From the IMG/VR virus record IMGVR_UViG_3300025284_000073, positions 1 to 27,159 of that record: a DNA stretch of 27,159 bases; one strand, given 5' to 3'. Positions 1-27,159 of this stretch are shown here, piece after piece. The stretch is from a virus. Position 1 is the first letter of the stretch; each line of letters begins with the position of its first letter. The notes under the pieces were generated by a model. It made no database searches. It was not told the DNA's origin and saw only the letters and a program-made list of their open reading frames with translations. The translations under genes and the position numbers were made by a program.

Positions 1-1314
1 GTGGCGAAGACAGCGACAGATCGCATCTCATTGCGCGGCGGCGTCTACTACTATGTGCGCCGTGTGCCGCAGGCCTTCGTCGCGTTCGACGAGCGCGTGA
101 TCGTGCGCATTTCGCTCAAGACCGGCGAGCGACAGGAAGCCATCAAGGGTGCGATCGTCGCCGAGCGCGAGCTCGAAGCGCTCTGGTCTTCGCTGGCTGC
201 GCAGGGCGGGCAGGATGCCTGGCGGCGCTATCATGCGGCGCTGGAGCGCGCCCGCCTCGAAGGCTTCGTTTATCGTTCGGCCGCCGAAGTCGCGCAGGGC
301 AAACTCTCCGACATCCTCGACCGTCTGGAATCCCTCGAAGACCGCCCGCGGGATCGCTCGGCCAGGACAGCGCTGCTGGGCGGCGAGGCAAAGCCCGATC
401 TCACCCTCACCGCCGCGCGCGAGCTCTGGTTCGGCTATTCCGCCGGCAAGCTGCTGGGCAAGCGGCCCGACCAGGTCAGGCGGTGGGAGAACCCGCGCAA
501 GCTCGCGGTCAAGGAATTCGTCGACTGCATCGGCGAGGACAAGCCGATTGCTGCAGTGAGCCGCGACGATGCGCGCAAGTTTCAGGATCTCTGGCTCGCT
601 CGCGTTCGCGACGATGGCTATGGCCGAAACCAGATGAACAAGCAGATCGGCCACCTGTCGACGATGTTTTCGACAGTCAGCGAGGAGCTGAAGCTCGGTC
701 TCGATCCCGTCTTTGCCAAGCTTGCGGTGTCCGAGCTGAAGCGAGCCCGCCCGCCCTTCGACCGAGCCTGGGTCGAGAAGAAGATCCTCGCGCCGGGCGC
801 GCTGGCCGGGCTCAATCTCGATGCCCGGGTGGCGCTGCTGGTCTGTGCCGAGACCGGCATGGGGGCCGAGGAGGTCACCAGCCTGCGGGCCGAGACGATC
901 CATCTGAAGGCCAAAGTCCCCTACGTCTCGATCGTCAGCCGCGAGGGGGCGATGCAGAAGAATGCCGAGTATCGGCCGCGCGACATTCCGCTGGTGGGAA
1001 TCGCGCTTGAAGCGATGAAGCTTCGGCCGGCCGGGATCGAGCGCTATTACGACAAGAACGTCACGCTCTCCTCGGCGGTGAACAAGTATCTGCGCGAGAA
1101 CAAGCTGCTGCAGAGCGACAAGCATACGCTCTATTCGTTCCGGCATTCCTTCCAGGACCGGCTGACCGCCGCGGAGGCGCCCGACCGCATCCAGGCCGAT
1201 CTGATGGGCCACAAATACACGCGTGAGAAATACGGGAAGGGGCCGGACCTGACGCAAAAGCGGCGCTGGCTGGAGCGGATCGCTTACAAGCCGGCCGGAG
1301 GGGTCAAGGCCTGA
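1..1314 (+). CDS. Phage tyrosine recombinase (integrase)
   Basis: A 437-residue site-specific integrase that would join the phage genome to the host chromosome and, with a directionality factor, excise it. The N terminus (about residues 8-40, SLRGGVYYYVRRVP) matches the short arm-type DNA-binding domain (DUF6538-like) common in alphaproteobacterial prophage integrases. The catalytic C-terminal half shows SFRHSF (R381, H382), LMGHK (G403-H404) and the nucleophile in REKYG (Y411), spaced as in the family. The usual first arginine, in TGxR, is not evident: the sequence reads TGMG at 285-288. The GTG at base 1 gives a natural N terminus, but the window begins there, so an upstream start cannot be excluded. 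The gene converges on the leftward early operon and overlaps its last gene by 31 bp. Family is certain; activity less so. Confidence 0.93.
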   Translation: MAKTATDRISLRGGVYYYVRRVPQAFVAFDERVIVRISLKTGERQEAIKGAIVAERELEALWSSLAAQGGQDAWRRYHAALERARLEGFVYRSAAEVAQGKLSDILDRLESLEDRPRDRSARTALLGGEAKPDLTLTAARELWFGYSAGKLLGKRPDQVRRWENPRKLAVKEFVDCIGEDKPIAAVSRDDARKFQDLWLARVRDDGYGRNQMNKQIGHLSTMFSTVSEELKLGLDPVFAKLAVSELKRARPPFDRAWVEKKILAPGALAGLNLDARVALLVCAETGMGAEEVTSLRAETIHLKAKVPYVSIVSREGAMQKNAEYRPRDIPLVGIALEAMKLRPAGIERYYDKNVTLSSAVNKYLRENKLLQSDKHTLYSFRHSFQDRLTAAEAPDRIQADLMGHKYTREKYGKGPDLTQKRRWLERIAYKPAGGVKA

Positions 1315-1511
1315 GGCAACATTTGCCGGCCGCGCGCCAGGCGGCGCGCGCGTTCGACCGCAGAATCGCGGCGGTCCAAGGCGGCGAGTTCCTGCTCGAG
1401 CCTTTCGAAGATCGGAGCATAGACCTCGCCGCCATCGTCCATGATGACCGCCAGGGTCATCATGGCGCGCTCGATCCGCTCGCGCAGGGGGCGATCAGAA
1501 CGGGATGTCAT
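1284..1511 (-). CDS. Small hypothetical protein, last gene of the leftward operon
   Basis: A 75-residue protein of unknown function beginning [18 protein letters not shown]. It is rich in charged residues and probably all helical ([26 protein letters not shown]), with no membrane segment or recognisable motif. I chose the ATG at 1511 because it overlaps the 3' end of ssb by 17 bp, as expected for a coupled downstream gene; the reading frame stays open further upstream to 1616, but that part lies inside ssb and is low-complexity. The 3' end overlaps the convergent integrase gene by 31 bp. It could be a recombination accessory protein because of its place beside the integrase, but nothing in the sequence shows this. 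Confidence 0.6.
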
Positions 1512-1989
1512 CGTCGAGGTGGCTGCTGCTCGACGGCTGGCCGCCGAAGCTGTCGCCGGCCTTCGCCGCGCCATAGCCGGCGCTGCTGTCGCGCGTGCGG
1601 GTCGAGCCGTAATCATCCTGGCTCGGCGGGTCGCGCTCGGCCTTGTCGAGCAGGGTCAGCTCGCCGCGGAACTTTTGCAGCACGACCTCGGTCGTATATT
1701 TCTCGACGCCCTGCTGGTCGGTCCATTTCCGAGTGGCGAGCTGGCCCTCGACATAGACCTTCGAGCCCTTCTTCAGATACTGCTCGGCCACCTTGGCGAG
1801 GTTCTCATTGAAGATGACGACCGAGTGCCATTCGGTCCTCTCCTTTCGCTCGCCCGACTGCTTGTCGCGCCAGGTCTCCGAGGTTGCGATGCGCAGGTTG
1901 GCGATCGGCTCGCCGGCGCCGGTGCGACGGATCTCCGGGTCGCGGCCGAGATTGCCGACGAGAATGACCTTGTTGACGCTTCCGGCCAT
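1495..1989 (-). CDS. ssb: Single-stranded DNA-binding protein
   Basis: A 164-residue SSB that coats single-stranded DNA during phage replication and recombination. Residues about 3-110 form the OB fold, with the family signatures [17 protein letters not shown] at the N terminus, then TEWHSVVIF and [16 protein letters not shown] glycine- and serine-rich linker follows, and the protein ends in the acidic tip DDDIPF, the conserved peptide through which SSB recruits partner proteins. The length is that of ordinary bacterial SSB, so the gene looks intact. It follows the 88-residue gene by 3 bp and is preceded by a GGAAG ribosome-binding site. With dnaN in the same operon it forms a leftward replication-accessory set, separate from the primase and helicase on the right. 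Confidence 0.96.
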
Positions 1990-1992
1990 GGT

Positions 1993-2259
1993 TCAATACT
2001 TCCAGTTGCGGCCAAGCCAGGTGCGGCCGGCCGGAGTGATGGTAAGACGGTTCGGAGTGTCGAGCGTCTGCTCGAGCAGGCCGGCCCCGACGAAAGCATC
2101 GGTCTCCCGCTTCGACAGCACATGACCGCAGCAGAGCGTGAATCGGTTGCCTGATTGGACGAGCCAAGGCTTCCACTCAACGCCCCAGGGCAGCCATCCG
2201 GTCGCAAGGGCCGACATGATGTTGAGGCGCCGACGCGTCGGCTTCAAAGGATCAGCCAT
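1993..2259 (-). CDS. Small basic hypothetical protein, possibly winged-helix
   Basis: An 88-residue protein of unknown function. The C-terminal two thirds (CCGHVLSKRETDAFVGAGLLE, then RLTITPAGRTWLGRNW) has the rhythm of a winged-helix domain: a helix, a 'GLLE' turn and a beta hairpin ending in TPAGR, as in many small phage DNA-binding proteins; that is inference from pattern only. The ATG at 2259 has an AAGGAG ribosome-binding site eight bases upstream and overlaps the preceding 62-residue gene by 16 bp. ssb follows 3 bp downstream, so the two are almost certainly cotranscribed. Confidence 0.75.
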   Translation of the reverse strand: MADPLKPTRRRLNIMSALATGWLPWGVEWKPWLVQSGNRFTLCCGHVLSKRETDAFVGAGLLEQTLDTPNRLTITPAGRTWLGRNWKY

Positions 2260-2432
2260 GGTCCACTCCTTCCGCTACAATCACCTCCTCCCCATTCGCG
2301 GCCGCGCTCTCCCTGGCGATCGCGCGCGTCCTGAAACAGGCGGACGAGCGCATAGACGATGAGGCTGCCGAGCAGCAGATAGGCGCCGAGCTCGCGATCG
2401 AGCGGCGGGATCGTGTCGAGCCAGCGGATCAT
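2244..2432 (-). CDS. Small single-span membrane protein
   Basis: A 62-residue protein with one hydrophobic segment at about residues 16-29 (LGAYLLLGSLIVYALV), preceded by a short acidic head and followed by a charged tail (RLFQDARDRQGERGREW). No family is recognised. Its ATG overlaps the stop codon of the upstream 44-residue gene as ATGA, a strong sign of translational coupling and of the start being right. It is one of three tiny membrane proteins flanking the TAXI-type binding protein. Topology and function are not determined by the sequence. Confidence 0.6.
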   Translation of the reverse strand: MIRWLDTIPPLDRELGAYLLLGSLIVYALVRLFQDARDRQGERGREWGGGDCSGRSGPWLIL

Positions 2433-2563
2433 CGAAGGTGTCCTTCGTCGCGGAGTTGCGCGCGGTAGCCGATGACGATTTTCGCGATGAAGCGGCCGGC
2501 CTGCCTCGGCCCGAAGAGAATCGATAGAATCAAGCAGAAGAGCAGGCCGGCCAGCGCTGTCAC
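2429..2563 (-). CDS. Very small membrane protein (44 residues)
   Basis: A 44-residue ORF opening with GTG at 2563 behind a GGAGG ribosome-binding site seven bases upstream. It begins MTALAGLLFCLILSILFG, a clear membrane span at residues 3-18, followed by a basic tail (PRQAGRFIAKIVIGYRAQLR). The stop overlaps the ATG of the next gene (ATGA), and the start lies 12 bp downstream of the stop of the TAXI-type protein gene. The ribosome-binding site and coupling on both sides support a real gene despite its size. No family is recognised. Confidence 0.55.
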   Translation of the reverse strand: MTALAGLLFCLILSILFGPRQAGRFIAKIVIGYRAQLRDEGHLR

Positions 2564-2574
2564 GATCTCGCCTC

Positions 2575-3468
2575 CTACTTCGGGGTGACGAGGTCGGTGA
2601 TCGACGGCTTGGCGGCGGCGAAGCCGCGCAGGACGCCGTCATAGGCGCGCTCGTTCTGCTCGATCCAGCGGACGCTGGTGACAAAGAGCGCATCGACAGT
2701 GATGGTCTTCACCGCCTTGGTGCCGTAGAGCGTGCCGCCCGGCTGGATGCGGGCATAGGTGCCGCTCGGGATCTCGGAATATCCGTAGACCTCCTTGCCG
2801 CGCCCATCCTTGGCGACCTTGCCCATGTCCCAATCGTCGGTGCCGACCAGAACGATCCGGTCGCCCTGGCCCTGCGCGTCGTTCCTGAGGTAGCTGGAGC
2901 CGAGCGCGCCGACCCAGAGCAGGCATTGCACCTGGCTGCCGTCGGCGACGGCCGAGAGCGCCCGCACGCCGCTGCGCGTGTCGATGTTGACCGGCTGATA
3001 GCGCTTCTTGTCGGCCAGCACGAAGGCGTCCCAGGTGGTGCGGGCGCCCGTGCCGTCCGGCCCGACCGCGATCGTGTGCTTCTTAGTCAGGTCGGTGACG
3101 CGGCCGATCTCGGCCGCGCGATTGCAGACCAGGTGCGCATGCTCCTGATAGAGCACGCCGGCGCGCTCGATCGCGGACAGTGCCTGCGCGTTGCGGCTGG
3201 AATAGACCAGCAGCGCGTCGCTCTGGACGAAGGCGCCGTCGCACTCGCCCTTGACCATGCGATCGAGATTGTCGAGCGAGCCCTGGGTCGGGACGACCTC
3301 GAGCTTCGTGCCGGTGAGCTTCGACTTCAGGATGTGGCCGGCCTTGAAATAATTGCCGGCCTCGCCGCCGGTGCAGAGCTTGAAGCTGGGCTGCTGCGCG
3401 AACGCGGTGACGCCGAACAGCGTGCCGAAGGCGAGGGCGGTGGCGGCGGTATAGGCATAGCGACGCAT
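2575..3468 (-). CDS. TAXI-type TRAP transporter solute-binding protein (secreted)
   Basis: A 297-residue periplasmic binding protein of the TAXI type, which in bacteria captures an organic-acid-like ligand for a TRAP transporter. Residues 1-24 are a Sec signal peptide (basic MRRYAYTAA, a hydrophobic core, AFA cleavage motif before Q25). The mature protein starts with FKLCTGGEAGNYFKAG, the ligand-loop pattern of this family, and continues with GSLDNLDRM and DGAFVQSDALL, typical of type 2 periplasmic folds. The ATG at 3468 has a GAAGGGA ribosome-binding site; the open frame extends upstream to 3780 but without signal peptide or homology. No TRAP membrane subunit is in the window, so this is an orphan. 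Position inside a phage early operon between tiny membrane proteins suggests a role at the envelope; that is inference. Confidence 0.85.
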   Translation of the reverse strand: MRRYAYTAATALAFGTLFGVTAFAQQPSFKLCTGGEAGNYFKAGHILKSKLTGTKLEVVPTQGSLDNLDRMVKGECDGAFVQSDALLVYSSRNAQALSAIERAGVLYQEHAHLVCNRAAEIGRVTDLTKKHTIAVGPDGTGARTTWDAFVLADKKRYQPVNIDTRSGVRALSAVADGSQVQCLLWVGALGSSYLRNDAQGQGDRIVLVGTDDWDMGKVAKDGRGKEVYGYSEIPSGTYARIQPGGTLYGTKAVKTITVDALFVTSVRWIEQNERAYDGVLRGFAAAKPSITDLVTPK

Positions 3469-3497
3469 GGGATGATCCCTTCGGGGTTGAGGCCGGT

Positions 3498-3626
3498 TCA
3501 GCGGCCGGTGAGACTGGAGAGAAGGCGGGAGAGGCGGCGGGTGAGCTTGACGACGCCGTAAATCACCGTGCCGAGGCCGATGACGGCGAGAACGTCCTGC
3601 AGGCGGGTGACGAGAGCCCAGAGCAT
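3498..3626 (-). CDS. Very small membrane protein (42 residues)
   Basis: A 42-residue ORF starting at the ATG at 3626, only 4 bp beyond the stop of the upstream 117-residue gene, in an overlapping arrangement. It carries one hydrophobic span (VLAVIGLGTVIYGVV, about residues 12-26) and a basic C-terminal tail (KLTRRLSRLLSSLTGR) that could lie on the inner membrane face. An AGGG sequence nine bases upstream can serve as ribosome-binding site. The TAXI-type gene begins 29 bp further on. No family is recognised; a regulator or partner of the binding protein is only a guess from the neighbourhood. Confidence 0.5.
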   Translation of the reverse strand: MLWALVTRLQDVLAVIGLGTVIYGVVKLTRRLSRLLSSLTGR

Positions 3627-3629
3627 CGG

Positions 3630-3983
3630 TCAGGCCCTCGCGAAGGCGGCGGCAGGGATCTGGTTGAAATCGATGCCGGCTTCCTCGTTGAGCTCGAGCC
3701 GGGCCTGCTCGTTCAGCGCAGCGATGATCGATTGCTGCTGCGCGATGTGCGCTTCGATGACAGGCCGGGCCAGCGTCCAAGGGACGTTGAAAAGCGTGTG
3801 ACAGCCCTGGCCCTGGGGTACGCCGAGCTGCAGGCCGCCGTATGTGCGGCCGAATGCGTCGCGAATATCAGGCTGCTCGTGACGCGAGAGCGCCTTGACG
3901 ATATCGGCCAGAAGGGCCTCGGCCGTCTCGATCTCGCGATGCGCGAGGGCGATATCCATTGCGGTCTGCTTGCTGATCGGCAT
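3630..3983 (-). CDS. Hypothetical protein (117 residues)
   Basis: An intact 117-residue soluble protein. Residues 4-37 look like one long helix (KQTAMDIALAHREIETAEALL), the middle is glycine-rich (FGRTYGGLQLGVPQGQGCH), and a second helical stretch follows (IEAHIAQQQSIIAALNEQAR). No catalytic motif or membrane segment is visible. It starts at the ATG at 3983, a few bases after the stop of the ASCH gene and behind a GAGG sequence. Its place in the operon, just after ASCH and MazG-like genes, suggests an early phage function, but I do not recognise the family. Confidence 0.75.
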   Translation of the reverse strand: MPISKQTAMDIALAHREIETAEALLADIVKALSRHEQPDIRDAFGRTYGGLQLGVPQGQGCHTLFNVPWTLARPVIEAHIAQQQSIIAALNEQARLELNEEAGIDFNQIPAAAFARA

Positions 3984-3986
3984 CGC

Positions 3987-4373
3987 TCAGGCCTCCTCGA
4001 ATGTCGGGGTGAAGAAGCCGAGCGCGCCCTTGCAGGGGCGGAACGGCAGGGGTTTGGCGTTGCGCAGGACGATGCCGAAGCGGCCGACGAACCAGGGGTC
4101 GTCGCTGCGCTCGACGCAGTCGACGATCTCGGCCTCGCCGACGATGCCGCCGAACCGGAGCCGGTCGGGCGGGGTGAATTCGCGCGGCATGAGCTGGCCG
4201 GTCACCGGGTGCCAGCCGCGGAGGAGGTCCTGCAAAGGCTCCTTGTCGGCCTTTTTGCCGGCATGGATCAGGATCGGCCCGCGATAGTGGCAGCGCCAGT
4301 TGCGGTTCTCGATCGCCTTGTGGCCGTTGACGATCAGCCAGGCCCAGGGCTGCATGATGGAGAGCGCCTTCAC
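3987..4373 (-). CDS. ASCH-domain protein
   Basis: A 128-residue ASCH protein, a PUA-like fold that binds RNA or modified nucleotides and in some members acts as a nuclease or amidohydrolase. The N terminus ALSIMQPWAWLIVNGHKAIE is the family signature (the S-I-x-Q-P-W-A segment and the K-x-x-E-N-R strand that follows), then HYRGPILIHAGKK and, further on, GGIVGEAEIVDC and FGIVLRNAKPL, matching the successive beta strands. The length is complete. The start is GTG at 4373, overlapping the MazG-like stop as GTGA. It sits beside a MazG-like protein in the operon, so a role in processing nucleotides or RNA during infection is plausible but not shown. Confidence 0.87.
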   Translation of the reverse strand: MKALSIMQPWAWLIVNGHKAIENRNWRCHYRGPILIHAGKKADKEPLQDLLRGWHPVTGQLMPREFTPPDRLRFGGIVGEAEIVDCVERSDDPWFVGRFGIVLRNAKPLPFRPCKGALGFFTPTFEEA

Positions 4374-4666
4374 GACAGCACGCCCTCGCGACGGCTGATC
4401 TCCATAAAGCGCTCGATCTTGGCGCGTTTCGCCTCGACGTCCTTCTGGCGAACAGCCATTTCATGAACGGCAAGGATGCCTTCCTCGACCAGGATGTTCG
4501 CGACCGCGACGAGGTCGCGATACTCTTCGGCGATCCGCTGCCGGTTGGTTAGCGTCTGACCGGCTTGAACCTCGTCGAGGCCGAAGCGCAGCGCCTTGGC
4601 GACGCGCTGGCCGACTTCGGTGCACTCTTCGGCGAGGCAGGTCAGGAGATGCTCACGGCGATCCAT
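4370..4666 (-). CDS. MazG-like nucleotide pyrophosphohydrolase family protein
   Basis: A 98-residue all-helical protein resembling the MazG/all-alpha NTP pyrophosphatases, which cut nucleoside triphosphates to monophosphates using Mg2+ held by two acidic motifs. The first is in CLAEECTEVGQRVAKALRFG (EExxE at E13, E14, E17) and the second in RIAEEYRDLVAVANIL (E48 and D51, ExxD). Spacing and length agree with the small phage members. The ATG at 4666 is the better start: it lies two bases after the dnaN stop with GAGGG upstream; a TTG at 4672 would add two residues. Enzyme activity is likely from the motifs, though such proteins can also be degenerate. It would alter the nucleotide pool, alongside the HD protein of the same operon. 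Confidence 0.78.
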   Translation of the reverse strand: MDRREHLLTCLAEECTEVGQRVAKALRFGLDEVQAGQTLTNRQRIAEEYRDLVAVANILVEEGILAVHEMAVRQKDVEAKRAKIERFMEISRREGVLS

Positions 4667-4668
4667 GA

Positions 4669-5790
4669 TCAAACCCTCATCGGCATGAGCACGACGAGGA
4701 GCGGGTCGCCCTCGCGGCGCTGGAACAGAGCGGGGGAGCCGGGATCGGCGAGCTTCATCACGACGGTGTCGGAACCGCCGAGCACGCCCAGCACGTCGAG
4801 CAGATAGCGGGCGTTGAAGCCCATATCGATCGGGGTGCCGTCGTATTCGGCTTCGATCTCCTCGCGCGCCTCGCCCGAATCGGGATTGGTGACAGAGAGC
4901 GATAGGCCGGCATCTGTGAGCGAGAGCTTCACCGCCCGGCCGCGCTCGCTGGAGATGGTCGAGACGCGGTCGATGGCCTGCTTGAAGCCGTCCGCCTCGA
5001 GCGTCGCCAGCTTGTCGTTGCCGTGGGGAATGACCCGCTCATAGTCCGGGAAGGTGCCGTCGATCAGCTTCGAGGTCAGCGAGGTCTCAGCCGATGTGAC
5101 GCGGATCTTGGTCGGCGAGAGCTCGATCGTCAGATCGCCCTCGGCATCCTTGGCCATGCGGGCGATCTCACCGACCGCCTTGGTCGGGATGATCACGCCC
5201 GGCATGCCGTCGGTACCGGCCGGCGCCGGCAGTTCCAGCCGCGACAGGCGATGGCCGTCGGTGGCGACGGCGCGCAACACGGGGCCATCCTGCCCGGCGG
5301 TGGCGTGCAGATAGATGCCGTTCAGGTAGTAGCGCGTCTCCTCCGAGGAGATCGCGAAGCTGACCTGGGCGATCAGCTCGCCGATCGTCTTGGCCGGCAT
5401 GGCGAAGCGATGCGGCAGATCGCCGACGGTGATGTCGGGGAAATCGGTCTCCGGCAACGTGTGCATGGTGAAGCGGGAGCGGCCGGACTTGACCGTCATG
5501 CTCGTCGCCTTGGCATCCAGCTCCAGCGTGATCTGGGCCTCGGCCGGCAGCTTGCGGACGATGTCGGCCAGCGTATGTGCCGGTACGGTGATCGCGCCGG
5601 GCGCCGCGACATCGCAGGCGAGCGCGGTCTGCGCCTGGATGTCGAGATCGGTGGCCCGGACGGTGAGGCTGCCGCCTTCCGCCCGCAGCAGGATGTTCGA
5701 CAGCACGGGAATGGTGTTGCGCCGCTCGACCACGCGCGAGAGCGCGGCGAGCGCAGGGCTGAGCGTTTCGCGGGCGATGGTGAGCTTCAC
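4669..5790 (-). CDS. dnaN: DNA polymerase III beta subunit (sliding clamp)
   Basis: A 373-residue beta clamp, which as a ring dimer tethers DNA polymerase to DNA. All three repeated clamp domains are present: the first with RRNTIPVLSNILL and VRATDLDIQAQ, the second with FAISSEETRYYLNGIYLH and RAVATDGHRLSRLEL, and the third ending in LLVVLMPMRV, which matches the C terminus that forms the partner-binding pocket (usually MPMR/L). The length equals that of chromosomal DnaN, so this is not a fragment. GTG at 5790 is chosen because homology begins at KLTIARETLSPAL; the frame is open upstream to 6012 but without similarity. A clamp in a temperate phage is uncommon. It may replace or compete with the host clamp. 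It is followed immediately by the MazG-like gene. Confidence 0.95.
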   Translation of the reverse strand: MKLTIARETLSPALAALSRVVERRNTIPVLSNILLRAEGGSLTVRATDLDIQAQTALACDVAAPGAITVPAHTLADIVRKLPAEAQITLELDAKATSMTVKSGRSRFTMHTLPETDFPDITVGDLPHRFAMPAKTIGELIAQVSFAISSEETRYYLNGIYLHATAGQDGPVLRAVATDGHRLSRLELPAPAGTDGMPGVIIPTKAVGEIARMAKDAEGDLTIELSPTKIRVTSAETSLTSKLIDGTFPDYERVIPHGNDKLATLEADGFKQAIDRVSTISSERGRAVKLSLTDAGLSLSVTNPDSGEAREEIEAEYDGTPIDMGFNARYLLDVLGVLGGSDTVVMKLADPGSPALFQRREGDPLLVVLMPMRV

Positions 5791-5820
5791 GGCGGATGCT
5801 TTCGGGAGGAGAGGGATGGT

Positions 5821-5851
5821 GCGGGCCGGCCGCGGAGCGTCACCGGCCCGC
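5821..5851 (-). promoter_or_regulatory. Stem-loop between the DUF2303 gene and dnaN
   Basis: A perfect 9-bp inverted repeat (GCGGGCCGG and CCGGCCCGC) separated by 13 bases lies in the 104-bp spacer upstream of dnaN, the longest gap in the leftward operon. No T-run follows it in the direction of transcription, so it is not an obvious intrinsic terminator. It could be an attenuator, an RNA-stability element or a processing site that sets the level of dnaN relative to the upstream genes. Confidence 0.35.
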
Positions 5852-5894
5852 TGGGAGCGCCTACCCGGGAGGGAGGCCGACGCTCCGAACGTGA

Positions 5895-6875
5895 TCAGGC
5901 CTCGGGCGAGCCCTCGAAGGTCGGCAGCTCGGTCTTGCTCGCGACGGTGTCGAGGTCGTCCTTGACCTGGGCACGCAGCCAGAACTGCCAGCGATAGAGC
6001 TGGTAGGACCACTGGATCTCGCCGTTCACGATGCGATAGCGCAGGCGGGCCGGGATGCGGACGGTGTCGCCATCGACGAAGGCCGGCACCGACACCATGA
6101 AGATGCCGGGGATCTCGACCTTCTCGCCCTTGCCGTTCATGTGTTCTTCGACGAACTCGACAACGCGTTCGCCGGTCTGCATCCGGACGCCCTGCTTGAC
6201 CTTGGCGTTGACGAAGACTTCGAGGTTGCGCGACAGCGCGATCAGGTCGGCCGGCGTCGCGAAGCGCTCCTTAAAGAGCGTCTCGTATTCCGCGACCTCC
6301 GGTCCGAAGGGCGCAGAGAGCTCGGCTGCGTGGTCCTCGAGGAAGGCGGCGAAGGTCGCCTGATCCATCGCCTTGCCGTTCTTCTCGATCCAGACCTTGA
6401 ACTCGTCCGTGATCGGGAAGGCGTAGCGGATACGGTGGCGGCCCCAGCGGGCGGAGGCCTTCTCGCCGTGATAGTCGATGACGGCGGTCAGCGCCGGCTC
6501 GGGCCAGGCCGTCTTGCCGAACACGGCCGAGTCGTCGTTCTTGTGCCGGTTCACCAGGTCGATGAAGCTCTGCAGCGTCGTCGTCTCCGCCGACCCGTGC
6601 ACTTCGCCCGGCTCGATCCGGTAACGGTCGATGATGTCCTTGAGGCCGTCGATGCGGTTGCCGTCGCGGCGGTCGATAACGATCGGCACCGAGGGCGGCA
6701 GTCCGGCGCCGAGGCCGGTGGTCGGCAGAGAGACGATCTCGACAGCGCTGACCTCGCGGGCCAGCTCGACGATCGCGCTGATGCCGCCGTCGGAGTTCGG
6801 GATCGTGCTGCCGCAGGTATAGGGCGCGGCGATAGCTTCGAGGGTGGCGGCTTCGACCGCCGACTTATTGGCCAT
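5895..6875 (-). CDS. DUF2303 (YfdQ-like) phage protein
   Basis: A 326-residue protein of the DUF2303/YfdQ family, found in many temperate phages next to recombination and replication genes; its biochemical role is unknown to me. Features that fit are the N-terminal SFIDLVNRHKNDDSAVF region, LTAVIDYHGE, the middle segment with FKVWIEKNGKAMDQATFAAF, and the C-terminal beta-rich domain (IPARLRYRIVNGEIQWSYQL). No signal peptide or membrane span is seen. The ATG at 6875 is preceded by AAAGGAG with good spacing. The gene lies between a 113-residue unknown and dnaN in one transcript. Confidence 0.85.
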   Translation of the reverse strand: MANKSAVEAATLEAIAAPYTCGSTIPNSDGGISAIVELAREVSAVEIVSLPTTGLGAGLPPSVPIVIDRRDGNRIDGLKDIIDRYRIEPGEVHGSAETTTLQSFIDLVNRHKNDDSAVFGKTAWPEPALTAVIDYHGEKASARWGRHRIRYAFPITDEFKVWIEKNGKAMDQATFAAFLEDHAAELSAPFGPEVAEYETLFKERFATPADLIALSRNLEVFVNAKVKQGVRMQTGERVVEFVEEHMNGKGEKVEIPGIFMVSVPAFVDGDTVRIPARLRYRIVNGEIQWSYQLYRWQFWLRAQVKDDLDTVASKTELPTFEGSPEA

Positions 6876-6914
6876 GGATGGGCTCCTTTCAGGGTGAAGA
6901 GGGCAGACGCTCGA

Positions 6915-7256
6915 TCAGGCGAAGTCGCGTTCGCGCTGGTCGGAGGTGTCGCGAAGGAACATGTCGGTCTGGCTCGGGTGCTGGACGGACAAGGCACCGT
7001 CGACCGCCCAGAACGGCGTGCCGTTGAAGCCCTTCTCCTCGGGCAGCTTCGACTTGACGGACGGCTTGATATCGAGCCGGCCGCTCTCGAAATTGATGGT
7101 GATCGCCATGGTGATCGTGGCCGTGCCCTTCTCGTTGGGCAGCGCCTCAAGCTCGGCCATCGCCTTGGCTAGGTGCTCGTCGCATTTCTCGACAAAGCGG
7201 CCGCGGTTCAGCAGGCCGAGCATCTCGACGAAGCTGCGAATGGGGCGGTTCGACAT
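6915..7256 (-). CDS. Hypothetical protein beside DUF2303
   Basis: A 113-residue protein starting MSNRPIRSFVEMLGLLNRGR at the ATG at 7256, four bases after the stop of the HD-domain gene. The first 45 residues are helical (FVEKCDEHLAKAMAELEALP). A beta stretch follows (TATITMAITINFESGRLDIK), and the tail mentions no known motif (GTPFWAVDGALSVQHPSQTD). This helix-strand layout with a conserved start directly upstream of a DUF2303 gene recurs in phages, so the two probably work together; that is inference from context. Function unknown. Confidence 0.75.
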   Translation of the reverse strand: MSNRPIRSFVEMLGLLNRGRFVEKCDEHLAKAMAELEALPNEKGTATITMAITINFESGRLDIKPSVKSKLPEEKGFNGTPFWAVDGALSVQHPSQTDMFLRDTSDQRERDFA

Positions 7257-7260
7257 GGGT

Positions 7261-7959
7261 TCAAGCCTCCTGAAGGTTGCGGGTGCGGCGCGCGCCATCG
7301 CGACGCGGGCCGGATTTCGGGCGGGCGGGGGACAGCCCGAAGCGCTCGGGCAGATAGCGGCGCAGGCGCTCGCGGAACTCGTCGGCGGCCTTCGGCCAGG
7401 GCCAGACGGTGAGCGGGTAGGGCAGCCGAAGCGGCTTGGCGGCCTCGACCGCCTCGGACCATGGCTGCGGCGTCTTGCCGAGCAGATGCAGGCGCTCGGT
7501 CGCGAGCATGCGCAGGTCGTATTCGGCGACGGTGAAGGCGTATTCGCCAAGGATGCCAGGCATCCCTGCCGCACGGCAGATCGCCTGGTCGACCTTCGCC
7601 TTCAGCGCCTTGATGCCGTTCCGCACTGCGCTGGGAGGGACGTCGAGATCTCGGCCGGCATTGGCCGTGGCCACGGCGAGTGCCTGCGCCACGGGCGTGG
7701 CGATATCGCCGATATAGGCCTCGTGCGCGTCGTGCAGCAGGAAGGCGGCGGCAGCTTCGCGATCATGCGTGTCGCGGAAGACGATGTCGGCGCCGACGAT
7801 GCAATGCTGCGCCACCGAATACGGGCCGGGGCGGACATGGCCGGTGTAGCGCGGAATGCGCGCCAGCGCCTCGGCGATGTCGATGTCGAAATCGACCTGC
7901 GCCGGATCGGGCTTGAGCAGATCGAAAGCACGGTTCGAGCCGGTCTGGAGCCAGGTCAT
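7261..7959 (-). CDS. HD-domain phosphohydrolase, nucleotidase-like
   Basis: A 232-residue HD-domain protein resembling the YfbR-type 5'-deoxynucleotidases, metal-dependent enzymes that remove phosphate from (deoxy)nucleoside monophosphates. The metal ligands are in the expected order: H52 in YSVAQHCIVGAD, H76-D77 in AFLLHDAHEAYIGDIATPV, and a later aspartate in FTVAEYDLRML. The HD pair is followed by H-E-A-Y-x-G-D, as in YfbR. The last 35 residues are basic and low-complexity (PARPKSGPRRDGARR). The ATG at 7959 overlaps the stop of the 58-residue gene as ATGA; the open frame continues upstream but through that gene. With the MazG-like protein it suggests manipulation of the nucleotide pool. 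Substrate is unknown. Confidence 0.85.
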   Translation of the reverse strand: MTWLQTGSNRAFDLLKPDPAQVDFDIDIAEALARIPRYTGHVRPGPYSVAQHCIVGADIVFRDTHDREAAAAFLLHDAHEAYIGDIATPVAQALAVATANAGRDLDVPPSAVRNGIKALKAKVDQAICRAAGMPGILGEYAFTVAEYDLRMLATERLHLLGKTPQPWSEAVEAAKPLRLPYPLTVWPWPKAADEFRERLRRYLPERFGLSPARPKSGPRRDGARRTRNLQEA

Positions 7960-8135
7960 CACCAAGCTCCGAACCAGACGCCGGTGCCGTGGATGATGCC
8001 GATTGGCGGGGCGATGGCTCCGGCGATCAGGAAAAGCCAGCTGGCCGTCTTGATGCAGATGATGACGTGGGTGACCAAGGCTGCGATAGCCCAGACCCAG
8101 ATGACGACGATGGCGAGAATGATGGAATCGCGCAT
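7959..8135 (-). CDS. Small two-span membrane protein
   Basis: A 58-residue, strongly hydrophobic protein with two membrane segments: about residues 5-21 (IILAIVVIWVWAIAALV) and 33-48 (WLFLIAGAIAPPIGII), separated by a short turn with two charged or polar residues. The ATG at 8135 overlaps the stop of the upstream gene and its own stop overlaps the next ATG, so it is coupled on both sides. No family is recognised. An inner-membrane role such as superinfection exclusion is possible but unproven. Confidence 0.7.
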   Translation of the reverse strand: MRDSIILAIVVIWVWAIAALVTHVIICIKTASWLFLIAGAIAPPIGIIHGTGVWFGAW

Positions 8136-8551
8136 CAGATCGCTCCCGTGCCGAGGCCGGCCCAGAGCAGGGCGGCGCCACAAAACAGGAGGAGGGCGGC
8201 GGCTTCGGCGATGCGGCCGGGGATACCATCGATCCGGCGGCGCTCGGCGCCGGCCTGCTGGACCTCGAACATGGCGAAGGCGGCCTTGCCATGCGCCTCG
8301 ACCTGGGCCTGCGGCCAGCCAAGCGTGGTGAGATCGGCGAGGGTGACGACAGCGTCGTCGCCGCCATCTCTCACGAGGCGGCCGATATCCTCGACCATGC
8401 GCTCGCGGATCGGCCCGTGCATGACCATGCGTGGCCGATCGAACGGCCAGAGATAGCCGTCCTGCTGGGCGATGCGGGATTCGAGATAGGCGCGGCCCAT
8501 GAGGGCGGAGCCCTCTGGCGCGGTGGCGGACTGCAGCAAGGCGGCCTCCAT
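8135..8551 (-). CDS. Hypothetical protein with C-terminal membrane anchor, first gene of the leftward operon
   Basis: A 138-residue protein starting MEAALLQSATAPEGSALMG. The N-terminal 110 residues are soluble and mixed, and the C terminus holds one hydrophobic segment (about residues 115-132, AAALLLFCGAALLWAGL). It is the first gene after the leftward promoter; the predicted transcript start lies only about 11 bases before the ATG, with no clear ribosome-binding site. Its stop overlaps the next start as ATGA. I do not recognise the family. Being expressed first and membrane-anchored it may act early in infection, but this is inference. Confidence 0.7.
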   Translation of the reverse strand: MEAALLQSATAPEGSALMGRAYLESRIAQQDGYLWPFDRPRMVMHGPIRERMVEDIGRLVRDGGDDAVVTLADLTTLGWPQAQVEAHGKAAFAMFEVQQAGAERRRIDGIPGRIAEAAALLLFCGAALLWAGLGTGAI

Positions 8552-8564
8552 CGGTGACGATGGA

Positions 8565-8615
8565 GGTATTAATACACCATGCTAAATTACACCGTCAATA
8601 CCCCTAGCGGTGTAA
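8565..8615 (-). promoter_or_regulatory. Leftward early promoter with repressor operator repeats
   Basis: Read on the minus strand, TTGACG (8593-8598) and TATTAA (8569-8574) are separated by 18 bp and form a good sigma70-type promoter for the leftward operon. Repressor-like half-sites GGTGTA/TACACC overlap it: GGTGTATTAATACC covers the -10 (8565-8578), GGTATTGACGGTGT covers the -35 (8589-8602), and a perfect 8-bp inverted repeat TTACACCG/CGGTGTAA spans 8587-8615. The same half-site recurs in the rightward promoter near 9930, as expected for a cI-type repressor that shuts both early operons. Confidence 0.6.
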
Positions 8616-8675
8616 ATATTCCGCCTCTCCCTCTACGGCGCGCTCTCATAAGCTGCGGCCGGAAATGAGGGGATC

Positions 8676-8726
8676 ATGACGCTTGCGGTTTTTGATGAGG
8701 GCGGCGCGCCCCTGGGCCGACGCTGA
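8676..8726 (+). CDS. Possible 16-codon leader peptide
   Basis: A short ORF (MTLAVFDEGGAPLGRR) starts at an ATG five bases after a good GAGGGG ribosome-binding site, and its stop codon overlaps the ATG of the next gene as TGATG. The downstream gene has no ribosome-binding site of its own, so this ORF would supply ribosomes by coupling. It may be a true peptide or merely a translation device. Short ORFs occur by chance, so confidence is low. Confidence 0.35.
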   Translation: MTLAVFDEGGAPLGRR

Positions 8727-9160
8727 TGCGGTGGCTGATCCTCGCTCTGCTCTTCTTTGGCGGCCTCGTCTTGTTCTCAGGCGGCGAAAGCGGGTCCGTC
8801 GGCTCGTCGGGCGATTTGATCCTTGCCAGGAATGGCGGGGCGCAGGATCGCCTCCGCCATGTCGCAGACGTTCCTTGGCAGGGCTCAGGCATGAAGCCTG
8901 GCTCTGTGGCAACTTACTGCGCCAAGGGCGCGATCGCGGTCGGGCGATTGCATGACTACTACTTCGCGCTGAACGGGGAGACATCCCAGCTTTCAGACCG
9001 GGCGATGATCAGGCTCCCGTCTGGGACCGAGCGTCGCCTGCTCAAGCCGACCGGGCCAGAGTTTCAACGCGTCGGCGCGGTCGAGGCTGGCGCTGATCCG
9101 CTCGAGTACAATCGCCCGTTCTCGGCGGCGCTCGCCGCCGCGCTGGGGGCTTGCGGATAG
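8726..9160 (+). CDS. Putative secreted or membrane-anchored protein (lysogenic gene?)
   Basis: A 144-residue protein with an N-terminal hydrophobic segment right after the start (MRWLILALLFFGGLVLFSGG), either a signal peptide or an anchor. The rest is hydrophilic, with two cysteines (in ATYCAKGAIAVG and at the C-terminal GACG) that could pair in the periplasm. The frame upstream is closed by a stop 30 bp before the ATG, so this start is the only one. It converges on the repressor gene, ending 5 bp from its stop, and lies outside the leftward early operon. A gene in this position is often expressed in the lysogen and can mediate superinfection exclusion or host modification; no family is recognised, so function is inference. 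Confidence 0.6.
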   Translation: MRWLILALLFFGGLVLFSGGESGSVGSSGDLILARNGGAQDRLRHVADVPWQGSGMKPGSVATYCAKGAIAVGRLHDYYFALNGETSQLSDRAMIRLPSGTERRLLKPTGPEFQRVGAVEAGADPLEYNRPFSAALAAALGACG

Positions 9161-9165
9161 CGCGT

Positions 9166-9885
9166 TTAGATGCCGAGCAGATCGTTCATCGTCAGCACCT
9201 TGTGGCAGCTTTCGACAAAACTGCGCTCGAACTCGATCGTCGCCTTCGGATTGTATTGCTCGACGATGATCTTTTCGGGCGTGCGCTTGACCAGGCGCTT
9301 GATCCAGCCCTCGACAGGTCCGTCTTCCGTATAGCGGGCGGCAATGACGACTGTGTCGCCGATCTGGCAGGGACGGTGCGGGTGGATGATCCGGAGCTCA
9401 CCATGCGGATGCGCGGGGTCCATGGAATCGCCCTCGACATAGATCCCGTAGGCGTCGCGGACGTTCCGCAGGATCTCCGGGCGAAGCACGTAATCGATCA
9501 CGCCGCCCTCAAGGCGAAAGGCGCCTCGGCCGAGGCTTCCGGCGGCAGTGCCCATCACCGGCAGGTCTCGGGGGCCGCCAACGGGCGGGATACGCAACGA
9601 ACCGATACGCACATTACTCTGAGGTCTCTCAGTCATCAGCGGCGGCGCCGGAGGCGGGCCATCGCCATGCAACAACCAATCAACTGACGTTTCAAGGGCC
9701 ATGGCCAGGCCCTCTAACGTGTCCGCCCGAGGATGCAGGCTTCTGCCGTTGAGGATGTTCTTGACGAGATCCTTGCTTCGCCCCTCGCTCGCCTTCAGCG
9801 ATGCGGAGTAGCCGGATATCTTCAGGTCGTTGAGGCGCTGCTGGACGCGCTCTGCGAGTGGCGATGTCATAGTGTAGGAATACAT
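9166..9885 (-). CDS. cI-like LexA/S24-family repressor
   Basis: A 239-residue phage repressor that would keep the prophage silent and be inactivated by RecA-stimulated self-cleavage. Residues about 8-62 form a helix-turn-helix domain (KASEGRSKDLVKNILNGRSL). A proline-rich linker follows, then the S24 domain: the A115-G116 cleavage bond in MGTAAGSLG, the nucleophile Ser154 in VEGDSMDP, and the general base Lys196 in GWIKRLVKR. The ATG at 9885 is preferred because AGGAA lies eight bases upstream; a second ATG at 9870 is possible, and the frame remains open to 9927. It is transcribed away from the rightward early genes and its putative operators lie in both early promoters. Confidence 0.93.
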   Translation of the reverse strand: MYSYTMTSPLAERVQQRLNDLKISGYSASLKASEGRSKDLVKNILNGRSLHPRADTLEGLAMALETSVDWLLHGDGPPPAPPLMTERPQSNVRIGSLRIPPVGGPRDLPVMGTAAGSLGRGAFRLEGGVIDYVLRPEILRNVRDAYGIYVEGDSMDPAHPHGELRIIHPHRPCQIGDTVVIAARYTEDGPVEGWIKRLVKRTPEKIIVEQYNPKATIEFERSFVESCHKVLTMNDLLGI

Positions 9886-9920
9886 CAGCGCGTTCCTGTG
9901 CGCATGGCGGTAAACATGCC

Positions 9921-9957
9921 TTGACAACGGTGTATTGATGCACCTACCATTGGTGCA
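9921..9957 (+). promoter_or_regulatory. Rightward early promoter with operator
   Basis: TTGACA (9921-9926) and TACCAT (9945-9950), 18 bp apart, make a rightward promoter whose transcript would start at about the ATG at 9957. The 16-bp imperfect dyad GGTGTATTGATGCACC (9929-9944) fills the spacer and shares GGTGTATT with the leftward promoter operator. A second perfect dyad, TGCACC-N7-GGTGCA (9939-9957), covers the -10 and start codon. The repressor bound here would block the rightward operon. Confidence 0.6.
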
Positions 9958-10226
9958 TGCTTCTGACCGATCAGCTCCGGACCGTGGTGCATGCCTACTG
10001 CGATGCCGCAGATGCGCCGCTCGGCCGCGCTTCTAAGCGCTCGCTCGGCGATCCACGCCTACTGCCTCGGCTCGCTGCCGGTCAGGTGACGCTGACCCTC
10101 GCTCGCGCTGATCGCGCCCTGCTCTGGTTCTCGGATCACTGGCCCGAGGGCGCCGACTGGCCGCCCTTGGTGCCGCGTCCCGTCGTCCCGGCCGCTTTGG
10201 CTTCCGCGCCGGAGCCTTCGCCGTGA
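9957..10226 (+). CDS. Small early regulator, Cro-like position
   Basis: An 89-residue protein and the first gene of the rightward operon, in the position of lambda cro. Residues about 4-60 look helical, with a helix-turn-helix-like stretch (LGRASKRSLGDPRLLPRLAAG, shown in part), ending in the conserved-looking ALLWFSDHWPEGADWP typical of small alphaproteobacterial phage regulators; the rest is proline-rich. There is no ribosome-binding site, and the predicted transcript begins at the start codon, so translation may be leaderless as for lambda cI from PRM. DNA binding is inferred from position and pattern. Confidence 0.7.
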   Translation: MLLTDQLRTVVHAYCDAADAPLGRASKRSLGDPRLLPRLAAGQVTLTLARADRALLWFSDHWPEGADWPPLVPRPVVPAALASAPEPSP

Positions 10227-10318
10227 CGCGCCCCGCCCGCCTTCGCCATCTCGACCAGCGCCGTGCGCAGCGTGCCGCGTGCCCGGTCGATCCTCGCCTT
10301 GTCTGCCTGCTCAACCAT
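10136..10318 (-). CDS. Possible small antisense-oriented gene
   Basis: A 60-residue ORF on the minus strand in the 175-bp gap between two rightward genes. It begins MVEQADKARIDRARGTLRTA, a plausible helix, then becomes glycine-, lysine- and alanine-rich and low in complexity. A strong GGAGG ribosome-binding site sits nine bases before the ATG, which is the best argument for it. Its 3' half overlaps the end of the 89-residue gene by 91 bp in antisense, and no promoter is evident. It may be chance in GC-rich DNA. Confidence 0.3.
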   Translation of the reverse strand: MVEQADKARIDRARGTLRTALVEMAKAGGARHGEGSGAEAKAAGTTGRGTKGGQSAPSGQ

Positions 10319-10379
10319 GGGGTTCCGCCTCCGTGATCTGACGGACCGACCCTGCCCGACATCGCTGCCGAAATCGCCT

Positions 10380-10400
10380 TGGAAAATTCAGGATTTTCCA
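10380..10400. repeat. Inverted repeat just upstream of a GTG start
   Basis: A perfect 8-bp inverted repeat, TGGAAAAT and ATTTTCCA around a 5-base centre, ends one base before the GTG start of the next gene. It is the only AT-rich dyad in this GC-rich stretch. It could be an operator or a hairpin that hides the start region of the mRNA. Confidence 0.5.
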
Positions 10401-10401
10401 C

Positions 10402-10902
10402 GTGGACAAACTCGACCAAATCGACCAGCGCGCGCTGCTCCTCAAGCGGGGCACGCGCCTTCTCGCCAAGGCCTGCGGCGGCAACGAAGCGGCCGGCGAT
10501 ATCGTCTCCCGTTCGGGAGAGACTGTGCGCCGATGGGGCGACACGGAATGTCCGGAGACCGCGCCGATCTACGCGATTCTCCAGCTCGAAGCCGAATGCG
10601 GCAAGCCGATCGTGACGCGCATGCTGGCGGAAATGTCCGGCCACGCGCTGAAGCCAGTCTCGGGCGAGCCGGCCGGCGCATGCCTCGCCACGGCCCATGC
10701 CGAGGTGATGCTTGCTGCCGCAGCGCTGACCCAGACCGTGGTCGAGGCCAAGCGCGACGGCGTGATCACGCCGAACGAGAACGCTGCGATCGCCCGCGAC
10801 GGCGTCAGGGTCCAGTCCGCCGTCGGCAACCTGATGAAGGCGTCGGGACCCGGCCCGGCCGCTGCACCCCCCGCGCTCGCCGTCGTCAAGGCCGGAGGCT
10901 GA
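10402..10902 (+). CDS. CII-like phage regulatory protein
   Basis: A 166-residue protein resembling the alphaproteobacterial phage regulators annotated as CII (CP76-type), which choose between lysis and lysogeny by binding DNA. The N-terminal part (RLLAKACGGNEAAGDIVSRS, then GETVRRWGDTECPETAP) has the look of a helix-turn-helix with a recognition helix ending in R-R-W. The middle is helical (AHAEVMLAAAALTQTVVEAK) and the C-terminal 20 residues are alanine- and proline-rich. The start is GTG at 10402, directly behind an inverted repeat and without a strong ribosome-binding site. It precedes a winged-helix-like gene by one base. Family assignment is from memory and moderate. Confidence 0.7.
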   Translation: MDKLDQIDQRALLLKRGTRLLAKACGGNEAAGDIVSRSGETVRRWGDTECPETAPIYAILQLEAECGKPIVTRMLAEMSGHALKPVSGEPAGACLATAHAEVMLAAAALTQTVVEAKRDGVITPNENAAIARDGVRVQSAVGNLMKASGPGPAAAPPALAVVKAGG

Positions 10903-10903
10903 C

Positions 10904-11377
10904 ATGCCGAAGCGGGGGGAACTCAAGCCCGGCTCGCTCGCGGCGCGGCTGCTGGCGATGGTCGCGGAAGGGCTCGGCGCCACGGTGGCGCGCGACGACA
11001 TGGCCCGGCGGCTGCCGGGCAAGGATCGCTGCTGGTTCGCGCGGACGCTGGCTTCGCTGGAACTGGCCGGGCTGATCGTCGAAGTCGCCGGCGGCTACCG
11101 ACTTGCCGATGCCCGGCCGGCCGAGGCGCCGATCATCGAGCGGATCATTCCGCCGCTGTCGGAGCATGTCCGCCAGTGCCTCGCCGCGATCGTGCGCCGG
11201 GCACATCTGCTGCGCGAGCGCGGCATTGTCGTGGGCGCTGCCGAGCTGCTGCGCGCCGCGGCCGAGAAATTGGCCAGGCACCCCGCCGCGCAGGATCTCG
11301 AAGCGCTTGCCGATCTCTTCGAGCACGCGCCCGGCCTCTATCCGGTGCTCGATCTGCCGCAGAGGGCCGCGGCATGA
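10904..11377 (+). CDS. Winged-helix-like hypothetical protein
   Basis: A 157-residue protein starting MPKRGELKPGSLAARLLAM, with GGAGG six bases before the ATG. Residues about 15-70 follow the pattern of a winged helix (LGATVARDDMARRL, then ASLELAGLIVEVAGGYRLA, where 'AGLI' precedes a wing hairpin), suggesting DNA binding. The C-terminal half is helical (LSEHVRQCLAAIVRRAHLLR and AELLRAAAEKLARHP). Function is unknown. Its stop overlaps the next start as ATGA. Confidence 0.75.
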   Translation: MPKRGELKPGSLAARLLAMVAEGLGATVARDDMARRLPGKDRCWFARTLASLELAGLIVEVAGGYRLADARPAEAPIIERIIPPLSEHVRQCLAAIVRRAHLLRERGIVVGAAELLRAAAEKLARHPAAQDLEALADLFEHAPGLYPVLDLPQRAAA

Positions 11378-11586
11378 CCAAGGCCCAGCAAGCCGCCTTG
11401 GCCTGGCTGCGCGAGCGCGGCGGCGACGGCATCTTCGATCGCTTCGGCGTGCTGCTCGCCTCGGGCGAGAGCGCCCCGATTACCCGCACGACCTGGAACG
11501 CCCTGCGCGATCTCGGCCTCGTCGAATTCTACAAGCCGACCTTCAAGGGCCGGGGCCGCTGCCGGCTGACCGCGAGGGCGGCATGA
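11374..11586 (+). CDS. Small winged-helix-like hypothetical protein
   Basis: A 70-residue protein beginning MTKAQQAALAWLRERGGDG. It has the layout helix, turn, helix (TRTTWNALRDLGLVEFYK) and a basic beta end (GRGRCRLTARAA), as in small winged-helix DNA-binding proteins. The ATG overlaps the previous stop and its stop overlaps the next ATG, so it is coupled both ways. No family is recognised. Confidence 0.7.
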   Translation: MTKAQQAALAWLRERGGDGIFDRFGVLLASGESAPITRTTWNALRDLGLVEFYKPTFKGRGRCRLTARAA

Positions 11587-11789
11587 GGCGCGGCTTTCGC
11601 CTTGAGAAGATCGGCCGCTTCCGCCGATCGGCCGGGCGCGGCATGGCCCGCGCCGGCTTCCCGGCCGCGATCATCGCCGCCGTGCTCGGCCTGAAGCGCG
11701 AAACGGCGCAGGCGCTGGTCGATGGCCGCAACGCCCCCGGCGCGCTCTGGAGCGCGGCCGAGATGGCACTGTTCAGGGAGGGGCGTTGA
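11583..11789 (+). CDS. Small basic helix-turn-helix-like protein
   Basis: A 68-residue, arginine-rich protein (MRRGFRLEKIGRFRRSAGRG) with a possible helix-turn-helix at about residues 24-50 (GFPAAIIAAVLGLKRETAQA). It begins in an ATGA overlap with the previous gene and ends in a TGATG overlap with the methyltransferase. Together with the two preceding small genes it forms a coupled set of likely DNA-binding proteins. Function is unknown. Confidence 0.65.
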   Translation: MRRGFRLEKIGRFRRSAGRGMARAGFPAAIIAAVLGLKRETAQALVDGRNAPGALWSAAEMALFREGR

Positions 11790-13312
11790 TGGCCCCGCTC
11801 TCCTTCCTCGATGGCAAGGTGATCCTGCACCCCGGCGATTGCCGGGAGGTGCTGCGCAGTCTGCCTGACGCCTCGATCGATTCCGTCGTCACCGACCCGC
11901 CCTATGCGCTGGTCTCGATCGGCAAGCGCTTCGGCAAGCCGGGCTCGGCGCCAGCGCTTCCGGGCAAGGGTGAGGGCGCGACCGGCGCTTATGCGCGCGC
12001 CTCGGCCGGCTTCATGGGGCAGGGCTGGGATACCGGCGAGACGGCGTTCTCGGTCGCGTTCTGGGCGGAGGTGCTGCGCGCGCTCAAGCCGGGCGGTCAT
12101 CTCGTCGCCTTCAGCGGAACGCGCACCTATCACCGGATGGTCTGCGCGATCGAGGATGGTGGCTTCGAGATCCGCGATCAACTTGCCTGGGCTTACGGCT
12201 CAGGATTTCCGAAGTCGCACGATGTCTCGAAGGGTATCCAGAAGCGCAGGCTGGAAGATGTCGCGCCGATCCGCGCCGTCTGCCGGTCGATCCGCGCTGC
12301 GATGGATGCCAAGGGTCTGAAGTCGCGGCATCTCACTGTGCATTTCGGTGACTGCCACCCGCGGCTCGTCGATCATTGGGCGGCGCGTGACAGCGACAGC
12401 CAACCGGCTCTGCCGACCTGGGATCAATGGGGTGTGCTGAAGGGCATTCTCAATCTCGGCGACGCCATGGACGCGGAAGTCTGGCGGCTCAATGGTCGAA
12501 AGGGCGAGCCTGGTGCGGCTTGGGCCGACGCCGAGGTGATCGGCGAATATAAGGGCCAGACGCCCGGGCTCGTCGGCAAGCGGTTCTCCGATGCCGACAG
12601 GACGATTCGCGTCGCGTCGAGCGATGCGGAGGCATGGCAGGGCTGGGGCACGGCGATGAAGCCGGCTTGGGAGCCGATCGTCCTGGCGCGCAAGCCTCTC
12701 GCGGGAACCGTAGCCGACAACGTCGTTCAACACGGCACCGGAGCGCTGAACATCGACGGTTGTCGGGTGGGCGACGCCAAGGCGGGCCGCTGGCCGGCGA
12801 ACATCGTCCATGATGGCAGCGACGAGGTGCTATCGGCTTTTCCGGAGGCGCCCGGGCAGCTTCGTGGCGTCACCGGAGCGGAGCGAGCAAAGCGCACCGT
12901 CAACGCCTATGGTGACTTCGGCGAGACGGCGCATGGCGCCGACCCGCGCGCCGATTCCGGCTCTGCCGCGCGCTTTTTCTATAGCGCCAAGGCCGATGCC
13001 GACGACCGGCTGGGCTCGAAGCATCCGACGGTGAAGCCGGTCGATCTGATGCAATGGCTATGCCGGCTGGTGACGCCGCCGGGCGGGACAGTGCTCGATC
13101 CCTTCGCCGGCACCGGCACGACCGGCGAAGCCGCCTTCCGCGAGGGCTTCCGCGCCGTGCTGATCGAGCGCGAGCCGCAGTTCCAGGCCGATATCGCCCG
13201 CCGCATGGAGCTGGCGCTCGCCGGCCCGGCGACCCGCAAGGCCGAAAGCGTCAAGGCGCGGGCGAAGGACGAGGAGCCGCTGCCGCTCTTCGCGGATGGA
13301 GAGGCGGCGTGA
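11789..13312 (+). CDS. DNA methyltransferase, beta-class N6-adenine/N4-cytosine type
   Basis: A 507-residue methyltransferase that transfers a methyl group from S-adenosylmethionine to an exocyclic amino group of adenine or cytosine. The catalytic motif IV is DPPY (D36-Y39) and the SAM-binding motif I is DPFAGTGTTG (437-446), near the C terminus; this order places it in the beta class with a target-recognition region between. HPTVKPVDLMQWL just before motif I is also typical. The region about 130-330 is long for the class and would hold the recognition domain; specificity cannot be read. I use the ATG at 11789, in a TGATG overlap, rather than the TTG one codon earlier. It probably protects phage DNA from restriction, together with the next gene. 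Confidence 0.93.
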   Translation: MAPLSFLDGKVILHPGDCREVLRSLPDASIDSVVTDPPYALVSIGKRFGKPGSAPALPGKGEGATGAYARASAGFMGQGWDTGETAFSVAFWAEVLRALKPGGHLVAFSGTRTYHRMVCAIEDGGFEIRDQLAWAYGSGFPKSHDVSKGIQKRRLEDVAPIRAVCRSIRAAMDAKGLKSRHLTVHFGDCHPRLVDHWAARDSDSQPALPTWDQWGVLKGILNLGDAMDAEVWRLNGRKGEPGAAWADAEVIGEYKGQTPGLVGKRFSDADRTIRVASSDAEAWQGWGTAMKPAWEPIVLARKPLAGTVADNVVQHGTGALNIDGCRVGDAKAGRWPANIVHDGSDEVLSAFPEAPGQLRGVTGAERAKRTVNAYGDFGETAHGADPRADSGSAARFFYSAKADADDRLGSKHPTVKPVDLMQWLCRLVTPPGGTVLDPFAGTGTTGEAAFREGFRAVLIEREPQFQADIARRMELALAGPATRKAESVKARAKDEEPLPLFADGEAA

Positions 13313-14208
13313 ATGTGGCTCTACGTCCCCAGCGAGGCCCTGCCGACCGTCTCGACCTCCTCTCCATCTGCACCGGAGGCGGCGGGCTCGATCTCGGCGT
13401 CGGACTGGCGCTTCCCGGCGCTCGCGTCGTCTGCATGGTGGAGAGGGAAGCCTTCGCCGTCGCGCACCTGGTTCAAGCGATGCGAGCGGGTCTCCTTCAT
13501 CCGGCTCCTGTGTGGAGCGATGCCCGAACCTTCGGCGGCCGAGCATGGCGTGGCTGCCTGGACGGCCTCATTGGCGGCATCCCGTGCCAGCCGCACAGCC
13601 TCGCCGGCAAGCGCCTCGCCGAACTCGATGAGCGCGACCTCTGGCCTCCGACCCGGCGCATCATCGCGCAGGCGCGGCCCTGGTTCGTCCTCATCGAGAA
13701 TGTCGGCGGCATGCTCTCATCGGGCGGGGCCGAGCGGGTTTGGCGAGAGCTGGGGCGCCTTGGTTTCAAGCGCGAGGTGGGACTTTTCTCGGCGGAGGAG
13801 GTCGGGTTCCCGCACGCCCGTGAGCGCCTTTTCATACTCGGTGTCAGCGACGCTCTTTCCGACGCCTTCGGCCCGCGATTTCAAGGGCGCGAATTCGGCT
13901 GGCCATCTCGATCGCTCGACCGGGAGTCTGCACCTCGACCAGTTGCCGAACTTCGTTCGACATATTTTCCGCCCGGCCCTCGATCTCTGCCGCAATGGAC
14001 AGAACTCATTGCCTCAGACCCCGGTCTTGAACCCGAGGTTTGTCGAAAGGCTGATGGGATGGCCGCCGCTCTGGACGCTGTCCGAATGCTCGGAAACGGC
14101 GTTGTCCCGCTTCAGGCAGCATATGCGCTGCGCACTCTCGCAACTCGCCTCGCACGACGCGGCTCTGCCGGCGCAGCTCGCCTTGTTCGGATGATGGCCG
14201 ATGCGTAA
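13309..14208 (+). CDS. C5-cytosine DNA methyltransferase
   Basis: A 299-residue C5-MTase that methylates carbon 5 of cytosine through a covalent intermediate. Motif I is CTGGGGLDLG (21-30), the catalytic cysteine is C93 in GGIPCQP (motif IV), motif VI is ENVGG (E130), motif VIII is HARERLF, and motif X is MLGNGVVPLQAAYAL from residue 260. The recognition region between VIII and X is short, about 80 residues. GTG at 13309 overlaps the previous stop as GTGA. The last third is also open in the +1 frame, which encodes a different recognisable phage module (see the entry at 13841). Likely role: anti-restriction or epigenetic control, paired with the amino-methyltransferase upstream. Confidence 0.92.
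   Translation: MNVALRPQRGPADRLDLLSICTGGGGLDLGVGLALPGARVVCMVEREAFAVAHLVQAMRAGLLHPAPVWSDARTFGGRAWRGCLDGLIGGIPCQPHSLAGKRLAELDERDLWPPTRRIIAQARPWFVLIENVGGMLSSGGAERVWRELGRLGFKREVGLFSAEEVGFPHARERLFILGVSDALSDAFGPRFQGREFGWPSRSLDRESAPRPVAELRSTYFPPGPRSLPQWTELIASDPGLEPEVCRKADGMAAALDAVRMLGNGVVPLQAAYALRTLATRLARRGSAGAARLVRMMADA
13841..14194 (+). CDS. Candidate overlapping gene in the +1 frame of the C5-MTase
   Basis: Within the C5-MTase gene, the +1 frame is open from 13313 to 14194 and its last 117 codons read like a real phage protein: TLFPTPSARDFKGANSAGH, then LHLDQLPNFV, then LNPRFVERLMGWPPLWT and ALSRFRQHMRCALSQL. I recall this PTPSARD ... LNPRFVExLMGWP module from proteins and C-terminal segments linked to phage C5-MTases. 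The upstream part of the frame (before about 13840) looks like noise. A GTG at 13841 could start it but has no good ribosome-binding site; initiation at the ATG at 13313 or a +1 frameshift near 13830-13840 are alternatives. The same bases encode motif X in the main frame, so both cannot be dismissed. Product not proven. Confidence 0.4.
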   Translation: MSATLFPTPSARDFKGANSAGHLDRSTGSLHLDQLPNFVRHIFRPALDLCRNGQNSLPQTPVLNPRFVERLMGWPPLWTLSECSETALSRFRQHMRCALSQLASHDAALPAQLALFG

Positions 14209-14212
14209 GCCT

Positions 14213-14434
14213 TCAGATGCGCGCGACCGTGACGTCGACGACGCGGACCGGCAGGCCGGTCTCGCGCGAGAGCAGGGCGCGACCGATCTTGCGGCGCTCT
14301 CCGGTCGCAAAGTTCTCGGCGCCGGCCTGCGAATGGCTGTCGTGCTGGCGCGTCGCGCCGTCGGCGTAATGCGTCGTCACGCGCCATTCGCGGGGCTGGG
14401 CGGCGAGGCCTTCAAGGCGAGCTCGGATGTCCAT
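14213..14434 (-). CDS. Small hypothetical protein downstream of hicB
   Basis: A 73-residue protein starting MDIRARLEGLAAQPREWRVT, with a strong GAGGAGG ribosome-binding site about ten bases before the ATG. The pattern is a short helix, a beta strand with WRVTTHYADG, and a C-terminal strand (GLPVRVVDVTVARI). No family is recognised. It is the third gene of the leftward hicA-hicB transcript, 27 bp after hicB, and ends 4 bp from the convergent C5-MTase stop. It could be a passenger or a partner of the module. Confidence 0.65.
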   Translation of the reverse strand: MDIRARLEGLAAQPREWRVTTHYADGATRQHDSHSQAGAENFATGERRKIGRALLSRETGLPVRVVDVTVARI

Positions 14435-14461
14435 CGTTCAGGCCTCCTCGTTCGGATTGGC

Positions 14462-14890
14462 TCAGAGGAACCGCTTGCTCGCCGCGCTGCCGGCGACCGC
14501 CTCGATATAGGCCGAGCGGGTCACGCCCTTCGCCTTGGCTGCGGCGTCGATCCGATTCAGCACGTCGCGGGCGAGCATGATGTTGACCCGCTCCTTGGGC
14601 GGCTGCGCCTCGATCAGCTGGATCGGAATCGCCTTGGCGCCTTCCTTCTGATCGTCGGTAAAGGCCCGGCTCTCGGTCGCCAAACGAGCGTAGCTGCGCG
14701 GGGGCGGAACCTCGTCGCCGTCAGCCACCATAGCGGCGATGTGACCGGACAAGGCTTCCCTGGCGTTCGCCACAGCCTCCTCGAAGCTTTCTCCAAAGCT
14801 GGTACAACCCGGCAGATCCGGGAAAGTGACGCCCCACGAGCCGCCGGCCTGATGGGGTTCGTGGATCAGCGCGATATAATCCTGGGCCAT
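14462..14890 (-). CDS. hicB: HicB-type antitoxin
   Basis: A 142-residue antitoxin that binds and neutralises the HicA RNase and represses the operon. The N-terminal half is the partial RNase-H-like HicB fold (YIALIHEPHQAGGSWGVTFP and PDLPGCTSFGESFEEAVANA, the hallmark P-D-L-P-G-C-x-S-x-G). The C-terminal 45 residues form a ribbon-helix-helix DNA-binding domain (KERVNIMLARDVLNRIDAAA). The ATG at 14890 follows AGGAG, 24 bp after the hicA stop. The usual order, toxin first, is kept. The two palindromes upstream of hicA are its likely operators. Confidence 0.93.
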   Translation of the reverse strand: MAQDYIALIHEPHQAGGSWGVTFPDLPGCTSFGESFEEAVANAREALSGHIAAMVADGDEVPPPRSYARLATESRAFTDDQKEGAKAIPIQLIEAQPPKERVNIMLARDVLNRIDAAAKAKGVTRSAYIEAVAGSAASKRFL

Positions 14891-14914
14891 CGTGGCTCTC
14901 CTGTGTTGCCGGCC

Positions 14915-15097
14915 TCAGATGAGGCCGGCCTGTTTCCTGACGGACTTCACCGTCTTGGGGTGCATGTCCTTGACCGGATGCGGCACCGTCACCTTCCCCG
15001 GCTTCACCGGGTGCTTGAAGTGATGGTGGCTGCCCGTCACCGAGTGAAGCTGCCAGCCATCCTGCTCCAGCTCCTTGATCAACTCTCGCGACTGCAT
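14915..15097 (-). CDS. hicA: HicA-type mRNA interferase toxin
   Basis: A 60-residue toxin with a double-stranded-RNA-binding-like fold that cleaves mRNA when free of HicB. It opens with SRELIKELEQDGWQL, followed by the conserved catalytic histidine loop GSHHHFKHP (H24), then VTVPHPVKDMHPKTVKSV, all in family order and at full length. A GGGAG ribosome-binding site precedes the ATG. The toxin has every expected residue and looks functional. As a prophage module it may stabilise the lysogen or act against superinfecting phages. Confidence 0.92.
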   Translation of the reverse strand: MQSRELIKELEQDGWQLHSVTGSHHHFKHPVKPGKVTVPHPVKDMHPKTVKSVRKQAGLI

Positions 15098-15114
15098 GTT
15101 ATCCGCTCCCGTTC

Positions 15115-15180
15115 AGTGTGTAAACTTTACACACTTGAACGCGCGACGTCAAGCGGATCGTGTGTAAAAATTACACACGA
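15115..15180 (-). promoter_or_regulatory. hicAB promoter with twin palindromic operators
   Basis: Two near-identical palindromes lie upstream of hicA: AGTGTGTAAA-C-TTTACACACT (15115-15135) and TCGTGTGTAA-AAA-TTACACACGA (15158-15180), both with perfect 10-bp arms and centres 44 bp apart, about four helical turns. On the minus strand, TTGACG (15147-15152) and TAAAGT (15124-15129), 17 bp apart, form a promoter whose -10 is inside the first palindrome. They are the likely HicB/HicAB binding sites. The second one also lies 34 bp before the divergent primase gene and might affect it. Confidence 0.75.
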
Positions 15181-15213
15181 TACTAGTGGCAAGCCGTTCG
15201 AAAGGGGGCTGGC

Positions 15214-16272
15214 ATGACAATGCTCGACCACGCGCTCGACCATGCCGCTCGCGGCTTCCGGGTTTTCCCTTGCAAGGCGGCCGCCGATAAAAAGGCGGGA
15301 TCGAAAGCGCCGCACCTGCCCGGCGAAAGCGAGCCCGGCAAGCATGATGGTGGGCACTGGCTTGCCTCGCGCGAGCCGGCGCAGATTCGCGACTGGTGGC
15401 GTCGCTGGCCCGATGCCCTGATCGGCTTCCCGACCGGGCTGCGCTCGGCCTGCGTCGTCGTCGATCTCGACCCGAAGGAGCATCCGGCGCAGGCGATGTT
15501 GGCGGCGCTGCACGACTGGTGCGGCGGCCTTGCCCATGTCGACCAGGTCACCGGGGAGGTGCTGGAGCCGGCGATCTCGCGAACGCAGTCGGGCGGGCTG
15601 CATCTCTGGTTCGCCTGGCCCGACGCGGCGGTTCTGGCAGAGGTCTCCATGCGGCTCGCCCGGATGGGGCAGGGCTTCGAGGGCGTGATCGGCAACCGGG
15701 CCGGGCTGTTCCGCGCCTTCCTGAAGGCGGGCGAATGCCCGGCCGAGCTGGCGCATATCGATGTGCGCGGCGAGGGCGGCTATGTGATCGCCCCGCCCTC
15801 CATCATGTCGGACGGCAAGGCCTATGAGTGGCTGATCGCGCGGGGCGATACCCTGCCGCCGCTGCCGCGCCGGCTGCGCGGCGTTATCACCGGCGAGTTC
15901 ATTCCCGATGCAGAAGTGAGGGCGCGGCGCGAAGCGGCCCGCACGGCGCGGCGCTTCTCGGCGCGGGACATCAGCGACGATCGCGTCCGGAACTATGTCG
16001 ACCACGCGGTTCGGGGCGCGCTGGCGACGGCGCAGCGCGCCGGCGACGGCAATCGCAACGCCGCCGTGTTCTGGGCCGCCTGCCGGCTCGGCGAATTCGT
16101 GCGCGGTGGCCAGATGGCGATGGCCGAGGCCGAGAGCCTGCTGCTCGGCAATCTGCCGGCCGGCGTCTCGCCGACCGAGCCGAAGATCCGCGGCACGATC
16201 AAATCGGGCCTGACCAATCAGAAGACGCCGGCCTTCGACCCGGCGAGCCTGCAAGCGGGGCGCGCAGCGTGA
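15214..16272 (+). CDS. Bifunctional primase-polymerase (Prim-Pol, archaeo-eukaryotic type)
   Basis: A 352-residue primase-polymerase that makes primers for phage DNA replication. The N-terminal domain begins ALDHAARGFRVFPCKA and has the metal-binding pair DLD (D84, D86) in VVVDLDPKE, then SGGLHLWF (126-133) with the conserved histidine H130, then a long beta-rich part (RGEGGYVIAPPSIMSDG), all in the order of the AEP Prim-Pol family. The C-terminal 120 residues are a helical domain (NYVDHAVRGALATAQRAGDG, then NRNAAVFWAACRLGE) common in such phage primases. The ATG at 15214 has AAGGGGG upstream. The stop overlaps the helicase start as GTGA, so primase and helicase are made together. Confidence 0.92.
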   Translation: MTMLDHALDHAARGFRVFPCKAAADKKAGSKAPHLPGESEPGKHDGGHWLASREPAQIRDWWRRWPDALIGFPTGLRSACVVVDLDPKEHPAQAMLAALHDWCGGLAHVDQVTGEVLEPAISRTQSGGLHLWFAWPDAAVLAEVSMRLARMGQGFEGVIGNRAGLFRAFLKAGECPAELAHIDVRGEGGYVIAPPSIMSDGKAYEWLIARGDTLPPLPRRLRGVITGEFIPDAEVRARREAARTARRFSARDISDDRVRNYVDHAVRGALATAQRAGDGNRNAAVFWAACRLGEFVRGGQMAMAEAESLLLGNLPAGVSPTEPKIRGTIKSGLTNQKTPAFDPASLQAGRAA

Positions 16273-17999
16273 GCGACCAAAGCGATTCCGATCTCTCGGC
16301 CGAAACCCTGCGCGCGATCATGAGCCGTCCGGTGGCAGAGCCCTTGCCCGACCCCGCAACCCCTTTCGAGGCCGAGGAGGATGGCGACGGTCCATCCGAC
16401 ATGCCTGTCGACGCCGACATCTCGGCCGTCGAGGAGTGCGCGTCCCTCGACCATTCCGACACCGATAATGGCCGCCGGCTGCTGCGCCATCGCGGCGCCG
16501 ATCTCGCCCGCATGCAGGAGACCGGCTCCGACAAAGCGACCTGGGCGGCCTGGGACGGCAAATTCTGGGATGTCTCGGATGGCGCCTTCCAGGCGCTGGC
16601 GATCGCCCAGACGATCGGCGGGCTGATCGGCCTCGAGGCGGATTTCCTCGGTCACACGCCGCCGGAGAACGCCGCGATCCGCAAGGCGGCGCGCGAGCTC
16701 GACAACAAGGACGCGCAAGCGGCCAAGGACGCCGCGATCGCGGCGCTGGAGAAACGGCAGGGCAAGCGGCGGGCCTTCGGCGTCTCCTCGAAGAACTCGG
16801 CCCGGCTCAACGCCATGCTGGCCTGCGCTGCGCCGCATTGCGCCGTAAAGCCGGAGGAGTGGAACGCTGCGCAGCGCCTGCTCTATGTCGAGAACGGCAC
16901 GCTGCGCTTCATCCGCGAGGAAGACCCCGACCGCTCCGGCGAGCAGGCGGCCTTCAAGGGGCATGTCGAATTTACGCCGGAGGGCTGGCGGCGCGACGAC
17001 CGCGTCACGCGGCTGATGCCGGTGGCCTATGACCCGAAGGCGCAGTGCCCAAAATTCCGGGACTTCGTCGCGCGCTTCCTGCCCGAGGCGCTGGTGCCCG
17101 GCGTGGCGCGGGCGGTGCAGATCTTCTGCGGGCTCGGGTTGACCGGCATTCCGGTGCAGCTGCTGTTCTTCCATTACGGGCTCGGCGCCAACGGCAAATC
17201 GGTCTTCCTCGAAGTGCTGGCCCGCGTCTATGGCGCGCTCGGCGAGGGCCTGCCGGCGGAATCGATCACCGGGCAGGCACAGGGCGCCGCCGGCGGAGCT
17301 TCGCCCGACCTGGCGCGGCTGCCGGGTGTGCGCTTCCTGCGCATCACCGAATTGCCGCAGGGCGAGCCCTTGCGCGAGGCCCTGGTCAAGCGATTGACCG
17401 GCGGCGAGAAAATGGACGTGCGCACCCTGTTCAAGGGCTATTTCGCCTTCCAGCCGCAGTTCAAGGCCCATATGTCGGGCAACGGCTATCCGAGCATCAT
17501 GGGCTCGGATAACGGCATCTGGCGGCGCATGGCCGTGGTGCCGTGGAAGGTCACGATCCCGCCCGACGAGCAGCGCGACTTCGAGGAGGTCGTGACCGAG
17601 CTCGTCGCCGAGGCGCCCGGCATCCTCAACTGGCTGATCGAGGGCATGCTGGCCTTCGACGGCGAGGGGCTGAAGCTGCCGCCGGCGATGGTCGACGCGG
17701 CCAAGGACTATCGCGACGAGATGGACCCGATCTCGGTGTTCATCGACCGCTGCGTCCGGCTCAACCCCGAGGCCGAGCCGGTGCGGGCCAGGCACGCCTA
17801 TGAGTGCTATTCGATCTGGTCCGACGAGAACGGGCGAAAGCCGCTCTCGGAGACGCGCTTCGGCCGCGTCATGGGCCAGCGCTTCGAGCGGCGCGAGGTC
17901 TCCTCGGCAAACATGTATTTCGGCATCGAGCTGCACGACATCCCGCCGCGCTCGGCCCGGCCCCGCAACCCCGATGAGCCGGGTTCGGACCGCCCATGA
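16269..17999 (+). CDS. Superfamily 3 replicative helicase (phage/plasmid primase P4 family)
   Basis: A 576-residue protein of the P4-alpha/D5 type that unwinds DNA at the replication fork. A variable acidic N terminus precedes the D5-N-like domain (about 130-250, SKNSARLNAMLACAAPHCAV and AAQRLLYVENGTLRF). The SF3 ATPase core has Walker A GLGANGKS (304-311), the acidic motif B ending in RITE (E361) and motif C around MSGNGYPSI (402 onward), followed by the arginine of NGIWRRMAVVPW. The C terminus is a winged-helix-like region (SIWSDENGRKPLSETRFGRV) that could bind DNA. GTG at 16269 is the start. The repeat-rich region right after its stop is a plausible target. Confidence 0.92.
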   Translation: MSDQSDSDLSAETLRAIMSRPVAEPLPDPATPFEAEEDGDGPSDMPVDADISAVEECASLDHSDTDNGRRLLRHRGADLARMQETGSDKATWAAWDGKFWDVSDGAFQALAIAQTIGGLIGLEADFLGHTPPENAAIRKAARELDNKDAQAAKDAAIAALEKRQGKRRAFGVSSKNSARLNAMLACAAPHCAVKPEEWNAAQRLLYVENGTLRFIREEDPDRSGEQAAFKGHVEFTPEGWRRDDRVTRLMPVAYDPKAQCPKFRDFVARFLPEALVPGVARAVQIFCGLGLTGIPVQLLFFHYGLGANGKSVFLEVLARVYGALGEGLPAESITGQAQGAAGGASPDLARLPGVRFLRITELPQGEPLREALVKRLTGGEKMDVRTLFKGYFAFQPQFKAHMSGNGYPSIMGSDNGIWRRMAVVPWKVTIPPDEQRDFEEVVTELVAEAPGILNWLIEGMLAFDGEGLKLPPAMVDAAKDYRDEMDPISVFIDRCVRLNPEAEPVRARHAYECYSIWSDENGRKPLSETRFGRVMGQRFERREVSSANMYFGIELHDIPPRSARPRNPDEPGSDRP

Positions 18000-18299
18000 C
18001 CCTCCATTCGCCTGAAATCATGGAGGGTTGTGGAGGGTTCATGGACGGTTTCTGCCGACCCTCCATCACGATTTTCGCTTTCGCCTCAAGGGCATGGCGA
18101 GCGCGATGGAGGGTCTGGAGGGTTATTCCCGCCTGTATGCATGAGAAACGGGGTTCGGGGTTTGGCGATTTTCTCCATGCGTCTAGACCTCTCAAACCCT
18201 CCATACCCTCCATCTTGTTCGCTATTGCTTTGATATCGCTTGGTTATTTCCGATGGATGGTTTCTCAGAACTATCCATCAACCCTCCATAACCCTCCAT
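17999..18299. repeat. Cluster of 13 iterons (ATGGAGGGT), candidate replication origin
   Basis: This 320-bp gap between helicase and the next gene carries thirteen copies of ATGGAGGGT or its complement ACCCTCCAT. Forward copies: 18020, 18030, 18106, 18115, with variants at 18041 and 18253. Reverse copies: 17999, 18058, 18196, 18205, 18281, 18291, with a variant at 18270. Several are in tandem at 9-10 bp spacing, about one helical turn. A less GC-rich stretch (18214-18255) lies between the groups. Open frames here only translate the repeats. Iterons next to a primase-helicase recall the ori and crr iterons bound by P4 alpha protein, so a replication origin is the best guess; regulation of the replication genes is the alternative. 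Confidence 0.7.
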
Positions 18300-18318
18300 T
18301 GCCGGGAAAGGGCTGATC

Positions 18319-19032
18319 ATGTCGGCGAAAGAGACGATCGAGATCGAGGCGCTGCTGCAACGGGCCTATGGCCAGTACCGGGTGCACAAGGTCAGCCCGG
18401 CGACCGTGCTCGGCATCTCGCCGCTAGCGGCCTCGCCGTCAGGCTTCGCTGCGACGATGGCGATCCTGCAGCTTGGCACGCGGGTCGATACCAGCGGGGC
18501 AGGGGCGAAGATGGCTGGCCTGCAGAGCATGGCGGCGGCGACGCCAGACGACCTGCTCGTCGTCCATGACCATGTGCTGGCGCTGTCGGACTGGCTGATC
18601 GAGGGCGCGGACACCGCCGAGCCGACCGTCTGGCGGCGCGAGGAGATCACGGCGAATGGCTGGCGCGTTGAAAAGCAGGCTGATGCGCTCTGGCTGGCGC
18701 GGCCTTCCGGCCCGGCGGGGGCAGGGCGGGGCCATCTCTCGCGGCTGACCGACCCGCATCTTGCGGCGAGCGTGATCCTGCATGCCGCCAATGGCTCGCG
18801 GCCGGAGTGCCGGCCTGCACGGCGGGGTCGGCTCTCGGCTGCGGAAGAGGCTGAGGTGCGGATTGAGCGTTCGCTTTATGCCGTTTGGCATGCGGCGCTG
18901 GGCGTGCTGGCGACGGAGCTGGATAGCGTGCTCGTCAAGCACGCCGTGCTGCCCCCTTCCGCCCCTGCAGAGCCCTGGCTGCGTCGGCCGCTGCGCGATG
19001 TCCCTGCCGAGGAGGCGCTTTCTGCGGTGTAA
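18319..19032 (+). CDS. Hypothetical phage protein between replication and packaging genes
   Basis: A 237-residue protein beginning MSAKETIEIEALLQRAYGQY. The N-terminal 90 residues are mixed helix (SGAGAKMAGLQSMAAATPDD), the middle holds VVHDHVLALSDWLIEGADTA and the basic stretch near 150, and the C terminus is helical (EVRIERSLYAVWHAALGVLA). No motif is recognised. The ATG at 18319 stands alone after the iteron region and about 300 bp before the small terminase gene. Its position is that of late-gene regulators in lambdoid phages, but no antiterminator or sigma-like motif is visible, so function remains unknown. Confidence 0.75.
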   Translation: MSAKETIEIEALLQRAYGQYRVHKVSPATVLGISPLAASPSGFAATMAILQLGTRVDTSGAGAKMAGLQSMAAATPDDLLVVHDHVLALSDWLIEGADTAEPTVWRREEITANGWRVEKQADALWLARPSGPAGAGRGHLSRLTDPHLAASVILHAANGSRPECRPARRGRLSAAEEAEVRIERSLYAVWHAALGVLATELDSVLVKHAVLPPSAPAEPWLRRPLRDVPAEEALSAV

Positions 19033-19076
19033 ATCAACGCTGCCTAACGCTCTGATATCGCAAGAGAAAGAGCGTT

Positions 19077-19106
19077 TTGACAAGCTCCGCCCTATTGACG
19101 TAGGGT
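19077..19106 (+). promoter_or_regulatory. Possible rightward promoter for the packaging genes
   Basis: A consensus TTGACA (19077-19082) lies in the 297-bp gap upstream of the terminase genes. The best -10, TAGGGT (19101-19106, 18 bp spacing), is poor; a second TTGACG follows at 19095-19100 with TAAATC at 19116-19121 at short spacing. It may drive late transcription, but the evidence is weak. Confidence 0.3.
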
Positions 19107-19130
19107 TGGCCATCCTAAATCAGGTTCAAA

Positions 19131-19161
19131 GACGCCCCGACGCACCCCGCGCCGGGGCGTC
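19131..19161 (+). terminator. GC-rich stem-loop, possible terminator
   Basis: A perfect 9-bp inverted repeat, GACGCCCCG and CGGGGCGTC with a 13-base loop, stands in the gene-free spacer after the 237-residue gene. It is followed by CTCCGTTTCC, a weak T-run, so termination would be partial. It would separate the early rightward transcript from the packaging genes or act as an antitermination target. Confidence 0.45.
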
Positions 19162-19200
19162 TCCGTTTCCGGAGGCCAGCATGCGCCCCTGATCGAGAAT

Positions 19201-19229
19201 GTTTCACGACCCGAGTGTTTCACGGGTCG
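19201..19229. repeat. GTTTCACG direct repeats and short hairpin upstream of terminase
   Basis: GTTTCACG occurs at 19201-19208 and 19217-19224, 16 bp apart, overlapping a 7-bp inverted repeat CGACCCG/CGGGTCG (19207-19229). The remaining spacer to 19329 shows no gene. Being directly before the small terminase gene, these may belong to a packaging (cos or pac) site; that is inference from position alone. Each repeat resembles half of a parS site, but the full palindrome is absent. Confidence 0.3.
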
Positions 19230-19329
19230 CGGGTCCTTCCCGGGCCACCCAGCCCCGCGACGTTTAGGCGGCGCGGGATTTTTCCAGTGAGACAGGTTTT
19301 TCCTGCGGGTTGACAGGGTTGCCAGAGCG

Positions 19330-19938
19330 ATGACGGCGGTTGCCAGCGAGGTGATGCTGCCGCTCAAGGCGATCGCGGAGCGCGACAAGGTCTCCCGACA
19401 GGCGATCTCCAAGCAGGTCGCCCGGCTGGTCGAGCATCACAGCCTCGAAGTCGCCCGCGACGGGCGCGGCCGGGTCTGCGCCGTCAACATCGTCCATTTC
19501 GACGACCTGCGCGCTCGCTTCGGCGATAGCAGCAAGATCAACCACAGCGGCGCGTCCGATCGCGAGCCGCCCCAAGATCCCGGTCCCGGGCGCAGCGATG
19601 ACACTCTCGATGGCGCCCGCCGGATCAAGCTGGTCCACGAGACCGAGCTGCTGCGCCTGCGCCTCGCCGAGGACAGCGGCCAGCTGATCCGCATGGACCT
19701 CATGAGCGAGGCCCTGACCCGCCTCGCCGAGGAGATCGGCCGTGTCGTCGACCTGCTCCAGCACGCGGACACGATTGCCGCCGCTGCCGGGCGCGGGCTC
19801 CCCGAGCTCCGCCTGACCCTGAAGCGGCTCAACACCGACACGCGCGCGAAGATCGCCGATCGCTGCGACGCGATCGCCACCGCCGCCCCACAGAAGGATG
19901 ACGCGCTGACGCCGGAGGCCAACACCGCCGCACGGTGA
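19330..19938 (+). CDS. Terminase small subunit-like protein
   Basis: A 202-residue protein in the position of the DNA-recognition subunit of the packaging enzyme. The N-terminal 60 residues hold a helix-turn-helix (LKAIAERDKVSRQAISKQVA and ARLVEHHSLEVARDGRGR), as in the Nu1-like small terminases and other DNA-binding subunits. A flexible acidic linker follows (REPPQDPGPGRSDD), and the C-terminal part has two long helices (ETELLRLRLAEDSGQLIRMD and LTRLAEEIGRVVDLLQHADT) for oligomerisation. It directly precedes the large subunit by 16 bp. Assignment rests on fold pattern and context. Confidence 0.8.
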   Translation: MTAVASEVMLPLKAIAERDKVSRQAISKQVARLVEHHSLEVARDGRGRVCAVNIVHFDDLRARFGDSSKINHSGASDREPPQDPGPGRSDDTLDGARRIKLVHETELLRLRLAEDSGQLIRMDLMSEALTRLAEEIGRVVDLLQHADTIAAAAGRGLPELRLTLKRLNTDTRAKIADRCDAIATAAPQKDDALTPEANTAAR

Positions 19939-19954
19939 AAGGCGCCCGCCAGCC

Positions 19955-22006
19955 ATGCAGGCGTCCTCGAGCCTCTCCCATCCCGGCGCCGAACGCCTCG
20001 CCGCGTCGAGCCTTGCGACGGCGCTGCGCCCGCAGGCGCCGATGCGGGTCTCGGACTGGGTCGCCAGCAATATCGTGCTGGTCGACGGCCCGGCCGCCGG
20101 GCAGCTCTGGAATGCGCGCGGCGCGCCCTATCTGGTCGATGTCCTCGACCTGCTGTCTGAAGACCATCCGTGCAACCTGGTCACGGTCCGCAAGAGCCAG
20201 CAGTCGGGCGCCTCGATCGCCTCGCTCGCCTGGGTGCTCTACTGCGCCGACCGCGAGCCGGTGAACAACCTGATCTATGCCGCGCCGGCCATCGACGCGC
20301 TGCGCAAGGTCAACTCGGCCAAGCTGCAGCCGCTGATCGACCAGTGGCAGCGCCGTATCGGCAAGAAGCTGATCGTCGACCAGGTCTCGCGCTCGGGATC
20401 GAGCTCGACGACCTATGAGAAGGTCTTCGCCAAGGGCGGCCGGGTCTTCCTGGCCAATGCCAACTCGCAAACCGATCTGTCCTCGGTCACCTGTAAGAAG
20501 GGGGTGAAGGACGAGGTCTCGAAATGGCAGGTGATCCCTGGCGCTGGTGACCCGGAAGGCCTGTTTTTTGGTCGATTTACCGCGTTTCGCGGCACTGGCG
20601 ACTGGAAGATCCTCGAAATCTCGACGCCGGAGGCCGATCTCGGCTTCGACGGCGAGAACGGGGACGCCGACGACTTCGAGGGCCATTGCCGTATCGATCG
20701 CAGCTTCAAGCTGTCGGATCAGCGCTATTGGCACATCGCCTGCCCAGAGTGTGGCGCTCTGTTCTTCCACCGCTTTGAGCATCTGCGGATCGATAACCGA
20801 TCGCCTCACCGCTCGGTCTATCGGTGCCAGGCGTGCACCCATGACCTGAGCGAGGCCGAGCGGCGTATCCAGCTGCAGCGCGAAGCCGGCGCGCAATGGA
20901 TCTCGACGGCATCCCGGCCTGGTCATCCGGGCTTCCATATCGACGCCTTCATCTCACTGATGATGAGCTACGAGGCGATCGCGGAGGACTATCTCAAGAC
21001 CCGCGGCTCAGGCGTCGCGCTGCAGGACTTCAACAAGCTCGTCCTCGGGCTGCCCTACAAGATCCTGGTCGACGTTCCCGACCATAAGCGCCTGCTGGAG
21101 CGCCGCGAGGCGCATCTCAAGCGTGGCCACATCCCGCCCGACGCGCTGCTGCTCACCGCTTCGGCGGACGTGCAGATGCGCGGCATCTGGCTGGAGATCG
21201 TCGCCTGGACGGCCGACCGACGCTCCTATCTGGTCGAAGCCCGATATCTCAGCGGCGATACCGACAGCGCCGACGCCCCGGTGTTCAAGCAGCTGCGGGC
21301 CGAGACGATCGACCGGGAGTTTCCGGACGCATTCGGCGGCAAGCGCCGGATCGACGCGCTCGCGGTCGATTCGGGCTATCGCTCGAACGTCGTCTACAAC
21401 TGGGTGCGCCTCAACCAGACGCCGCATCCCGACACCGGGCGCGACCTGGTGCTGGCGATCAAGGGCCTTCAGGGCTGGGGCAAGCCGGCGATCGGCACGC
21501 CCTCGCTGCAGGATATCGATCTCGGCGGCAAGAAGATCGCGCAGGGCGCCAAGGTCTGGCCGATCGGGACATGGCCGCTGAAGAGCGGGCTCTATCTCGA
21601 TCTCGGCAAGCAGCGCCTGGCCGAGACGGTCGACGAAGCTCCGCCCGGCTATTGCCATTTCCATGGCGAGGCCGACGAGGAGTATTTCAAGCAGCTCTGC
21701 GCCGCCCACCTCGAGGATATCAAGGTGCGTGGCCGGCCCGCCGGAAAGCGCTGGATCGACCTTCGGGAAAACCACTTCCTCGACTGCCGCATCTACAACA
21801 TGGCGCTGGCCGAATATCTCGGCATCTCGATCATGACCGCCGATGAATGGGCGGCTCTGGCCCGCCATCGCGGCCTGCCGCCGGCGGTGACCGAGCAGAC
21901 GCTGTTCACGCCGCGGCCCGAGGCTCCGGCTCAACCCGAAACGGAAACGCCTCCCGCTCCGCAACCGGTCGACGACTGGCTGGGCGGGCGCGGCGCGAAC
22001 TGGTGA
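19955..22006 (+). CDS. Terminase large subunit, GpA family
   Basis: A 683-residue packaging motor and nuclease of the lambda gpA type, which pumps DNA into procapsids and cuts it. The ATPase domain has the deviant Walker A KSQQSGAS (80-87), where the lysine comes first as in lambda gpA KSARVGYS, and a Walker B ending in D186-E187 (GVKDEVSKW). A zinc ribbon follows (CPEC at 263-266, CQAC at 291-294). The nuclease half starts at TASADVQMRGIWLEIVAW, with the family aspartate, and includes LAVDSGYRSNVVYNWV. Length and order are those of the full protein. The gpW-like gene follows 4 bp after its stop. Confidence 0.95.
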   Translation: MQASSSLSHPGAERLAASSLATALRPQAPMRVSDWVASNIVLVDGPAAGQLWNARGAPYLVDVLDLLSEDHPCNLVTVRKSQQSGASIASLAWVLYCADREPVNNLIYAAPAIDALRKVNSAKLQPLIDQWQRRIGKKLIVDQVSRSGSSSTTYEKVFAKGGRVFLANANSQTDLSSVTCKKGVKDEVSKWQVIPGAGDPEGLFFGRFTAFRGTGDWKILEISTPEADLGFDGENGDADDFEGHCRIDRSFKLSDQRYWHIACPECGALFFHRFEHLRIDNRSPHRSVYRCQACTHDLSEAERRIQLQREAGAQWISTASRPGHPGFHIDAFISLMMSYEAIAEDYLKTRGSGVALQDFNKLVLGLPYKILVDVPDHKRLLERREAHLKRGHIPPDALLLTASADVQMRGIWLEIVAWTADRRSYLVEARYLSGDTDSADAPVFKQLRAETIDREFPDAFGGKRRIDALAVDSGYRSNVVYNWVRLNQTPHPDTGRDLVLAIKGLQGWGKPAIGTPSLQDIDLGGKKIAQGAKVWPIGTWPLKSGLYLDLGKQRLAETVDEAPPGYCHFHGEADEEYFKQLCAAHLEDIKVRGRPAGKRWIDLRENHFLDCRIYNMALAEYLGISIMTADEWAALARHRGLPPAVTEQTLFTPRPEAPAQPETETPPAPQPVDDWLGGRGANW

Positions 22007-22010
22007 GTTC

Positions 22011-22220
22011 ATGGCCTGGACGCAAGCCGATATCGACGCCTTGAAGAAGGCGATGAAGACCGGGGTGCGGCGGGTCGAGTTCGGCTCGGGCGAGACCAAG
22101 CGCGTCGTCGAGTATCGCTCGCTCGCCGAGATGAAGGAGACCCTCGCCGACATGGAGGAGGAGGTCGCCGGGCCTCTGGCGCCGCCCCGCACTGCCATCA
22201 CGCAATTCACCCGCGACTGA
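22011..22220 (+). CDS. gpW-like head-tail joining protein
   Basis: A 69-residue protein that would sit at the portal and complete the head before the tail is attached. It starts MAWTQADIDALKKAMKTGVR, then VEFGSGETKRVVEYRSLAEM, the helix, hairpin and helix pattern of lambda gpW and of the small 'head-tail joining' genes between GpA-type terminase and portal. Order (terminase, gpW, portal) is exactly lambda-like. Small size limits certainty, but context is strong. Confidence 0.85.
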   Translation: MAWTQADIDALKKAMKTGVRRVEFGSGETKRVVEYRSLAEMKETLADMEEEVAGPLAPPRTAITQFTRD

Positions 22221-22223
22221 CCG

Positions 22224-23750
22224 ATGAACCCGATCGACAGCATCATCGGCTTCTTCGCGCCGCAGACCGCCGTCCGGCGTCATCTGGCGCGTCAGGCGCT
22301 CGACGCCGTTCGTGGCTACGACGCGGCCCAGGCCGGTCGACGCTCCGCGTCGTTCCGGCGGAGCGAGGGCTCGGCCAACGCATCGCTCTCGCGGGCGCTG
22401 CCGGTCCTGCGCGAACGGTCGCGCGAGCTGGTGCGCAATACCTTCTTGGGCGCTCGCGCCCTTGATGTGCTGTCGACGCATGTTGTCAGCCCTGATCTGA
22501 CCGTGCGCTTCGAAACGGGGTCGCGCCTTGCCGATCGGCAGGCGCAGGCCCTTTGGGACGAATGGGCGAAGAGCTGCGATATCGAAGGCGAAACCAGCTT
22601 CACCGGCCTGCTTACCCTCGCGGTGAGGGCGCAGCTCGAGGGCGGAGACAGCATCTGCCGGATGCTCACCCGACCGTTGTCGGAAGGACGTCCCGTCCCG
22701 CTCGCGCTGCACGTCGGCGAGGGTGATCTGATCGATGAAAGCCGTGACAGCGGTTCCGTCATCGCCGGCGCGCAGAATTCGCGCCTCGGCGTCGCGCTCG
22801 GAGAACACGACCAGCGTCTAGGCTACTGGCTTTTCGATCGCGCTCCCGGCGAGCCGATGCAGATCGGTCGCAGCGGCCTGCCGCAGTCGCGCTTGGTGCC
22901 GCGCAGCGAGGTCTGCCACCTCTATCGCCGGCTTCGGCCTGGCCAGGTGAGGGGCGTTCCGGTGTTCGCGCCGGTGTTGATGGCATCGCGCGACTATGCC
23001 GACCTGATGGACGCGCTCGTCGTGAAGGCGCGGATGGAGGCCTGCATCGGCCTCATCGTCAAGACGAACGACACGGCCGCCAGCGTCGGCGCTGCGATCA
23101 AGGGACAGGGCGCGGACGCGCCGACCAGGCTTGAGGCGATCCGGCCGGGCATGATCCCGTATCTACGGCAAGGCGAAGAGGCGACGCCGTTCGTTCCGGC
23201 TGGCAACACCGCTTTCGAGCCGATCGGGCGCGCCTCGCTGATGGGGATCGCGGCTGGTTCAGGCCTGACCTATCACCAGCTGACCGGTGATCTGTCGCAG
23301 GCCAATTATTCGAGCCTTCGGGCAGGGCTGTTGGAGTTTCGGCGCTCTGTCGCTGATGCGCAGTGGCACATGCTGGTGCCGCAGCTGCTGCATCGCGTCG
23401 TCGCGCTCTGGCTCGATCGCGCCATCATGTCCGGTCGCCTTCGCTCTCGCACAGGCGGTTACACCTACAAATTCGTCATGCCGGCGCATGAGCCTGTCGA
23501 TCCGAAGAAGGACCTCGAGGCCGACATCCTCGCCGTCAGGGCAGGCCGCATGTCGCCGCAGGACTTCCTCGGCGCCTGGGGGCGCGACTGGCGCGAGGTG
23601 GTCGAGGAGTTCCGCGCCTTCTTCAAGCTGGTCGACGGCGCCGAGCCGCTGGTCTTCGACATCGACGCTCGTCAGCGCACGCGGACGGGCCAGCAGATCA
23701 CCGATGCGTCGGCCGAGCCGGCACGGGAGCCAGACAATGGCGATTCGTAA
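22224..23750 (+). CDS. Portal protein, lambda gpB family
   Basis: A 508-residue portal protein that forms the dodecameric ring through which DNA enters the capsid. Family traits are the N-terminal arginine-rich helix (RSREL VRNTFLGARALDVLS region, about 60-85), HVVSPDLTVRF, then the central GEGDLIDESRDSGSVIAG, YLLFD-like GYWLFDRAPGEP, VCHLYRRLRPGQVRGVPVF and the late GSGLTYHQLTGDLSQANYSS, a hallmark of lambda-type portals. Only 3 bp separate it from the gpW-like gene. The last 14 bp overlap the start of the protease gene. Confidence 0.95.
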   Translation: MNPIDSIIGFFAPQTAVRRHLARQALDAVRGYDAAQAGRRSASFRRSEGSANASLSRALPVLRERSRELVRNTFLGARALDVLSTHVVSPDLTVRFETGSRLADRQAQALWDEWAKSCDIEGETSFTGLLTLAVRAQLEGGDSICRMLTRPLSEGRPVPLALHVGEGDLIDESRDSGSVIAGAQNSRLGVALGEHDQRLGYWLFDRAPGEPMQIGRSGLPQSRLVPRSEVCHLYRRLRPGQVRGVPVFAPVLMASRDYADLMDALVVKARMEACIGLIVKTNDTAASVGAAIKGQGADAPTRLEAIRPGMIPYLRQGEEATPFVPAGNTAFEPIGRASLMGIAAGSGLTYHQLTGDLSQANYSSLRAGLLEFRRSVADAQWHMLVPQLLHRVVALWLDRAIMSGRLRSRTGGYTYKFVMPAHEPVDPKKDLEADILAVRAGRMSPQDFLGAWGRDWREVVEEFRAFFKLVDGAEPLVFDIDARQRTRTGQQITDASAEPAREPDNGDS

Positions 23751-24381
23751 CATTCCGGCCGCTCTGCCGATGCAGCAGCGCCTGGCGCCGATCGCCGATG
23801 GCGCGATCGACGCGGCAGCGCGCACCGTCAGGGTGGCCTTCTCGACCGGGGCGTCGGTACGCCGCCGGCGCTGGACCGGCTGGGACACTTCGGTGCCCTT
23901 CGACGAGATCCTGACGGTCAGCCGCGAGGCGGTGAACATGGAGCGCCTCAATCTCGGCGCCCCGGCGCTCGACAGTCATTCGACCTGGTCGTCGCGCTCT
24001 CAGGTCGGCGTCGTCGAGCGCGGTTGGATCGAGGGAGCGGAGGGCCTGGCCCTGATCCGCTTTCCCTCGGCCGGGATCGATGCCGATGCCGATCGGATGT
24101 TCGGCCTCGTCAGCGAGCGCATCGTGCGCAACGTTTCGGTCGGCTACAGCATCGACCAGGCGCGCGTCGTCGAGGCCGAGAAGAAGGGCGAGATCGAGAA
24201 GCGCATCGTCGAGCGCTGGACGCCCTATGAAATCTCCTTCGTTACCATCCCTGCCGACGCTCGCGCGCAGGTCCGGGGCCAGGATGACGATCGCACTTTC
24301 CCGGTCAGCCTCGCGCTGATCGGCGGCGCGCAAGCGGCCCTGACCCGCATGCGCATGCGGGCGCTGCAGCTGACGGCCTGA
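23737..24381 (+). CDS. HK97-type prohead protease
   Basis: A 214-residue serine protease that trims the capsid and scaffold during head maturation. The N-terminal part contains EILTVSREAVNMERLNLGAP, then the histidine region LDSHSTWSSRSQVGVVERG, and the nucleophile region IVRNVSVGYSIDQARVVEAE (Ser before VGY), followed by WTPYEISFVTIPADARAQV, the characteristic E-x-S-x-V-x-I-P-A-D-x-x-A block. The ATG at 23737 overlaps the portal end by 14 bp; the upstream open part of this frame lies inside portal and is a shadow. The C terminus is short and helical. Confidence 0.88.
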   Translation: MAIRNIPAALPMQQRLAPIADGAIDAAARTVRVAFSTGASVRRRRWTGWDTSVPFDEILTVSREAVNMERLNLGAPALDSHSTWSSRSQVGVVERGWIEGAEGLALIRFPSAGIDADADRMFGLVSERIVRNVSVGYSIDQARVVEAEKKGEIEKRIVERWTPYEISFVTIPADARAQVRGQDDDRTFPVSLALIGGAQAALTRMRMRALQLTA

Positions 24382-24467
24382 TCAACCCTTTGCCCCCTGC
24401 TCCTCCCGGGACAGCAGGAGCGGCGCCTCCTTCCGTCCCGGCCTCACCGAAACAGGAGTTGAACCCG

Positions 24468-26105
24468 ATGAAGGGTCGCTACCTCATGCTGGGCGCGCTC
24501 TGCGCCCTGGCGGCGCTCGTCGCCTTCACCGTCCTGCCGGAGAGCGCCTTCGCCGCGCCGCTCGGCCAGCATTCCCTCTTCGCCGATCATGCCTGGCGCG
24601 ACTTTGCCATCCAGGCCTCGCCGGCGCTGATCGCCCTGCGTTCGAAGCTCAAGGATCTCTCCGACCAGGCCGAGCGCAAGCTCGCCGAGGTGGTCGATGG
24701 GCTGGAGCCGGAGCGTGTGCGCGCCATCGAGGCGGAGCATGCCACCCTGATCCAGCAGGCCGAAGGGGTTCGCGGTCAGATCGCGGCCGAGGAGGCGCGC
24801 ATCGCGGCCAATCCGCCGGTTGACGCAGCCGCTGCTGCGCGTGCGGCAGCGACCGAGCGCGCGACGCAGATCATGGATCTCGGAGCGCGTGCGGCGATGA
24901 CGCCGGACCAGATCCGCGCAGCCGTCGCCGACCAGGCGGTCACCGTCGAGACGTTCCGCGCTCAGGCGTTCGACGCGATGGCGTCCCGTCATTCGTCTGC
25001 CAGCCACGTCCGTGTCGAGCGCGACGAGACCGAGACGCGCCGTCAGGCCATGGGCGAGGCGCTCGCCATTCGCCTGGCGCCGTCCGGTGCCCAGCGTCGC
25101 GACCCGTCCGAGGCGGCCCGCGGCTACATGGACTTCTCAATCGTCGAGCTGGCGGCCGAGCGGCTCGGCGAGCGGCGCATTCCCGGCAGCTTCGGCGGCC
25201 GGGAGGAGATCGTCCGCCGCGCCTTCCATGCCACGACCGACTTCCCGATCATCTTCGAGGGCGCGCTGAACACCGCTCTCGCGGCCCGCTATGCCCTGGC
25301 GCAGCCGACGTTCCGCCGGATCGCCCGTCAGCGGACTTATGTCGACTTCCGCGATCACACCACGGTCCGGGTCGGCGACTTCCCTGATCTGCAGGAGGTC
25401 AACCCGCAGGGCGGCGAGATCAAGTCCGGCACCTTCTCCGAGAGCAAGGAGAAGACGGCGGTCAAGGCCTATGGCATCCGCGTCGACTTCTCGCGGCAGA
25501 TGCTGGTCAATGACAGCCTGAACGCCCTGGTGCAGGTGCTCAATGACCGCGGCGCCGCCGTCGCCCGCTTCGAGGATCGCACCTTCTACGCGATGATGCT
25601 CTCCGGGGCAGGTGCCGACGGCCCGACGCTGCTCGACACCACCCGCCAGGTTTTCAACACCACCGACCTGTCGAAGGCGGCGGCCGGCACGGTGATCGAC
25701 ATTGCCGCGTTGTCCGCGGCGCGTGCTGCCCTGCGCAAGCGCACGACCAAGGACAAGGTCGAGCTGGAGCTCTCCGGCAGTGTCATCCTCGTCGGTCCCG
25801 ACAAGGAGACGCAGGCGCAGCAGCTGCTCGCGCCGGTTCAGGCGCAGCAGGCCGGCAACGTCAACCCGTTCTCCGGCACGCTCTCGATCGTCGTCACCGC
25901 GAAGATCGTCGGCAACGCCTGGTATGTCTTCGCCTCGCCCGACGAGGCCGCCTGCTTCGAATGGGGCCTGCTCGAAGGCTACACCGCGCCGCGCTTCCGC
26001 ACCGAGACGCCCTTCGGCGTGCAGGGCGTCAGCATGAGCCTCGAGCACGACTTCGGCTGCGGCGCGATCGACTTCCGCGGTGGCTACAAGAACCCGGGCG
26101 CCTGA
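24468..26105 (+). CDS. Major capsid protein with N-terminal helical domain
   Basis: A 545-residue capsid subunit. The C-terminal 330 residues follow the HK97-like pattern of the larger Mu/lambda-type capsids (RIARQRTYVDFRDHTTVRVG, QGGEIKSGTFSESKEKTAVK, AYGIRVDFSRQMLVNDSLNA, then VTAKIVGNAWYVFASPDEA near the end). Residues about 48-115 form a helical, coiled-coil-like segment (LRSKLKDLSDQAERKLAEVV), the kind removed by the protease after assembly. Oddly, residues 1-33 look like a Sec signal peptide (MKGRYLMLGALCALAALVAF, then SAFA before APLG). The ATG at 24468 has AGGAG nine bases upstream; an ATG at least 26 codons earlier is possible but lacks a ribosome-binding site and is low-complexity. 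Confidence 0.9.
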   Translation: MKGRYLMLGALCALAALVAFTVLPESAFAAPLGQHSLFADHAWRDFAIQASPALIALRSKLKDLSDQAERKLAEVVDGLEPERVRAIEAEHATLIQQAEGVRGQIAAEEARIAANPPVDAAAAARAAATERATQIMDLGARAAMTPDQIRAAVADQAVTVETFRAQAFDAMASRHSSASHVRVERDETETRRQAMGEALAIRLAPSGAQRRDPSEAARGYMDFSIVELAAERLGERRIPGSFGGREEIVRRAFHATTDFPIIFEGALNTALAARYALAQPTFRRIARQRTYVDFRDHTTVRVGDFPDLQEVNPQGGEIKSGTFSESKEKTAVKAYGIRVDFSRQMLVNDSLNALVQVLNDRGAAVARFEDRTFYAMMLSGAGADGPTLLDTTRQVFNTTDLSKAAAGTVIDIAALSAARAALRKRTTKDKVELELSGSVILVGPDKETQAQQLLAPVQAQQAGNVNPFSGTLSIVVTAKIVGNAWYVFASPDEAACFEWGLLEGYTAPRFRTETPFGVQGVSMSLEHDFGCGAIDFRGGYKNPGA

Positions 26106-26144
26106 TCTCAGCCCCATCGGCCGGATTGGCCAGGGCTTTGACCG

Positions 26145-26172
26145 ATCCCGTCGGCGGCGCCGCCGGCGGGAT
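26145..26172. repeat. Strong dyad between capsid and DUF2190 genes
   Basis: A 28-bp dyad with 13 of 14 arm bases paired (ATCCCGTCGGCGGC against GCCGCCGGCGGGAT) lies in the 103-bp spacer after the capsid stop. It is followed by TTCC only, so it is more likely a partial terminator or an mRNA-stability hairpin that keeps capsid expression high relative to downstream genes. Confidence 0.45.
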
Positions 26173-26208
26173 TTCCAAAGGCCTGCCTCCCTCACATCGG
26201 AGACCATC

Positions 26209-26550
26209 ATGAAGAATACCGTCCAGAACGACGCCGATGCGCTCGACTTCGTCGCCCCCGCGGGCGGCGTCGTCGGCGGCGCCGGCTTCCTGCTCGGCTC
26301 CATTTTCGGCGTCGTGCGCCACAGCGCTGCCCAGGGCGAGAAGTCGATCCTCGACCTGAAGGGCGTTTTCACGCTCCCGAAGACCGCCGCCAACACGCCG
26401 GCACCCGGCGCGGCCGTCTACTGGGACGACGGAGCCAAGTCGATCACGACCACGGTCGGTTCGAACGTGAAGGCCGGCATCCACGCCGGTCTCGCCGCCG
26501 CCGGCGGCGGCGACGCGACACTGCCGGTGCGCCTGAACGGCACCGCCTGA
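26209..26550 (+). CDS. DUF2190 capsid decoration-type protein
   Basis: A 113-residue protein of the DUF2190 family, which covers head decoration or fibre proteins next to capsid genes. Features: VAPAGGVVGGAGFLLGSIFG, AQGEKSILDLKGVFTLPKTA and the closing AGIHAGLAAAGGGDATLPVR, giving a small glycine-rich beta protein. The first 8 residues (MKNTVQND) are typical of such genes. The ATG at 26209 follows GGAG at good spacing. Its stop overlaps the next start as TGATG. Exact structural role unknown. Confidence 0.85.
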   Translation: MKNTVQNDADALDFVAPAGGVVGGAGFLLGSIFGVVRHSAAQGEKSILDLKGVFTLPKTAANTPAPGAAVYWDDGAKSITTTVGSNVKAGIHAGLAAAGGGDATLPVRLNGTA

Positions 26551-26741
26551 TGCCCTGCTCTGGCTGCGCGCAGCGCGGCCGGCTGATCGGGGAGGGCGTT
26601 CGCGCTGTCCAGCGCGGCGCCTACGCCGAGGCGGCGCGGGCGGCCCAGGCCGTTGCCGCGAGTGCCAGGGTCGATGCCGGCCGGCTCGCCGGCAAGGTCG
26701 CGGCCGCCGCCGCGGCGGTCGTGCAGAAAACGGGGCGGTGA
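26550..26741 (+). CDS. Small alanine-rich hypothetical protein
   Basis: A 63-residue protein starting MPCSGCAQRGRLIGEGVRAV, with an N-terminal CxxC (C3, C6) that could bind metal. The rest is a single alanine-rich helix (AYAEAARAAQAVAASARVDA). It is coupled to the DUF2190 gene by a TGATG overlap and followed by the GPZ-like gene one base after its stop. The low complexity is a caution, but coupling on the left and gene-dense context favour a real gene. No family is recognised. Confidence 0.6.
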   Translation: MPCSGCAQRGRLIGEGVRAVQRGAYAEAARAAQAVAASARVDAGRLAGKVAAAAAAVVQKTGR

Positions 26742-26742
26742 G

Positions 26743-27159
26743 ATGTCCGATCTTACGGTCAGCACGGCGATCGACCTGCACGGGCTCGATCGCCAGCTGA
26801 AGCTCGCCGCCGAGCATGCGCCCTCGCGCATCGCCCGGGCGCTGAACCGGACCGGCGGACCGACGCAGACCGCCTATCTGCGCCAGGTCAGGACAACGCT
26901 CGGCCTGCGCTCGCATCCTTATGCGAAGCGGCCGGTCGGCAACGTCATCAAGCGCCGCACCTCGACGAAGAAGGCCTCGGCCGGTCGCCTGGTCTATTCG
27001 CTCGCCGGCTTCGGCAAGGGCCTGCCGGCGATCTACTATCAGCCGAAGGAGGCGCCCGGCGGCGCCTCGATCAACTGGCTCGGCCAGCGCAAGGTGATCG
27101 GCCGGTCGTTCTATCTCGCCGGCAAGTTCCCGCGGCGCAAGCGCTCGAAGATCTCGCAT
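26743..27159 (+). CDS. Minor tail protein Z-like (GPZ), 3' end missing
   Basis: The first 139 residues of a protein cut by the window end; no stop is reached. It opens MSDLTVSTAIDLHGLDRQLK and has SRIARALNRTGGPTQTAYLR, then RKVIGRSFYLAGKFPRRKRS, the pattern of lambda gpZ-like tail-completion proteins (ARALNRT near the start and F-x-x-x-G-x-F-P-x-R later), which act at the head-tail interface. The position after DUF2190 agrees with lambda-like gene order. Being partial, its length cannot be compared with the family. Confidence 0.75.
   Translation, partial: MSDLTVSTAIDLHGLDRQLKLAAEHAPSRIARALNRTGGPTQTAYLRQVRTTLGLRSHPYAKRPVGNVIKRRTSTKKASAGRLVYSLAGFGKGLPAIYYQPKEAPGGASINWLGQRKVIGRSFYLAGKFPRRKRSKISH

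Follow-up and report, generated by a model that had tools for sequence, protein, structure and literature searches.

In the window, the 27,159-nucleotide stretch of viral DNA analysed here (IMG/VR record IMGVR_UViG_3300025284_000073), a gene for a C5-cytosine DNA methyltransferase encodes two proteins on the same strand, alpha in frame 0 and beta in frame +1. Sequence statistics reveal purifying selection in both frames, and this dual coding is real across the whole gene. The second protein most likely carries the DNA-recognition part of the enzyme. The layout recurs in many other phages and is a real, little-noticed form of a rare enzyme type that is already known, to which the window gene belongs as a phage-borne variant.

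An earlier note on this DNA had reported two peptides sharing the same bases, and both reading frames, with their peptides and coordinates, are present as described. Frame 0 reads ...LEPEVCRKADGMAAALDAVRMLGNGVVPLQAAYAL, with RKADGMAAAL at 14041-14070, and frame +1 reads LFPTPSARDFKGANSAGHL...LDQLPNFV...LNPRFVERLMGWPPLWT...LSRFRQHMRCALSQL, with VERLMGWPPL at 14042-14071. The overlap had been placed at 13841-14194; it is real, but this restriction was wrong, as the +1 ORF spans nearly the whole gene, from 13313 to its TGA stop at 14192-14194 (Table 1). The GTG start of alpha overlaps the stop of the upstream gene, and its translation holds motifs I-VIII and X without motif IX. Frame 0 is matched by Pfam DNA_methylase (PF00145; 1.7e-22, 80.7 bits against a cut-off of 22, residues 17-183) and by phrog_363 (2e-43, residues 13-277); among the NCBIfam models, alpha matched the dcm superfamily only, below the cut-off. 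A HicB-like/HicA pair follows immediately downstream of this gene and is encoded on the other strand. The sliding clamp encoded elsewhere in the window closely resembles bacterial clamps; the best match leaves out the initial 74 residues of its ORF, whose start may be wrong.

Table 1. Features of the methyltransferase locus and other genes named in the text (window coordinates)
Feature	Position	Strand	Basis and remarks
Upstream N6/N4 methyltransferase gene	11786..13312	+	Pfam N6_N4_Mtase 3.8e-23; its TGA lies within the double start
Putative Shine-Dalgarno-like GGAGAGG	13298..13304	+	4 nt before GTG, 8 nt before ATG; read from the sequence
Alpha, C5-cytosine methyltransferase, frame 0	13309..14208	+	Pfam, phrog_363, translation
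Double start GTGAATG	13309..13315	+	Alpha GTG 13309, upstream TGA stop 13310-13312, beta ATG 13313
Beta, +1 frame protein, 293 aa, nested in alpha	13313..14194	+	Own ATG; stop avoidance, start conservation, selection
Alpha motifs I-VIII	13345..13848	+	Frame 0 dominant, +1 kept open
Beta recognition module LFPTPSARDFKGANSAGHL..LDQLPNFV	13853..13957	+	Such regions are coded mainly in +1
Alpha block before motif IX (FPPGP..W in relatives)	13954..13995	+	Frame-0-only constraint, codons 216-229
Beta motif IX LNPRFVERLMGWPPLWT	14027..14077	+	Conservation; Pfam alignment of a naturally fused relative
Alpha motif X MLGNGVVPLQAAYAL	14083..14127	+	Translation, conservation
Beta C-terminal QLALF, sliding-clamp-binding-like motif	14174..14188	+	Family conservation, published consensus
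Beta sliding clamp, phage-encoded	4669..6012	-	phrog_947 1.6e-98; three Pfam DNA_pol3_beta domains; PDB 6deg 1.9e-110
HicB-like antitoxin	14462-14890	-	Pfam 1.9e-28
HicA toxin	14915-15097	-	Pfam 6.6e-22

Stop codons are strongly avoided in frame +1. Over the half of the gene that encodes motifs I-VIII, the 38 window-family genes contain a single +1 stop, against 86.9 expected from synonymous shuffling (110 when the upstream gene's codon usage is applied), while the control frame +2 contains 165 against 193 expected in the same genes. Free variation and stop codons in frame +1 among close relatives, which the earlier note had named as evidence against its proposal, were thus not what we found. 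The one stop is in a relative with 67% identity (L021), where 140 +1 codons remain, with one start-type codon (TTG) ahead of the first WPTP module. Among genes of the type found in phages C72C1 and Rani, the 55 with less than 50% G+C have +1 ORFs covering stretches in which synonymous shuffling predicts 415 stops; the absence of stops within an ORF is true by definition, its length is not.

In these C72C1/Rani-type genes beta starts inside alpha, and the ends of alpha are therefore free of overlap and provide an internal control. Across 76 such genes, 4-fold-site divergence was 0.618 before the +1 opening and 0.625 past its stop, and inside the +1 ORF it was 0.375 over motifs IV-VIII, 0.334 in the recognition region and 0.075 in motif IX (for pairs of 45-93% identity and codons no more than 85 before the PCQ motif). 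Amino-acid identity was 0.62 before and 0.67 inside the first overlap stretch. The depression of synonymous change that the earlier note had suggested looking for is thus present inside the +1 ORF.

Since the recognition region aligns poorly in this analysis (0.21 identity), local DNA alignments are the better test there. Mismatch at frame-0 codon positions 1/2/3 of this region was.40/.16/.09 in the window family (173 HSPs, 37 sequences, after 4 out-of-phase HSPs of 177 had been left out) and.405/.147/.086 in the other types (209 HSPs, 75 sequences, 5 of 214 left out), with amino-acid identities of 0.82-0.84 in frame +1 versus 0.51-0.52 in frame 0. This is the codon-position pattern of a gene read in +1. 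Along the window gene, 4-fold differences were.09 in codons 1-20, which cover MWLYVP and are constrained mainly in +1, and.28-.52 across codons 21-180. Codons 216-229, constrained in frame 0 only, reached.66-.69, and codons 230-236 gave.38. Values were.07-.22 for motif IX (codons 237-258),.31-.35 in the area of motif X and.20-.14 over the last codons. Dominance alternates between the frames: motifs I-VIII, motif X and the block preceding motif IX belong mainly to frame 0, and +1 prevails at the start and over motif IX and the recognition modules, the C-terminal QLALF also being constrained in +1.

Homologues of the +1 peptide, whose absence the earlier note would have counted against its proposal, do exist. 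For the 3' part of the window beta (P0002), phrog_27243 is the stronger match (1.3e-22) and phrog_1008 the weaker (1.3e-8), the latter also matched by the +1 ORFs of eight other loci; Pfam returned no match for P0002 or for Rani gp51, and NCBIfam none for the window beta. By tblastn, this peptide lies in frame +1 of the methyltransferase in 64 of 65 loci, the exception being L020 (71 loci, L001-L071, less six without one of the two matches). The P0002 search is biased toward +1, and an unbiased count was therefore taken from loci found with frame-0 queries only: P0001, phage C72C1 alpha and Rani alpha, with the best 80 of 363 used for Rani. Removing 34 duplicates and 8 truncated ORFs from these 192 loci left 150 distinct complete relatives. 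Motif IX (of the LNPxWVEWLMGFPxGWT type) lay in frame +1 for 128 of them and in frame 0 for 2; frame +2 never held it, and 20 had no match to the strict pattern. In the window gene it occurs in +1 only. Among all 216 complete ORFs the strict pattern was unmatched in 32, several of which show a +1 variant by eye (uncounted); one relative with 63% identity to the window alpha (L025) has a recognisable motif IX in neither frame.

Beta carries WPTPxARD-type modules, which differ between relatives by eye, together with motif IX. That it is the recognition and motif-IX subunit is suggested by actinophage C5-methyltransferases in which the corresponding parts are fused or split. Actinophage genes of this kind (L073, L074, L226-L271) consist of one ORF or of two overlapping ORFs. 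In ShiLan gp70, motifs I-VIII, LPTP modules, IX and X all lie in a single ORF. A search with this protein gave 77 loci, which we classed by the frames of their matches: 17 had one nearly full-length match in one frame; 25 had the modules-IX-X part in the frame that is +1 to that of motifs I-VIII; 31 were more distant (L272-L302), with the LPTP match in +1 in 30; and 4 were other or unclear. Jarcob genes 69/70 look as if an indel between motifs VI and VIII had divided a ShiLan-type gene in two.

The assignment of motif IX rests on sequence resemblance and on the Pfam alignment of one natural fusion, L225, a single ORF with motifs I-VIII, LPTP modules and IX whose residues 1-295 align with positions 1-294 of the 324 in Pfam DNA_methylase. 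L225 and L159 are both single ORFs combining motifs I-VIII, WPTP modules and IX without motif X, and may be natural fusions, recent indels or sequencing errors. The structure model of a fused actinophage protein (L226) has a good catalytic domain and IX-X part, with pLDDT <50 in the recognition stretch (164-256); it aligns with M.HhaI (Z 22.1, 236 residues, rmsd 3.2 A), which supports a methyltransferase architecture, not a module fold. AlphaFold applied to the window beta alone (35 sequences) gave a pTM of 0.25, without a confident fold.

The small-subunit gene of M.EcoHK31I sits inside the large one, out of frame, and EcoHK31I is part of a restriction-modification system. The nesting of 13313-14194 within 13309-14208 in frame +1 is of the same kind. 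M.EcoHK31I is made of two polypeptides, of which the larger holds motifs I-VIII and X plus a predicted recognition domain and the smaller holds motif IX (PMC3404938). The window gene resembles it in motif arrangement, its large polypeptide having I-VIII and X and motif IX being confined to the small polypeptide. The recognition domain of M.EcoHK31I (YGGCCR) is predicted in the large subunit in the same text (PMC3404938), whereas the window modules lie in the beta frame. Further differences are that window-type modules vary between phages, that beta has a QxxLF motif, and that the gene has a double start and is phage-borne. M.AquI, described there as a naturally divided two-subunit C5-methyltransferase (PMC3404938), is comparable to what we propose for the window, but its division into I-VIII and IX-X is nearer to the actinophage split form.

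Phage annotations hold further parallels. In Paenibacillus larvae phage Rani (gp50/gp51), gp51 is the +1 ORF, annotated as 'g50 Internal gene'; its beta starts at an internal ATG within alpha and has QLTLF near the N-terminus, while the window beta starts at the start of the gene. PHROG lists phrog_27243 as of unknown function and phrog_1008 as DNA methyltransferase, and the entries do not mention nesting. A hidden out-of-frame ORF has been described within the actinophage methylase gene gp65 (HNH endonuclease / ShiLan domain; PMC11855218); this ORF is a mobile homing endonuclease in another methylase, not a subunit (PMC11855218). In the part of the literature covered, we found no published account of such an overlap in phage C5-methyltransferases. 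By analogy, these comparisons suggest that M.EcoHK31I may be the one characterised representative of an enzyme common in phages.

We therefore favor, with good though not full confidence, a reading in which the same bases would encode both subunits of a two-polypeptide C5-cytosine DNA methyltransferase, a catalytic alpha and a recognition beta. Ribosomes ending the upstream N6/N4-methyltransferase would start either at the GTG of alpha or, four bases on, at the ATG of beta, as the GTGAATG sequence suggests. Motif X and the catalytic domain (motifs I-VIII) would come from alpha; beta would contribute motif IX along with the variable target-recognition modules, and would probably join alpha in trans to give the active enzyme. 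We infer, in turn, that beta is made, that it binds alpha and that both are needed. The two-subunit reading is supported by the position of motif IX in +1 in the large majority of relatives (128/150), by the fused and split actinophage forms and by the similar division of motifs in M.EcoHK31I (PMC3404938). It is weakened by the N-half stop of L021 and the missing motif IX of L025, by the poor model of the window beta and the low pLDDT of the L226 recognition stretch, by the placement of the predicted recognition domain of M.EcoHK31I in its large subunit in that text (PMC3404938), and by the N- and C-termini of beta that lack the strict motif described below.

The separate starts are conserved. 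Of 41 window-type loci, counted with redundant ones, 33 combine an NTGA overlap with an immediate +1 M(x)W[L/I] start. Salmonella phage S9-5 and the E. coli PT62 prophage share the GTGAATG layout, there with MSWLFSQ in +1; the upstream stop is annotated for S9-5 only. In C72C1/Rani-type genes the +1 ORF usually opens ~13-26 codons ahead of the PCQ motif, with an ATG usually shortly after the opening, often behind an SD-like sequence such as AAAGGAG (by eye).

The termini of beta carry a second conserved element. Its C-terminus in the window family is QLALF or one of QLSLF, QLGLF, QSDLF, QQNLF and QRDLF; QxxL[FW] is present in 24 of 30 distinct C-termini, against 0.3 expected, and is absent in its strict form from 6, including those of the more distant L067 and L071. 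In the C72C1/Rani type the motif is N-terminal (QLTLF, QKDLF and others), with 48 of 72 against 2.1 expected and 24 lacking the strict form, counted in the first 26 codons past the +1 opening and not from the exact start. Expectations came from synonymous resampling of frame-0 codons, and the counts left out genes with unreadable codons or no +1 stop, duplicate ends and other layouts. The QxxLF-type motif in beta is under selection. The bacterial sliding-clamp-binding consensus is QL[S/D]LF or QxxLF (PMC12309361), and in transposases the clamp-binding motif is often C-terminal (PMC4549789). From this resemblance, coupling of the methyltransferase to the clamp is plausible: through QLALF the enzyme may be held at the clamp that the phage itself encodes, and newly made DNA would then be methylated at the fork.

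Three other explanations were weighed. The first holds that the +1 ORF is translated and selected but that beta is independent, for instance a regulator, an anti-restriction factor or an adaptor, with alpha alone acting as the methyltransferase. The poor AlphaFold model would be compatible with this, as would the retention by alpha of an in-frame motif X and of the frame-0-constrained block ahead of it. We nevertheless consider it unlikely, given that alpha is without the motif IX that most relatives have in +1 (128 of 150), that in the fused and split actinophage forms modules of this kind and motif IX are part of the methyltransferase or adjoin it, and that M.EcoHK31I provides a precedent (PMC3404938).

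Second, the earlier note had offered, beside overprinting, a +1 frameshift producing an alternative C-terminus; past motif VIII, a programmed shift would fuse the catalytic half of alpha to the +1 recognition half. Natural fusions show that such a protein can exist, the +1 stop of L021 sits upstream of that junction, and +1 amino-acid dominance in the window family, the first 20 codons aside, begins right past motif VIII. Against this stand the avoidance of +1 stops throughout the N-half (1 versus 86.9), the mainly +1 constraint on the first 20 codons (4-fold.09), the conserved +1 ATG starts and the absence, by eye, of a constant slippery site from the junction alignment. With +1 open from the start of the gene, the MWLYVP segment constrained and beta having ATGs of its own, we regard the frameshift as unlikely. 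The other suggestion of that note, that one stretch encodes two selected proteins, is borne out by codon-position patterns, synonymous suppression, stop avoidance and conserved separate starts.

G+C-rich genomes tend toward long open alternative frames. That the +1 conservation is a mere shadow of frame-0 conservation in such DNA is scarcely credible and is contradicted by internal controls and by the codon-position patterns. Shadow may account for part of the +1 N-half, where frame-0 position 3 is most variable, but in the recognition region that position varies least (.09) and identity is higher in +1 than in frame 0, synonymous suppression begins and ends with the +1 ORF, and in the 55 genes below 50% G+C this ORF spans stretches with 415 expected stops.

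Loci in cellular genomes come mostly from organisms that, going by record titles and known taxonomy, we take to be Rhizobiales (10 of 11), the remaining one being from an uncultured Rhodobacteraceae bin. Within the family of a genome (G001) that holds the Sinorhizobium glycinis locus L305, phrog_27243 matches 13 of 199 genomes, and it matches none of 14 control genomes; an in-frame TGA is present at 3 of the 17 matched places in this survey. The S9-5-type gene is rare in E. coli (4 of 5,426 complete genomes), and in one of the two copies examined (L314, E. coli PCP07014, 1501-2262) alpha has an internal stop and is a RefSeq pseudogene. The same stretch of this prophage copy also has a +1 stop. 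Searches of plasmids gave 3 records for beta and 107 with S9-5 alpha. Annotation of the loci is uneven: two Synechococcus phages share the layout but have opposite frames annotated, and among L001/L002 and L003, Ssp-JY39 and Acidovorax phage Alfacinha1 list the +1 ORF and Yong-M2-251 lists frame 0.

To our knowledge, long same-strand overlaps selected in both frames have rarely been documented in bacteria and phages. The present layout persists down to ~30-40% amino-acid identity, in loci of 33 to 69% G+C, and it therefore offers a rich natural system for studies of overprinting. Taking the two-subunit reading further, we propose, with our confidence about evenly divided, a large and mostly unrecognised class of phage C5-methyltransferases, with members in Rhizobiales prophages and in cyanophages, enterobacterial, Paenibacillus, Lactobacillus, Bacteroides and marine phages. 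An exchangeable recognition half would be coded in +1 over the catalytic half, with the dominant frame alternating, and the clamp-binding motif of the recognition subunit would deliver methylation at the fork, here via the phage-encoded clamp. Many phage methyltransferase annotations would then show only half of the enzyme, and the proposal predicts that specificity may be swapped by exchange of +1 modules and that methylation would be coupled to the clamp.

Follow-up and report, generated by a model that had tools for sequence, protein, structure and literature searches.

The replication genes and the downstream repeat array

We analysed a linear viral contig of 27,159 bases, referred to here as the window, which is a temperate siphophage-type genome from a phage of soil bacteria. 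The genes of interest follow the order Prim-Pol, SF3 helicase, repeat array, 237-aa protein, small terminase, large terminase and portal. The features discussed first are the following:

15214-16272, + strand: Prim-Pol (AEP primase-polymerase), PF09250, E=2.3e-31
15828-17999, + strand: ORF of the SF3 (D5/P4-type) helicase, with matches to PF08706, PF03288 and TIGR01613
17733-17942, + strand: C-terminal winged helix of the helicase (ORF residues 636-705), the proposed reader of the iterons
17999-18299, no strand: iteron array, proposed replication origin, identified by repeat counts and conserved in relatives
18319-19032, + strand: conserved 237-aa protein directly after the array, phrog_9306, no fold match

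The helicase ORF has 723 aa as listed, although its conserved part begins only at about 16260 and the listed start may not be the true one. With the D5_N domain and the SF3 core both above the curated cut-offs (PF08706, 38.7 bits against 22.4; TIGR01613, 185.6 against 108.7), it belongs to the D5/P4-type SF3 primase-helicases, and PF03288 matched residues 631-687. By analogy with such enzymes, the protein would act as a hexameric 3'-5' helicase. Its AlphaFold2 model had a mean pLDDT of 90 and showed the helix-helix-hairpin arrangement of a winged helix at model residues 510-558, mostly with pLDDT >94; residue 675 is the first residue of the recognition helix in the model and residues 693-694 lie at the wing tip (692-694). 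The closest solved structure in VIA-align was the SaPI5 primase-helicase (Z 28.0), with 7om0 aligned through model residue 568, and the next matches were vaccinia D5, mpox E5 and ASFV PrimPol.

The array begins at the final base of the helicase stop codon (17999). Exact copies of the 9-mer ATGGAGGGT occur eight times in the 27-kb window, all of them inside 17999-18299, whereas 0.08 were expected, and none of 100 dinucleotide shuffles of the window reached this count. Four more copies carry one mismatch (at 18030, 18041, 18115 and 18253) and another one carries two. Thus, the 13 sites reported in the initial annotation of this DNA are found if degenerate copies are counted, but only 8 of them are exact; that annotation was also correct in giving two orientations, a spacing of about one helical turn and these coordinates. 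It had also described a less GC-rich stretch, and indeed the GC content drops from 67% for the window to 52% for the array, whose inner parts have 41-53%. The individual iterons are:

17999-18007, - strand: extra iteron, exact (exact-copy search), outside the dyad
18020-18029, + strand: left outer iteron 1, exact; mirror partner 18290-18299
18030-18039, + strand: left outer iteron 2, GTGGAGGGTT; mirror partner 18280-18289
18041-18050, + strand: left outer iteron 3, ATGGACGGTT; mirror partner 18269-18278
18057-18066, - strand: left outer iteron 4, inverted; mirror partner 18253-18262
18106-18115, + strand: left inner iteron 1; mirror partner 18204-18213
18115-18124, + strand: left inner iteron 2, CTGGAGGGTT; mirror partner 18195-18204
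18195-18204, - strand: right inner iteron 1, by sequence and geometry
18204-18213, - strand: right inner iteron 2, by sequence and geometry
18253-18262, + strand: right outer iteron, inverted, ATGGATGGTT, by sequence and geometry
18269-18278, - strand: right outer iteron with two mismatches, AACTATCCAT (the 9-mer at 18270-18278 is ATGGATAGT)
18280-18289, - strand: right outer iteron, exact (exact-copy search)
18290-18299, - strand: right outer iteron, exact (exact-copy search)

For the geometry, the sites were written as the 10-mer ATGGAGGGTT. The left sites start at 18020, 18030, 18041, 18057 (inverted), 18106 and 18115, while the right sites end at 18299, 18289, 18278, 18262 (inverted), 18213 and 18204. 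Since the coordinates of each of these six pairs sum to 36319, the 12 sites form a base-perfect dyad about 18159.5, with six sites per half in a (4+2)|70-nt centre|(2+4) layout and identical outer offsets of 86, 76, 65 and 50 on both sides. The thirteenth copy, at 17999, lies outside the dyad, and the sequence between the sites is not palindromic. This exact mirror symmetry was not part of the initial annotation and emerged in the follow-up. No report of the 6+6 geometry was found in the literature searched, which left out most subscription journals.

An open frame of 106 aa (17996-18316) crosses the array in the window, which would suit a short coding gene; alternatively, the repeats could be a chance product of GC-rich DNA. 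The frame is lost in close relatives: it is shifted by 1 nt in L004, which reads a different frame, and stops after 58 codons in L005 and after 79 codons in L007. No conserved gene across the repeats was found in the relatives, as anticipated by the initial annotation, which saw no convincing gene there. Chance explains neither the shuffling result nor the base-perfect dyad and its conservation, and we give practically no credence to a coding or chance origin of the array. The array had no match in Rfam, no DNA-level relatives among named phages and plasmids, and no defence family matched in PADLOC.

Conservation of the array among relatives

Relatives were gathered by helicase searches and came from both viral contigs and named genomes. 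Nearly all named genomes with the helicase belong to Hyphomicrobiales (Bosea, Methylobacterium, Microvirga, Brucella, Mesorhizobium, Rhizobium and others), and the relatives sharing the helicase are mostly Hyphomicrobiales prophages. Within 450 bases downstream of the helicase stop, a single short repeat is present 6-13 times in most of them, compared with 2-5 times in shuffled sequence. The same 9-mer had been expected beside the same helicase in related prophages, and absence of the pattern there was to count against an origin; the array was present in most of the relatives, but the sequence of the 9-mer changes. The iterons include ATGGAGGGTT, GTGGAGGGTT, ATGCAGGGTT, TGCGAGGGTT, GCGGAGGGTT, TGCGATAGTT, TGCGACAGTT, TTGCACCAGTT, TCTGACAGTT and more. 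They can be divided into a 5' half-site, which is variable, and a 3' half-site, which is GGGTT, TAGTT, CAGTT or CACTT. The iteron register was curated by eye for each locus and then checked by site counts; some registers are weak, with few exact copies (L033 and L092 among them). In the distant helicase relatives L014, L015, L016, L017, L132 and L134, the repeats are weaker or displaced.

The layout is conserved together with the position. The inner frame, at which two forward sites and two reverse sites are separated by 59-90 nt, is present in 44 of 64 loci, the other 20 falling outside it under the search rules used. The outer offsets of 86, 76, 65 and 50 per side are common to the window, L003, L004, L020 and L059, and they recur within about 2 nt in L005, L027, L067, L071, L074 and L126, though the iterons differ. 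Mirror partners within 1 nt were found for 88 of 169 left outer sites, against 15.7 +- 3.7 when right positions were random. The median over all loci is six sites per half, with some halves of 4, 5 or 7, and the Rhizobium/Brucella group has a second layout in which every outer site points inward.

The linkage was also recovered in the opposite direction. Scanning 2.9 million viral contigs with patterns of tandem iterons only gave 63 loci, of which 54 had an SF3 helicase and 53 had the array <=600 nt downstream of the helicase end; the remaining loci were mostly cut by the contig end. One of the recovered loci, on a low-GC contig (L010), has a primase-helicase fusion ending 25 nt from the array. 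Across the whole genome of Bosea sp. LC85 (6.6 Mb), the tandem iteron pair occurs at the prophage array only.

As the genes for TerS and TerL, of the lambda type, lie 1.0-1.3 kb downstream of the array, we considered whether the repeats are instead a packaging site (cosB/pac-like) read by the small terminase. The cosB site of lambda does contain repeated TerS sites. Among the relatives, however, the repeats do not track the terminase type as lambda-type cosB repeats should: the array keeps its place beside the helicase in loci whose TerL is undetectable or has anything from 26% to 66% identity, and its distance from TerL reaches about 2.7 kb. Given also that the iteron follows the helicase C-terminus and that the iteron-found loci have the helicase in common, we regard a packaging site as very unlikely.

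Covariation of the iterons with the helicase C-terminus

The initial annotation named either the helicase or the 237-aa downstream protein as the possible binder of the iterons. To follow the changes of the iteron sequence, mutual information was calculated for 493 helicase columns over 64 non-redundant loci. With each of the sequence weightings tried, residue 675 came first of the 493 for the two leading bases of the 3' half-site; residue 693, at the wing tip, had the top rank for two bases of the 5' half-site. Where the 3' half-site begins with GG, residue 675 is E (18) or Q (9); with TA or CA it is L, V, N, W or R and never E or Q, the E/Q class having been defined after looking at the data. 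The covarying residues sit at the start of the recognition helix and at the wing tip of a confidently predicted model, which are the usual contact places of winged helices.

Because kinship inflates covariation scores, a tree was built from the ATPase part alone, on which the GG/non-GG state changes five times (4-5 independent iteron switches). The class of residue 675 follows the iteron in an average of 3.6 of 4 independent supported pairs and never goes in the opposite direction, though with just four pairs a sign test cannot reach 0.05. Permutation within clusters was unusable as a phylogenetic control, since single linkage put 60 of the 64 rows in one cluster. In partial Mantel tests, the helicase C-terminal domain correlated with the iteron at 0.117 (6 of 1000 permutations as high).

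Two natural cases are more telling than the tree pairs. Locus L100 has an ATPase part that falls in the TAGTT clade, yet it has E675 and GGGTT iterons; it is a natural recombinant, joining the ATPase part of one clade to the winged helix and iterons of another. The ATPase parts of loci L025 and L072 share 92% identity, and position 694 (A/I) is the sole difference between the two helicases within residues 668-700; their iterons, however, are TTGCACCAGTT and TGCGATAGTT, respectively. In addition, a partly held-out set was assembled from helicases found by GCGAGGGTT iterons alone, non-redundant and with C-termini <80% identical to earlier rows. E or Q stood at 675 in 19 of its 27 rows, against 45% in all rows, indicating a tendency rather than a rule; the other residues were 4 M, 2 N, 1 A and 1 L. 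Helicase-iteron covariation has not been reported in the literature searched, most subscription journals being outside that search.

If the 237-aa protein bound the array as a regulator or initiator, the helicase would be a mere neighbour. In 68 of the 90 helicase loci, the array is followed by a relative of this protein, and the array, which lies in the interval between the two genes in nearly all relatives, tends to keep to the 237-aa side rather than the helicase side where a gene has been inserted: in L021, L065, L096, L102, L108, L109, L121 and L130 it is displaced further on, before the 237-aa gene. Some columns of the protein also have high mutual information with the iteron. On the other hand, the joint ranking of columns is topped by helicase columns, and the partial correlation of the 237-aa protein with the iteron vanishes once helicase distances are controlled (0.013; 399 of 1000). 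Of the 41 iteron-found loci that could accommodate the protein, 11 have no recognisable copy, the low-GC contig being one of them, and the predicted fold of the protein (pLDDT 84) matched nothing in PDB or BFVD, which leaves a DNA-binding fold unsupported; the lack of matches in these two collections does not make the fold novel. We consider binding by the 237-aa protein unlikely, and of the two candidates first named, we favour the helicase, whose C-terminal winged helix probably reads the iterons, judging from the covariation and the structural model.

The centre of the array

Two features were delimited between the inner iterons:

18125-18194, no strand: 70-nt centre, 53% GC, likely place of opening, by geometry and GC
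18150-18160, + strand: GGGGTTCGGGG, the G tract in the centre, conserved and strand-specific

Of 33 centres, 23 contain a GGGG-N3-GGGG tract, compared with 4.6 expected; the tract lies on the helicase-coding strand in every case and never on the other. A similar one is visible in cyanophage Pan4 (L018). The conserved tract makes the centre asymmetric, and it may be the signal for a strand-specific start.

We considered whether a strand-specific or hairpin element in the centre opens the origin, with the iterons only regulating it. Apart from the G tract, this is favoured by the proposal of a stem-loop downstream of the replication gene as the origin in pRN1 and phage BIP-1 (PMC4234260); when the BIP-1 stem-loop origin was re-read for hidden iterons, none was found. 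The 33 centres examined here have no general folding signal (mean z -0.39), which speaks against a hairpin or cruciform as a general feature, and no large conserved stem-loop of the pRN1 type was found in them. A strong inverted repeat is limited to one clade (L030/L031/L084/L124), and the iteron geometry is far better conserved than the centre. Opening by such an element, in place of the iterons, is therefore unlikely.

Comparison with known replication systems

The initial annotation compared the locus with phage P4, whose alpha protein is an SF3 helicase with a C-terminal origin-binding domain and which has iterons at ori and crr. The comparison is apt, and the helicase matches the P4-family model TIGR01613, but P4 is not the closest system, the SaPI5 primase-helicase being the best structural match. 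In P4, primase and helicase are fused in alpha and two separated sites are required, whereas only one array was seen in this 27-kb contig; all 8 exact iterons are in one cluster, the contig being linear and possibly incomplete.

The annotation of Lactobacillus casei phage A2 places a rep_origin immediately behind the homologous primase/helicase gene. As in the window, the repeats converge on a centre, which is AT-rich in A2 (L012, 4317-4826). The A2 iteron, however, is ACGGGAGGAT and has about 8 sites, the primase is fused to the helicase, and the host is Gram-positive. Cyanophage Pan4 has a convergent repeat layout like that of A2 after its helicase (L018, after 4812), with different repeats.

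SaPI origins are reported to lie directly downstream of the helicase gene and to be made of short iterons (PMC7581432, citing Ubeda 2007). The SaPI replicon (SaPI5, PDB 7OLA/7OM0) has a D5-type SF3 helicase with a C-terminal winged helix, as here, and its short iterons are reported to have the same position as ours. Short iterons within a few hundred bases after the helicase stop were found in the window and in the relatives, and in the window two oppositely oriented iteron sets flank a less GC-rich centre, both as in the SaPI type. In contrast, the Prim-Pol of the window has its own gene, the iteron sequences are different, and the array belongs to a tailed phage rather than to a satellite; six sites per half were measured in this family and not in a SaPI. 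The D5-type helicase of SCCmec Cch2 binds, through its C-terminal domain, repeats just downstream of its gene (PMC7581432), but it has only three short iterons and its primase is a different enzyme pair.

A 302-bp noncoding element (PER) acts as the origin of Streptococcus thermophilus phage Sfi21 (PMC6356513, citing Foley 1998). Like our array, it is a short noncoding element of the replication module, the likeness being one of description and not of sequence. PER is known to confer phage resistance when cloned. The Sulfolobus plasmid pRN1 and Bordetella phage BIP-1 share with the window the Prim-Pol, the SF3 helicase, the winged helix and a downstream origin (PMC4234260), but there the origin is a stem-loop and no iterons are present.

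With counterparts in SaPI, phage A2 and Sfi21, this kind of system is already known, and what is added here is the 6+6 layout and the specificity covariation.

Proposed mechanism of origin recognition

The proposal that the array is the phage replication origin, already made in the initial annotation, is supported by its position, dyad symmetry, lower GC and conservation, and by the rep_origin annotated at the same place in phage A2. The best reading is a self-loading-helicase origin of the SaPI/P4/D5 kind. Taken as a whole, we think it very probable that the array is an origin bound by the winged helix of the SF3 helicase, with a twelve-site dyad serving two rings.

On each side, six iterons would be bound by the winged helices of helicase monomers. 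Residue 675, at the N-terminal end of the recognition helix, would read the 3' half-site (GGGTT), while residues 693-695, at the wing tip, would read the 5' half-site. Two oppositely facing helicase rings may then assemble, one on either side of the 70-nt centre, which would be opened; the adjacent Prim-Pol would prime, and replication would depart in both directions. Since there are six sites per half in opposite orientation, perhaps each subunit of a double hexamer takes one iteron. The inverted fourth site and the bare stretch of 40 nt between the outer and inner sites suggest a bent or wrapped complex.

A more far-reaching idea, which we put forward tentatively and which may well prove too simple, is that the family embodies a specificity code. 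Changing one or two residues, located where the recognition helix begins and at the wing tip, would retarget the helicase to a new iteron, while the 6+6 layout stays rigid, with one iteron per subunit and two opposed hexamers.

How D5-type ring helicases of SaPIs, phages and their poxvirus relatives choose an origin and load onto it is only partly known. The family provides dozens of natural helicase-origin pairs at which the site sequence has changed and the layout has been kept. The near-isogenic pair L025/L072 and the recombinant L100 make the specificity residues testable, as well as the match of six sites per half to one per subunit. A mirror array after the helicase stop codon could also serve as a rule for locating phage origins.

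Other genes in the window

A gene for a HicB-like antitoxin (14462-14890, - strand; PF15919, E=1.9e-28) was identified, with a HicA-like ORF just upstream on the minus strand, and the pair is inserted between the methyltransferase and Prim-Pol genes. The 338-aa plus-strand ORF at 14201-15217 is the antisense of the HicB-like region. The window also encodes a DNA polymerase III beta clamp (4669-6012, - strand) with all three Pfam domains; to our knowledge, it is uncommon for phages of such size to have a beta clamp of their own.
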